Source of the DNA: Dethiosulfovibrio peptidovorans
GTDB lineage: Bacteria > Synergistota > Synergistia > Synergistales > Dethiosulfovibrionaceae
DNA: 54,019 bases
Assembly (NCBI GenBank): GCA_002748665.1
Contig: PDTB01000027.1
Span: forward strand, 1-54,019
Reading direction: 5' to 3'
Shown here: positions 1 through 54,019 of the stretch, piece after piece
Layout of the letters: every line of letters begins with the position of its first letter
Position numbering within the stretch: the first letter of the stretch is position 1
Notes under the pieces: generated by a model
Told to the model about the DNA's origin: nothing
Seen by the model: only the letters and a program-made list of their open reading frames with translations
Databases searched by the model: none
Position numbers and translations under genes: made by a program

Positions 1-297
1 TGCCACTTGTTTTCCTGAGGCGCTGAAGGGTGTATGGGCCGAGGGTATAGAGGTAAACAGCATAACGAAAGGAGGAGCCGCTCCCAATCGGGGCGGCTCC
101 TCCTCATTGTCATCACGTTGCTTCCGATTTCCACGTATGCACGGTTCCGTCCTTACTGGATTAGGATATACACGAAATTTCATCAGACGTGTCGATACTC
201 CTTGTATGCATTGCAGGGGGCCTTACTTATTTATAGAAGCATCGAAAAGAGTTGGGGAGTTTATTGGGAATCCTTATGAGCTTGTACGCTCCTCTTC
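1..297. other. Upstream edge, no gene recognised
   Basis: This stretch holds no coding region that I can identify. The frame starting at base 2 stays open for about 100 codons, but its product resembles no family I know and it runs straight through a terminator-like hairpin. The first 60 bases may be the 3' end or 3' untranslated part of a gene that lies mostly outside the window. The rest is spacer leading to the promoters of the molybdenum-hydroxylase operon. Confidence 0.4.
71..115 (+). terminator. GC-rich hairpin, likely terminator of upstream gene
   Basis: A perfect 11-bp stem is formed by bases 71-81 (ggaggagccgc) and 93-103 (gcggctcctcc), with a loop of about 11 bases. It is followed by a weakly T-rich tail (tcattgtcatc) and preceded by gaaa. 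The U-tract is poor, so the terminator call is moderate. The position, just before a new promoter region, fits the end of an upstream transcription unit. Confidence 0.55.
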
Positions 298-326
298 TTG
301 ACATTGTCTCGATAAAATCATACGAT
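298..326 (+). promoter_or_regulatory. Sigma-70-type promoter P1 of the molybdenum-hydroxylase operon
   Basis: A consensus -35 TTGACA at 298-303 is separated by exactly 17 bases from a TACGAT -10 box at 321-326. This is the upstream member of a tandem promoter pair about 100 bases before the first gene of the operon. Confidence 0.7.
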
Positions 327-327
327 A

Positions 328-355
328 TTGACATTAAAAAATAAATGTTTATATA
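328..355 (+). promoter_or_regulatory. Sigma-70-type promoter P2 of the molybdenum-hydroxylase operon
   Basis: A second perfect TTGACA lies at 328-333, two bases after the -10 box of P1. A TATATA -10 box follows at 350-355 with 16-base spacing. The region between and after is very AT-rich. P1 and P2 would overlap for polymerase binding, so use of one could exclude the other. Confidence 0.65.
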
Positions 356-424
356 TCTCTGGGGCTGGTTGCCTGTTCTGATCGACGATCATCTGGAAAG
401 ACAGTGTGCAGAGGAGGGGGTAGT

Positions 425-1231
425 GTGGAATCAAAATGGCTTTTCCCGTCGGAGGTTCAGGAACTTGAGGATCTTGTGGCGGAGGGACAAATTCTGATTC
501 ACGGAGGAGGTACGGGAATTCCCAGAAATCGGGTTCGATCCGTTCGGACAGTCGTGGACCTTTCCCGTATAGGCTGGGACCGATGCGTTCGAGATGGTGA
601 ATTCATTCGAATTGGGGCTATGTGTACCTTCAATCAGGTCGTTCGGGAGTTGGGGGAGCTTCGTCCCGGACACATATTGACCAAATCCCTGAATGCGGCG
701 GCATCCACGGCTCTGCGAAACAGGATTACCGTGGGAGGAAGCGTGACGTTCTTTCCTGTCTGGTCCGATCTTATGGGGCCTCTTCTGGCTCTTGGAGCAT
801 CGGTGGATCTCGTTGGAACTTGCGGTGGCGTCTATCCTCTGGAGGATTTTGTCTCCAATCGGGGGCGTTTCAAAAAGACGGTGATCCGGTCGGTTCTGAT
901 TCCCGACGAAGAATGGCTCAGTTGGTATTACCGGGAGGTTCGGGTCGGCTTCGATTATCCGGGTTGTACCATTACCCTTCTTCTTCGGAAGAACGGTCGT
1001 GTTGTGGAGGATTTTCGAGGCGTCGTCGTTGGGACCAAGAACCGCTTCATGATCCTTGATCAGATCGCTCAACTCGTGAAGGACTGCCCTTGCGGTGATG
1101 TGGTCGTAGCCGGTCTCGGTGATGAACTGGATCTGGCCTTCCCCGATAAGAAGTCGGGAAGCAGCGAGTATTTTCGCCAGGTAACGGCTGTCTGGATTGA
1201 GCGTGGCCTGGCAGAGCTTCTCGAGAGATAG
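425..1231 (+). CDS. Molybdenum hydroxylase FAD-binding subunit (XdhB/CoxM type)
   Basis: This is the flavin subunit of a xanthine-dehydrogenase-type enzyme; it passes electrons from the iron-sulfur subunit to the final acceptor. The N-terminal part has the glycine-rich FAD loop (HGGGTGIPRN). Around residues 95-110 there is the RNRITVGGS segment that matches the conserved RNxATIGGN region of these subunits. I chose the GTG at 425 because a strong gaggaggggg ribosome site ends five bases before it; an ATG at 404 lies upstream of that site. The protein is 268 aa, slightly shorter than the usual 280-300. It is the first gene of an eight-gene operon and is followed nine bases later by the 2Fe-2S subunit. 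The substrate cannot be read from this subunit. Confidence 0.88.
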   Translation: MESKWLFPSEVQELEDLVAEGQILIHGGGTGIPRNRVRSVRTVVDLSRIGWDRCVRDGEFIRIGAMCTFNQVVRELGELRPGHILTKSLNAAASTALRNRITVGGSVTFFPVWSDLMGPLLALGASVDLVGTCGGVYPLEDFVSNRGRFKKTVIRSVLIPDEEWLSWYYREVRVGFDYPGCTITLLLRKNGRVVEDFRGVVVGTKNRFMILDQIAQLVKDCPCGDVVVAGLGDELDLAFPDKKSGSSEYFRQVTAVWIERGLAELLER

Positions 1232-1240
1232 GGGGGGAAG

Positions 1241-1711
1241 ATGATGGAAGGATGTTTCGTCATCAACGGTATCGAGAAAAAATGTACCTTTGAGCCCGAT
1301 GCCATGCTGCTACAGGTCCTTCGGGATGGAGGACACTCGGAGGTCAAACGCGGGTGTGATACCGGTGAGTGTGGTGCCTGTGCTGTGGTTCTGAACGGGG
1401 AGTTGGTCAATTCCTGTAAGGTCTTCGCTGCATCCGTTGTGGGTGCCGAGATCGTGACTGTGCAGGGATTGGGTACGGTTCACAGGCCTCACGTGATTCA
1501 GCAGGCCTTCGTGGACGCTGGAGCCGTGCAGTGCGGATTCTGTACACCTGGCATGATCCTGGCTACGTACAGTCTTCTCTCTCAAAACCCCGATCCGTCG
1601 GATCAGGAAATCCGAAAGGCTCTGGACGGCAATAAGTGCCGATGTTCCGGATACGTGAAAATCTTTGACGCTGTCCATTTGGCTGCTGAAAGGATGAGAG
1701 ACCATGGATAA
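1241..1711 (+). CDS. Molybdenum hydroxylase [2Fe-2S] subunit (XdhC/CoxS type)
   Basis: This is the small electron-transfer subunit carrying two [2Fe-2S] clusters. The plant-ferredoxin-type cluster is ligated by C39, C44, C47 and C59 (motif CDTGECGAC). The second, helical-bundle cluster uses C98, C101, C133 and C135 (CGFC and CRC). At 156 aa it has the normal length. A gggggggaag ribosome site precedes two adjacent ATG codons (1241 and 1244) and either may be used. Its 3' end overlaps the start of the molybdopterin subunit by eight bases, which indicates translational coupling and a 1:1 complex. Confidence 0.95.
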   Translation: MMEGCFVINGIEKKCTFEPDAMLLQVLRDGGHSEVKRGCDTGECGACAVVLNGELVNSCKVFAASVVGAEIVTVQGLGTVHRPHVIQQAFVDAGAVQCGFCTPGMILATYSLLSQNPDPSDQEIRKALDGNKCRCSGYVKIFDAVHLAAERMRDHG

Positions 1712-4052
1712 AACCTTCGCATCGGTGGGACACGACGTTCAGAAGGTGGACGGGCTCTCCCTGGCCACGGGAACAGGGCGATACACCGACGATTTCGACG
1801 CTCCGGGAACGCTGCACGTGGCGGTTCTGCGTTCGCCCCATGCTCATGCGCTTATCACCGATATCGATGTCTCCCAGGCCCAGGCCTTTCCTGGCGTAGT
1901 GGATGTCCTCACATACAAAAATGCCTACGAGGACATGCCCAGGGTCGTTCACACTACTGCGGGGCAGGGATTTCCTGAGCCGTCACCCTATGATTCCTGG
2001 CTTTTCGACGACAAGGTTCGATTCGTGGGTGATCGGGTAGCAGCAGTGGCTGCCGAGACCTTGGATATCGCGAGGGAGGCCATCTCGAAGATCAGGGTTA
2101 CCTACGATGTTCTCGAGCCTCTGTTCGATCCAGAGCTATCTTTAACTCCCGGGGCGCCAGTGGTTCATGATCGGGACGAGTACATGCCCATCCCGGTGCC
2201 CTACGAACCGGGTAAAAACCTGATGGCCGAGAAAATCTTCACCATTGGTGATGTGGATAAGGGGTTGGCCGAGGCTGACTTCATCCTCGATCAGGTCTAC
2301 CATACCCACTATGCCCATCACTGCATGATGGAGCCGCACTCGACCTTCGTCACCTTTGATGATATTGGACGGTTGGTGGTGTACACGTCCACCAGTGTCC
2401 CCTTTCACACCAGGCGGATTCTGGCCCAGGTTCTGAGCATTCCCCTTCGCAAAATTCACGTGATCAAGCCCCGGGTTGGCGGGGCCTACGGCGGAAAGCA
2501 AGAGGTTCTACTGGAACCTCTTGCGGCCAAATTTGCCCTGCGTACCGGTCGTCCCGTCAAATTCATCTTCTCACGGGAGGAGGTCTTCATGGCTGCTCGT
2601 ACGAGGCATCCCATGAGGGTTCACATTACCACCGGTCTCAAGGAGGACGGCACCATCACCGCATTGCGGATGGACGATTTGATGACCGCCGGGGCGTACG
2701 GCTCCCACGGCCTCACGGTCTTGTGTAACGCTGCCTCCAAGGTCCTTCCTCTGTTTAACAAGGTCGAGAACGTGGAGTTTATCGGACGAACCGTGTATAC
2801 GAATCAGCCGGTTGGAGGCGCCTATCGGGGGTATGGGGTCACTCAGGCGACGTTCGGGTTTATGCAGCACGTCGATATAATCGCCCGTCGGACAGGTCAG
2901 GATATGTTGGAATACATAAAGAAGTGGCATATCAAGGAGGGCGAAGGCTCTCCCGTATTCGAGGCCATAGGCGAGGGGAAGGCCGGCGTTCCACAGGTTA
3001 TCACCTGCTGTAAGCTGAGTGAGTGCATCGACCGAGGGGCTGAGGCTATCGGGTGGTACGAGAAACGGGATAAAAAACTCTCCGGCGGCCCCGACAAGGT
3101 TCGGGGCGTTGGAATGGCGGCGTCTATGCAGGGCTCGGGAATCCCCCTGATCGACATGGGAAGTGCCTATATGAAGCTCAACGAGGATGGCTCGTGTAAC
3201 CTCCTCATGGGGGCCACAGACACCGGAACGGGGTCGGACACCATCATGTGCCAGATCGCGGCCGAAGTGTTGGGCGTTGCTCCGACCATGGTCGTGCCCT
3301 TGGCATCCGATACGGATGTAACCCCTTTTGACGATGGGGCCTACGCTTCCTCTGGTACCTACGTCTCCGGCGGTGCCGTTCGAACCTGTGCCGAGAAATT
3401 CCTGGAGAACATCCTGAAAGCGGCCTCCATGATGCTGGAGGTGCCGAGGGATCGGCTTGAGACCGCTCATGGCACCGTCTGGGATAGGGAAAATCGGGAT
3501 AGCTGCACCGATTTTGGCGCTATCGCCCGATTTGCCATGTACGGCGCCGGTGAGAATCTTCACCAGATCCAGGCCTACGGATCCTATACGTCTCCCGTTT
3601 CGCCGCCGCCATTTATCGCCCAGTTCGCGGAGGTGGAGGTGGACACCAGGACCGGCGACGTCAAGGTGCTGCACTTCGTCAGCGCCGTGGACTGTGGGCA
3701 CGCTCTGAATCCCCGGATGACGGAGGGACAGGTGGAGGGCGGGGTGCTCAACGGTATTGGCTATGCCCTTCGGGAGCAGTACCTCTTCGATAGCAAGGGA
3801 CGTATGACCAACCCCGACTTTGGCAACTACAAGATTTTTGGATCGTTAGACGTGCCTAAAATAGATACCATACTGGTGGACTCCTACGAGGAGACCGGTC
3901 CCTTCGGAGCCAAGTCGGTCTCGGAGGTCTGCATCAACGGTCCGGCTCCGGCCATAGCCAACGCGGTCTTCGATGCCGTTGGTGTCCGAATCTTCGACCT
4001 GCCCCTGACACCGGAAAAAATCCTGGAGGCTCTGAAAAAACTGAAAAAGTGA
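1704..4052 (+). CDS. Molybdenum hydroxylase molybdopterin-binding subunit (XdhA type), first copy
   Basis: This is the large catalytic subunit of 782 aa, which binds molybdopterin-cytosine-dinucleotide-type cofactor and hydroxylates an aromatic N-heterocycle or aldehyde. Visible signatures are GGAYGGK (cofactor loop; most family members have Phe instead of Tyr), GAYRGYG (equivalent of the AFRGFG arginine segment that contacts the substrate in xanthine dehydrogenase) and GAKSVSE near the C terminus. The last of these provides the catalytic base glutamate. With the two preceding genes it forms a complete three-subunit enzyme. The AYRCSFR active-site loop of CO dehydrogenase is absent. Purine context in the operon suggests a purine-type substrate, which is inference. 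Start at 1704 overlaps the previous gene. Confidence 0.93.
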   Translation: MDKTFASVGHDVQKVDGLSLATGTGRYTDDFDAPGTLHVAVLRSPHAHALITDIDVSQAQAFPGVVDVLTYKNAYEDMPRVVHTTAGQGFPEPSPYDSWLFDDKVRFVGDRVAAVAAETLDIAREAISKIRVTYDVLEPLFDPELSLTPGAPVVHDRDEYMPIPVPYEPGKNLMAEKIFTIGDVDKGLAEADFILDQVYHTHYAHHCMMEPHSTFVTFDDIGRLVVYTSTSVPFHTRRILAQVLSIPLRKIHVIKPRVGGAYGGKQEVLLEPLAAKFALRTGRPVKFIFSREEVFMAARTRHPMRVHITTGLKEDGTITALRMDDLMTAGAYGSHGLTVLCNAASKVLPLFNKVENVEFIGRTVYTNQPVGGAYRGYGVTQATFGFMQHVDIIARRTGQDMLEYIKKWHIKEGEGSPVFEAIGEGKAGVPQVITCCKLSECIDRGAEAIGWYEKRDKKLSGGPDKVRGVGMAASMQGSGIPLIDMGSAYMKLNEDGSCNLLMGATDTGTGSDTIMCQIAAEVLGVAPTMVVPLASDTDVTPFDDGAYASSGTYVSGGAVRTCAEKFLENILKAASMMLEVPRDRLETAHGTVWDRENRDSCTDFGAIARFAMYGAGENLHQIQAYGSYTSPVSPPPFIAQFAEVEVDTRTGDVKVLHFVSAVDCGHALNPRMTEGQVEGGVLNGIGYALREQYLFDSKGRMTNPDFGNYKIFGSLDVPKIDTILVDSYEETGPFGAKSVSEVCINGPAPAIANAVFDAVGVRIFDLPLTPEKILEALKKLKK

Positions 4053-4095
4053 AGGGGAGAGAGAGTCGGTGTCCGTGAGGGGAGGGGATATAGAG

Positions 4096-5430
4096 ATGAA
4101 CGAGAGGAGATACGTCGTTGGAAACGGCGTGGTGACCGACGGGATGGGGGTTTTCTACCCCGATGGGGCGCTTCTGATCGACGATGGGCACATCGTTGCT
4201 GTGGGGGCGTCGGATGAGCTGAAAAAAAAAGGGGACTCTCCGTGGGTTGATGTAGGAGGTCGCTTGATTCTACCAGGACTGACCAACATGCATCACCATC
4301 TGTATTCGTGTTTTGCTCCGGGTATCGCGCCTCATGGGAGCTCAGAGGATTTTATCGGTATTCTGAAAGAGCTGTGGTGGCCCCTGGATGCTGCGATGGA
4401 CAGGGAGGCCGTGTATTGGTCTGCCCTGTGGGGGGCTTTGGATTGCTTGCGGCATGGTGTGACCACCGTCTTTGATCACCATGCATCCATGACGTTCGTC
4501 TCGGGTGCCCTGGATGCCGTCTCGGAAGGCATCGAACGAGCCGGTATTCGGGCCGTCCTTTGTCTGGAACTCTCTGATCGATTGGGACGGGATAAGCTCA
4601 CTTCCCAGTTTGACGAAAACCTCCGTTTTTGGGAGTCTCATCGGAGTGATCCGATGAGACGAGGAATGTTGGGGCTTCATGCAAACTTCACTATTTCCGA
4701 TGAATCCATGGCGTATATTGGAGGGCATAAGCCCAGGGACATGGCCGTTCATGTTCATTGCGGGGAAGGACGAGCCGATTACGACTATTGCAGGGCGATG
4801 GGCTATCATGGACCGGTCCATCGTCTTGAGGCTTTCGGTCTTCTCTCCTCGTCGGCGCTGTTGGCCCACTGTATCCATCTCTCTGACGAAGACCATCGTA
4901 TCTTGGAAGAACTGTCCCCGGCGGTTGTGACAAACCCCGAGTCCAACGCCAACAACCAGGTGGGCAGCTTGGATCGGGGACGGATCCCCTCCTTTCTTCT
5001 TGGGACCGACGGCATGACCGGCGACATGGTGGCCTCCCTCCGGTCGGCCTTTCTCCTGGGTCGTCAGTCCCCGGATATCTGGGGAGGACTGCACAGATCG
5101 TTTTTTTCCCATCGGTACCCCTATGTTCGACGATTTTTTCCAGACCTTCGATGTTTTGAGATAGGCTCCGCCGCCGATGTGGCGGTTCTCGACTACGTCC
5201 CCACCTCGCCCATAGACGCAAACAACGTCTTGGGACACCTGGTCTTTGGAGCCAGAGGTGGAAATGCCTTTATGACCGTGGTCGGAGGGAAGATCCTCTG
5301 GCGTGATGGGGTCTTCGCCGATGAGGAGCTGAACCGCCGGGAGAGCGGAATCCTGGCTCGTTCGGCTGCTCGTCGTCTTCACGACCGTTTCGGCAGAAAT
5401 CCGTGGTCGACCTACACGGAAGATGAATAA
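4096..5430 (+). CDS. SsnA-like amidohydrolase (guanine deaminase/chlorohydrolase superfamily)
   Basis: This is a metal-dependent amidohydrolase of 444 aa that probably deaminates or hydrolyses a heterocyclic amine. The HxH metal motif sits in TNMHHHLYS. Later come VHVHCGE (metal His plus catalytic Glu), LLAHCIHL, NPESNANNQVG and LGTDGM (metal Asp), in the usual order for the family. The NPESN..N segment resembles SsnA, which in Escherichia coli lies beside xdhD and ygfK. I chose ATG 4096 because ggaggg lies nine bases upstream; a GTG at 4069 would add nine residues that include this site. It stands between one complete molybdenum hydroxylase and a flavoprotein, so it likely acts on the same substrate series. 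Confidence 0.85.
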   Translation: MNERRYVVGNGVVTDGMGVFYPDGALLIDDGHIVAVGASDELKKKGDSPWVDVGGRLILPGLTNMHHHLYSCFAPGIAPHGSSEDFIGILKELWWPLDAAMDREAVYWSALWGALDCLRHGVTTVFDHHASMTFVSGALDAVSEGIERAGIRAVLCLELSDRLGRDKLTSQFDENLRFWESHRSDPMRRGMLGLHANFTISDESMAYIGGHKPRDMAVHVHCGEGRADYDYCRAMGYHGPVHRLEAFGLLSSSALLAHCIHLSDEDHRILEELSPAVVTNPESNANNQVGSLDRGRIPSFLLGTDGMTGDMVASLRSAFLLGRQSPDIWGGLHRSFFSHRYPYVRRFFPDLRCFEIGSAADVAVLDYVPTSPIDANNVLGHLVFGARGGNAFMTVVGGKILWRDGVFADEELNRRESGILARSAARRLHDRFGRNPWSTYTEDE

Positions 5431-5459
5431 CCGCATGTACATTTTAGGAGGGATTCTGT

Positions 5460-6350
5460 ATGGCTGATCTGTCTGTGACCTTAGGCAACATGACCTTCAA
5501 AAACCCGGTTCTCCCGGCAGCTGGCCCTAACGTGATGCAACGGGCTCAGATGCTGGGCGCTGTCGATAAAGGGGCCGGCGGCATCGTGACCAAGACCATC
5601 TCCCGAGAGCCGGCGGTCTATCCTAAACCCTGCATCGCAAAGGGTCCCTGTGAAGGGTACCTCAACTGCGAGACCTGGTCGGACCGTCCATGGAGGGAGT
5701 ATCTGGAGGATTACAGAGCTGTGAAGCAAACCGGTGTTCCTCTGATTTGCTCCATCGGCTATAGCCCGGAGGACGTTGCCGAACTTGGTCGAGCTCTGGA
5801 GGCCGAGGTGGGACCTCACGCCATCGAGTTCTCCACTCACTACGTGGGCAAGACTCTCGATCCTTTAAAAAAGGTGGCCGAGGCTCTGAAGGGGGCGGTC
5901 TCCTGTCCTGTCTGGATGAAGGTCTCGCCTAGTACACCGGATATTCCTGAGATGGCCAGAATTATGTCCCAGTACGTGGATGGCTTTGTGGCGGTCAACT
6001 CGGTGGGGCCAGCTCTGGATTTCGATATCGAAAAACCCAGGCCAAGGCTGGGCACGGAGGACGGTCATGGCTGGCTGTCTGGACCCGCTATCACGGGTGT
6101 GGCTCTCTACGCCGTCTATCAGATCGCCCACGTTCAGGAGAAACCGGTCATAGGGGTGGGGGGCATCCGAACTGGTGAGGATGCTGTGAAATTCATCATG
6201 GCTGGGGCCTCTCTGGTTGGGGTGTGTTCCGAGGCTATTCGTAAGGGGCCCGGTACTTATGGTCGGATTGCCTCAGGGATGTCTCAATGGATGGACGAGA
6301 AGGGGTATCGGTCCATAGACGAGATTCGAGGGCTCTACGGTCGGGCCTAG
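5460..6350 (+). CDS. Dihydroorotate/dihydropyrimidine dehydrogenase-like FMN flavoprotein
   Basis: This is a 296-aa TIM-barrel flavoprotein of the PyrD/PreA superfamily. FMN-binding features are clear: an N-terminal FKNPVLPAAG strand, the VWMKVSPS lysine segment and the phosphate loop GVGGIRTGEDAVKF followed by GASLVGV. The segment that usually reads ELNxSCPN and holds the catalytic Cys or Ser reads IEFSTHYVGK here, so the normal acid/base residue is missing. There is a small cysteine group (C-x5-C-x5-C, around residues 60-72) but no C-terminal ferredoxin domain as in PreA. It may reduce a heterocyclic intermediate or serve as an electron partner for the hydroxylases. A clear aggaggga site precedes ATG 5460. 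Confidence 0.8.
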   Translation: MADLSVTLGNMTFKNPVLPAAGPNVMQRAQMLGAVDKGAGGIVTKTISREPAVYPKPCIAKGPCEGYLNCETWSDRPWREYLEDYRAVKQTGVPLICSIGYSPEDVAELGRALEAEVGPHAIEFSTHYVGKTLDPLKKVAEALKGAVSCPVWMKVSPSTPDIPEMARIMSQYVDGFVAVNSVGPALDFDIEKPRPRLGTEDGHGWLSGPAITGVALYAVYQIAHVQEKPVIGVGGIRTGEDAVKFIMAGASLVGVCSEAIRKGPGTYGRIASGMSQWMDEKGYRSIDEIRGLYGRA

Positions 6351-6386
6351 GTCGGGCATGTGTGTATTGAGGGGGGATTTTTCGTG

Positions 6387-8681
6387 ATGAACCAGTATTC
6401 CGTCGTGGGATGCCCGGAGGTTCGAAAGGATGGCTGGGAGAAGGTCACCGGTCGGGCCCAGTATGTCGACGACATTCCACTTGATGGTTGTTGGTATGGA
6501 GGGGTCCTTCGCTCGCCGTCGGCTCGAGGGTGGCTAAAAGGTATCGAACGGGATCCAGGTTTTGACTGGTCTCGGGTCGTGGTGGTGAGTGCTGCCGATT
6601 TGCCTGGACCCAATATGGTGGCCTCCGTTCGGAACGACTGCCCTATCCTGGCTGAGGATCGGGTATCCTACGTGACCGAACCGGTGGCTCTGGTTGCCGC
6701 TCCCGATCGGGAGACTCTGAAAGCTGCTTTAGCAGCTCTGACTCCGGTGATCGAGCCTGACGGTGAGCCTGTCATCGACGTTTACGACGCGCTGAAGGGC
6801 GAGCGGCTGGTCTGGGGGCACGACAACGTGCTTCAGACCTTCGACATCGGCCGGGGTGATCTGGACGAGGGATTTGCCCAGGCTGACCTTATACTGGACG
6901 AGACGTATACGACGCAGCATCAGGAACAGGTGTACCTTGAGCCCCAGGGAGCTTTTGCCACGCCGGATCCCGACGGTCGAGGGGTCTCTGTGGATATCTC
7001 GTCTCAGTGTCCATTCTATGTCCATAACTCCGTGGTACAGGGACTGAACTTCGACCCTGATCGGGTGGTGATTCGTCAGACCGTCACCGGCGGTGGCTTT
7101 GGAGGCAAGGAGTTCTATCCGTCCCTGGTGGCCCTCCACGTGGCCATCCTGGCCCTGGCTGCGGGGCGCACGGTGAAAATGGTCTTCGATCGTCACGAGG
7201 ACCTCGCAGCTACGTCCAAGCGTCATCCGTCGGTGACCAGGATCCGTGCGGGGTTCCTGAAGGACGGAACGCTTACCGCTATCGACGTGGATTTTATCCT
7301 GAACGGAGGTGCTACCACCACTCTGAGCGTTGTGGTCCTTCAGCGGGGGGTACTTCACGCCACCAGCTGTTATCGAGTACCCAACGTTCGGGTTCTGGGG
7401 CGGGCCGTTGCCACGAACCTTCCGCCCAGCGGCGCGTATAGGGGATTCGGCGTACCTCAATCCCTGTTTGCCATGGAACGCCACATGGACCTCGCTGCCG
7501 GGAGACTGGGCATGGATCCCGTGGCTATCCGTAGGAAAAACCTGTTGACGGTGGGTGACCTCCTGCCCTGTGGTCAGGTGCTCGACCAAGTGGCCGCTGA
7601 GACCGTATTGGATCGGGCTCTGGAGAGGTCAGAATATTATGAGAAGGTCGAGCGGTATAGCCGAGAGAACGAGCAAGGTGGACAGATCCTGAAAGGCATA
7701 GGCTTGTCTTTGTTCCTCCACGGAGGAGGGTTCACCGGATCGGGGGAGGACCATATTTTAGGTAAGACAAAAGTGGTCTTCGTGCCTGGTCGGACGTCCG
7801 AAGAGGGACGGCTGGAGCTTCGGATCAGTAATACCGAGATGGGACAGGGGGCGGCCACTGTGCTGTCTCAGATCGTGGCCCAGGGGCTTCAGGTGCCTCT
7901 GAACAGGGTCGACTATCTCGCCCCCGATACGTCTAAAGCATCCGACAGTGGTCCCACCGTGGCATCTCGGACTACGGTGGTTGTCGGTGCTATCCTTACC
8001 CGATCCGCCAGGGACATGCTGGACAAACTGTCGGGCTATGTATCGGAGAAACTGGGCTCTGATCCATCATATGGGGAGGGAGTGTTCCGTGTTGGCGATA
8101 GATGTCTGACTTTCTGGGAGGTCGCTCATGGCTATGCCGAAGAGAAAGGCGAGCTTGTGGGATGGGGCGAGTACGTCTCCACTGGCAGCCACTGGGACGA
8201 CGATACCAGTACAGGAGATGCCTACCCGTCCTACTCCTGGGCCTGCGACGTTGTGGAGGTCGAGGTGAATCGGGATACCCTGGAGGTCGTTCCCACCGAT
8301 CTGTGCGCGGTGGTTGATATAGGGACGGTGATCAATCCGATCCTGGCTGAGGGGCAGTTCGAAGGAGGGTCCCTTCAGGCTCTGGGGTACGGATGGATTG
8401 AGGATATGGCAGTCAAGGGCGACCGAATCGATGCTGGTTCCCTGAGCAAATACCTGATTCCTACAACGATGGATTCCCCTCGTTTCGACGTGGAGTTTGT
8501 CGAAATTCCCTACTCTCACGGACCATATGGAGCCAAGGGATTGGGGGAACTTCCACATGACGGAGGAGCTCCTGCTCTGGCCGCTGCTATCGGCCATGCT
8601 CTGGACGTGTTCCCCTTGGATATTCCCGTTACCCCGGAGAGGATGACGTCTATGTTGGCCGCAAAGGAGGAACGGCTATGA
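6387..8681 (+). CDS. Molybdenum hydroxylase molybdopterin-binding subunit, second copy
   Basis: This is a second catalytic subunit of 764 aa, clearly diverged from the first. It carries the canonical cofactor loop GGGFGGKE, the substrate-arginine segment GAYRGFG and GAKGLGE with the catalytic glutamate near the C terminus. ATG 6387 is nine bases after a gagggggga ribosome site, so I prefer it over the upstream start at 6360. Its stop codon overlaps the start of the fused FeS-FAD gene (ATGA), indicating a two-gene enzyme separate from the three-subunit one upstream. Having two enzymes in one operon suggests two successive hydroxylations or two substrates. Confidence 0.93.
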   Translation: MNQYSVVGCPEVRKDGWEKVTGRAQYVDDIPLDGCWYGGVLRSPSARGWLKGIERDPGFDWSRVVVVSAADLPGPNMVASVRNDCPILAEDRVSYVTEPVALVAAPDRETLKAALAALTPVIEPDGEPVIDVYDALKGERLVWGHDNVLQTFDIGRGDLDEGFAQADLILDETYTTQHQEQVYLEPQGAFATPDPDGRGVSVDISSQCPFYVHNSVVQGLNFDPDRVVIRQTVTGGGFGGKEFYPSLVALHVAILALAAGRTVKMVFDRHEDLAATSKRHPSVTRIRAGFLKDGTLTAIDVDFILNGGATTTLSVVVLQRGVLHATSCYRVPNVRVLGRAVATNLPPSGAYRGFGVPQSLFAMERHMDLAAGRLGMDPVAIRRKNLLTVGDLLPCGQVLDQVAAETVLDRALERSEYYEKVERYSRENEQGGQILKGIGLSLFLHGGGFTGSGEDHILGKTKVVFVPGRTSEEGRLELRISNTEMGQGAATVLSQIVAQGLQVPLNRVDYLAPDTSKASDSGPTVASRTTVVVGAILTRSARDMLDKLSGYVSEKLGSDPSYGEGVFRVGDRCLTFWEVAHGYAEEKGELVGWGEYVSTGSHWDDDTSTGDAYPSYSWACDVVEVEVNRDTLEVVPTDLCAVVDIGTVINPILAEGQFEGGSLQALGYGWIEDMAVKGDRIDAGSLSKYLIPTTMDSPRFDVEFVEIPYSHGPYGAKGLGELPHDGGAPALAAAIGHALDVFPLDIPVTPERMTSMLAAKEERL

Positions 8682-10051
8682 AGCTCACCGTCCATATCAA
8701 TGGAGATCCATTTGAGATTGAGGCCCGACCTCTGGACCGTCTTCTGGACATCCTTCGGCGATACAGGGGCCTGACCGGAACCAAGGAAGGATGTGGAGAG
8801 GGAGAGTGCGGCGCCTGTGCCGTGATTCTGGACGGCCTTTTGGTAAATGCCTGCATGGTTCCGGCTGTGGAACTTCATGGGAGCCGGGTCGTCACCGTGG
8901 AGGGGTTGAAAGGCAAGGACGATCCCCTTCAACGGGCTTTTGTGGAACTGGGAGCCGTCCAGTGCGGTTTCTGTATTCCCGGCATGGTGATGGCGTCTCG
9001 GGCGCTTCTGGCCCGTCACCCTCATCCGACCAGAGAGCAGATCAAACAGGGGCTGGCTGGCAACCTCTGCCGGTGTACCGGATACGAGAAGATCATCAAA
9101 GCCGTCACCCAGGCGGCGGATGAGGGCTATGGTGAGATCGCCAGGGCGGACCTGGCCGACCTGGATCTGGTTCGGCCTGAGTTTTCTGCGATTCTCTCAT
9201 CTGATGAGCGAGATCGTGTGTTTCTGCCCTACGAGGTGAACGATGCCTGCGAGGTGTTGGATCGTTTCGACGACGTGTATATGGTGGCTGGCACCACGGA
9301 CATGTATCCCGACCTGAAAAAAGGTACCAAAGCCCCCGAGCGGATTATGGACCTGACCCATCTGTGTGACCTGAAAAAAATCGAACGTTTGGGGAGGGGG
9401 GCCGTCATCGTAGGGAGTGGGGTCACCACCCAGAGACTGGCCGATCATCCCCTGATCCGGCAGTACTTTCCCGCTCTTCAGTCGGCTGCCGATCAGTCGG
9501 CTGCCATTGCGATCAAGAACAAGGCCACGATGGGCGGTAACCTCATGACGGCATCTCCCGCTGCTGATATGCCGCCGGTTCTCCTCATGCTTGGGGCTAC
9601 GGTAGTCTTTCGGAGTCTCCGCGGTCGAAGGAAAGTCCCTATGGATTCCTTCTTCAAGGGATATCGAACAACCGACCGTCGTTCCGACGAACTTCTGGAA
9701 TCGGTGATCATCCCGATCCCGGAACCAGGCACGTCGCAGGCGTTCTTCAAGAGGGGTTCCAGAAAGTCTCTGACGATCTCCCGGGTCAACGTGGCCTGTT
9801 CCGCCAGATTAGAAGGCGGTGTTGTTCGTGATTTCAGAGGGGTTGCCGGCACCATGTCGGTGTTGCCAACTCTCCTGGATCCGGTCTCCGACCTTCTGGA
9901 GGGAAAGGCTTTGACCGACAGGTGTATCGAGATGGCACGGGAGACCACACGGGACGTCGTCCATCCCAGAACCTCGAAGGAATATCGCAAGAACGTAACG
10001 GGCAACATGGTGGCTCGTTTTCTGAGCGATCTCAATCGATCCTACAGCTGA
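8678..10051 (+). CDS. Fused [2Fe-2S]-FAD subunit of molybdenum hydroxylase
   Basis: This 457-aa protein joins the two electron-transfer subunits. Residues 1 to about 155 are the iron-sulfur part, with C39, C44, C47, C59 for the first cluster and C96, C99, C131, C133 for the second. From about residue 165 the chain becomes a FAD-binding domain, with VAGTTDMYPDLK as flavin loop and IAIKNKATMGGNLMTASPAAD as the conserved flavin segment (broken here only for reading). The order FeS then FAD is that of XdhA-like fusions in many bacteria. It is translationally coupled to the second molybdopterin subunit and is its natural partner. Confidence 0.93.
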   Translation: MKLTVHINGDPFEIEARPLDRLLDILRRYRGLTGTKEGCGEGECGACAVILDGLLVNACMVPAVELHGSRVVTVEGLKGKDDPLQRAFVELGAVQCGFCIPGMVMASRALLARHPHPTREQIKQGLAGNLCRCTGYEKIIKAVTQAADEGYGEIARADLADLDLVRPEFSAILSSDERDRVFLPYEVNDACEVLDRFDDVYMVAGTTDMYPDLKKGTKAPERIMDLTHLCDLKKIERLGRGAVIVGSGVTTQRLADHPLIRQYFPALQSAADQSAAIAIKNKATMGGNLMTASPAADMPPVLLMLGATVVFRSLRGRRKVPMDSFFKGYRTTDRRSDELLESVIIPIPEPGTSQAFFKRGSRKSLTISRVNVACSARLEGGVVRDFRGVAGTMSVLPTLLDPVSDLLEGKALTDRCIEMARETTRDVVHPRTSKEYRKNVTGNMVARFLSDLNRSYS

Positions 10052-10064
10052 GGAGGTGACCGAC

Positions 10065-10640
10065 GTGAGCGTTGACAGGATTTTTAATCGTATGCTGGAC
10101 GTTATCGAGAGGGACATCGTTCCTCTCACCAGGACTGGTGTGACCGAAGGCCACAAAGTCTTTGGTGCTGCGGTTCTCTTGAAGAAAGACCTGTCCCTGG
10201 TTGTGGCCGGGACGAACCACGAGCTTCAATGCCCTTTGTGGCACGGCGAGGTGTACACCATTAAGAGTTTCTACGAGATGGCCGAGCGTCCTGACCCGAG
10301 TGAGTGCCTTTTTCTCTCCACTCACGAACCCTGTTCCATGTGCCTGTCGTCCATCGCCTGGGCTGGTTTTCCTGAGTTCTACTTCCTCTTCAGCTATGAG
10401 GACACCAAGGATGCCTTCGACATCCCTCATGACATCAAGATGCTGCGGGAGGTTTTTGACTGCCGGGCGCCGTCACGCTCTAATTCCTTCTACACATCCC
10501 ATCCCTTGGTTGAGATGATCGATGGCCTTCAGGAGCCCGAATCAGGTCGACGACGGATCGATGCCATTCAGGAGGAATACGACCGACTTTCAGCGATCTA
10601 TCAGGCTTCCAAAGAGAGCAACTCCATTCCTCTGAAGTGA
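10065..10640 (+). CDS. Cytidine/deoxycytidylate/guanine deaminase-fold protein
   Basis: This is a 191-aa zinc deaminase-fold protein. The catalytic HGE (in WHGEVYTIKSF) supplies a zinc His and the proton-shuttling Glu; PCSMCLSSI gives the two zinc cysteines. This HxE...PCxxC arrangement is shared by cytosine, guanine, tRNA-adenosine and riboflavin-pathway deaminases, so the substrate is open. The operon context favours a purine base or related heterocycle. I chose GTG 10065 because aggaggt ends seven bases earlier; a GTG at 10056 lies on the ribosome site itself. It is the last gene before a terminator. Confidence 0.82.
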   Translation: MSVDRIFNRMLDVIERDIVPLTRTGVTEGHKVFGAAVLLKKDLSLVVAGTNHELQCPLWHGEVYTIKSFYEMAERPDPSECLFLSTHEPCSMCLSSIAWAGFPEFYFLFSYEDTKDAFDIPHDIKMLREVFDCRAPSRSNSFYTSHPLVEMIDGLQEPESGRRRIDAIQEEYDRLSAIYQASKESNSIPLK

Positions 10641-10682
10641 TGAGATGAAGTCAATCAGCACATGACATATTGGTACATTTTT

Positions 10683-10722
10683 CAAGGAACCGTCCATCAA
10701 TTCAGAGGGCGGTTCCTTGTTT
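10683..10722 (+). terminator. Rho-independent terminator of the molybdenum-hydroxylase operon
   Basis: A perfect 10-bp stem caaggaaccg (10683-10692) and cggttccttg (10710-10719), with a 17-base loop, is followed by a short T run. It lies about 40 bases after the deaminase-fold gene. Confidence 0.7.
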
Positions 10723-10741
10723 AGGGGCAGAGCTTTATAGG

Positions 10742-10770
10742 TGGCATAGCTGTAGAAGTCGATGTATAAT
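10742..10770 (+). promoter_or_regulatory. Possible hisS-aspS promoter
   Basis: A perfect TATAAT -10 box at 10765-10770 stands 68 bases before hisS. The -35 region at 17-base spacing (tggcat) is a poor match, so only the -10 element is convincing. Confidence 0.4.
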
Positions 10771-10837
10771 TTCCTGATAACGCTTGTGGGGCTCGGCCTT
10801 TGTCGTCCCCAAAGGATAGAAAAGAGGAGGGACTGGT

Positions 10838-12106
10838 ATGGCCGAGAGCATCAAGGCTCCCAGGGGAGTTCGGGATATCCTTCCCGAGGATTCGTGGAAG
10901 TGGGGACACGTTCTCGCTGTGACCCAGAAGATGGCTGAACTGTACGCCTACAGGGAAATTCACCTTCCTGTGTTCGAACACACCGAGCTCTTCGCCCGGG
11001 GGATCGGCGAGGCCACGGACGTGGTTGAGAAGGAGATGTACACCTTTACCGATAAGGGGGGGCGAAGCATAACACTTCGTCCTGAGCTGACGGCGTCCAT
11101 GGTCCGAAGCTATCTTGAACACTCCATGTCCGGTGGGCGTCAGCCGGTAAAACTCTGGGGAGTCGGTCCCATGTTCCGATATGAGCGGCCTCAGAAGGGG
11201 CGATATCGTCAGTTCTGGCAGCTCGATTTCGAGTCTCTGGGATCGGAAAATGCCCTGGTGGACGTAGACACCATCATGACCGCCGTGGAACTCTTCCGAA
11301 CCTTGGGGATGTCCAACCTGGAGGTCGTGCTCAACTCGGTGGGATGTCCCGTCTGTCGGCCAGCTTATCGAAAGACCCTGACGGAGTTCATAGGGGATCA
11401 CAGGGGCGATCTGTGTCCCACCTGCGAAAATAGATTCAACCGAAACCCTCTGAGAATTCTGGACTGTAAGGACGAGAAATGCAAAAGGATCACCGATGAG
11501 GCACCGGCTATCTTCGAATCCCTCTGTGAAAGCTGCTCCCGGCATTTCGAGGCCGTGACGTCCGGTCTTGACGACCTTGGGGTGGCTTACCATATCGATA
11601 AGCGACTGGTTCGGGGGCTTGATTACTACACCAAGACGGCCTTTGAGGTTCAGTCCGGGGACTTAGGGGCTCAGAACGCCGTGTGCGGCGGTGGCCGTTA
11701 CGACAACCTGGCCGAGGCCATCGGTGGTCCCCACGTTCCAGGGGTCGGATTTGCCGCTGGGTTGGATCGTATCGTTCTGACCATGGAACAGCAGAACTGT
11801 TCTTTCGGCCGGGAACCGATGCCTCAGGCCTACGTGATCTGTGCCGATGAGACGGCTCGCCCAGAGGCGCTGGAGCTTTTATACGCATTGAGGCGAGCTG
11901 GTGTGTCTGCCGACATGGACTACATGGGCAAAAGCTTGAAGGCGCAGTTCAAAGCGGCGGGCAGCGGATCGTCTGTGGCTTGTGTTTTCGGAGGAAACGA
12001 GGTCTCCAAGGGGATCGTTACGTTGAAAAATCTCATGACATCGGAACAGATAGAGGCACCCAGGGATCAGGCTGTTGCTCAGGTGATGGCCGTCATTGAT
12101 CGATAA
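10838..12106 (+). CDS. hisS: Histidyl-tRNA synthetase
   Basis: HisRS attaches histidine to tRNA-His. The 422-aa protein starts with GVRDILPED, typical for the family, and has class II motif 2 around FRYERPQKGRYRQFWQ. The histidine-specific motifs RGLDYYTKTAFEV and CGGGRYDNL follow, then motif 3 with GVGFAAGLDRI. The C-terminal anticodon-binding domain covers roughly the last 100 residues. A gaggaggga ribosome site precedes ATG 10838. It is followed by aspS with no terminator between, the hisS-aspS order found in many bacteria. Confidence 0.97.
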   Translation: MAESIKAPRGVRDILPEDSWKWGHVLAVTQKMAELYAYREIHLPVFEHTELFARGIGEATDVVEKEMYTFTDKGGRSITLRPELTASMVRSYLEHSMSGGRQPVKLWGVGPMFRYERPQKGRYRQFWQLDFESLGSENALVDVDTIMTAVELFRTLGMSNLEVVLNSVGCPVCRPAYRKTLTEFIGDHRGDLCPTCENRFNRNPLRILDCKDEKCKRITDEAPAIFESLCESCSRHFEAVTSGLDDLGVAYHIDKRLVRGLDYYTKTAFEVQSGDLGAQNAVCGGGRYDNLAEAIGGPHVPGVGFAAGLDRIVLTMEQQNCSFGREPMPQAYVICADETARPEALELLYALRRAGVSADMDYMGKSLKAQFKAAGSGSSVACVFGGNEVSKGIVTLKNLMTSEQIEAPRDQAVAQVMAVIDR

Positions 12107-12155
12107 AGATGTCGATTTGAGTATAGATGAATAATAAGGCGGGATGACGTTCATT

Positions 12156-13952
12156 ATGGAGACGGGGATTTTTTCAAAAGAGTGGAAACGGTCGGTTCGA
12201 TGTGGAGAGATTCGAGAGGAACATCAGAGACAGACCGTCACCGTAAACGGATGGGTCCGGAAACGCCGTGACCTGGGTGGGATCATCTTCATCGAGGTGT
12301 GGGACGCCACGGGAGAGGTTCAAGTCGTGTTCAACCCCGATCGTTGTCCTCAGGCGCATGATCGTGCCAAGGATCTTCGGAGTGAGTTCGTCGTTGCGGT
12401 GACGGGATCGGTACAGAGTCGTCCGGAGGGAACCGAAAACGACCAGATGGACACGGGCCACTGGGAGCTTCTGGCGGATGACTTCGTTCTCCTGGCTCCC
12501 TCGTGCCCTCTTCCCTTTGAGGTGGGAGATGAGACCTCAAAAGTGGACGAAAACCTGCGGCTGAGCCATCGGTATCTTGACCTTCGAAGGAACGCCATGC
12601 AGCGAAACCTCCGGATCCGGCACGATGTGGCTCGATACACTCGAGACTTCCTGAGTGATCGGGAATTCTGTGAGGTGGAGACTCCCATACTCACCAAGTC
12701 CACGCCGGAGGGTGCCCGGGACTATCTGGTGCCCAGTCGGGTAAATCCCGGGACTTTCTTTGCCCTGCCTCAGTCTCCCCAGATTTTCAAGCAGCTTCTC
12801 ATGATCAGCGGAACGGACCGATATTTTCAGATTGCCAAGTGCTTTCGGGACGAGGATCTTCGTGCGGATCGTCAGCCCGAGTTCACTCAGGTGGATATCG
12901 AGCTCAGTTTCTTAACCGAGGGTGACATCTATGCCCTGATGGAAGAATACATGGCAGGACTCTTTCGTAAACAGCTGGCTGTGGACCTTCCAACCCCATT
13001 TCGTATCCTCTCCTATCAGGAGGCCATGGATCGCTTCGGAAGCGACAAGCCCGATCTTCGAATTCCCTTCGAGATCGTGGATTTGAGAGATGCCTTTGAA
13101 AGCAGCGTCTTCGCTCCTTTCAAAGACCTGATCGCATCGGGTGGATATGTTCGAGGGGTGGTCCTTCCCGGTGGAGCAGGCCTGTCGAGGCGGCTGGTGG
13201 AGGAGGTCTGTCAGAAGGGCAAAGCCTTGGGAGCTCCCGAGATGGCGTACTTCCAGTTCAAGGAGGATGGGATCAAAGGGCCTCTGGTCAAGTTTCTCTC
13301 ACCCTCGGATCTGGCCGATCTGGAACGAATATCCGGGGCTGCCTGTGGCGACGTGCTCTATGTGATGGGTCACTCGGACTGGCACCTGATCTGTTCCGTT
13401 TTGGGACAGATTCGTCTGGAGATTGCCCGTACATACGGCCATGTTCGAGACGGTTGGGAGTTCCTCTGGGTGACCGAGTTCCCCCTCTTCGAGTGGGATC
13501 AGGACGACGGACGTTGGACGTCAGTTCATCATCCCTTCACTATGCCCCTTGTCGAAGATCTTTACCTGCTCGAATCCGACCCGGGATCGGTTCGATCCCG
13601 GGCCTACGATCTCGTGCTCAACGGCAACGAGGTAGGAGGTGGCTCCATCCGGATTCACGATCCGGCCATCCAGACCCAGGTCTTTCGTTGCATGTCGTTC
13701 GACGAAACTCAGGCCCGGGAGCGTTTCGGCTTTTTGCTGGACGCCCTGAGTTTTGGAACACCGCCTCACGGTGGAATCGCTTTGGGATTCGACCGATTGG
13801 TCATGCTCCTGACTGGGTCGCAGTCTATCCGGGACGTCATGGCCTTCCCTAAAACGGCCAAGGCTCAGAGCCTCATGTCTGGAGCGCCGTCGGAGGTTGA
13901 ACCATCTCAATTGGAGGAACTTCACATCCGTTCTGTTATTTTGCCCAAATAG
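12156..13952 (+). CDS. aspS: Aspartyl-tRNA synthetase
   Basis: This is a bacterial-type AspRS of about 598 aa with an N-terminal OB-fold anticodon-binding domain, catalytic core and inserted GAD domain. Core signatures include RYLDLRRNAMQRN (motif 1 region), CFRDEDLRADRQPEFTQVD (motif 2) and GIALGFDRLVMLL (motif 3). I favour ATG 12156 over ATG 12144 because aaggcggg directly abuts the latter. The anticodon domain reads RRDLGGI; Leu at this place is typical of discriminating enzymes, whereas His is typical of non-discriminating ones. The later RPEG segment retains Gly, so specificity for tRNA-Asn is unresolved. Confidence 0.97.
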   Translation: METGIFSKEWKRSVRCGEIREEHQRQTVTVNGWVRKRRDLGGIIFIEVWDATGEVQVVFNPDRCPQAHDRAKDLRSEFVVAVTGSVQSRPEGTENDQMDTGHWELLADDFVLLAPSCPLPFEVGDETSKVDENLRLSHRYLDLRRNAMQRNLRIRHDVARYTRDFLSDREFCEVETPILTKSTPEGARDYLVPSRVNPGTFFALPQSPQIFKQLLMISGTDRYFQIAKCFRDEDLRADRQPEFTQVDIELSFLTEGDIYALMEEYMAGLFRKQLAVDLPTPFRILSYQEAMDRFGSDKPDLRIPFEIVDLRDAFESSVFAPFKDLIASGGYVRGVVLPGGAGLSRRLVEEVCQKGKALGAPEMAYFQFKEDGIKGPLVKFLSPSDLADLERISGAACGDVLYVMGHSDWHLICSVLGQIRLEIARTYGHVRDGWEFLWVTEFPLFEWDQDDGRWTSVHHPFTMPLVEDLYLLESDPGSVRSRAYDLVLNGNEVGGGSIRIHDPAIQTQVFRCMSFDETQARERFGFLLDALSFGTPPHGGIALGFDRLVMLLTGSQSIRDVMAFPKTAKAQSLMSGAPSEVEPSQLEELHIRSVILPK

Positions 13953-13969
13953 CTCGACGAAACACGATA

Positions 13970-14007
13970 AAGGCGAGGTCCGATTTTCGGACCTCGCCTT
14001 CTGTTAT
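13970..14007 (+). terminator. Terminator after aspS
   Basis: A perfect 14-bp stem, 13970-13983 (aaggcgaggtccga) with 13987-14000 (tcggacctcgcctt), has a TTT loop and is followed by ctgttatact. It separates hisS-aspS from the convergent RpiR-family gene and may work in both directions. Confidence 0.85.
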
Positions 14008-14046
14008 ACTCATCACAAGGCTAAATTTTTTGCTGGGAGGTACATG

Positions 14047-14913
14047 TCAGTATCGAAGGCCGAAGACCGGGTGGTAGATCCGTTCATCGTGGAGGCATCT
14101 GGTCTGATCCTCCAGCGCTTTCCTGGCCTGTTCTCCTAAGCTGATAGAGAGGATAGAGGTTAAGACATGTACCAAAAAAATAGGGCCGATGAGACTGCTC
14201 CCGAAGGTCGGGCTGTTGTCGCTCACGAAAAACGATAGGTCGGCAAAACGGCAGATCGGTGCAGCCGGACTGTCGGTGATCGTGACCACCGATGCGCCGT
14301 TGAGCTGCGCACGTTCAACCGCCTCGGTGATTTGAATGGCGTAGCCTGGCAGGTCGCACGCTATAATCGTGTCCTCGGCCTTGATTCCCCTGGCCTGCTC
14401 GATGAGGGTGAGGGAGCCTCGTTTCATCAGAATACCGTTGATGGCCATCTCTCGGAATCGGGAGAACAGCGCCTCGGCAACCATGGACGAAATGCCCCAA
14501 CCGGTGCAGTAGATGTTGTGGGTTTTCTTGATGAGCTCGCAAAAAAGGTTTATCTTGTTTTGAGAAAGCTGGTTCCACGTGTCGTCCAGGTTGGCGTGCT
14601 CCATTTTATGGATTTTTTGGGGAAGATCGCTCTCGTCGTTGATCACCCGGTTCAGCAGGGCCGCTGGGTTCACCTGCTCGAGGACCGATTCCTTGAGGGC
14701 CTCTTTGAGGTCGGCATAGCCCTTGAACCCAAGTATTCGGGCGACCCGAACCAACTGAGCTTTGGATACGTCCAGATGGTTGGCCACTTCGCCAATTGAG
14801 AGAAATGCAGCCTCTCGCATGTGAGTGAGAAGATAGTTTACAACTCTTCGAGCTTTCGTCGGCATGGTGTTCACACGAGACCGCAGTAGTTCCTGGAGTT
14901 TTTGCATCTCCAA
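14047..14913 (-). CDS. MurR/RpiR-family transcriptional regulator
   Basis: This is a 288-aa regulator with an N-terminal RpiR-type helix-turn-helix (LSIGEVANHLDVSKAQLVRV, about residues 40-60) and a C-terminal SIS domain that usually binds a phosphosugar. I place the start at a TTG at 14913: aggagg lies eight bases before it, whereas the ATG two codons later is 14 bases away and the ATG at 14943 is upstream of the site. The gene is divergent from a LysR regulator. No sugar genes are adjacent, so the target is not evident; RpiR proteins often act elsewhere. Confidence 0.88.
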   Translation of the reverse strand: MEMQKLQELLRSRVNTMPTKARRVVNYLLTHMREAAFLSIGEVANHLDVSKAQLVRVARILGFKGYADLKEALKESVLEQVNPAALLNRVINDESDLPQKIHKMEHANLDDTWNQLSQNKINLFCELIKKTHNIYCTGWGISSMVAEALFSRFREMAINGILMKRGSLTLIEQARGIKAEDTIIACDLPGYAIQITEAVERAQLNGASVVTITDSPAAPICRFADLSFFVSDNSPTFGSSLIGPIFLVHVLTSILSISLGEQARKALEDQTRCLHDERIYHPVFGLRY

Positions 14914-15027
14914 GAAAATCACCTCCTGGAAATCAATGAGCAAATGTGTTTAGTATAGTTTATAGTTGCCCGACCGATTCGTCAATTCGGCACGGGGCTG
15001 CTTGTACGAGGAAAGGACGAAAAGGGC

Positions 15028-15906
15028 ATGGACCTGAAAGAACTGGAGACCTTGATCGCCATCGTGGAGAAGGGAAGCATCTCAGCGGCTGCAGCCGCCC
15101 TGGGAGTCTCTCAGCCAACGGCGAGTAAACGGGTAAGGCGTCTGGAGGATGAGTTGGGGGCCTCTTTGTTCGCCAAAGGTCATCGTCACTCGGATCTCAC
15201 TCCCGAAGGAACGCTTTTTTATCGGGCTGCTCTGTCCATGCTGGAGTGTCGGGCCAGGGTTCAACGTCAGATCGACCAGATATCACGAGACCTTTCGGGA
15301 ACGGTCGTCATCAGCGCGGGCTCCATTCCCGGAGATTATCTCCTGCCTCCCATGCTGGTGGAGTTTGCCGAGCGGTATTCCGGCGTGAGCGTTCACGTCA
15401 GGATCAGCGACTCTCAATCGGCTCTTGAGACCTTGGTGGATCGTAAATCCGACCTCGCTATCGTAGGGATTGATCGAACGCCACCTGGTTTCAAAAGCGT
15501 CCCCTTTGCCGAGGATGAGCTCGTGTTGATCCTGAAGAGGGGACACCCATTAGCCAATCGATCGTCCGTTCCCCTGAGGGATCTGGCTTCCCTTCGATTG
15601 GTCGGCCGTAGCGTCGGATCGGGTACCCGTCAGGTCTGGGAGAAGGCCTATCGGGGAGCTGAGGGAACGGCGAAGGATATCCCTCTTCAGTTAGGACACG
15701 CACTGGCTGTGGTCAACGCAATTGCCGAGGGAGCCGAGGCTGGCATCGTCTCGCGAGTGGCCGCCGCCGGGCATCCAGGGGTCGTATCCGTGAGCTTCGC
15801 CCCCCCTCTTAAACGACCGTTATTTCTGGTTTTTGGGCTCTGTGAAACCCGTGCTGCCGAGACCTTGGTTGCCTTTTTGACCGAACGGTCTCACTATATC
15901 CCTTGA
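15028..15906 (+). CDS. LysR-family transcriptional regulator
   Basis: This is a 292-aa LysR-type protein. The winged helix-turn-helix occupies roughly residues 1-60 (GSISAAAAALGVSQPTASKR, RRLEDELGASLF). The rest is the substrate-binding domain, which senses a small-molecule effector. It heads an operon with a YbaK-type deacylase and a TauE-type permease. The selectivity of TauE permeases for sulfur-containing or organic anions makes a sulfonate, sulfite or cysteine-related effector plausible, but this is inference. ATG 15028 is preceded by an aggaaagga site. Confidence 0.92.
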   Translation: MDLKELETLIAIVEKGSISAAAAALGVSQPTASKRVRRLEDELGASLFAKGHRHSDLTPEGTLFYRAALSMLECRARVQRQIDQISRDLSGTVVISAGSIPGDYLLPPMLVEFAERYSGVSVHVRISDSQSALETLVDRKSDLAIVGIDRTPPGFKSVPFAEDELVLILKRGHPLANRSSVPLRDLASLRLVGRSVGSGTRQVWEKAYRGAEGTAKDIPLQLGHALAVVNAIAEGAEAGIVSRVAAAGHPGVVSVSFAPPLKRPLFLVFGLCETRAAETLVAFLTERSHYIP

Positions 15907-15922
15907 GGAGGCTTGGTTAAAG

Positions 15923-16411
15923 ATGGACGTGCAGGGAGTGGACAAAGTTCGAGCGTTTCTGGACGCACAGGGATATGAGGGGTCTATTCGTCACACCGAG
16001 GAGACCATTTTCACGGTAGAAGATGCCTCGGTTGCGGTGGGAGTTGCCCCAGATAAAATCCTCAAGAGCTTGATTTTTCTGGTCAACCGAGAACCCACGC
16101 TGGTCCTCATGTCCGGGAGCAACAAAGTAGCTCCTAAAAAGATTGCCCTCGCTGCCGGGGTGTCCAAGTCGAAAATCAGGATGGCACAGCCCGAGTACGT
16201 TCTGGAGACCTTCGGATATCGAGTGGGAGGAGTTCCGCCCGTGGGATACGATACCCTGCTTCCCGCTCTCATCGACCAGGATATCGCCAGATTCTCCGTG
16301 GTCTGGGCTGCTGCTGGATCCGATCATGATTTTTTCCCCATTGCCCCTGATACCTTGATCGCCTACACCAAAGGGCGCATGGTCGACCTCAAGGAGGATC
16401 GAGTGCCATGA
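15923..16411 (+). CDS. YbaK/aminoacyl-tRNA deacylase domain protein
   Basis: This is a 162-aa free-standing editing-domain protein of the YbaK/ProX superfamily, which hydrolyses mischarged tRNAs such as Cys-tRNA-Pro or Ala-tRNA-Pro. Family features are SVAVGVAPDKILKSLIFL (the conserved lysine segment), VLMSGSNKVAPKK and the C-terminal VGGVPPVGYDT motif. The short length and absence of other domains fit the YbaK/YeaK group. It starts 17 bases after the LysR gene and overlaps the permease gene by four bases. Confidence 0.88.
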   Translation: MDVQGVDKVRAFLDAQGYEGSIRHTEETIFTVEDASVAVGVAPDKILKSLIFLVNREPTLVLMSGSNKVAPKKIALAAGVSKSKIRMAQPEYVLETFGYRVGGVPPVGYDTLLPALIDQDIARFSVVWAAAGSDHDFFPIAPDTLIAYTKGRMVDLKEDRVP

Positions 16412-17154
16412 ATCTGTCTCTGATAGCTGTGTTTCTCTCGGGAATCGCTGCGGGCTTCATCAATGTCCTGGCCGGAGGGGGCAGCCTGATTACCCTTCCT
16501 ATCCTTGTCTTTGCAGGATTACCTATGCCCGTCGCTAATGGGACCAACAGGGTATCAATTCTTTGTCAGAACGTTGTAGCGACGAGCAAATTTCATCGAC
16601 TTGGCGTCCTCTCCCTGAAAGAGGCCCTTATCCTTGCTATCCCAACGACCGCAGGATCGGTGGCTGGAGCATTTTTGGCGGTGGAGTTGGACCCGAAGGT
16701 GCTTCAGATCGTCATCGCCACGCTCATCTCAATCATGGCCTTCTTCCTCGTATTTCGTCCTTCTATGTGGGAGAACGAACGACAAAAAAAGTTGCCCAAA
16801 GCGCTTGTTATACTGATCTTCTTTGCAATCGGTGTCTATGGAGGTTTTGTCCAGGCAGGAGTGGGGTTTCTCTTTCTCTGGGTCCTGTCTGGGGTGGTGG
16901 GGCACGACCTGATCCACTCTAACGCGCTCAAGGTAACCGTGGTTTTGGTGTACACAGCTGTGAGCCTGGCCATCTTCAGTGCCAAGGGGTTGGTCGACAT
17001 CCCCGTTGGGCTCACTCTGGCGTCGGGATCCATGATCGGTGGATATGTGGGAGCACGGTTCTCCGTGGCCCGGGGCAATCGGTGGGTGCGAATCATTCTG
17101 GCCTGTGTCGTCACGATCAGCGCTTTCAAAATGCTGCTTCAGGCCCTGCATTGA
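16408..17154 (+). CDS. TauE/SafE-family membrane permease
   Basis: This is a 248-aa integral membrane protein with about eight hydrophobic helices and the characteristic N-terminal GIAAGFINVLAGGGSLITLP motif and GTNRVSI segment. The second repeat has VYGGFVQAGVGF. The family exports or imports sulfite, sulfoacetate, 2-oxoacids and related anions. It is coupled by an ATGA overlap to the YbaK-like gene, and the LysR gene upstream is likely its regulator. Confidence 0.92.
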   Translation: MNLSLIAVFLSGIAAGFINVLAGGGSLITLPILVFAGLPMPVANGTNRVSILCQNVVATSKFHRLGVLSLKEALILAIPTTAGSVAGAFLAVELDPKVLQIVIATLISIMAFFLVFRPSMWENERQKKLPKALVILIFFAIGVYGGFVQAGVGFLFLWVLSGVVGHDLIHSNALKVTVVLVYTAVSLAIFSAKGLVDIPVGLTLASGSMIGGYVGARFSVARGNRWVRIILACVVTISAFKMLLQALH

Positions 17155-17168
17155 TGCCTGAAAGGTGG

Positions 17169-17216
17169 ACAAGAAAGATCGGGGAGAGCACATCAGCTCT
17201 CCCCGATCTTTCTTGT
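17169..17216. terminator. Bidirectional terminator between convergent genes
   Basis: A perfect 21-bp stem is formed by 17169-17189 (starts acaagaaagatcgggg) and 17196-17216, with a six-base loop acatca. The A-rich left and T-rich right flanks allow termination from both sides, and it sits exactly between the TauE and asparaginase-like stop codons. Confidence 0.92.
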
Positions 17217-18205
17217 CATTTGTATATGATGTATTCTTGAAGTTCGTCTCCACTCAAGCCGGCTCCGACGGCTACGGCGAGCTTGAGGCGTCCCTTCAGG
17301 GGTGAGAGGTCTCCACCATCCAGAACGCCAATCTCAAGCAGACGTTGAGCTGAGCCCTCGATGTTTGATGAGGGAAGGACACGCCCCGAAGGACACCGAG
17401 AGGTCAAGAGAACCGGAACCTCCGACTTAATGAGCCCCTTGATGGACGGGAGCCAGCCAGGGAACACGTTCCCGTTGCCGAAGGCCCCCAAAACCACGCC
17501 ATCAGGCAGATCTTCAGGAGAGGAAAGCAGAGAAGCCAAAAGACGTTCGCCGCCACCCAGAGAGGCTTGAACAAGCTCCACGTTTTTTGCCGGAGTGACG
17601 CCTTCAAGGGTTTTCCCTCGTTTAGGGGCTCTCCGAAGGATGACGTCGTCGCAGACGATCTCGCCGATAGGACCTCGATCCACGGCGACAAGGCAATCTC
17701 GCCGGTGGTTATTAACGAGGCTGACCTCCGATGCGGCAAAGATCTTATCCTGAAAACAAATCAACACGCCCGCACCCCAGCATGCCTGAGACCGGGCCGC
17801 CAAAAACGCTTGGTACAGGTTGATGACGGCATCCGAGCCCATGACGTTTGACGGATGAACGGCACCAGTGAATATAACCGGTTGGGGATAGGCCCATGTG
17901 AGATCGGCTAAGTAGGACATCTCGTCGACAGTGTCCGATCCACACGTGACCACGATGCCCTGGATTCCATCGACGACCAGTTTTGCCATAACCCCCATGA
18001 GGTCGGATGTCATGCGGATTGTGTAATGGCTACTCGCCTGGTAGCTCCAATTCACAAGATGAACATCCTGGGTGATCTCCTCTGGAAGCCATTGAAGCAT
18101 CTCCTCGGCAGAGACCTCCGTCGGTTGACCGTCTTTCTTGGAGCCCCATCGTGTACAGAGCTCCCCTCCGGCGACAACCAAGGCGATCTTTCCCCGGTTA
18201 GGCAT
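17216..18205 (-). CDS. Asparaginase-family protein with altered active site
   Basis: This is a 329-aa protein of the type I/II L-asparaginase fold. The second catalytic motif is recognisable as TCGSDTVDEMS (normally HGTDTxEE), and FTGAVHPSNVMGSDA matches the conserved region after it. However, the N-terminal motif TGGTIA, which supplies the nucleophilic threonine, reads VAGGELCTRWG here. The enzyme may use a nearby Thr, act on another amide or have lost activity. Annotation as plain asparaginase would be over-confident. An ATG with ggaggag before it at 18205 is clear. It lies 17 bases after the LUD-domain gene in the same operon. Confidence 0.78.
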   Translation of the reverse strand: MPNRGKIALVVAGGELCTRWGSKKDGQPTEVSAEEMLQWLPEEITQDVHLVNWSYQASSHYTIRMTSDLMGVMAKLVVDGIQGIVVTCGSDTVDEMSYLADLTWAYPQPVIFTGAVHPSNVMGSDAVINLYQAFLAARSQACWGAGVLICFQDKIFAASEVSLVNNHRRDCLVAVDRGPIGEIVCDDVILRRAPKRGKTLEGVTPAKNVELVQASLGGGERLLASLLSSPEDLPDGVVLGAFGNGNVFPGWLPSIKGLIKSEVPVLLTSRCPSGRVLPSSNIEGSAQRLLEIGVLDGGDLSPLKGRLKLAVAVGAGLSGDELQEYIIYK

Positions 18206-18222
18206 GGGACTCCTCCAATCGG

Positions 18223-18888
18223 TCAGTATCCACAGGACTCTCCGACGAGGATAACTCGGGAATCTCGCCCCATGGGAGCCTGTTCCGTGATCAAAAGGAT
18301 CCGTCCGATGTTCTGGAGGGCTTTATTCTTCCGAAACGAGATCTCGTTTTCCTCGGCAAAATCAACACCCAGGCGAAGGGCGTTCAAGGGTGAGGCGTAG
18401 TTTTGAACCCGAAGAATCGCCGATTCCAGATTTTCGCAGACTTTGTTGAGCCCGATAACGTAGACGATCGTTCCCGTTCCCCAACACATGCCCGCTAGGC
18501 GGTTGCCCCTACCGTCCATGTTGACGAGAATGCCGTCCTTAGTGATAGCGTTGGAGCTGGTCAAAAAGAAATCACAGGTGAGCTCGCCACTGAGCTGAGC
18601 GTTTTTTTCCTCTTTGCTGGAGGATGGAAGCCAATGTTGCACGAGACGGTTTCCTCGACCAATCAGGGCATCGACTGCCCCGATCTCCCGGATTGTTACC
18701 GTTCCGGGAACACCGACCGATGCATTCGCCGGGATAATGTCAAGTACGGTCTGTTTGGCCTCCTGCTTGGTGTCCACGTATCGGGCGTCGTGACCCCGAT
18801 CAATCAGGTTCTTGGATATGAGAGATCCAAGGCGGCGGTTCCATCTCAACTGTGGGGTATCGAAACCCGGAGTTTTTTGCATGGACAT
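18223..18888 (-). CDS. LUD-domain protein (LutC/YkgG-like, DUF162)
   Basis: This is a 221-aa stand-alone LUD-domain protein. Features include VGVPGTVTIREIGAVDALI, the segment CDFFLTSSNAIT and DGRGNRLAGMCWGTG, as seen in LutC-like proteins. In lactate utilisation the LUD proteins work with iron-sulfur proteins, but no LutA/LutB partner is present here, so the role is open. A strong aaggaggg site precedes ATG 18888. It is the first gene of a two-gene operon with the asparaginase-like gene. On the minus strand a TATAAT box (18924-18929) lies about 35 bases upstream. Confidence 0.85.
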   Translation of the reverse strand: MSMQKTPGFDTPQLRWNRRLGSLISKNLIDRGHDARYVDTKQEAKQTVLDIIPANASVGVPGTVTIREIGAVDALIGRGNRLVQHWLPSSSKEEKNAQLSGELTCDFFLTSSNAITKDGILVNMDGRGNRLAGMCWGTGTIVYVIGLNKVCENLESAILRVQNYASPLNALRLGVDFAEENEISFRKNKALQNIGRILLITEQAPMGRDSRVILVGESCGY

Positions 18889-19054
18889 ACTCTCCCTCCT
18901 TGGTACTGGTTCGTACGCGACCCATTATAGTTATGATGGCAGAGATTGGCGAAAAAGTCCAGTTGATCTGATGAGAGAGCTCAGAATTGCATGAAGAGTA
19001 TGAGGGGCTGGCTGTAACCTTCGGCTATTTGGGGATATTTGTTTAAAAGTCATG

Positions 19055-19084
19055 TTCAGCAGGTTCCTTCTGGTAGTGTATAAT
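19055..19084 (+). promoter_or_regulatory. Possible promoter of chemoreceptor gene
   Basis: A perfect TATAAT -10 box lies at 19079-19084, about 60 bases before the chemoreceptor start. The -35 region (ttcagc at 18-base spacing) is weak. No sigma-28-type flagellar promoter (TAAA/GCCGATAA) is apparent. Confidence 0.4.
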
Positions 19085-19144
19085 CTTAGAGTTGGAAAAG
19101 TTCTCGACATTCAATGACCTAAAAATTCAAACTGAGGTGGAAAT

Positions 19145-21310
19145 ATGAGACTACGAATTCGAGGGAAAATGCTGGTTCTTCTATTGGGGGCTCTGGTGAT
19201 CATTCAGGGAACTATTGTAGCCTATACAGCAGTGACAGTACGCTCTAACTCTGTGGACAAAGCAACTCAGGCACTGATCAATGTGTCGGAGAAAAGTGCC
19301 ATTGAGATATCTCAGACAATAAGCAGATTAATTATGACAACTCAGCAATTGAGTAAAACCTTGGGTGTCATAGGCAGATCCATGCCGGGAGCTCGGCAAA
19401 AAACCATGGATATCGTGCGCCAAACCTTGGTTGAAACACCAGGGATTCGTTCGACCTGGTTTGTCTTCGAGCCCAACGCTTTCGACGGCAAAGACCTCGA
19501 TTTCTCCGGGATCAATGGATTCCCGGAATCGGGGCGTTTCGTGGGAAGCTTTGTCCGGCAGGTGGGCGATAGTATCGTTCGAACCTACGACATAACCGAA
19601 GAAAGCCTTGCGATGGATTGGTATCAAAAGCCACTTCGATCGGGGCAGTCTTATATTAACGATCCTCATTGGTATTCCTTCGGAAACGAAGGCGATGACC
19701 TCTTCATTATCGGCGTCATTATTCCCATCAAGAACAACGGAGAAGTTATTGGCGTAGCTGGCATTGACTTGGATGTGCCGCCTCTCCAGGAGCTAGTCTC
19801 TTCAATTGTTCCGACAGATCACTCCTTTGCTGCTTTCTACACAAGCAAAGGAAATATCGTGTCCCATCCCAATAAGGAACTGGCAGGCAAGAACCTTGCA
19901 GAGGCATCCGAGGGAGATATTGGCAATAAGAATCAGGTTATTGAGGCAGCAACATCGGGAAGTGAGCAGATTTCTGTAGAGTACTCCGAGAATTTGGGAG
20001 AGAAGGCCCTTAAAACGCAATATCCTGTTTCTTTAGGCGGTGCGTTTGATCCCTGGAGTCTTGCTATCACAGTGCCTTTATCGGACGTGACGGTTGCTGC
20101 TGATAGATTAACCCGCAATTTGAGCCTTATATCTCTTGTGGGAATGATCCTCCTTGGAGTTGTGATCTTCGTAATTAGTGGCTCGATTGTCAAGCCATTC
20201 CTTGCTGTTTCGGCTCTTCTCGAACGATATGCTTCGTTGGATTTCTCAACCGATAAATCTAAGCGATGGATGTATACGTACAAAGACAAACATGATGAAA
20301 TAGCCGATATAATTCAAAACCTTCTAAAGATGAAGCTGTCGATAGCGTCTTTTGTCCGATCCGTCCAGGACGAATCGGGGCATCTATCAAGTATTTCCCA
20401 GTCACTAGCTGCTTTGGCAGAGGAAAACATGGCTTCTATTGAAGAGGTTCAGGCTTCTGTGAACCAGGTGGAATTGCTCTCTGAGGCGAACGCTGCTGCG
20501 CTTGAGCAGACCACCGTTGGTGTTGAAGGAGTCTCGAGCGGTGCCTCTGAAACTGCAAGTAGCGCCACTAAAGGAACCGAAGCGTCAGCTGAGATGAGTC
20601 ACATCAGTCAGGATGCTGCTGAAAATGTCAAGGCTATGGTCGAAATGATTAGATCTGTGGGGGATCGTTCTTCCCATACCATGGAGAGCATGACTCAGGT
20701 GGGGAGCTCTGTGGAAGCTATCGCGGCCTTTGTCACTACCATCACGTCTATCGCAGACCAGACTAACCTTTTAGCCTTAAACGCTGCTATTGAGGCAGCA
20801 CGTGCTGGAGAACATGGTCGAGGTTTCGCTGTGGTGGCTGAGGAAGTGCGTAAACTGGCCGAGGAGAGTAACAAGGCTGCCAGAGAGGTTGCGGATCTTA
20901 TAGCTTCCCTTAAAGACAATGCAACATCGTCTACCTCCTCGATGAAGGATGTCGATCAGTTAGTGGAGCAGATCATCAAGGCCTCAGGTGAGGCCATAAC
21001 GAACCTTGGTGAAGCACTTAAGCAGATTTCATCCGTTGAGGGAACCATGCAGAGTATTGCAACCCTTGCCGCGGAACAAGCGGCATCCAGCCATGAGATG
21101 GCGCTCGGCATCGACCAGGCCACAAAAAGTACCGTACAAGCGACGGAGATTCTGCATAACGTGAAGAATAGCAGCGATGGAACGGCCTTTGCGTCGGAGC
21201 AGGTAGCTAAGGAAGCACAGGGCTTGGCATCCGGTGCTGAACGGTTGGATTCTCTCATAGGACAATTTCAGTTGGATGACTCCCAGGGTAACGCTTTGCT
21301 TCCATCGTAG
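19145..21310 (+). CDS. Methyl-accepting chemotaxis protein with dCache-type sensor
   Basis: This is a 721-aa transmembrane chemoreceptor. The first membrane helix is at about residues 9-29 ([14 protein letters not shown]). A periplasmic sensor of about 290 residues follows, with double-Cache character ([31 protein letters not shown]). The second helix lies around residues 328-346 ([13 protein letters not shown]). A degenerate HAMP segment is next, and then the signalling domain with its hairpin tip [20 protein letters not shown]. Such receptors usually sense amino acids or other small organic compounds. The gene is alone, flanked by its own promoter-like region and terminator. Its base composition is slightly more AT-rich than the neighbours. 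Confidence 0.95.
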
Positions 21311-21324
21311 CGTAGCTTATGCGT

Positions 21325-21356
21325 TGGGCCACCTCTCTGAGGTGGCCTAGTTTTTA
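21325..21356 (+). terminator. Terminator after chemoreceptor gene
   Basis: A 9-bp perfect stem ggccacctc (21327-21335) / gaggtggcc (21339-21347) with loop tct is followed by tagttttta. It is a canonical intrinsic terminator. Confidence 0.9.
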
Positions 21357-21379
21357 GCGATATGTGTTTTCAGAGGCTT

Positions 21380-22321
21380 CTACATGATCAAGGCTCGATA
21401 GTCTCGGGGGCTCAGACCATGAGTCTTCTTGAAGAGTCCGGCGAAATAGCCGGGATTACGGTATCCGAGGCTCTCGGCAATTTGCTGGATTGAGGCCTCA
21501 TCCTCCCTCAGAAGGAGCAGGGCTTTATCCATTCGAAAATCCTGAAATCGTTCGTAGGGCGATCCGCCCTGAAGCTCTCGAAAGACCCGATAAAAACGAG
21601 AGACGCTCATCCCAATGGATCTCGCCAGATCAGCTGTCGATGGGGGATCGGCAGGGGTACGGATCATATGCTCCCAGGCTTCTTGCACGAGATGTCGATC
21701 TCTTGCGGTGATCTTTGAGGAGGTTCTTTTTTTGTGTTCGTTGCTGCATCCGGCGATAAGCGAGAGAATTTCGAGCGTTTTCGCATCGATATAAGCTCCC
21801 CGAGTGTCCCCGTTTACGGGGAGGTCCCTCAGTTGATCGAAGGCCAGGGCCAGATTTCGTCGCCTGGATGAGTGTGCAAGAGTCCGTACGTCTTTTCGTG
21901 ATACCGTCAGTTTCGCTCCGTATCGGTGGCTTAGGATGTGATTCCAGTATTGATGCATCAGCCTGAGCTTGACGAATCGGACAGGTCGATTGGCTGGGGA
22001 GAAAACCCGTACGGGTTTCTCTGTGCCGGTATAGCCGGACAGACCAAGTGGGGCACGAACAGGGTATCCCTTTCCGATATAAATCGATGAGGAGATGGCG
22101 TCGAAACGGCTGATTTCCATGTATTCCCGTCGATGTTGCAGAGACAGCCACAAGGGCCTTTTGGGCGTAAAGTCGGCCACGAGAACCGAGTATCCCTCGC
22201 CGTCCCATCGAACGACCTGTCCCTCTCCTATCTCGGGATGGAAGTCGTACCGCAGCACTCCGTCACCGTCTCTCGACTGAGATGTCATGGATGCCAGGGG
22301 CACCGCAAAAAAATCCGTCAT
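21380..22321 (-). CDS. AraC-family transcriptional regulator
   Basis: This is a 313-aa regulator. The last 100 residues are a typical AraC double helix-turn-helix: STADLARSIGMSVSRFYRVF, then SIQQIAESLGYRNPGYFAGL and FKKTHGLSPRDYR. The N-terminal 200 residues resemble a sensing domain that I do not recognise in detail. The gene has a gggaggtga ribosome site at ATG 22321. It is divergent from a MATE exporter with a shared 247-base control region, so it is a natural candidate for controlling that exporter. Confidence 0.92.
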   Translation of the reverse strand: MTDFFAVPLASMTSQSRDGDGVLRYDFHPEIGEGQVVRWDGEGYSVLVADFTPKRPLWLSLQHRREYMEISRFDAISSSIYIGKGYPVRAPLGLSGYTGTEKPVRVFSPANRPVRFVKLRLMHQYWNHILSHRYGAKLTVSRKDVRTLAHSSRRRNLALAFDQLRDLPVNGDTRGAYIDAKTLEILSLIAGCSNEHKKRTSSKITARDRHLVQEAWEHMIRTPADPPSTADLARSIGMSVSRFYRVFRELQGGSPYERFQDFRMDKALLLLREDEASIQQIAESLGYRNPGYFAGLFKKTHGLSPRDYRALIM

Positions 22322-22568
22322 GAAAAGTCACCTCCCTGATAAAGCTATTGTATCGGAAGAACCTGTCCAATACCTCTCTTTTTCTGTCATTTTTTTCTCC
22401 AATTGCCTCGTCTCAAAAGAGCAGAAAACGTTGTCCTGAAGGGAACGGTATCCTGTATTTGATCGTTTTTCTGGTCTCGGTGCTTGGGGGCGGTAGTGGG
22501 CCTATACTTGTGTCCACAATGCCTCCCTTGGTGGCTGTCGACGAAAGACGAAAGGAGACTGAATCGAG

Positions 22569-23936
22569 ATGAACGGACAGGAGCGAATAAAAATGATGGG
22601 GGAGGGCAGTGTCTCCAAAGCTTTATTCCGATTAGGGGTTCCTATGGTCTTCAGTATGGTGGTTATGGCTCTGTATAACGTGGTTGATACGTACTTCGTA
22701 TCGGGGTTGGGTACGGTTCCTGTCGCTGCTGTGTCGGTAGCCTTCCCTTTTTCTCTGCTCTTTACGGGAATTGGTCTGTCCTTTGGGTTTGGAAGTGGCT
22801 CGTTCATCTCTCGCTTTCTCGGATCGGGTGATCCTGAACGTTCCGTGATCTATGCATCAACGGCAGTGGTGGCATCAGGCGCTGTTGCCGGTATTATAGC
22901 CGTGGCTTTTCAGATTTTTTTGCCCGATCTTCTTGAAGTCGCTGGAGCCAGGGGAGTGGTTCTGCCCGTCGCCATGGGATATGGACGGTGGTTTTCAGGG
23001 GCTTTGGTTATCAGCGCCGTCAACGTAGCTTTGGGGAACGTGACCGTTTCCCAGGGTGCTCCTGTTATGACACTGACGGCGATGTCCATTGGTGCTCTGA
23101 GCAACATGGTCTTAGATCCTCTGTTTATTTATGTTTTTGGGTTTGGCGTTCGAGGAGCCGCCATCGCAACGGTCCTTTCCCAGTTTCTGAGCCTGGGGCT
23201 GTACGTACGGTTTTATCGAGGCCCAAAAACCTCTGTGAACATCGACCTCTCCCGATGCTCGACCTCAGTTGGCGACTACGTGGCTATCCTGAAAATCGGG
23301 CTTTCTATGTTTGTCTCTCAAATTCTGTCTGCCCTCTCGATGGCGCTTATCTCTAATAAAGCGTCTCTCTACGGACCGTCGGGCGTGGCTGCCATGGGAG
23401 TCGTCCTGAGGATCGTCGCTCTTGGCTCTTTTGTCGTCTTTGGGTTTGTCAAAGGCCTTCAGCCTCTGGCAGGTTATTCCTATGGAGCGGGGAATGGGTC
23501 CAGAGTTCGAAAGGCTGAAAAGGTATGCTTGATATGGACCACGAGTTTTTGCCTCCTATGGATGGGTGTCATAGCTTTCTTTGGGAATCAGGTTATGTCG
23601 TGGTTCAGCACAGATCCGTCGGTGCTGAAGATCGGTCGGAAAGCCCTTCAGGTTCAAACCTTGCTCTTTTTCACGTTCGGTTTTCAGTTTACCTACGCGA
23701 CTCTCTGTCTGGCGCTTGGGCACGCTCGTGAGGGAACGCTCCTCACAGTAAGCCGTCAAGGCCTGTTTCTCATACCGACCCTTATACTTCTTCATGCTTT
23801 CTTTGGATTGGATGGGGTTATCTACTCTCAGGCTGTGGCCGATGTTTTGGCGACGCTCTTGACCGTATCCCTGATCATGCCGGTTAGAAAAGAGGTGGAC
23901 GCCATGATCCGTGTTCCTCGTGAGTCACATGTTTAA
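22569..23936 (+). CDS. MATE-family efflux transporter
   Basis: This is a 455-aa MATE exporter with twelve predicted helices in two similar halves, using a Na+ or H+ gradient to expel organic cations or drugs. Conserved parts are FRLGVPMVFSMVVMALYNVVD at the N terminus (one helix), GIGLSFGFGSGSFISR and KGLQPLAGYSYGAGN, the last diagnostic of the MepA/DinF group. An aaaggaga site precedes ATG 22569. A TATACT -10-like box is at 22503-22508, but I see no good -35. The 190 bases to the tRNA gene contain a T-rich run but no clear hairpin. Confidence 0.95.
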   Translation: MNGQERIKMMGEGSVSKALFRLGVPMVFSMVVMALYNVVDTYFVSGLGTVPVAAVSVAFPFSLLFTGIGLSFGFGSGSFISRFLGSGDPERSVIYASTAVVASGAVAGIIAVAFQIFLPDLLEVAGARGVVLPVAMGYGRWFSGALVISAVNVALGNVTVSQGAPVMTLTAMSIGALSNMVLDPLFIYVFGFGVRGAAIATVLSQFLSLGLYVRFYRGPKTSVNIDLSRCSTSVGDYVAILKIGLSMFVSQILSALSMALISNKASLYGPSGVAAMGVVLRIVALGSFVVFGFVKGLQPLAGYSYGAGNGSRVRKAEKVCLIWTTSFCLLWMGVIAFFGNQVMSWFSTDPSVLKIGRKALQVQTLLFFTFGFQFTYATLCLALGHAREGTLLTVSRQGLFLIPTLILLHAFFGLDGVIYSQAVADVLATLLTVSLIMPVRKEVDAMIRVPRESHV

Positions 23937-24081
23937 AGGTCAGTGGATAGACAAACCTATCACCCCCGTTCTGTAGTGATCTGAAGATGGTTGTGGTTTG
24001 TTTTTCCTTTTTCAGATCCGGCGCCATGTGACGGATGTATTGAACACCTACACCGTCCCGTGAAACACGACGACACAGGGC

Positions 24082-24110
24082 TTGACCAGATGGGCTTTTC
24101 GATGTATCGT
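24082..24110 (+). promoter_or_regulatory. Promoter of tRNA-Arg
   Basis: TTGACC at 24082-24087 and TATCGT at 24105-24110 are separated by 17 bases, with the mature tRNA starting 16 bases after the -10 box. This is a good arrangement for a stand-alone tRNA gene. Confidence 0.6.
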
Positions 24111-24126
24111 ATCTGAGTTCCGTTGC

Positions 24127-24203
24127 GCGCCTGTAGCTCAGCTGGATAGAGTGCTGGCCTCCGGAGCCAGAGGTCGTGGGTTCGAATCCCGCCGGGCGCG
24201 CCA
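24127..24203 (+). tRNA. tRNA-Arg (anticodon CCG)
   Basis: The 77-base cloverleaf is complete. The acceptor stem gcgcctg pairs with cgggcgc (one G-U pair), the D arm starts gctc, and the anticodon stem is ctggc/gccag with loop ctCCGga. The anticodon CCG (24161-24163) reads the arginine codon CGG. The T arm is gtggg-ttcgaat-cccgc. The discriminator base is G and CCA is encoded. A run of five T follows directly and could end transcription. Confidence 0.97.
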
Positions 24204-24238
24204 TTTTTACACTATATAAACAGTAGTAGTTACTAAAA

Positions 24239-24268
24239 TTGACAGAAAGACGAGTTTCTTGTTATACT
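24239..24268 (+). promoter_or_regulatory. Distal promoter of selenocysteine peroxiredoxin gene
   Basis: A perfect TTGACA at 24239-24244 and TATACT at 24263-24268 (18-base spacing) lie about 145 bases upstream of the peroxiredoxin start, giving a leader of roughly 135 bases. Confidence 0.65.
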
Positions 24269-24330
24269 AAGATCGTGGGGTCGAAGATGTTCAAGTGCGC
24301 TGTTTTTCGTATCAAAAGTGGCTACTAAAA

Positions 24331-24359
24331 TTAATATTAAAAGAATGTTTTATTATAAT
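24331..24359 (+). promoter_or_regulatory. Proximal promoter of selenocysteine peroxiredoxin gene
   Basis: TTAATA at 24331-24336 is followed after 17 bases by a perfect TATAAT at 24354-24359. Transcription would start about 45 bases before the gene. The surrounding DNA is markedly AT-rich. Two promoters suggest strong or condition-dependent expression, as expected for a peroxide-defence enzyme. Confidence 0.65.
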
Positions 24360-24409
24360 GGGATATGGTTGAATCGGTATGGAACATACTATAGAAGGAG
24401 GGATGTAAC

Positions 24410-25057
24410 ATGAGTAAGGAGAAGGAATGTTGTACAAGTGATGAACTAAGAGCTGTTGCGGGAGGTCGTGCACCGGACTTTAAGCTTCCTGCATACTACA
24501 AGGGTAATCCGATGACATCGGTACGACTGTCGGACTTCAAGGGGAAGTGGGTCCTTTTGTGTTTTTATCCGGGGGATTTTACGTTCGTCTGAGCCACTGA
24601 GGTGTCAGCGGTCGCTGACAAATATGAGGAACTTCAGAAACTTGGTGTCGAGGTTATCGCCATCAGTGTGGACAGCGCCTTTGTCCACAAGGTATGGAAC
24701 GATCAGGAGCTCAGCAAGATGGCGAAGAAAGATGTGCCTTTCTACATGGCGTCGGATAGCTCAGGATCTGTCGGCACCCTGTACAACGTATACAGCGAGA
24801 AGATGGGGGTTGATATAAGAGGTCGCTTCATCATTGATCCTGATGGCGTCATTCAGGCGATGGAGGTTCTGACGCCGCCTGTAGGACGTCGTTTTGAGGA
24901 AACTCTCCGTCAGATTCAGGCTTTTCAACATGTCCGAGAGACTCAGGGAGTCGAGGCTTGCCCTGCCAGTTGGGTTCCTGGGAAGAAAACCCTGAAACCT
25001 GGCCCTGATCTTGTAGGGAACGTCTGGAAAGAGTGGAACCCCCAGGACGATCTGTAA
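24410..25057 (+). CDS. prxU: Selenocysteine-containing 2-Cys peroxiredoxin (PrxU type), UGA recoded at codon 61
   Basis: This is an AhpC/TSA-type peroxiredoxin that reduces hydrogen or organic peroxides with electrons from thioredoxin-like donors. The frame has a TGA at 24590-24592 exactly where family members have the peroxidatic cysteine: [17 protein letters not shown] corresponds to FYPxDFTFVCPTE. After the TGA the same frame continues for 154 codons of well-conserved sequence. The resolving cysteine C184 ([10 protein letters not shown]) is present. Total length is 215 residues with Sec61. A SECIS-like hairpin starts 11 bases after the UGA. The usual Pro after the catalytic residue is Ala. 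A strong gaaggaggga site precedes ATG 24410. Two promoters and its own terminator make it a single-gene unit. A gene caller would report two fragments. Confidence 0.95.
24603..24620 (+). promoter_or_regulatory. SECIS hairpin of the peroxiredoxin mRNA
   Basis: A perfect 7-bp stem TGTCAGC/GCTGACA closes the tetraloop GGTC. It begins at the 11th base after the UGA (24590-24592). This spacing, and an apical loop containing GGU, match the bacterial SECIS element bound by SelB as described for Escherichia coli fdhF. Confidence 0.88.
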
Positions 25058-25096
25058 ACACATTGATGTGCTTTATAGTTAACGTTGAGGAAGTTC

Positions 25097-25137
25097 AGCA
25101 GAAGTGCGCCGTATTTCGGCGCACTTCTGCTCGTTTA
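25097..25137 (+). terminator. Terminator after selenocysteine peroxiredoxin
   Basis: A perfect 15-bp stem, 25097-25111 (agcagaagtgcgccg) with 25117-25131, has loop tattt and the tail cgtttata. Confidence 0.9.
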
Positions 25138-25501
25138 TACAAGGGATGTCTAAGAAGCACCTCTCAAAACGTCCTACCCCTGAGAGAAGATGGAGGGGCT
25201 GCTCCTCCCCGAGATAGAACGGCTACAATACCGATTATAACTAACTAAAAGGTACCTCCTGTACTGTCTCGGCTTGGGACGACGTCCGCCTCGCCTCAGT
25301 CGACACTTCACGACGGCAGGTCAAAAATACGAACCTCGAATGGGCTCTGGTGGAACGACCTGAGGCGAGTTTCTGAGTTTTTAGAGGTCCCTAAACACCT
25401 GAAAAGGAATGGGATTCCCTTAGAACGGCGAAGTTTCCTTGCGGGAGAAATCGCCTGTGACAGCCTTGAGTAGGTGAACGATCCACTGATACGTATAAAC
25501 G
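25138..25501. other. Decayed or non-coding stretch with a 10-bp inverted repeat
   Basis: No intact gene is present. A perfect inverted repeat, ctcgcctcag (25290-25299) and ctgaggcgag (25360-25369), brackets 60 bases. Two short open frames run here: one ends at about 25380 and the other, containing LRRVSEFLEVPKHLKRNG, ends at a TAG near 25471. I do not recognise either. No transposase or direct repeat is visible. It is probably a remnant of lost genes next to the truncated creatininase-family gene. Confidence 0.5.
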
Positions 25502-26080
25502 CGACTGGGTTTTCCAGGAACCGTCAACATTGGAGATGAGGCATTGTATGCCGTTGTTCGAGGAATTACTCGTTCTCTTCTTCAACACGGCATGAAAAAA
25601 TTTATCATCCTTAATGGTCATGGTGGTAACGGCCCCATCCTGGACAAGGTCGCTCTTGAGGTGTATCAGGCGGGAGGCCTTGTCGCTATCGTGGATTGGT
25701 GGGTTCTTGCGGGGCAGATCAATTCGGAGTGGATTGGGGGGCATGGTGCGGGGTCGGTCATGATGGCGCTGGCCCCCTCATCGGTAGTCAAGGAGAATTG
25801 TTTTTCCTCAGAGATTAGCAATCTTTCGGAATGTCTGCGAAACACCCGTATCAGTTCCGTACGTTACGGGAAAGGATCGGTGCGTATTATCCGGGATGCT
25901 TGGGATGTTTCCTCTAACGGAGCGTACGGTGGCTCAGATGCTCCAGAAGACGCTTCTGCTCAGATAGGGCAAGCTATCCTCGATACTCTGACTGAGTACA
26001 TGGATTCCTTTGTGACCGAATTTACAGCGCTTTCTCTGAACAACAGAAAGTCATCCTCCTACACCCTTCAATCTTTATGA
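25502..26080 (+). pseudogene. 5'-truncated creatininase-family amidohydrolase
   Basis: The frame encodes the C-terminal two-thirds of a creatininase-family protein. Homology starts abruptly at GFPGTVNIGDEALYAVVRG and continues with FIILNGHGGNGP, the metal-binding signature. The N-terminal part with the usual GStEqHGpHLP metal site is missing; a TAA lies in frame at 25496-25498. The later motif GGHAGExET reads GGHGAGSVM, so a metal ligand glutamate is also lost. The only ATG candidate (25544) is inside the conserved core and lacks a ribosome site. I regard it as a non-functional remnant. A functional short form is unlikely. Confidence 0.75.
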
Positions 26081-26197
26081 TCTTTTATTTGATTATTTTT
26101 TTACCCCGTTTCCTTCAGAATCGTATGATATAGTCGGGCTCGTCCTACAGTTCCGTGATTGATCCAACTTCTGTGGTCCACGAATAAAGTAGAGGTG

Positions 26198-27538
26198 ATG
26201 GACGTGTCAGTACTGGATGAGCTTTCGGCGATGTTGGAGCGAGCCGGGCGTCGGCAAGGCTGGTGGGGTGTCGAGAGTATGGCGGTGGGGTGCTCTGGCG
26301 GGAGCGACTCGATGGCCTTGTTGTGGCTCATGGTTCATCGTTGGCCTGGGATGGTGTTGGCTGTACATCTGGACCACGGGCTTCGTGGCGACGAAGGACA
26401 TGCCGATGCTGCTTTCGTGGCCGAATGGTGCAGGGGAGCGTCTATTCCGGTTCGTATCCTTCGTCGGGATGTTCCTGCTGAGGCACGAAAGGGCGAATCG
26501 ATGGAGCTTGCGGCCCGTCGAATCCGTCATCAGGCTTTGATCGATGCGGCCCGGGAGTGGAAAGCCTCGGCGGTGGCTTTGGCTCATACCTCCGATGACG
26601 TGGTGGAGACCTTTTTCCTCAACCTGTCCCGAGGAACGGGTCTCTACGGACTTGCTGGGATTCCAGATGTCCGGGGAGATCTGGTTCGTCCCGTTTTGGA
26701 GGCCTCCCGGGAACGGCTTCGAGAGCTTCTTCGGGAGGTGCGGTGGCCCTGGGTAGAGGATCATACCAACGACCAGGATAGATATCTTCGAAATCGTGTC
26801 CGTCACGAGTTATTGCCCCTGTTAGAAAATCGGATTAACCAAGGTGTCCGTCGTCACGTTTTGGATCTGGTCTCCGATATGAGGCGATGGCGTCACCAGG
26901 AGGAGACAGAGGCGTCGCTTCTGGCGGAACGTCTGACTCTTTCTCTGCCGCGGAGCCTGGCAGCTCTGAGCCGAACTGGGGTTCTGGCGCTGGCCCGAGA
27001 GCGTCAGGCGTCGCTGTTTCGACACATGGGGCGTTCTCTGGGATTACCTGTTCTGTCTCGAAATCGGACTGAGGGTCTCCTTGAGCTGGCGAAGAAGTCA
27101 TCTCGATGGCGGTTTCAGTGGGGCGGAACGGTGGAGCTCTGTTCTCACAAAAATTTTCTTGCGTGGATCGATCGATCTCTTTTGGAGGAATCTCCTCCTC
27201 AGTCTGTAAACCTGGAAAGGCCGAGGGGACGAACGCGGTGGGGAATTTGGGATGTGGCGTGGTCGTACAAAAGGGACGTTCGTTCCTTTCGAGCTCCTAT
27301 GGAAGCCGCTATCCCGATTTCCGATGGCGATGCGTGTACTCTGTTTTCTGCGTCTCAGGTTCCCGAGAGGAAAAAATGGGGTGGCCCTTGGTGGTTGGCG
27401 GACTCCGTGCCCGTCCTCGCTGTCGATGAGAGACCTGTCTGGTCTCCATCTTTCCATGTGTGGAAAAATGGGTGGGATTTTCCCTCGAATAGTGTAAAAT
27501 GTGATGGTGTTTGCCTGATACGGTTCACCTGTCCCTAA
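26198..27538 (+). CDS. tilS: tRNA(Ile)-lysidine synthase
   Basis: TilS modifies C34 of tRNA-Ile(CAU) to lysidine, using ATP. The PP-loop CSGGSDSMALL is at about residues 32-42, followed by VHLDHGLRGDE and AHTSDDVVETFFLNLSRG, the canonical N-domain motifs. The 446-aa length includes a weakly conserved C-terminal domain. ATG 26198 with agaggtg upstream is preferred over ATG 26159. It heads the tilS-hpt-ftsH order found in many bacteria. Its 3' end extends past the frame start of hpt, but the true hpt start lies 29 bases downstream. Confidence 0.93.
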   Translation: MDVSVLDELSAMLERAGRRQGWWGVESMAVGCSGGSDSMALLWLMVHRWPGMVLAVHLDHGLRGDEGHADAAFVAEWCRGASIPVRILRRDVPAEARKGESMELAARRIRHQALIDAAREWKASAVALAHTSDDVVETFFLNLSRGTGLYGLAGIPDVRGDLVRPVLEASRERLRELLREVRWPWVEDHTNDQDRYLRNRVRHELLPLLENRINQGVRRHVLDLVSDMRRWRHQEETEASLLAERLTLSLPRSLAALSRTGVLALARERQASLFRHMGRSLGLPVLSRNRTEGLLELAKKSSRWRFQWGGTVELCSHKNFLAWIDRSLLEESPPQSVNLERPRGRTRWGIWDVAWSYKRDVRSFRAPMEAAIPISDGDACTLFSASQVPERKKWGGPWWLADSVPVLAVDERPVWSPSFHVWKNGWDFPSNSVKCDGVCLIRFTCP

Positions 27539-27567
27539 AAGGGAGAAGGAAGGAGCGCTGTACGTAT

Positions 27568-28110
27568 ATGGAATATGAGATTTCTGAGATCCTTCTTGAG
27601 GAGGATCGCATCGCCGCTCGAGTTGCCCAACTGGGTGCCCAGATCAGCAAAGACTACGAGGGTAAGGACTTGGTCGTCGTTGGTATTCTTCGGGGAGCGG
27701 TGATTTTTATGGCTGACCTCGTTCGGGGTATCGAAGATTGTGTTCGAGTGAGCATGGATTTTATGAGTGTCTCGTCCTATGGTGCCTCCACCCAATCTAA
27801 CGGAGTGGTCCGCATCGCCAAGGATCTGGATAAGGACATCCGAGACAAGGATGTCCTTATCGTTGAGGACATCGTGGACACGGGCTTGACTCTGTCGTAC
27901 CTCAAAAGGGTTCTTCTGGAGCGCCAGCCTCGGAGCCTAGCCCTGTGTTCTTTGTTGGACAAAAAGGAACGGCGGGTTGTCGATATCGCTGTGGATTACG
28001 TGGGCTTCGACATTCCCGACCTGTTCGTTGTGGGGTACGGCCTGGATTACGCTGAGCGTTGGCGTAACCTGCGGTCGGTGTACTCGGTTCAGCCCGTATC
28101 TCAGGTGTAA
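27568..28110 (+). CDS. hpt: Hypoxanthine phosphoribosyltransferase
   Basis: This enzyme salvages hypoxanthine and guanine with PRPP. The 180-aa protein has the PRPP-binding motif VLIVEDIVDTGLTL and the upstream VVGILRGAVIFMADL loop. The C-terminal VDYVGFDIPDLFVVGYGLDY segment binds the purine. I chose ATG 27568, after gaaggaaggag, rather than ATG 27511, which overlaps tilS. It may supply purine salvage in an organism that also carries the purine-type hydroxylase operon at the start of the window. Confidence 0.95.
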   Translation: MEYEISEILLEEDRIAARVAQLGAQISKDYEGKDLVVVGILRGAVIFMADLVRGIEDCVRVSMDFMSVSSYGASTQSNGVVRIAKDLDKDIRDKDVLIVEDIVDTGLTLSYLKRVLLERQPRSLALCSLLDKKERRVVDIAVDYVGFDIPDLFVVGYGLDYAERWRNLRSVYSVQPVSQV

Positions 28111-28128
28111 CCGGAAGGAGGCGGCGGG

Positions 28129-30051
<1,923 letters not shown>

Positions 30052-30116
30052 TACGGGCGGGAGCGACGGTGATTTTATCGGCGCTCCTTCTGTCTCTTTG
30101 GGGGAGGTGACTATGT

Positions 30117-32123
30117 GTGAGCGGTTTTTTTAACCTGACGTCCCCCTGGGGCCCTTCGGGGGACCAGGAGCAGGCCATTGAAAAACTGATGGATGGCTTC
30201 GATAAGGGGATGGCCGCTCAGACCTTAATGGGTGTCACCGGCAGTGGAAAAACCTTTACCGTGGCCAACGTGGTCCAGAGGCTTCAAAAACCGACCCTGG
30301 TTCTGGCCCATAACAAAACCCTGGCGGCGCAGCTATACAGTGAGTTCCGGGACTTCTTTCCCGATAACGCCGTCCACTATTTCGTCAGCTACTACGACTA
30401 TTATCAGCCCGAGGCCTACGTGCCGTCGTCGGACACCTACATCGAGAAAGACGCCTCGGTAAACGACCGGATCGAGAAACTTCGACTGGCGGCCACCAAG
30501 GCTCTGATCGAGAGGCGGGACGTCTTGGTGGTGGCCAGTGTCTCCTGTATTTACGGTCTGGGTAAACGGGCCACCTACGAGGATGCTGTCATCCCCTTCG
30601 CCGTGGGTGACGTCTGGGATCGTCGGACCTTTTTCGAGGCCCTCCTTGCCGGGTACTACCGCCGAAACGACGTCTCCCTGTCTCCGGGGACATTTAGGGC
30701 CCGGGGGGATGTGGTGGAGATCTTTCCATCCTACAGCGACACGTGTCTTCGTGTGGTGTTCTTCGACGACGAGATCGAGTCCATCGAGGAGACCGATTCC
30801 GTCTCGGGGAAGTCGCTCCTGTCAAAAGACCGGGCGGCCATCTATCCGGCGCAGCACTACGTCACCACAGACGAAGCGGTGTCTGGAGCGATGGAAGCCA
30901 TTACCGACGAGATGAGGGCTCAGGTGGAGGCGTTCGTGGCCCAGGGAAAGTTTCTGGAGGCTCAGCGGATCGAGAGCCGGACCAGATACGATATGGAGAT
31001 GCTCTCCGAGACCGGGTATTGTTCGGGGATCGAGAACTACTCCCGCTATCTGGATGGACGATCCGAGGGAGAGCCGCCCGGAACCCTCATCGATTTCTTT
31101 CCCGACGATTTCTTTCTGGTGGTGGACGAGTCTCACATCACCCTGCCACAGGTTCGGGGCATGTTTAACGGCGACCGGGCCAGAAAAGAGACCCTGGTGA
31201 CCCATGGGTTCAGACTCCCGTCGTGTCTGGACAACCGTCCCCTTCGGTGGGAGGAGTTCACCAGGTACATGGGGCGGACCCTCTTTTTATCCGCTACGCC
31301 CGGTGACTACGAGAGCTCCGTCTCTCTGCAGGTCGTGGAGCAGGTCATCCGTCCCACCGGGATCCCCGACCCTGAGGTCTTCGTCGTTCCGGCCACGGGG
31401 CAGGTCGACGACCTGCTTGAGCGTCTTCGGGTTGTGGTGGCCAAGGACGAGCGGGCTTTGGTGACCACCCTGACGAAAAAAGGAGCGGAGGATCTGGGCG
31501 GGTATCTGAAGGATCTGGGGATCAACGCCAAATACATCCATTCGGAGCTGAACACCTTTGAACGAGCTGATCTCATTCGAGAACTTCGATCCGGCGAGGT
31601 CTCGGTTCTCGTGGGCGTCAACCTTCTCCGTGAGGGTATGGATCTGCCGGAGGTTACCCTGGTTGCCATCCTGGATGCTGATCGGGAAGGATTCCTCCGG
31701 TCCTATCGGTCCCTGATCCAGGTCATGGGGCGTGCGGCGCGTAACGTGAACTCGACGGTGGTTCTCTATGCTGATGTGACCACCGACAGCATCGCCAGGG
31801 CGGTGGACGAGACGAGCCGACGGCGAGAGCTCCAGATCGCTTACAACAAGCGTCACGGTATCGTGCCGGAGACGGTTCGACGGGAGATCCGAACCCTGTT
31901 GCCCGAAGAGCTGATGAAAGACGCCCTGCCCAAGGACCCCGACGTCTGGGAAGAATCTCTGGAGGGCCTTGAGGAACGGGATCTGGAACAACTCATGTGG
32001 GAGGCCGTGGAGAAACTTCAGTTCGAGCGAGCTGCCAGCCTCCGTGACATGTTGATGACTATCAGAGGAGGTACCTCACTTCGTGTCGCACGGAATACGA
32101 ATCGCCGGCGCAAGAGAACATAA
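30117..32123 (+). CDS. uvrB: Excinuclease ABC subunit B
   Basis: UvrB is the damage-verifying helicase-like subunit of nucleotide excision repair. The 668-aa protein has Walker A GVTGSGKT at residues 39-46, the beta-hairpin region YYDYYQPEAYVP, helicase motifs such as VVDESHIT and GVNLLREGMDLPEV, and a C-terminal UVR motif that binds UvrC. The GTG start at 30117 follows gggaggtga; an ATG four bases earlier is out of frame. The last 41 bases overlap uvrA. Confidence 0.97.
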   Translation: MSGFFNLTSPWGPSGDQEQAIEKLMDGFDKGMAAQTLMGVTGSGKTFTVANVVQRLQKPTLVLAHNKTLAAQLYSEFRDFFPDNAVHYFVSYYDYYQPEAYVPSSDTYIEKDASVNDRIEKLRLAATKALIERRDVLVVASVSCIYGLGKRATYEDAVIPFAVGDVWDRRTFFEALLAGYYRRNDVSLSPGTFRARGDVVEIFPSYSDTCLRVVFFDDEIESIEETDSVSGKSLLSKDRAAIYPAQHYVTTDEAVSGAMEAITDEMRAQVEAFVAQGKFLEAQRIESRTRYDMEMLSETGYCSGIENYSRYLDGRSEGEPPGTLIDFFPDDFFLVVDESHITLPQVRGMFNGDRARKETLVTHGFRLPSCLDNRPLRWEEFTRYMGRTLFLSATPGDYESSVSLQVVEQVIRPTGIPDPEVFVVPATGQVDDLLERLRVVVAKDERALVTTLTKKGAEDLGGYLKDLGINAKYIHSELNTFERADLIRELRSGEVSVLVGVNLLREGMDLPEVTLVAILDADREGFLRSYRSLIQVMGRAARNVNSTVVLYADVTTDSIARAVDETSRRRELQIAYNKRHGIVPETVRREIRTLLPEELMKDALPKDPDVWEESLEGLEERDLEQLMWEAVEKLQFERAASLRDMLMTIRGGTSLRVARNTNRRRKRT

Positions 32124-34902
32124 CCTGAAAAACGTCACGGTCGATATCCCGAAGAACACACTCACGGTGGTCACCGGTCCATCGGGATCGGGAAAATCTT
32201 CCCTGGCCTTCGATACCCTGTACGCCGAGGGACAGCGGCGGTATGTTGAATCCCTGTCGGCCTATGCCCGGCAGTTTTTGGGTGTCCAGAAGAAACCCGA
32301 TGTGGACGATATCGACGGGCTTTCCCCGGCCATATCCATCGAGCAGAAAGGGGTATCCCACAATCCTCGATCCACGGTAGGCACCGTTACCGAGATCTAC
32401 GATCACCTCCGGCTCATTTTCGCCAGGATCGGAGTACCTCGCTGCCCCGACTGTGGGGCCGAGCTTCATCGTCACAGCGTGGATGAGATGGTGGATATGG
32501 TCCTTCGGGAGCATGGCGGAAGCCGGGTTGAGGTCATGGCTCCGGTGGTTCGGCGAAAAAAGGGGGCTTTCCGAAACCTGTTTGTCGGCCTTCGGAAAAA
32601 AGGTTTCCTTCGGGTGCGGGTGGACGGTGAGGTGTACTGGTTGGAGGAGGACCTGGAGCTTGATAAAAAAAAGCCCCATGACGTTGAAGTAGTGGTGGAT
32701 CGCCTTAAAGTCATGGAAGATCGTCAAGGCCGTTTGGCTGAGGCCATTCAGGTCTGTCTGGATCTGAGCGAGGGATTCGTCCTTCTGGAGTTCGAGGGCA
32801 TCGAGTCTCGTCGGCTCACCGAGCGGTATGTCTGTCCCGACTGCGGATCGCCCTTCCCTGACCTGGAACCCCGACTTTTCTCGTTCAATAGTCCGAGTGG
32901 CGCCTGTCCTGAGTGCTCCGGTATCGGGAGCCATCGATCTTTTTCCGAGGATCTGGCCGTACTCCCTGATCGTCCCCTGTTGGACGGAGCTCTTCTGCCC
33001 TGGAGGAAGAACCACTACATGACTCGTCGACTGGAGACCTTGCTTCTGTCTGAAAAAATCGACGGTACTCGCCCCTACGGCAGGCTCTCCAAGAAGCTTC
33101 GAGAGATGGTCCTGTACGGTTCAGATCGGCGGCTTCGGCTCACCTACGAGCGGGGTGGTGAGGTGTCGGAATATATGGGGCGATATGAGGGGCTTCTGCC
33201 ATGGCTGGAGCGCCGTTGGAGGGAGAGCGACTCGGAGATCGTTCGGGACGAGCTTGGTCAGTATCAGGCGGAGGATATCTGTCAGAGATGCTCTGGGCTT
33301 CGACTTCGTCCCGAGAGCTTGAGCGTTTTCGTTGGGGTATGGACCCTGGGAGATCTGGTTTCCATGCCTGTGGACCGCCTTCTGGAGACCGTTCGAGCCC
33401 TGGAGCTCGATGATAGGGAACGACAGGTGGTGGGGCAGGTCATTATGGAACTGATCAAGCGCCTGGATTTTCTTGTCCAGGTGGGAGCCGGGTATCTCTC
33501 CCTCAACCGTCGGGCCGATACCCTGAGCGGTGGCGAGAGCCAGAGAATCCGTCTGGCGACCCAGATAGGATCCAAACTTACCGGGGTGCTCTACGTCCTT
33601 GATGAGCCTACTATTGGCCTTCATCCTCGGGACACCGACAGACTCATCGGTACCCTTTCAGCTATACGGGATCTGGGTAATACCGTGGTCGTGGTGGAGC
33701 ATGACCGGGATGTGATGAACGCCGCCGACTATTTGGTAGAGATGGGGCCCGATGCCGGTGAGGGCGGCGGGTACGTGGTTCGGCAGGGAACTCGGTCCGA
33801 GTTTGACGGATCGGCGGGGCAGACGGGGCCCTATCTCTCTGGAAACGTCTCGGGGCTATACACTGATGGGCGGACTATACCTGGGGCTGACGAAATCAGG
33901 ATCCTGGGGGCTGAGGAAAACAACCTGGCGGACCTGGATGTATCGATACCCACGGGGTGTCTCGTCTGCCTCACGGGCGTCTCCGGCTCGGGTAAGAGCA
34001 CGCTGCTTTATGACGTGCTCTATCGGGGCATTCGTCGACGTATGGATCCGACCTATCGAATTCGTCCTGGCGTGCATAGGGATATTCTGGGTTGGGAATC
34101 GATTAAAAAAATGGTCATGGTGGACCAAAGCCCCATCGGCAGGACGCCCCGGTCCAATCCTGCTACGTATACGGGGTTGTTTACCCATATTCGGGAATTC
34201 TTCGCCCAACTTCCCGAGGCCAAGATCCGGGGTTTTCGTCCCGGCCGCTTCAGTTTCAACGTTCGAGGTGGTCGATGCGAGGCCTGTGGTGGTGCAGGGG
34301 TCCAGAAGGTCTCCATGCTCTTCATGCCCGACGTGTACGTGGACTGCGACGTCTGTGGTGGTAAACGGTATAATCGGGAAACCCTGGAGGTCACCCATCG
34401 GGGCAGGAATATCGCCGATGTCCTGGAGATGACCGTGGACGAGGCTGCAAACCATTTCAGTGAGATTCCGGCCATCGCCTCCCGGTTGGCCTTCATCCAG
34501 GACGCCGGTTTAGGATATATCCGACTGGGCCAGTCGGCCCTCACTCTGAGCGGTGGCGAGGCTCAACGGGTCAAGCTGGCCAAGGAGCTGGGACGACGGA
34601 CAGGGCAGGGAACGTTGTATCTTCTGGATGAACCCACCACCGGTCTGTTCTATACCGACGTGCTCAAGCTGATCCGTATCCTCCGTCGGCTGGTTCAGCA
34701 GGGCAACAGTGTGGTCGTCATAGAGCACAATCTTGACGTGATCTGTTCCGGGGACTACGTTATCGATCTGGGGCCAGAGGGAGGCTTGGGAGGCGGTCGC
34801 CTCGTGGACGCTGGGTCTCCAGAGGACCTGGCGTATCGGAAGTCGGGGTATACCGGCGTCCATATCCATCGGTATATGAACGAGAGGAGGTCTGGACCGT
34901 GA
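32083..34902 (+). CDS. uvrA: Excinuclease ABC subunit A
   Basis: UvrA is the damage-recognising ABC ATPase of excision repair. The 939-aa protein has two ABC modules: TGPSGSGKSSLAFDTL near the N terminus and TGVSGSGKSTLLYDVL at about residue 635. Each has its signature LSGGE. Zinc-binding CxxC pairs occur at CPDCG/CPEC and CEACGGAG/CDVCGG. GTG 32083 lies inside the end of uvrB, ten bases after aggaggt; this fairly deep 41-base overlap suggests coupled translation. Confidence 0.97.
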   Translation: MSHGIRIAGAREHNLKNVTVDIPKNTLTVVTGPSGSGKSSLAFDTLYAEGQRRYVESLSAYARQFLGVQKKPDVDDIDGLSPAISIEQKGVSHNPRSTVGTVTEIYDHLRLIFARIGVPRCPDCGAELHRHSVDEMVDMVLREHGGSRVEVMAPVVRRKKGAFRNLFVGLRKKGFLRVRVDGEVYWLEEDLELDKKKPHDVEVVVDRLKVMEDRQGRLAEAIQVCLDLSEGFVLLEFEGIESRRLTERYVCPDCGSPFPDLEPRLFSFNSPSGACPECSGIGSHRSFSEDLAVLPDRPLLDGALLPWRKNHYMTRRLETLLLSEKIDGTRPYGRLSKKLREMVLYGSDRRLRLTYERGGEVSEYMGRYEGLLPWLERRWRESDSEIVRDELGQYQAEDICQRCSGLRLRPESLSVFVGVWTLGDLVSMPVDRLLETVRALELDDRERQVVGQVIMELIKRLDFLVQVGAGYLSLNRRADTLSGGESQRIRLATQIGSKLTGVLYVLDEPTIGLHPRDTDRLIGTLSAIRDLGNTVVVVEHDRDVMNAADYLVEMGPDAGEGGGYVVRQGTRSEFDGSAGQTGPYLSGNVSGLYTDGRTIPGADEIRILGAEENNLADLDVSIPTGCLVCLTGVSGSGKSTLLYDVLYRGIRRRMDPTYRIRPGVHRDILGWESIKKMVMVDQSPIGRTPRSNPATYTGLFTHIREFFAQLPEAKIRGFRPGRFSFNVRGGRCEACGGAGVQKVSMLFMPDVYVDCDVCGGKRYNRETLEVTHRGRNIADVLEMTVDEAANHFSEIPAIASRLAFIQDAGLGYIRLGQSALTLSGGEAQRVKLAKELGRRTGQGTLYLLDEPTTGLFYTDVLKLIRILRRLVQQGNSVVVIEHNLDVICSGDYVIDLGPEGGLGGGRLVDAGSPEDLAYRKSGYTGVHIHRYMNERRSGP

Positions 34903-35693
34903 AACGGCGGTACGGTAGAGGATCCTCGAATGATGGGGGACGGGATACCGACAAACTTTGCTGGGGGCGGAACCCGGTCTTTGCCGTTTTAGATGCCGCG
35001 CCGGGATCCTGTGAGAAGATCTTTTTGGCTTCAGGAACCGAGTCTTCCTTTAGGACTCGGCTCTTGGAGGCCGCCGGGATCGGTGGTGTGGAGGTCGTCC
35101 AGACGGGGAGTTCCGTTCTGGACGAGATGACCCGGGGAGAAAAACATCAGGGGGTGGTGGCTCGGGTCCTCATGCCTCAGGCTCGATCTCTGGGAAAACG
35201 CCCTCACAGGGATGGGACCGACCTGCTTCTAGCTCTGGACCACGTGAAGGATCCTCATAACTTTGGAGCCGTGATCCGAACCGCTGAGTCCGCCGGGGCA
35301 TCCGGGGTGATCTTCCCGGGACGGCGCTCCGTGGGGGTCACGGGGACGGTCGTTAAGACCAGTGCTGGTGCGGCGTTTCGGCTTCCCCTGTATCAGGTGG
35401 TCAACCTCACCCGATCCCTGAAGGAGCTTAAAAAGGACGGATATTGGGTCGTGGGACTGGATCACCGGGCTCGGAGCGATATTTGGTCTGAGCCCCTGCC
35501 AGAGCGGCTGCTCCTGGTCGTCGGGGCAGAGGGCGAAGGTTTGTCCCGACTGGTTTCGGAACGGTGTGACGACCTGAGGCGAATTCCCATGGCTGGTCAG
35601 GTCGGTTCGCTGAACGCCGGGGTTGCGGCCGCGCTTGGCATGTTCGAGTGGCGTCGCCACATCTTGGCAGGACGAAAGGAGCAACCTAAATGA
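34899..35693 (+). CDS. rlmB: RlmB-like 23S rRNA/tRNA 2'-O-ribose methyltransferase (SpoU family)
   Basis: This is a 264-aa SPOUT methyltransferase that uses S-adenosylmethionine to methylate ribose 2'-OH, probably G2251 of 23S rRNA. The N-terminal substrate domain has WGRNPVFAVLDA. The knotted catalytic domain has DHVKDPHNFGAVIRTAES (motif 1), VVGAEGEGLS (motif 2) and IPMAGQVGSLNAGVAAALG (motif 3). GTG 34899 overlaps the uvrA stop (GTGA), and its own stop overlaps proC. The target is assigned by family and could be another rRNA or tRNA site. Confidence 0.88.
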   Translation: MKRRYGRGSSNDGGRDTDKLCWGRNPVFAVLDAAPGSCEKIFLASGTESSFRTRLLEAAGIGGVEVVQTGSSVLDEMTRGEKHQGVVARVLMPQARSLGKRPHRDGTDLLLALDHVKDPHNFGAVIRTAESAGASGVIFPGRRSVGVTGTVVKTSAGAAFRLPLYQVVNLTRSLKELKKDGYWVVGLDHRARSDIWSEPLPERLLLVVGAEGEGLSRLVSERCDDLRRIPMAGQVGSLNAGVAAALGMFEWRRHILAGRKEQPK

Positions 35694-36517
35694 GTAATGA
35701 GTTAAAAATATCGGTAATCGGAGCTGGTGCTTTGGGTGGAGCGGTGGTTGAGGGATTGCGCCGTCGTGACGTTGATGTAACTGTCTTCGATACGAATCCA
35801 GAGCGACAGAGCGCCATGGCCGATCTGGGTGCCACTGTGACCGAGACCGTTTCTCAGGCCATAGAGGAGGCCGATCTGATCTTCTGGGCTTTGAAGCCTC
35901 ATCTCATCCTTCCCGCAATTCGGGAACAAGCTCCGCTCCTGAGCGATCGGTTTTGCTGCTCTCTGGCGGCCTGCGTCGACCTGGCTCTCCTGGACCAGGC
36001 CGCTCCTGACGCCCGTTGGGCCCGAGCCATGACTAACATATGTGCCGGGGTCTGCAGGGCCTTCACGGGGTATGCCGTGACCGAGGGAGTGTCAGAGGAC
36101 GACCGGGCCCTCCTGGAAGAGAGTTTGACCCATCTGGGGTTGGTTCGTTCCATGGCCGAAGCGGATCTCGACGGGATCATCGGGGTGGCCGGTTCAGGGC
36201 CAGCCTACGTCTTTACCGTCCTGGAGGCGTTCATCCAGGGTGGCCTGGCCTCGGGGCTGAGGGCCGACGTCTCTCTCGAGGCGGCCGCCATGACCCTCAT
36301 CGGGTCAGCGGAACTGGTCCTTCAGGGAGGCGAGCATCCGGCGGTGTACAAGGACCGGGTCTGTACTCCGGCGGGGACCACCATCGAGGCCCTTCGGGTC
36401 ATCGAGGCCGGAGGTCTTCGGACCGCCCTTATCGATGGGGTGGTCACAGCCTGCGAAAGGGGGCGAACCGGTGCTCAGGCCCTGAGGCACCGTCTTCAGG
36501 AGGACTCGAGCCGCTGA
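35690..36517 (+). CDS. proC: Pyrroline-5-carboxylate reductase
   Basis: ProC makes proline from pyrroline-5-carboxylate with NAD(P)H. The 275-aa protein starts with a Rossmann motif VIGAGALGGAVVEGL and has FWALKPHLI. The C-terminal dimerisation and active-site part contains GSGPAYVFTVLEAF, then VCTPAGTTIEAL, the family signature. It is coupled by ATGA to rlmB and closes the tilS-to-proC run of genes. After it lie almost 600 bases without a gene. Confidence 0.95.
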   Translation: MSNELKISVIGAGALGGAVVEGLRRRDVDVTVFDTNPERQSAMADLGATVTETVSQAIEEADLIFWALKPHLILPAIREQAPLLSDRFCCSLAACVDLALLDQAAPDARWARAMTNICAGVCRAFTGYAVTEGVSEDDRALLEESLTHLGLVRSMAEADLDGIIGVAGSGPAYVFTVLEAFIQGGLASGLRADVSLEAAAMTLIGSAELVLQGGEHPAVYKDRVCTPAGTTIEALRVIEAGGLRTALIDGVVTACERGRTGAQALRHRLQEDSSR

Positions 36518-36977
36518 CCTTTGGGTCTCCACGTGCGTGGTGATGGCTGAAATCTCCTGCTGGGCTGCGATCTGCGACATGCTCATATGCGACTGCTCCC
36601 GATGATGGCTGACAGGTCTGTCTAAGCTGGAGTTGGTGCCATTACCGGGGGGCGATCGCCTTTCTCTGACCTAGAAGCGGCATCCCCCGGGAACTCCGGT
36701 GTGGCCGGATGACCGACGTATCTCCTCGCCTCCTGTTCCTGCACTCCCGAGGAGATCTCTCTCCTCGTTTCTCATCTCCTTACACGTCCACGTGTCCCGT
36801 TTTCCGTCACCACTCCCATTTCTCACGGAGGAGACCTCTTTTTTCCCGACATTTTGTTTCCCCAAGAGGCCAGTCCGATGTTGAGCCAACAGCAGGGACG
36901 AGGTGTCTTTGCCCTCTCTGTGTAACGGATATATTGAAAACCTACAGAGTTTCCAGGGCGGCTCTTCCTTTATCGCT
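36518..36977. other. Long intergenic stretch after proC, no gene assigned
   Basis: No convincing coding region is present on either strand. A GC-rich structure can form from ccggggg (36645-36651) and cccccgg (36684-36690), enclosing the palindrome gcgatcgc. A weak gagg-aga-cctc hairpin at 36828-36838 is followed by six T (36839-36844) and may be the proC terminator. Much of 36700-36880 is pyrimidine-rich on the plus strand. It may be decayed sequence or an unrecognised RNA. Confidence 0.45.
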
Positions 36978-37007
36978 TTGACATGTCACCATGGACTGTG
37001 TTAGAAT
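36978..37007 (+). promoter_or_regulatory. Promoter of the permease-amidohydrolase operon
   Basis: A perfect TTGACA at 36978-36983 and TAGAAT at 37002-37007 (18-base spacing) lie 108 bases before the YfcC-type gene, leaving a leader of about 100 bases. Confidence 0.65.
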
Positions 37008-37114
37008 TGCTCAATTCTTGTCGTTTCTTCGCCTGGGAAATGGACATTTTTAAACACAATTATCTCGATGGAGGAACGTCAGGAAAAAATTTTTCTCGAA
37101 GGAGGAATGGAAAG

Positions 37115-38533
37115 ATGAGGTCGAAACAGATTGGCACACCGAGCGAACAGAAGAAGAGGTTTGCCATGCCTCACGTCTACGTTCTGCTGATCTCTCTGAC
37201 CATCGTCGTGGCGTTGGCCAGCTGGGTGCTCCCGGCTGGGGAGTTTAAGAGGGAGATGAGTGAGGCCGTCCATAGAACCGTCGTGGTTCCTGGGTCGTAC
37301 GCCCCTGTTGAATCCACTCCGGTTGGACCTTTCCAGACCTTCATCGCCATCCAGAAGGGGATGATCGACGCTGCAGCCATCGTCTTCTTCGTCTTTCTCG
37401 CCTACGCCTCCTGGTTCGTCGTCCTGGAGACCAAGGCGCTCAACGCCTTCATCGGCTGGCTGCTTCGTCTCTTCGATGACAAAAGCGACTATATTCTCGT
37501 CGTCTTCGTCTACGTCTTTGGCATGATGGCCTCTGTTTTTGGCATGTTTGAGGAGACCTTCGGATTCATCCCCCTCTTCGTTGGCATGGCCATCGCCATG
37601 GGGTACGATGCTATTGTCGGGCTGGCCACCGTCGGATTGGCCATCGGCATCGGATATACGGCGGCTGTGATGAACCCCTTCACTGTGATCCTGGCCCAGA
37701 ACTTCTCAGGGCTTCCCTTTTTGTCGGGGTGGCAGTTCCGCATCGTGACCTGGGTGGTCATGGAGGCTCTGGCCTCCTGGTGGATCGTCCGGTATGCCCG
37801 AAGGATCAGGAAGGATCCCTCGTCGGGCTACATGATGGGTCTTGACATGGGGGATCTCCAGCTCGACCACGACGAACTGGTCAACACCCCGTTCAACGCA
37901 CAAAACAGCGCCATCTGTGGAGTCGTCGTGGTGGCGATCGCGATCCTTGTCTGGGGCGTCACCCAGAAGGGCTGGTATTTCAACGAGCTCGTCGGGACTT
38001 TCGTGGCCATGGGGGTCGTCTGTGGCTTTATCGGGGGCTTCTCTCCCAACAAGCTTGCTGACGCCTACGTTCGGGGATTCAAGGACATCGTCTTCGGCGC
38101 TATGCTCATCGGGCTTTCCAGGGGTGTCCTCATCGTTCTGAACGAGGGGCACATCATCGACACGGTGGTGTATTATCTCTCGCTCCCCCTCCAAGGTCTT
38201 CCCAGATGGCTGGCCGCCGAGGGGATGCTGGTCGTCCAGAACCTGATCAACTTCGTGATCCCCTCGGGAAGCGGTCAGGCCGTGGTGACCATGCCTATTA
38301 TGGCCCCTCTCTCCGACGTGTTAGGCATATCCAGACAGGTTGCCGTCCTTGCCTTTCAGTTCGGCGACGGCCTGTCCAACCTGATGTGGCCGACGGCCCT
38401 CATCCCGGTCATGTGTGCCATTGCCCACGTGCCTCTCACCAAGTGGTATCGGTTCTTCGTGCCCTTTTTCCTCATCGCCCTCCTCTTTCAGGGGCTCTTT
38501 GTCGCTGCGGCTGTGGCCCTGGGGGTGAGTTAG
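37115..38533 (+). CDS. YfcC-family (AbgT/C4-dicarboxylate carrier-like) membrane transporter
   Basis: This is a 472-aa integral membrane protein with about twelve helices. The first helix has VLLISLTIVVALASWVLPAG followed by EFKRE, typical of YfcC proteins; later parts include GMFEETFGFIPLF and VIPSGSGQAVVTMPIMAPL, the conserved double loop of this ion-transporter superfamily. ATG 37115 with aaggagg nine bases before is preferred over the upstream start at 36983, which lies on the promoter. The next gene begins directly after the stop codon and encodes an M20 amidohydrolase. The pair probably imports and hydrolyses a peptide or N-acyl amino acid. Confidence 0.9.
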   Translation: MRSKQIGTPSEQKKRFAMPHVYVLLISLTIVVALASWVLPAGEFKREMSEAVHRTVVVPGSYAPVESTPVGPFQTFIAIQKGMIDAAAIVFFVFLAYASWFVVLETKALNAFIGWLLRLFDDKSDYILVVFVYVFGMMASVFGMFEETFGFIPLFVGMAIAMGYDAIVGLATVGLAIGIGYTAAVMNPFTVILAQNFSGLPFLSGWQFRIVTWVVMEALASWWIVRYARRIRKDPSSGYMMGLDMGDLQLDHDELVNTPFNAQNSAICGVVVVAIAILVWGVTQKGWYFNELVGTFVAMGVVCGFIGGFSPNKLADAYVRGFKDIVFGAMLIGLSRGVLIVLNEGHIIDTVVYYLSLPLQGLPRWLAAEGMLVVQNLINFVIPSGSGQAVVTMPIMAPLSDVLGISRQVAVLAFQFGDGLSNLMWPTALIPVMCAIAHVPLTKWYRFFVPFFLIALLFQGLFVAAAVALGVS

Positions 38534-39709
38534 ATGATTGACCCCCTCTATGATCGGCTTTCGACGAAGCTCGACGGTGTCATCCTACGTTACGAGAGCG
38601 AAGCTATAGGTCTGTCGGACTGGATAGCAGCTCACCCCGAGCTCTCCGGCGAGGAATTTCAGGCGACGGATCGAATCGTCGCACTGCTCTCTGATGCGGG
38701 GTTTTCGGTTCAGCGTCCTTACGCTGGGCTTCCGACGGCCTTTCTGGCACGAAAAGGCGAGGGTGCTCCGAAGGTCGCTGTTCTCGTCGAATGCGACGCC
38801 CTGCCAGGCCTGGGGCATGCCTGTGGACACTGTGTCCACGGAGCTATGTCCGTCTTGGCTGGTCTGGCGATCGGGGAGATCGTCGGCGACATTGCTGGCA
38901 CAGTCGATGTCGTCGGGACACCGGCGGAGGAGACGGACGGTGCCAAGTGTGCCATGGCCGCGGCAGGGCTTTTTGACGATTACGACCTGGCCATCATGAT
39001 CCATTCCTTTGGAGGCTCAAGCTCGGCGGCCTTTCGCTCCCTGGCCATGGATGGCTATCGCTTTACCTTCACTGGCAAGGCCGCCCACGCCGCCGCCACT
39101 CCCTGGGAGGGGAAAAATGCCCTCAACGCCGTTCAACTGATGTTTCATGCTGTGGATATGCTTCGGCAGCACACGCTTCCAGAGGCCAGAATTCACGGCG
39201 TGGTGGATTCCGGTGGAGTTGCACCGAACATCGTCCCGGACAGGGCCATCTGTCGCTTTGAGTTCCGGGCATCCAGGAGAGACTATCTGGATGGCCTGAC
39301 GGCCAGATGTCTGGATTGCGCTAGGGGAGCTGCCCTCGCCACTGGGACGGAGGTTGTATGGGAGACCTTCGAGTCCAGCTTCGACGAGATGGTCCCTAAT
39401 CCGCCGGGGGAGGCCTTGATCGAGGAGATCTACCGGGAGCTTGATATTCCTTTCGAGCCTCCAACGGCTCCGTCTGGGTCCACCGACGTGGGGAACGTCT
39501 CCCAGCGGTGTCCGGGGCTCCAGCCTTTGCTGGCCATCATGCCCCACAGGTATCCGCTTCACACCGTGGATTTTGCCGCCGCTGTCACCGCTCCAGAGGC
39601 CCATCGGGCCCTCGTTCTTGGAGCGAAGGTCATTGGCAGGGCAGCGATCCGAACGTTTCTCGACGATGAGCTCAGAGCCGCCATGAAATCGTTCGTCCCG
39701 AAGCGTTAA
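38534..39709 (+). CDS. M20-family metallo-amidohydrolase (AbgB/ACY1L2-like)
   Basis: This is a 391-aa zinc hydrolase that cleaves an amide bond in N-acyl amino acids or dipeptides. The metal and catalytic features are GHACGHCVHGAM, TPAEETDGAK (catalytic Glu pair) and GSTDVGNVSQRCPG, which is typical of AbgB-like members. The dimerisation lid contains GKAAHAAATPWEGKNAL. It starts at the base after the permease stop codon, with a gggggtgag ribosome site inside the permease gene. This indicates a functional pair like abgT-abgB. Confidence 0.92.
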   Translation: MIDPLYDRLSTKLDGVILRYESEAIGLSDWIAAHPELSGEEFQATDRIVALLSDAGFSVQRPYAGLPTAFLARKGEGAPKVAVLVECDALPGLGHACGHCVHGAMSVLAGLAIGEIVGDIAGTVDVVGTPAEETDGAKCAMAAAGLFDDYDLAIMIHSFGGSSSAAFRSLAMDGYRFTFTGKAAHAAATPWEGKNALNAVQLMFHAVDMLRQHTLPEARIHGVVDSGGVAPNIVPDRAICRFEFRASRRDYLDGLTARCLDCARGAALATGTEVVWETFESSFDEMVPNPPGEALIEEIYRELDIPFEPPTAPSGSTDVGNVSQRCPGLQPLLAIMPHRYPLHTVDFAAAVTAPEAHRALVLGAKVIGRAAIRTFLDDELRAAMKSFVPKR

Positions 39710-39730
39710 GGGAGTTACACGAGAGCCCAA

Positions 39731-39780
39731 AACACAAAGATCGCTCCGTCCCTATTGTGAGACGGAGCGATCTTTGTGTT
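39731..39780. terminator. Bidirectional terminator with 20-bp stem
   Basis: Bases 39731-39750 (aacacaaagatcgctccgtc) pair perfectly with 39761-39780 around a ten-base loop. The A-rich and T-rich ends allow termination from both sides, between the M20 gene and the convergent BCCT gene. Confidence 0.9.
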
Positions 39781-39961
39781 AAAAGTCCGATGTTCCTTAA
39801 AATATAAGGGTAGCTCTCTGTTCCAGTAAAAGTATAGTTGAGAGTTTCAAGCTCCGCAGGCTGTTTCTTGAAATGGCGATCGTGGAACGTTGTCACCGAG
39901 CTAAAGTGGTTTATGTTCGTGTCTGGCACGCTTAGGGAAAGTCACCCGAGGATGAGCAGTA

Positions 39962-41473
39962 TCACAGAGTTTTCTCGACCTCTTCTGCCAAAAGACCTTT
40001 GTAAAGAGACCAGCAGGCCATCACCATGATTATAGCGAAGGGAGGAGCTGCTGCCAGGGAGATGGTTTGAAGATTTTGCAGTCCGCCGGTCATGAGAAGG
40101 ACCACCGCCAGAGCTCCCATGAGGATGCCCCAGACGGCCATCTTGTTCTTCGGTGGGTTGAGGTCCCCGTGGGCGGAGTACATAGAGAGGACGAAGGTGG
40201 CGGAGTTGGCCGAGGTGACGAAGAACGTGGTGATCAGGACGGTCATCAGGATGGACATCACGGATCCAAGGGGGTAATGAGCGTACATCTCGAAAACGCC
40301 CGTGGACATGTCCCCCAGAATTTTTTGGGAAATCTGGATCCCCTTGGAGATCTCCAGGTTAAGTGCGGAGGTGCCGAAAATGGCGAACCAGGTGAAACTT
40401 CCCAGAGCAGGGACGACAAATACACCGGCAACGAATTCCCGGATGGTCCGTCCCCGGGAGATTCGGGCCACGAAGGATCCCACGAAGGGAGCCCATGCGA
40501 TCCACCAGGCCCAGTAGTAGAGGGTCCAGTTTCCCAGGAACGTCTTGTACTCCCCTCCGTAGGGGGCCATGGTGAAACTCTCTGAGACCACGTTGGAGAG
40601 ATAATCGCCCACTCCGGTCATGAGGGATTCGATGATGGACAGGGTTGGTCCCACAAGGAAAAGGGCCAGCATGAGGATTCCACAGATCAGGAGGTTGAAG
40701 TCGGCGACCTTCTTGATGCCCTTTTCGATACCGAGTACCGCTGAGCCGGTGTATAAAATGGCCAAACCGACGATGATGGCGATCTGGATAACCGTGCTCT
40801 TGGGAAGGCCGAAAACCTGGCTCAGCCCGCTGTTGAGCTGGAGGGTCCCAAGCCCCAGAGACGTGGTGATCCCCGCCAGAGTTGCGAAAATGGCCAGCAC
40901 GTCGATGGTCTTTCCAAAGGGACCTCGAACGCCTTTTTCGCCTACGAGAGGCAGAAAAATACTGCTGATCAGGCCCGGAGCGTTCTTTCGGAACTGGAAG
41001 AAGGCTAGGGACAGTGCGATGACCGAGTATCCCGCCCAGGGGTGAAGCCCCCAGTGAAAGAAGGATATCCGAATGGCATCTCGGGCTGCCTGTACCGATC
41101 CAGGCTCAGCCCCAAAGGGCATTGATCCGAAGTGGTAGATGGGCTCGGCAGCACCGTAGAACACCAGACCGACCCCCATGCCAGCCGAGAAAAGCATGGC
41201 GAACCACGACAGATTCCTGAACTCGGGTTTGGAGTCTTTGGGCCCCAGCTTGACCTTGCCGAAACGGCTGAAGGCGATGAACAGACAGAAAATAACGAAG
41301 ATATTCATGGACAGAAGATAGCCCCACCCGAACTTGTCGGTCAGGACACTGAACAGCTTTTCAGCGAATGCCCCGAAGCTCTCAGGAGAGACCAGACCCC
41401 ACAGGACTACCCCCAGGGTAATCCCGATGGATACGATAAAAACGGAATTGCTCTTATGCTTGTTTTCGTTCAT
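39962..41473 (-). CDS. BCCT-family transporter (betaine/carnitine/choline type)
   Basis: This is a 503-aa secondary transporter for quaternary ammonium compounds with twelve helices. Family motifs are SAGMGVGLVFYGAAEPIYHF and the tryptophan-rich substrate helix WTLYYWAWWIAWAPFVG, followed by FVARISRGRTIREFV. ATG 41473 has gaggagc eight bases before it; the ATG at 41491 overlaps that site. The gene follows the two reductase component B genes on the same strand, separated by 92 bases. It therefore most likely feeds betaine, or another methylated amine, to the reductase. N- and C-terminal osmosensing extensions are short, which favours a catabolic over an osmotic role. Confidence 0.94.
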   Translation of the reverse strand: MNENKHKSNSVFIVSIGITLGVVLWGLVSPESFGAFAEKLFSVLTDKFGWGYLLSMNIFVIFCLFIAFSRFGKVKLGPKDSKPEFRNLSWFAMLFSAGMGVGLVFYGAAEPIYHFGSMPFGAEPGSVQAARDAIRISFFHWGLHPWAGYSVIALSLAFFQFRKNAPGLISSIFLPLVGEKGVRGPFGKTIDVLAIFATLAGITTSLGLGTLQLNSGLSQVFGLPKSTVIQIAIIVGLAILYTGSAVLGIEKGIKKVADFNLLICGILMLALFLVGPTLSIIESLMTGVGDYLSNVVSESFTMAPYGGEYKTFLGNWTLYYWAWWIAWAPFVGSFVARISRGRTIREFVAGVFVVPALGSFTWFAIFGTSALNLEISKGIQISQKILGDMSTGVFEMYAHYPLGSVMSILMTVLITTFFVTSANSATFVLSMYSAHGDLNPPKNKMAVWGILMGALAVVLLMTGGLQNLQTISLAAAPPFAIIMVMACWSLYKGLLAEEVEKTL

Positions 41474-41565
41474 GCTCAGAGCTCCTCTCATGGGTTTGTG
41501 TGAAATACGAGAAAGGATGAAGCCGGAGAGTGGCGTGTCCCCTCCCCGGCTTCCATCGATTTAGA

Positions 41566-42882
41566 CTAGAGTTTTGTGGGGAACACGGTGGGTTCCTCGA
41601 CCTCTTTGTTCAAAGAATCCAGGGCCACCTCGACCCGATGTTTTCTCAGGGCCCATTCGTCCTCGGGGCTCAGCTCGGGATCTCCCAGAGGATAGGGGAC
41701 CGACACGGTCTGCACCATCCGGTTGGACCCGACGGTCTTGGCCACGTCCAGAAGGTTGCACATCACCACCACGGGGAATCCCGCACGCTCGATCTCCTTC
41801 GCCATCGTTGCACCGCAACGAGTACAGGTTCCTCAGGTGGCCGTCAGAACCACAGCATCCACGCCGGCGTTCTTCAGCTCCTGAGCGATCTCCCTGCCGA
41901 ACTTGGCAGCGTAGGCCTGGGTGGTCCCGGTTCCTACCGTGACGTAGAAGAAGTCGTGGAGCTTGCCGAACTTGCCTTCCTTTTCCCAGAATCTCATGGC
42001 ATCCACCGGCACGCCCCGGTCGGGCACGGCACACATGGCAGCCGGGTCGAAGCCGGCGTGGATGGTCTTGAAGACCCCTTGGGGGAGATTGTCCCTCTTG
42101 GAGATGTCATACTTGCCCCACTTGGTTGCCGAGGCCGACTGGATATGATCAGGGTTGTCCACTGGCACCACCCCGCCGGAGGAAACGAGGGCGATGGTCG
42201 CCTTGCTCAGATCCTTCACGGGAGGTGCAGGGGGGATAGAATCCGTCTTGGGGACCACCAGCTCGCTCTGGAAGGCTTCGCCATTGAGCTTCTTGATGAG
42301 CATATCCACGACCCGGTCCGCCGCCATGGTCCCCTTGGGATGGGGGATTTCGAAACGGACGCCCCGGGGATAATAGCCCTCCTCGGCTGCGGGTTTCAGA
42401 TCCTCTCCCCTGGCGATCTTTTGGGCGAAGGCGGCCATCTTCTCCATATCGTCCTTCATGAATGTGGCCTTTCGTCCACCGTGGAACACGTACGCCTCCG
42501 ATCTGAACTGCTCGACGCCGGGGTTTTCCTCGTTCATGGACGTGATCACCGGTACGCCGAACTTCTCCTTGACGGCCTTGCACACCAGGCCGCATCCCAC
42601 TCCGTACCGTCCGGCCATAAAAGCCGGCCCGGCGAAGAATATGTCGAACTCCTCCTTCTCAAGCCATCCCAGGATCTCTGCCATGGCTTCGTCGGTGTGT
42701 CCCGTGACGTAGTTATCTCCACAGATGATCGTGTGGGTTACCTGAACGTCGGGCATCATGCCGTTGAGCATGTTGGAGCAGCCGACCAACTCTGTGTGGA
42801 AAGTCGGTTTTGCATCGGCGGCTTCCTCGCCTCCAACTTGACCGAAAAACTGATTGATATAGTGAATAGCTTTCATCGCCAT
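41566..42882 (-). CDS. grdH: Glycine/betaine/sarcosine reductase component B selenoprotein subunit, UGA recoded at codon 350
   Basis: This subunit binds the substrate and transfers its carbon skeleton to the selenoprotein A partner during Stickland-type reductive deamination. The frame begins KAIHYINQFFGQVGGEE and holds the typical CGDNYVTGHTDEA and FAGPAFMAGRYGVGCG segments. At 41833-41835 (minus strand) a TGA gives TAT-U-GTCTRC, the UxxCxxC redox motif of GrdB/GrdF/GrdH. The same frame continues 88 codons with MAKEIERAGFPVVVMC. The total is 438 residues, normal for the family. A SECIS-like hairpin follows the UGA. I use grdH because a BCCT transporter is in the operon; grdB or grdF cannot be excluded. 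It starts 17 bases after the proprotein gene. Component A and C genes are not in the window. Confidence 0.93.
41806..41820 (-). promoter_or_regulatory. SECIS hairpin of the reductase selenoprotein mRNA
   Basis: On the minus strand a perfect 6-bp stem CGTTGC/GCAACG closes a GGT loop, starting 13 bases after the UGA (41835-41833). Spacing and apical GGU agree with the peroxiredoxin SECIS in the same window and with the known bacterial element. Confidence 0.82.
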
Positions 42883-42899
42883 GATATCTCACCCCACCC

Positions 42900-44213
42900 C
42901 TAAAAATCGGCGCAGGTCTTCCGGGAAAACCCGCTGATGTGATTGCAACAGAACATGCCGTTGTTCTCCATGGTGGCCGAACCGTCGGGACGAACGCAGC
43001 CCTCCCATCCACCGGAACTGCCGTCTCGGGCCAGGGCCTCCAGTTCTCCAATAACCTCCATGGGCTCCAGCTCGAACAGCTGTGATACGTTGCCCGTCGA
43101 TACCAGGGCGTCGGTCATGGGGTTCATGGACACCAACGGTTGGGAACCGCCGTCTCGGCCCGTTGCCTCGTCGGAAATGCCCACGGTTTTGATGCCGATC
43201 TTCTCCAGCTCGACCAGGGCTGCGGTGTAGTCTACGTCAGGGTTTCCGTAGCCTTCCTCGGCTACGATCGCCCCCACGGCTCCCAGGTTAGACGCCATCT
43301 GGGCAAGCATCTTGGCACACCGGTCCTTCTCGGTCATCTTCACGTTTAGGGTTGACATGATCACGCCCAGGAAGTTGATCGTCTTGCCGTGCTCGGCCAA
43401 GAGTCGTTTCACCACCGGGTTCACTCCAAACTCGTACGTGGAGATCTTGGACGACGTGGGCATGAAACTTCCCGAGACCATGCAGCCGTCCAACAGCTCG
43501 TTAGGATGCATGAACGTCGGCAGCATGTGATTGCCGTCCCAGCCGTAGATCAGGGTGTTGTACCCCATAGCCTCCATCTGGGTCTGAGGCTGAAGGACAT
43601 AGACCACCCCGGGAAGCTCGTTCTCCTTGGCTGAGCGTTCGGTTACCGGCGGTAATTCGAAGACCTCCATGGACTCGGGCGCCATGTCCTTGACGCACTG
43701 GCCGATGAACTCGGCGAGCTTCATGCCACCCCAGCGAAGAGCCTTGTTTTTCTTCTGCTGCTCATGGCGTTCGAAATCCTCGTTGGTATCGGCCACGAAC
43801 ACCAGGTTCACCATGTTGCCGAAGATGGTCTGATCCTGGTAGCGACCGCCCATATCGATAACGCCGTCCTGGAACCCGCCCATGTGCTCGCCCACAACGA
43901 TCAGGCTGCATCCCTTCAGGGCGTGAGTCCGACCGTGACCGGCCTGTCCCAGAGGGGAGGTGACCCCGGGAAAGATCCCCTGACTCTTGCCCGAGACCTT
44001 GCATCGCATCTCGACGGCCTCTTTGACGGGGCACAGACGAACCCTGTCTCCTGGATGGACGATCCTGAGGTCGGCTGTCGTGATGCCCGGTTCCTCCTCC
44101 TTGACGTGGTTGAGGAGCTCCTCTTTGTTGACGGTCAGGATGCCGTCAGCGTACGAGAGCGCCTCGCCGAAAACGATATCTTTAACGTGAAACTCACCTA
44201 TCTCAAGCTTCAT
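42900..44213 (-). CDS. grdI: Glycine/betaine/sarcosine reductase component B proprotein (GrdE/GrdG/GrdI type)
   Basis: This is the 437-aa proprotein of component B, which in studied systems is cleaved near the middle to form two subunits, one with a pyruvoyl group that binds the amine substrate. Conserved parts are GIFPGVTSPLGQAGHGRTH, VEMRCKV, VAEEGYGNPDVDY and ATGRDGGSQPLV. The region where glycine-type GrdE carries the cleavage cysteine reads LLDGCMVSGSFMPTSSK; the nearest Cys is C244, five residues before the place I expected. The C terminus is cysteine-rich (CC and C). An aaagggg site precedes ATG 44213. It is the first gene of an operon with the selenoprotein and BCCT genes. The I-type assignment is from the transporter context. 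Confidence 0.88.
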   Translation of the reverse strand: MKLEIGEFHVKDIVFGEALSYADGILTVNKEELLNHVKEEEPGITTADLRIVHPGDRVRLCPVKEAVEMRCKVSGKSQGIFPGVTSPLGQAGHGRTHALKGCSLIVVGEHMGGFQDGVIDMGGRYQDQTIFGNMVNLVFVADTNEDFERHEQQKKNKALRWGGMKLAEFIGQCVKDMAPESMEVFELPPVTERSAKENELPGVVYVLQPQTQMEAMGYNTLIYGWDGNHMLPTFMHPNELLDGCMVSGSFMPTSSKISTYEFGVNPVVKRLLAEHGKTINFLGVIMSTLNVKMTEKDRCAKMLAQMASNLGAVGAIVAEEGYGNPDVDYTAALVELEKIGIKTVGISDEATGRDGGSQPLVSMNPMTDALVSTGNVSQLFELEPMEVIGELEALARDGSSGGWEGCVRPDGSATMENNGMFCCNHISGFSRKTCADF

Positions 44214-44440
44214 AGACCATGTCCCCTTTCGTATGAGGTCGCGACGGGAAAACGCCTTTTGTTCGTTTTATTGTAGAGGGGTATGATGTACAGTTCTATC
44301 GGTAAGAGCGTGATTCCTCCGTCATGAAAAACGTGATTTTTATGTCCCTATGAATCTGACGAGGAGCGTATAACTGCTGCAAAGGCCCTTGTTCTGGAGA
44401 GAAACGTTGGAGACTCAGATTCAGATCTTCAGGTTTGCCG
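44214..44440. other. Control region upstream of the reductase operon
   Basis: This 227-base region contains no gene. On the minus strand a TACAAT -10-like box lies about 60 bases before the proprotein gene, but its -35 (tagaac) is poor. An AT-rich imperfect palindrome (atgaaaaacgtgatttttat, about 44323-44342) could be an operator. I looked for a glycine riboswitch and for a sigma-54 promoter and see neither. Confidence 0.4.
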
Positions 44441-44488
44441 TTGAAATGAATCAAGGGAGGGCAGAAGCCCTCCCTTGATTCATTTCAA
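44441..44488. terminator. Terminator with 22-bp stem downstream of the two-component operon
   Basis: Bases 44441-44462 pair perfectly with 44467-44488 around an AGAA loop (stem ends gggagggc/gccctccc). It follows the stop codon of the minus-strand response regulator gene and separates that operon from the reductase operon. The T-rich flank is weak in the minus direction and better in the plus direction. Confidence 0.8.
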
Positions 44489-44527
44489 CTTTTGTTTGGG
44501 GACCCACTTCGGTCATCCGTGGTTTTG

Positions 44528-45175
44528 TCACGTCAGATCGGCCAGGCCTTCCCGAATGGCGAAGCGGGTGAGTTCGGCGATACTGCCGCAGTTCACCTTT
44601 TCCATTATTTTTCGTCGATGAGTGTCCACCGTGTTTTTGCTGATGTGGAGGCCTTCGGCGATGGCCCGGGAGGTGTCACCTCGCACCAGCATTGTCAAGA
44701 CCTCTCGTTCCCGATCGGAGAGGAGGGATGCAGGAGAAGGGATGTCCATGTCCAGGAGCTTGATATATTCTTGTACCAATATGGAGGCGATCTTGGGCGA
44801 GAGGTACACGTCTCCAGACGCCACGGTTCGGATTGCTTGGATGAGCTGGGTGGAGCTGCCCTCCTTGAGGGCGTAGCCCGACGCACCGGCCCGGAATATC
44901 TCTGCGATGAAGCGTTTGTCGGCGTGCATCGACAGGGCCAGGATGGGGAGATCCTTCCTCGATGATCTGATTCGCCGTGCGGTCTCGACGCCGTTCATCT
45001 CCGGCATGGTGATGTCCATGACCAATACTTTGGGGCGAAGTCGGAGGACGTGTTCCAGGGCCTCCCTGCCGTTTCGGGCCAAAGCCAGAATTTCCAGATC
45101 CGGCTCTTTGTTCAGGATGTCTTGAAGGCCCTCAAGAAACAGTTCGTGGTCGTCGGCCAGGACCAGGGAGATCAT
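44528..45175 (-). CDS. NarL/LuxR-type response regulator
   Basis: This is a 215-aa response regulator. The receiver domain has the acidic pair D8/D9 and the phosphorylation site D54 (VMDITMPEMNG), plus SGYALKEGS with the conserved Lys. The C-terminal LuxR-type helix-turn-helix spans about residues 151-205 (LSDREREVLTML, ISKNTVDTHRRKIMEKV). Its start overlaps the histidine kinase stop by four bases, so the pair is co-translated. The reductase/BCCT operon lies directly downstream on the same strand, beyond a terminator, and is a possible target. Confidence 0.95.
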   Translation of the reverse strand: MISLVLADDHELFLEGLQDILNKEPDLEILALARNGREALEHVLRLRPKVLVMDITMPEMNGVETARRIRSSRKDLPILALSMHADKRFIAEIFRAGASGYALKEGSSTQLIQAIRTVASGDVYLSPKIASILVQEYIKLLDMDIPSPASLLSDREREVLTMLVRGDTSRAIAEGLHISKNTVDTHRRKIMEKVNCGSIAELTRFAIREGLADLT

Positions 45176-46260
45176 GACGGTGCCTTCGCTGCCCCATGTG
45201 GGTGGGGCATGAACAGGGGGGCGGTCATGGCGATAGTGGCTCCGGCTCCTGGTTCGGAGATGATCTTGATGGACCCGCCGATGGGATGAAGGCGCTCTCG
45301 GATGCTGAAGAGGCCGAACCCCTTAAGCTGCCCCCATTTCAGCGTAAAGGGGTGAGGAAAGCCCACGCCGTCGTCCTCCACGACGACCTGGATTTTGCCC
45401 GGTCCCCGGTGAACCCGAATGGATACATGGGATGCCTGGGCGTGCTTGATCACGTTGACTAGGAGTTCCCTGGTCATCTGGTAGAGGAGGATACATATCT
45501 GGTTGTCGGCTTGATGGGTCAGATTGCCTCCCTGAAAGTCGTAGGCGATTGCCTCTGGCTTGAGAAGCCGCTCTGCCAGGGCCTCAAGTGCCGGGTTGAG
45601 ACCCAGTTCGTACAGGGTAGGGGGACTCACCTGGAACATGAGGTCCCGGCTGTCCTCAATGAGGGCCTCCACCGATTGGATAGCCTGATCGATGGCTTCC
45701 GGGGAGATCCCGTTCTCCCGAAAGGACTGAAGACGATGGAGGAGCGAGACAAGCGAGTACCCTATGGTGTCGTGGAGCTGGGTTGCGATGGCCCGTCGAG
45801 TTTGCTCCTCCGACAGGGTCAGCTGGGCAGCGAGACCTCGGAGCTCCTCTCTGTATTCCAGAAGCAGTTCCTGTTTCTCCCGAAGTTTTTCCTCGGATTT
45901 TTTCCATTTGGTGCGATCCAGAAAGATCACCGACACCCGGTCAGGAGGGATGGGAAAGGCGATGGCTTCCAGGTATTTGTCGATCTCCCGGCAATAGCTT
46001 TCGCAGTGGGCCGACGTCTCCTTTTCCAAGCTGTCGAGGATAATCCGATGCCAGCATGCTTCCGTTGTGGGCCAGACCTGGGGGAAGGTTTTTCCCACCA
46101 CGTCGTCTTTCGAGACGCCCATAACCCGTTCGTACGCTGGATTCACGTCGAGAAAGCGGATGATCTCCCCCTCCAGCCGGTACAGGGCGATGGGGTCGAA
46201 TGTTCGGTCGAAAAAGAGCCTGTAGGAGATATCGTCCAGGCTCCTGTCGTCTTTCGTCAT
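45172..46260 (-). CDS. PAS-domain sensor histidine kinase (NarX/DegS-like, HisKA_3)
   Basis: This is a 362-aa kinase without membrane helices, so it is probably cytoplasmic. Residues about 10-115 form a PAS domain (PIALYRLEGEIIRFLDVNPAYER). The phosphoacceptor His lies in ATQLHDTIGYSLVSLLHRL, the HisKA_3 pattern that pairs with NarL-type regulators. The ATPase domain has ELLVNVIKHAQASHV (N box) and VVEDDGVGF (G1 box). ATG 46260 is preferred because aaaggga lies nine bases before it; the ATG at 46284 is upstream of that site. The signal sensed by the PAS domain is unknown. Confidence 0.93.
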   Translation of the reverse strand: MTKDDRSLDDISYRLFFDRTFDPIALYRLEGEIIRFLDVNPAYERVMGVSKDDVVGKTFPQVWPTTEACWHRIILDSLEKETSAHCESYCREIDKYLEAIAFPIPPDRVSVIFLDRTKWKKSEEKLREKQELLLEYREELRGLAAQLTLSEEQTRRAIATQLHDTIGYSLVSLLHRLQSFRENGISPEAIDQAIQSVEALIEDSRDLMFQVSPPTLYELGLNPALEALAERLLKPEAIAYDFQGGNLTHQADNQICILLYQMTRELLVNVIKHAQASHVSIRVHRGPGKIQVVVEDDGVGFPHPFTLKWGQLKGFGLFSIRERLHPIGGSIKIISEPGAGATIAMTAPLFMPHPHGAAKAPS

Positions 46261-46598
46261 AGCGTTAAGTCCCTTTCTATGCAAGGTTGGGTTTTTCGTG
46301 TGGCTCTAATAATACGTCATTTGTTCAGGGATGGCTATGAAAGGATCGACTCAGGGGCTCTGTCCCCGTAGTTGTGAGACCGGATCAGAGGGATACAGTA
46401 ATCCTGACCGGCGGCGGGCTGAAGACTACGTCAAGTCTTGCTGCTTCTGGCCTGACGTGGGAGGAGTTTTTCCGTTTGAACCTGGCTGGTACGTTGACGG
46501 TCTGATCAAAGGGCGGGATCCTCTTTGGCAAGCTTCGCCTTGCCTCTGGCTTTCCGTGGGGGTATCATAACGAAGTTACGTTGGAGGTGTTGGAATAC
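46261..46598 (+). other. Spacer with possible remnant of a PLP-enzyme gene
   Basis: No intact gene lies here. In one frame the plus strand reads DGYERIDSGAL and, after a shift of frame near 46365, VVVRPDQRDTVILTGGGLK followed by about 25 residues to a stop near 46505. The LTGGGLK piece recalls the C-terminal LTGHGLK of threonine-synthase-like enzymes, but the match is short. It may be a decayed gene or chance. A promoter for the downstream genes must lie here, but I cannot place it. Confidence 0.3.
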
Positions 46599-46823
46599 AT
46601 GCGTTGCCTTGCCACTTTTGATGTCACCAGTATGGCTCTGTTGTTTGAGCGTGTCTGTCGAAAGGCCGATCTTGCTGTAAAGATCATCCCGGTGCCCCGG
46701 AGCCTGTCGTCGAGCTGCGGGTTGGCCTGTGAATATCCCTGCGGTGAAGAGGACACCATACGTGGCCTCTGCGCCGATCGGGATATCGACGTTGTGAATT
46801 GGCATCATATGGGGGAGTCCTGA
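46599..46823 (+). CDS. DUF3343-family small protein
   Basis: This is a 74-aa protein of the DUF3343 family, recognisable by KIIPVPRSLSSSCGLACEY; family members usually have IPTPRxISSxCG. The family often occurs beside YedF/TusA-like proteins in selenium- and sulfur-related contexts, and the window has two selenoproteins, but a direct link is inference. I chose ATG 46599 because ggaggtg lies nine bases upstream. Cysteines cluster in the centre (CGLAC, PCG), which suggests a redox or persulfide role. It starts a run of eight tightly spaced plus-strand genes. Confidence 0.75.
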   Translation: MRCLATFDVTSMALLFERVCRKADLAVKIIPVPRSLSSSCGLACEYPCGEEDTIRGLCADRDIDVVNWHHMGES

Positions 46824-46829
46824 TCGCTC

Positions 46830-47021
46830 ATGCTGGACAGACGCTTGATTCAGGAGATGTACGACGCAGCTCAGACCAGCCCTCTGGATGGTGCTCAAAC
46901 TGCGGCGTCGGTATATTGGCGGATGTTGGCCATGGCTGAGGGCCAGTCGATGACGGTGCAGTTCGAGCCCGGTGAGGATTTTTCCGTAATCTGTGTCTCG
47001 GGTGGGTACGAGGTTCGATGA
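46830..47021 (+). CDS. Hypothetical 63-aa protein
   Basis: I do not recognise this protein. It is 63 aa, acidic, with an alpha-helical N-terminal half (RRLIQEMYDAAQ, VYWRMLAMAEG) and a C-terminal half that may form strands (MTVQFEPGEDFSVICVSGGY). It starts six bases after the DUF3343 gene and overlaps the SUI1-like gene by four bases, which supports real translation. It lacks the CPxP motif of TusA/YedF proteins. No membrane segment is visible. Confidence 0.6.
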   Translation: MLDRRLIQEMYDAAQTSPLDGAQTAASVYWRMLAMAEGQSMTVQFEPGEDFSVICVSGGYEVR

Positions 47022-47431
47022 TGGCGAGAGGACCCAAAAGGGAGAAACGCTCCCCGGATCAATGGGACGACGGCGTCGTTCATGAGTCCCACTTTGCCGA
47101 GGCGGCCGAGGCCCTGGGATTTTCAATTGCCCAACCGGATAAAGAGGCCCCATCGGTCTCACCGTCTTCGGGACGTCCTGAAATAGCGGAAATCCTCCGG
47201 GGGCAGCGTGCAGGGCTTCGGATCGAGAGAAAGGGGCGACGGGGAAAGACCGTCACGGTGGTCGAGGCGCTGGTTCTCCTGCCGGAAGCTTTGGCTCAGG
47301 TGGCTCGGGAGCTTCGCAAGGCTTTGGGGTGTGGCTCCTCCGTGGAGGATGGCGCTGTGGTTTTGCAGGGGGACAATCGGGATCGCATCGCCTCATGGCT
47401 TCGAGCTCGGGGCGTTCACGTTCGAGGATGA
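47018..47431 (+). CDS. eIF1/SUI1-family protein (YciH-like)
   Basis: This is a 137-aa protein whose last 75 residues are a SUI1 domain: RKGRRGKTVTVVEAL, ARELRKALGCGSSVEDG and LQGDNRDRIASWLRARG are the diagnostic segments. Bacterial members (YciH) can influence start-codon choice in translation, though their role is not settled. The first 60 residues are charged and appear disordered. Two ATGs (47018, 47021) are possible; the first overlaps the previous stop. It is followed 28 bases later by transketolase. Confidence 0.88.
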   Translation: MMARGPKREKRSPDQWDDGVVHESHFAEAAEALGFSIAQPDKEAPSVSPSSGRPEIAEILRGQRAGLRIERKGRRGKTVTVVEALVLLPEALAQVARELRKALGCGSSVEDGAVVLQGDNRDRIASWLRARGVHVRG

Positions 47432-47459
47432 CCCGAAGGGTTGGGAGGGACGAATATTC

Positions 47460-49361
47460 ATGAAAAAAACCGTTATGACTGATGAACGATTGAGGGAGTT
47501 GGAGGAAGGTTTCCGGCAGTGTTCCGGCTGGGCTGTGTCCATGGTAGCTCGAGCCGGAAGCGGGCATCCCGCCGGCTCCCTGTCGAGTATGAGATTGTAC
47601 ATGGCCGCCTACGAGCAGGCGGATCTGTCGCCCGAAAACTGGCGGGAGATCGACAGGGATCACGTTGTCATCAGCCATGGCCACACGTCTCCCGGGGCGT
47701 ATGCTGCCCTGGCATATCACGGTTTTGTCGATCCTCTTGACGTTATCGCCGGTTTCAGGAGATGCGGCAGTGCCTTTCAGGGACACGTAGAGCGCACCGT
47801 CCCCGGAATCGACTGGGGAAGCGGCAACCTCGGCCAGGGATTGGCCGCCGCCGTGGGGTTTGCCCTGGCGTTGAAGGCCAGGGGGGCGGACCGCTGGGTC
47901 TACGTGCTCATGGGAGATGGCGAACAGCCCAAAGGACAGGTGGCCGAGGCTCGACGCATCGCCGTGGCTCATGGGGTCAAAAACATCACCGTGCTGGTGG
48001 ACTGTAACGATATTCAGATCAGCGGTCGGGTGGAGGAGGTCATGCCGGTGAACATCCCGGCTCTCTGGGAGGCAGACGGCTGGACTGTTCTCAAGGCCGA
48101 CGGTCGCGATTTTGCGTCCATCTACGAAAGCATGGATCAGGCTCGTGCCCAGGAAGCTCCCACGGTGATTTTCTGTTCCACCGTCATGGGTGACGGAGTC
48201 TCCTTTATGGAGGACAAGCCGGACTATCATGGCAAGGCTGCCACGGGGGACCTGTACCGTCAGGCCATGGAGGAGCTTGACCAGCCCGATTGGTTGTCTC
48301 GGGTGGCGGATCGTGCTGAGCCCGTCGTGACCGGGTATGAGGATATTCCGCTTCCTTTAGTGAACCTGGAGCTCGGTACCCCGAACACCTATGGCCTTGA
48401 TGGAAAGACTGATAACAGATCTGCCTTCGGGAACGCTCTGGCCGACGTGGGGGAGCTCAATATCGGAGTGGCAGGCAAGACGCCTATCCTGGTTTTTGAC
48501 TGCGATCTGTCCGGTTCTGTCAAGACCGCTGCCTTTGCGAAGGCCCTTCCTGCCCGATTCGTCCAGTGCGGGATCCAGGAACACGGCACCGCGACGGTGG
48601 CAGGAGCTGCCAGCTGTTGCGGGGTCGTCCCCGTGTGGGCCGATTTCGGTGCCTTCGGCTTGGCCGAGGTCTATAACCAGCAGCGCCTCAACGACATCAA
48701 CAGGACGAACCTTAAGCTCGTCCTCACCCACGTGGGGCTCGACGTGGGGGAGGACGGAATGACCCATCAGTCCATCGACTACATCTCCCTTCTCGCCAAC
48801 ACCTTTGGCTGGAAGCTCGTGGTGCCAGTCGATCCCAACCAGACCGACCGGGCGACCCGGTGGGCCCTGACCGAGCCGGGGAACGTGTGCCTCGCCATGG
48901 GGCGAAGCACCATGGTTCCGGTTGCCGGTCTTGACGGCGAGCCCTTTTTCGGGGAGCGACCCTTCCGATACGGCGAGGCGATTCGCCTTCGAGACGGCGA
49001 CGACGGGGCTGTTCTGGCCCTGGGGGCCATGACGGCCAGAGCTTTGGAGGCCGCAGATCGTCTGGCCGAGAGGGGCGTGCATGTCAAGGTCTACGCCGTC
49101 TCCTGTCCTCTGGAGGTCGATCAGAAGGCCCTTGCAGACGCGACCTCAACGGGAAGGGTTGTCACCCTGGAGGATCACTGTGCCAGAACCGGCATGGGCG
49201 CTCTGTGGAGTTTGGCTGCCGCTGAGCTGGGAGCACGGTCTTCTTGGCGCTTTATGGGGGTCACCAGATATGGCGATTCGGGACCCAGTGCCGACGTTTA
49301 CCGAGCCATGGGGCTTACCGCCGAGGATGTGGTTACCGCTGTGGAGAGCCTGATTCGGTGA
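47460..49361 (+). CDS. tkt: Transketolase
   Basis: Transketolase moves two-carbon units between sugar phosphates with thiamine diphosphate. The single 633-aa chain contains all three domains. The cofactor motif is GDGEQPKGQVAEARRI to VLVDCNDIQISG, with SGHPAGSLSS and GSGNLGQGL before it. The pyrimidine-binding domain begins near DNRSAFGNALADVG, and the C-terminal domain ends the chain. ATG 47460 follows gggagg by 11 bases; the frame is open further upstream through the SUI1-like gene, but that is shadow. It is slightly shorter than the common 660 aa, and close relatives such as transketolase-like dihydroxyacetone synthases cannot be excluded. Confidence 0.9.
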   Translation: MKKTVMTDERLRELEEGFRQCSGWAVSMVARAGSGHPAGSLSSMRLYMAAYEQADLSPENWREIDRDHVVISHGHTSPGAYAALAYHGFVDPLDVIAGFRRCGSAFQGHVERTVPGIDWGSGNLGQGLAAAVGFALALKARGADRWVYVLMGDGEQPKGQVAEARRIAVAHGVKNITVLVDCNDIQISGRVEEVMPVNIPALWEADGWTVLKADGRDFASIYESMDQARAQEAPTVIFCSTVMGDGVSFMEDKPDYHGKAATGDLYRQAMEELDQPDWLSRVADRAEPVVTGYEDIPLPLVNLELGTPNTYGLDGKTDNRSAFGNALADVGELNIGVAGKTPILVFDCDLSGSVKTAAFAKALPARFVQCGIQEHGTATVAGAASCCGVVPVWADFGAFGLAEVYNQQRLNDINRTNLKLVLTHVGLDVGEDGMTHQSIDYISLLANTFGWKLVVPVDPNQTDRATRWALTEPGNVCLAMGRSTMVPVAGLDGEPFFGERPFRYGEAIRLRDGDDGAVLALGAMTARALEAADRLAERGVHVKVYAVSCPLEVDQKALADATSTGRVVTLEDHCARTGMGALWSLAAAELGARSSWRFMGVTRYGDSGPSADVYRAMGLTAEDVVTAVESLIR

Positions 49362-50170
49362 TCGACGGTCGGACCATCTCTCTCGGGGGATACGCCCGAC
49401 TCTGGGCCTCCAATAAAAAAAGTGACGCCTTTTTGGTTCGTGTGACTTCCGGTGGTACGCTCGGCAGTCGACTGGGGGCGATTTATCACGACGATATCCT
49501 GGCCGCTGGGTACGGCGGTCAGGTGATCTCATCTAAAGGAACGGTTTTTTTCGTGCTTCGCCCGACTCTGGCGGATTTCTGTACCAAGATTCGCCGAGTG
49601 ACCCAGGTGGTATACCCTAAGGACATCGGGGCGGTCCTCCTCTCCCTGAACGTGGGACCGGGAGCGTCGGTTCTCGAGTGCGGTTCGGGTTCCGGGGGAA
49701 TGACGGTGGTCCTGGCCCACATGGTGGGAGACGAGGGGACAGTGGTCAGCTACGATCTTCGGGAGGAGCATCAGGCTGTGGCCCGGGAAAACTGTCACAG
49801 GTGGGGTGTTGGTGACCGGGTCCGGTTTTGCCTGGCCGACCTGGAGATGGCCCCCATCGCCGAGCAGGATATGGACGCCTGTTTTGTGGACGTTCGGTGT
49901 CCCTGGAAGGTGCTTCCGTCGGTCCTCCCGTCCATTGTACCCGGTGGCCGGGTGGGGATTTTGGTCCCCACGGTGAACCAGGTGGAAAGTACTCTCTCCT
50001 GCCTCAGAGAGCAGGGCTGTGCCGATCTGTCGGTGATCGAGACCTTTCAGCGTCGGTGGCGAACCAACCCGGAACGGCTTCGCCCCGACGATACTATGGT
50101 GGGGCACACGGGGTTTCTCGTCTTTGCGTCCACGCTGTCTGAGGAGGTGGCCCCGGATGAGTACTGGTAA
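49358..50170 (+). CDS. trmI: tRNA (adenine-N1)-methyltransferase, TrmI type
   Basis: This is a 270-aa SAM-dependent methyltransferase of the TrmI/Trm61 family, which makes m1A58 in tRNA. The N-terminal beta domain (RVTSGGTLGSRLGAIYHDDI) precedes the catalytic Rossmann fold with GASVLECGSGSGGMTV (motif I), VVSYDLREEH and ACFVDVRCPW (equivalent of the DxxxPW active-site motif). GTG 49358 overlaps the transketolase stop (GTGA), so the start is clear from coupling. Tetrameric in known cases. Confidence 0.9.
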   Translation: MIDGRTISLGGYARLWASNKKSDAFLVRVTSGGTLGSRLGAIYHDDILAAGYGGQVISSKGTVFFVLRPTLADFCTKIRRVTQVVYPKDIGAVLLSLNVGPGASVLECGSGSGGMTVVLAHMVGDEGTVVSYDLREEHQAVARENCHRWGVGDRVRFCLADLEMAPIAEQDMDACFVDVRCPWKVLPSVLPSIVPGGRVGILVPTVNQVESTLSCLREQGCADLSVIETFQRRWRTNPERLRPDDTMVGHTGFLVFASTLSEEVAPDEYW

Positions 50171-50723
50171 GGAGATCCTTCTTCACGTCTGTTGCGGCCC
50201 TGACGCTACGATTCCCTGGCCGGATCTGACCGACGAGGGATACGCCGTGACGGCTTTCTTCTACGGCGGCAACATTCATCCGATGGACGAATTTCTCCGC
50301 CGCCTGGAAGCCGTCCGAATCGTACACACCAACTCCCATGGGCGCCTCCTTCCGTCCTCCTATACCCCAGAGCCCTGGCTTTCGGCGGTGCAGGGACTGG
50401 AGGACGAGCCCGAAGGGGGCCGACGCTGCTCTCTCTGCTACGGACTTCAGATCCGAGCTGCGGCTCGGGCTGCCGTTGAGCTGGGAATTGGCCGAATCAC
50501 CACGACCTTGACGATCAGCCCTCACAAAAATCCCAATGAAATTAACAGAATCGGTCGTATGGAGGCTGAGGCAGAGGGCCTTATGTGGGAGGATCGGATC
50601 TGGAGAAAAAAAGATGGTTTCCTTCGGTCGGTCCGGGAAAGCCGTCGGCTGGGTATCTACCGCCAGGACTACTGTGGTTGTCTGTACAGTATGAGAGAAC
50701 GGAGGGAAAGCCATGAGCGCTGA
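50157..50723 (+). CDS. queH: Epoxyqueuosine reductase QueH
   Basis: QueH (formerly DUF208) reduces epoxyqueuosine to queuosine in tRNA, replacing QueG in many anaerobes. The 188-aa protein has all signature cysteines: HVCCGPD at residues 10-16, RCSLCY in the middle and YRQDYCGC at the end, ligating an iron-sulfur cluster and a second metal. gaggaggtgg precedes ATG 50157, which lies inside the end of trmI; the two genes overlap by 14 bases. Pairing two tRNA-modification genes is functionally sensible. Confidence 0.94.
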   Translation: MSTGKEILLHVCCGPDATIPWPDLTDEGYAVTAFFYGGNIHPMDEFLRRLEAVRIVHTNSHGRLLPSSYTPEPWLSAVQGLEDEPEGGRRCSLCYGLQIRAAARAAVELGIGRITTTLTISPHKNPNEINRIGRMEAEAEGLMWEDRIWRKKDGFLRSVRESRRLGIYRQDYCGCLYSMRERRESHER

Positions 50724-51693
50724 CGGTCACATCGGCAAACTGCCGCCCGAGGAGCTGGAAAGTCAAATCCTTCGCTATCGAGGAGCGTCACGTCCTGAGG
50801 TCCTGGTAGGGCCGGGAATCGGGGAGGATGCAGCTCTCATTCGGTGGCCGGATGAACGCCTGCTCACCGTCTCGTCGGATCCCATCGTGGGTGCCCAGGA
50901 AGGGGCAGGTCGATACCTGGTCCACGTCAACGCCAACGACATCGCCTGCAAGGGCGGCGATCCCGCGTATCTTGTGGTGACCCTGCTGGTCCCCGTGGCT
51001 CTCGGCCGTCCCTTTGCCGAGATGATCATGGCCGAGATCGACGAAGAATGTCGGGACCTGGGCGTTGCCGTTGTCGGCGGTCACACCGAGATCACCGATC
51101 GACATGTGAACCCGGTGGTTATGGGGACCATGATCGGAACGACCGAGTACCGGTATTGCTCCGATAACATGGCACCGGGTGACGCTATTTTGGCCACGAA
51201 ACATATCGGTTTGGAGGGAATGGCCATCCTTGCCCACGACAGGCCTGACTTGCTGGGGTGTCTTGCCCCGGGGGAGATCGACGAGATTTGCTTGTGGCTT
51301 GATCGTATCTCGGTGATACCTGAGGCCCGGGCTATCCGCCATCTGGCCTCGTTCATGCACGATCCGACGGAGGGCGGTTTTATGGGTGGGATCTCCGAGC
51401 TCTCCCGACTTGGTCGTATCGCCGTTGACCTGGATGTCTCGGCTCTCCCGGTGGACGATCTCACCCGTCGGGTTGCCGACAAGCTGGGCTTTGATCCATT
51501 GAAATTAATTTCATCTGGGGTCCTCCTGGCGGTTGTCCCTCAAAAACATGAAGACGAGGCCCTGTCGATTTTGTCGAGGCAGGGCATCCCCGGAACCCTG
51601 GTAGGACGGATCACCGATGGGCCGGGAAACCTGACCGTCTCCACCGAGGAGGAACTCTGGCGAATTCTCAGAATGGAGACGAGAGGAGAATAA
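50713..51693 (+). CDS. HypE/PurM-like (AIR synthase-related) protein
   Basis: This is a 326-aa member of the PurM superfamily, which also includes HypE, SelD and ThiL. The N-terminal domain has GPGIGEDAALIRW, then HVNANDIACKGGDPAYLVVT, and the central VVGGHTEITDR is the HypE-like motif; HDPTEGGFMGGI lies in the C-terminal domain. It lacks the HypE C-terminal cysteine that carries the cyanide ligand. No hydrogenase genes are near, so it may be an uncharacterised relative rather than true HypE. It overlaps queH by 11 bases. Confidence 0.82.
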   Translation: MSADGHIGKLPPEELESQILRYRGASRPEVLVGPGIGEDAALIRWPDERLLTVSSDPIVGAQEGAGRYLVHVNANDIACKGGDPAYLVVTLLVPVALGRPFAEMIMAEIDEECRDLGVAVVGGHTEITDRHVNPVVMGTMIGTTEYRYCSDNMAPGDAILATKHIGLEGMAILAHDRPDLLGCLAPGEIDEICLWLDRISVIPEARAIRHLASFMHDPTEGGFMGGISELSRLGRIAVDLDVSALPVDDLTRRVADKLGFDPLKLISSGVLLAVVPQKHEDEALSILSRQGIPGTLVGRITDGPGNLTVSTEEELWRILRMETRGE

Positions 51694-51695
51694 CC

Positions 51696-52808
51696 ATGGC
51701 CTTCGATCACCTATGGAACAGACTTGACCGGCTTCGGGATGAGATGCTCCGACATACGGTGGACGGCGTGCTCTTTTTAAGTGTCGAGAGTTTCGGCATT
51801 GAAAATCTCTTTTACTTCTCGGGGTTTCGAGGAAGCTCCGCTGCCCTCCTGATCACCCAGAAGGACGCTGTCCTCGCTACCGATGGCCGATATGTGGCAC
51901 AAGCAGCCGCCCAGAGTCCCTTCCGAATTGTCCCCCATGGCAAAAAACAAACTCTCCTGGACATGGTTGGGGAACTCCTGCGCCGATGTGGTGTCACCCG
52001 GTGTGGATTCGAGGGAGATGCTGTGACCTACAGCGTGTATCAGCGCCTGTCAAAACTCTCTGCTACCTTACAGGATATGAAAGGCGCCGTTTCGTTGCTC
52101 CGAAGACCCAAAGACAACGTGGAGGTCGCCCTTATTACCAAGACCTGTCGGATCGCTGCTGCAGCGTACGACCGAACCCTTCGTGAGATTCGTCCCGGAA
52201 TGACCGAATTGGAGATCGCCAAGCGTCTGGAGGCCCATATAGTCTCCCTTGGCGGTGAGGGCGGATGGCCCAGGAGCCCTTTTATCGTGGCCTCTGGGGT
52301 GCGAAGCGCCATGCCTCACGGCGTGGCTTCCACGAAACAGGTCTGCGAAGGAGAGTGGGTGACCGTCGATTTTGGGGCGTCCTGCGAAGGCTACATGTCC
52401 GATCTGACCCGAAATTTTGCTCTGGGGTACGTCTCCGACCCCGAATTTCTCAAAATCCACGACATACTTCAAGAATCCCATGCTCAGGGAGCTCAGGCCA
52501 TCGTGCCGGGATCTTCGTGTCTGGAGGTGGATCAAGCCGCACGAAAAGTCATCCAAGAAGCAGGCTATGGCCAGTACTTCAGCCATGGATTGGGGCACGG
52601 CCTGGGCGTGGAGATCCACGAATCTCCCCGACTGTCTCCCCGATCCGTTGACAGCCTGGCAGTCGGGGACGTTGTGACGATCGAGCCTGGAATCTACATA
52701 CCTGATCGGGGAGGCCTGAGGATCGAGGATGACTACCTGGTCACGGAGGATGGAGCCGTGCGCCTCTCTGAAGGCTTGAGCCAGGACTTTAGAATCCTGG
52801 CGGTTTGA
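51696..52808 (+). CDS. M24-family Xaa-Pro aminopeptidase
   Basis: This is a 370-aa metallopeptidase that releases N-terminal residues before proline. The N-terminal creatinase-like domain has NLFYFSGFRGS. The C-terminal pita-bread domain has the five metal ligands in order: VDFGASCEGYMSDLTRN (two Asp), SHGLGHGLGVEIHE (His), TIEPGIYIP (Glu) and LRIEDDYLV (Glu). It starts two bases after the HypE-like gene, with gagaggag before ATG 51696, and ends the operon. This is a typical peptide-degradation enzyme for an amino-acid fermenter. Confidence 0.94.
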   Translation: MAFDHLWNRLDRLRDEMLRHTVDGVLFLSVESFGIENLFYFSGFRGSSAALLITQKDAVLATDGRYVAQAAAQSPFRIVPHGKKQTLLDMVGELLRRCGVTRCGFEGDAVTYSVYQRLSKLSATLQDMKGAVSLLRRPKDNVEVALITKTCRIAAAAYDRTLREIRPGMTELEIAKRLEAHIVSLGGEGGWPRSPFIVASGVRSAMPHGVASTKQVCEGEWVTVDFGASCEGYMSDLTRNFALGYVSDPEFLKIHDILQESHAQGAQAIVPGSSCLEVDQAARKVIQEAGYGQYFSHGLGHGLGVEIHESPRLSPRSVDSLAVGDVVTIEPGIYIPDRGGLRIEDDYLVTEDGAVRLSEGLSQDFRILAV

Positions 52809-53201
52809 GGCCCGTCAAGACATCTTGTTGGCCTGTATTAAGAGGAAGGAGTCTTCACAGAGACGAAGAGTGGCAGGGGTTTTGAGAAAAGCATATCCCA
52901 AGACCGATGGCATCCAGAGCCCAAAGCCATGAGACTTTGAGCTGGCGAATACGGTGGAACCGATAAGGTGTTTTTATGGGGTCTGCTTTATGAGAAACAG
53001 AAAGGCTTTTGTCAATCCTGATTTTTATTGACTCCGTAAAAGGAAGTCATATGCCCTACTTATAATAGGGCTATGTTTATGTTTGAAATAAACAGTTATT
53101 TTTTGTAGCATACGATTGTTTTGTTTAATGATACAATTGAAGCTAGTATTAGCGATACGGCAAGAGGAACGGTAAAAATATAAAAATTACAGGAGAGTAT
53201 G
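52809..53201. other. Boundary region between chromosomal operon and restriction-modification locus
   Basis: No gene is seen. The sequence becomes distinctly AT-rich after about 52970. Two hairpins occur: gcccta/tagggc (53053-53058 with 53066-53071) and tgtttat/ataaaca (53074-53080 with 53088-53094), the second followed by gttatttttt. This tail makes it a possible terminator of the operon. TTGTTT (53121-53126) and TAGTAT (53144-53149), 17 bases apart, are a weak promoter candidate for hsdM. Base composition and lack of any chromosomal gene end suggest an insertion boundary. Confidence 0.5.
53074..53107 (+). terminator. AT-rich hairpin with T tract
   Basis: A 7-bp stem tgtttat/ataaaca with a seven-base loop is followed by gttattttttg. 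The stem is weak, but the run of six T and the position after the last operon gene support termination. Confidence 0.5.
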
Positions 53202-54019
53202 ATGAGCAATAATACCGGTCTGCCTGTGCGTGAACACACAGAGACAGGCGCAAATCTCGGCTTTGAAGATAAACTGTGGATGGCGGCTGACAAGCTGCGT
53301 GGCACGATGGATTCTGCCGAGTATAAACATGTGGTGCTTGGCCTGATCTTTTTGAAATACATCTCCGACTCTTTTTCCGAAAAATATAGAGCACTGCAGG
53401 CTGAAGAATTTGCTGATCCGGAAGACCGTGATGAATATCTGGCGGACAACGTGTTCTGGGTGCCTGAAGAAGCCCGCTGGGCTTTTCTGCAGGGCAAGGC
53501 CAAAGACCCGAAAATCGGTCAGTTGATCGATGAGGCGATGACCGCCATTGAACGGGACAACAAAACCCTCAAAGGCGTCCTGCCAAAAGATTATGCTCGG
53601 CCTGCGCTGGATAAATCACGCCTTGGTGAGCTGATCGACCTGATTGCCACTATTGGCCTTGGTGATGCCGAGAGCAGAAAGAAAGATATTCTGGGTCGCG
53701 TATATGAATATTTTCTCGCCAGGTTTGCTGAAAAAGAAGGCAAAGGCGGCGGTGAATTCTATACGCCGCAGTGTGTGGTAAAGCTGTTGGTTGAAATGCT
53801 GGAGCCTTACAGTGGGCGAGTCTATGACCCGTGCTGCGGTTCGGGTGGTATGTTTGTTCAGGCGATTAAGTTCATTCAGGCCCATGCAGGCGGAAACGGC
53901 AATGGTAACGGTGTCCCTAATGGCGTGAAGCGGGATATTGCCATTTACGGGCAGGAATCCAACTATACAACCTTTCGTCTGGCAAAGATGAATATGGCGA
54001 TTCGCGGTATTGATGCCGA
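53202..54019 (+). CDS. hsdM: Type I restriction-modification DNA methyltransferase subunit HsdM (5' part, cut by window end)
   Basis: The frame runs from ATG 53202 (aggaga five bases upstream; a second ATG at 53199 is adjacent) to the end of the window, 272 codons, without a stop. It encodes the N-terminal half of Hsd[21 protein letters not shown] and [16 protein letters not shown] form the N-terminal domain. [30 protein letters not shown] (SAM motif I, about residue 209) and [16 protein letters not shown] follow. The NPPF catalytic motif is expected just past the edge. Codon and base use is more AT-rich than the rest of the window and the protein resembles proteobacterial homologues, which suggests horizontal acquisition. 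HsdS and HsdR would be expected downstream. Confidence 0.95.

Follow-up and report, generated by a model that had tools for sequence, protein, structure and literature searches.

The stretch of DNA analysed here, called the window, covers 54,019 nucleotides of contig PDTB01000027.1 of Dethiosulfovibrio peptidovorans. It carries a forward-strand frame that codes for 215 residues when its single internal TGA, codon 61, is read as selenocysteine (Sec). The coordinates of this gene, prxU, and of the features around it are given in Table 1. The protein contains the Pfam domains AhpC-TSA and 1-cysPrx_C and passes the cut-off of the NCBIfam PrxU equivalog NF040737 (peroxi_PrxU, thioredoxin-dependent peroxiredoxin), aligning with model positions 35-232 of 233. 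Its active-site motif is TFVU, where U is the Sec of codon 61, and the C-terminal resolving-cysteine motif CPxxW occurs as ACPASW, with Cys184 as its cysteine. The initial annotation had placed an in-frame TGA at the catalytic position of a peroxiredoxin that keeps Cys184; both statements are borne out, the TGA being flanked by conserved protein on both sides and Cys184 standing at the resolving position.

Table 1. Features of the prxU locus, in window coordinates.
Feature	Position	Strand	Evidence or remark
tRNA-Arg (CCG), upstream of prxU	24127..24203	+	tRNA call
Sigma-70-like promoter match, 11/12, extended -10	24239..24268	+	consensus match only
Second sigma-70-like promoter match, 10/12	24331..24359	+	consensus match only
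Ribosome binding site AAGGAGGG	24395..24402	+	7 nt ahead of ATG; read from sequence
prxU	24410..25057	+	215 aa, TAA stop; NF040737 358.6 bits (cut-off 270)
Cys8 and Cys9 codons, short N-terminal leader	24431..24436	+	translation; homolog leaders compared
Cys51 codon, ten residues ahead of Sec	24560..24562	+	Cys in 100/107 Sec rows
In-frame TGA, Sec61, peroxidatic position	24590..24592	+	same codon TGA in 106 other distinct rows
SECIS hairpin in mRNA, 7 bp, loop GGUC	24603..24620	+	covariation
Cys184 codon, C-terminal resolving cysteine position	24959..24961	+	Cys in 24/107 Sec rows
Terminator-like hairpin, 15 bp, weak T tail	25097..25131	+	z -6.66; absent from terminator scan

The gene had also been described as an independent, probably strongly expressed unit with two promoters and a terminator, a description that stands only in part. 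Two consensus promoter matches do exist on the forward strand, but the evidence they provide is weak, since shuffled sequences contain 1.1 such matches on average (sd 1.1). The strong hairpin downstream of the stop codon is real, but it is not among the three sites of the terminator scan, because the scan requires more T residues after the stem. Further downstream lies a partial creatininase gene (25544-26080), which matches only positions 85-235 of the 238 in the Pfam model; inspection by eye of the three forward frames upstream of it revealed stops and no long frame that could hold the missing first part.

We collected homologs from relatives of the same order (30 loci, one of them that of the window; 10 regions) and from the best 80 loci of named genomes. 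Removal of three duplicates from the 119 extracted rows left 116, of which 107, counting the window, are Sec rows and 9 are Cys rows. Four rows without an active-site pattern were left out (L058, L059, L060 and L177), while L056 is counted among the 107 Sec rows though it scores under the PrxU cut-off. The codon is TGA in all 80 of the best loci of named genomes, which were ranked by similarity to the query and do not measure prevalence, and the records bear at least 16 phylum labels. The view that Sec peroxiredoxins are known from a few anaerobes therefore understates their spread; PMC1794560 and PMC13188914 treat them as an established selenoprotein family. The replacement of Pro by Ala after the catalytic residue, also pointed out in the initial annotation, is real and typical of the family: Ala follows Sec in 82/107 Sec rows and Pro in 15/107, while Pro is found in all nine Cys rows.

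The closest known counterpart is PrxU of Peptoclostridium (Eubacterium) acidaminophilum, encoded on plasmid EAL2_808p (WP_084481301.1); to judge by its title in the references of PMC8533274, Sohling et al. 2001 deals with the Sec peroxiredoxin of this organism. The two proteins are 64% identical over residues 4-210 and share both the TFVUATE motif containing Sec and the Cys ten residues ahead of it. They differ at the C-terminal position, where the P. acidaminophilum protein has Ala (EVAPSGW) and the window protein Cys, and in the leader, which is longer and contains GCARPK in P. acidaminophilum, whereas it is short and carries CysCys in the window. Twelve further Sec-PrxU rows (L061-L072), from Fidelibacterota, Calditrichota, one member of the Acidobacteriota and some unlabelled records, resemble the window protein: the C-terminal Cys is kept in all twelve, the hairpin lies at the same place, and L061-L071 are 71-76% identical to the window protein. 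Ten of the twelve have a GCARP leader instead of the short CysCys leader of the window. The window protein is also related in sequence to AhpC and the typical 2-Cys peroxiredoxins (for example PDB 1we0), with the same peroxidatic and C-terminal resolving positions. Unlike AhpC, it has Sec in place of Cys followed by Ala in place of Pro, and its score with the AhpC equivalog TIGR03137 (188.6 bits) is under the cut-off of 272.

The sequence following the TGA was analysed as a candidate SECIS element. A 7-bp hairpin with a GGTC loop starts 11 bases past the TGA, just as originally described. An Rfam scan of 24300-25100 matched no family up to E 1, and the folding energy of the hairpin is unremarkable relative to shuffled sequences (z -1.29; 19 of 200 shuffles fold equally well). 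Since the folding energy was not significant, we relied on covariation and on synonymous shuffles, both of which point to the hairpin. Of the 103 rows having both Ser66 and Ala69, 100 show Watson-Crick pairing between the third bases of the two codons, against 50.5 expected under independence. The highest value in 10,000 shuffles was 68, so that none came up to the observed 100; since the rows are related, this is not a strict probability. Four pair types occur (TCG/GCC 62, TCA/GCT 33, TCC/GCG 3 and TCT/GCA 2), so that shared descent alone explains the pairing poorly. When the stem was slid over offsets 0-94 past the TGA, only offset 11 gave at least five pairs in more than one tenth of the rows (0.86). 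At least five of the six stem pairs were found in none of the nine Cys rows. The loop is GGTC in 77 of the 107 Sec rows, AGTT in 25, GGTT in 3, GGTA in 1 and TCTG in 1. In Escherichia coli, a G and a U of the loop matter for SelB.

A sceptical reading would be that the hairpin merely reflects protein conservation and codon bias, Sec insertion relying on something else. The near invariance of the peptide SAVA would agree with it, as would the unremarkable folding energy and the fact that single rows are seldom significant: the observed stem is matched by 2.05% of the synonymous shuffles for the window and by a median of 5.45% over rows, which is weak row by row. However, the pairing of third codon positions is far above expectation, and all five core pairs are present in 76 of the 107 distinct Sec rows, the window included, compared with 15.0 expected from synonymous-codon shuffles, an excess that, with related rows, is not to be read as a strict probability. 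We thus consider this reading highly improbable. As judged from these comparisons, the hairpin after the TGA is a selected element, the strength of the case lying in the set of rows and not in single rows.

The genome was then searched for the machinery of Sec insertion, the absence of selB or selC having been named beforehand as an argument against a selenoprotein. All the components are present: selA (564.4 bits, cut-off 267.9), selB (349.9 bits, cut-off 242.25), selD (337.1 bits, cut-off 125) and tRNA-Sec (70 bits, gathering score 47), the last being typed by ARAGORN as SeC with anticodon TCA. The selA and selB genes adjoin each other on contig C18. The selD reading frame of this genome (C18:47451-48383) also contains an in-frame TGA, located within the motif SGUAAK.

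Alternatively, the TGA might simply terminate translation, or an AhpC gene might recently have suffered a nonsense mutation; what is left would then be a 60-residue product or a pseudogene. It is indeed a stop under table 11, and a partial gene, that of creatininase, adjoins prxU. Such an explanation has very little chance of being correct, as TGA recurs at this codon in 106 other distinct rows with conserved protein on both sides, the hairpin past the TGA covaries at synonymous sites and the Sec machinery of the genome is complete. Sec as the peroxidatic residue, the central proposal of the initial annotation, is therefore supported by homology, by the machinery of the same genome and by hairpin covariation. 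On this comparative evidence, the locus is a true gene for a selenoprotein and belongs to the already known PrxU family of many anaerobic bacteria. It belongs to the sort of gene that annotation based on stop codons can split. That automatic annotation will do so is true of some cases: Desulfococcus multivorans prxU is spread over two locus tags according to PMC5109826, whereas prxU of P. acidaminophilum is a single CDS.

We conclude that the gene almost certainly encodes PrxU, a predicted Sec form of the AhpC/typical 2-Cys peroxiredoxins, in which Sec61 would be inserted through the hairpin and would run a peroxide cycle with Cys184. SelB and tRNA-Sec, directed by the hairpin located right after the UGA, would insert Sec61, which would attack the peroxide and be converted to a selenenic acid. 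The oxidized Sec61 would next be joined by an Se-S bond to Cys184 of the partner subunit, and a thioredoxin-type reductant would open this bond. In the window protein Cys184 occupies the place of the resolving cysteine in typical 2-Cys peroxiredoxins, which makes a cycle between Sec61 and Cys184 the likeliest. From the family as a whole we infer that Sec is inserted in the cell, that the protein has peroxidase chemistry, what Cys184 would do and what the reductant would be.

The resolving position is far from constant among the homologs. A C-terminal Cys is present in all 26 Cys-type rows read, whereas 83 of the 107 Sec rows have Thr, Met, Ala or Val at the resolving position, and the tree implies at least six changes of the C-terminal Cys state among Sec rows. 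The same order contains a second group of peroxiredoxins with a similar pattern, its 14 Cys-type rows ending in PACW and its Sec rows in PASW and PANW (L056 and L171). Since the two Sec rows of this group lack the Cys that its 14 Cys rows have, loss of the C-terminal Cys accompanying Sec may have occurred more than once. At the other end of the protein, 88 of the 107 Sec rows carry a leader Cys within a CxRPT-like motif; they comprise 69 of the 83 rows that lack the C-terminal Cys and 19 of the 24 that keep it. Fourteen Sec rows have neither, including L042, L047-L050 and L056; the contig of L042 ends at the leader region, and L047-L050 and L056 have other N-terminal cysteines. The first 34 positions of NF040737 are unaligned in the window protein, while relatives bearing a leader match from position 2 or 3. 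Over the conserved block of the leader, 20 near pairs, some of them sharing a member, differ by 107 synonymous and 38 non-synonymous codons, and the changes fall at third (130), first (25) and second (20) codon positions; by this codon evidence, the PrxU leader is translated.

The textbook 2-Cys cycle does not readily tell how the oxidized selenium returns to the reduced state, because 83 of the Sec rows have no resolving cysteine and 88 have a leader Cys; this question can now be tested. One conceivable answer is that, family-wide, Sec goes together with loss of the C-terminal Cys and with an N-terminal Cys tail (CxRPTG-like) serving as a relocated resolving or partner-docking thiol, a proposal that we regard as tentative and rather unlikely. 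If it were true, the window protein would be an informative intermediate having both the old Cys184 and the N-terminal Cys8/Cys9. The leader Cys is no simple replacement for the C-terminal one, because most rows that keep the latter also have the former, and a docking or a regulatory role is equally possible. In the literature consulted, where Sohling et al. 2001 figured only as a reference, we found no description of the PrxU leader Cys, which does not prove that none exists.

Relatives of the same genus or family were searched for PrxU. Among 13 such genomes, three of which are only 66-83% complete, none has PrxU over the cut-off. All 13 possess selA, and 11 have instead a match at 41-43% identity; in the five of these eleven that were read (L051-L055), the active-site residue is Cys. 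In a tree computed with the Sec and C-terminal Cys positions masked, the window falls in a clade of 14 rows (99/80; next fork 99/87) that is separate from the main PrxU clade of the Synergistales. The labels of this clade are Fidelibacterota, Calditrichota and Acidobacteriota, with four rows lacking a phylum label, and the C-terminal Cys is present in 14/14. With a length of 0.42, the branch of the window is a long one, and long-branch warnings apply to the tree.

The surroundings of the gene are also lower in GC. Within 19145-25057, a stretch running from the MCP gene to prxU, the three genes measured have a GC content of 0.49-0.52, compared with 0.555-0.587 for five genes from tilS on and a window mean of 0.559. 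The gene order common to four relatives begins only at tilS, the sequence compared ahead of it amounting to about 9 kb in two relatives and about 2.4 kb in two. At the tRNA-Arg of six relatives (L148-L153), no neighbour from the window was detected at E 1e-8 by a search that does find the window's own genes, and the ORFs of L148 at this site are other genes. As PrxU over the cut-off is absent from the 13 relatives, and considering also the lower GC, the gene order shared from tilS only and the tree placement, it is likely that this member of the Synergistota obtained prxU by horizontal transfer.

Vertical inheritance within Synergistota with loss in the relatives is a less likely course of events, yet one that deserves some weight. 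A topology that unites the window and the main Synergistales clade was not rejected by an AU test (p 0.212), so that any donor clade named from the tree is only a candidate. PrxU is moreover frequent in the order, being over the cut-off in 33 of the 149 genomes searched, a figure that includes the genome studied here and two Cys forms (G018 and G035). Against loss stand the position of the window inside the 14-row clade in the free masked tree, the C-terminal Cys common to that clade, the empty record of the 13 relatives and the low-GC surroundings of prxU, so that horizontal acquisition remains our preferred reading.

Phage and plasmid collections were searched as well. The phage collection yielded 29 records, all less than 60% identical to the window protein, and the plasmid collection 481, of which a single one, that of P. 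acidaminophilum, reaches 60-80% identity. In the Microcystis phage MaAM05 (MW495066.1, 40487-40993), a gene annotated as prxU, selenocysteine-containing peroxiredoxin, encodes a protein 41% identical to that of the window. An Anaerolineales genome (L105) has two different Sec peroxiredoxin genes within one 6.4-kb stretch. In the same order as the window, the four divergent PrxU proteins of family f9 (L047-L050; 51-52% identity) have no leader and carry Phe in place of the Cys ten residues ahead of Sec. Their sequences end in PPGGC, followed by TGA and two more codons (GGCUGI if read through), and this end may hold a second Sec. Finally, the two Sec members of the second peroxiredoxin group, L056:2016-2663 on the reverse strand and L171:268-894 on the forward strand, are both under the PrxU cut-off and have the motif FTYVUPTE; each has an in-frame TGA and a hairpin recognized by eye (GCTCT-GGC-AGAGC and AGCTTT-GGC-AAAGCT, respectively).
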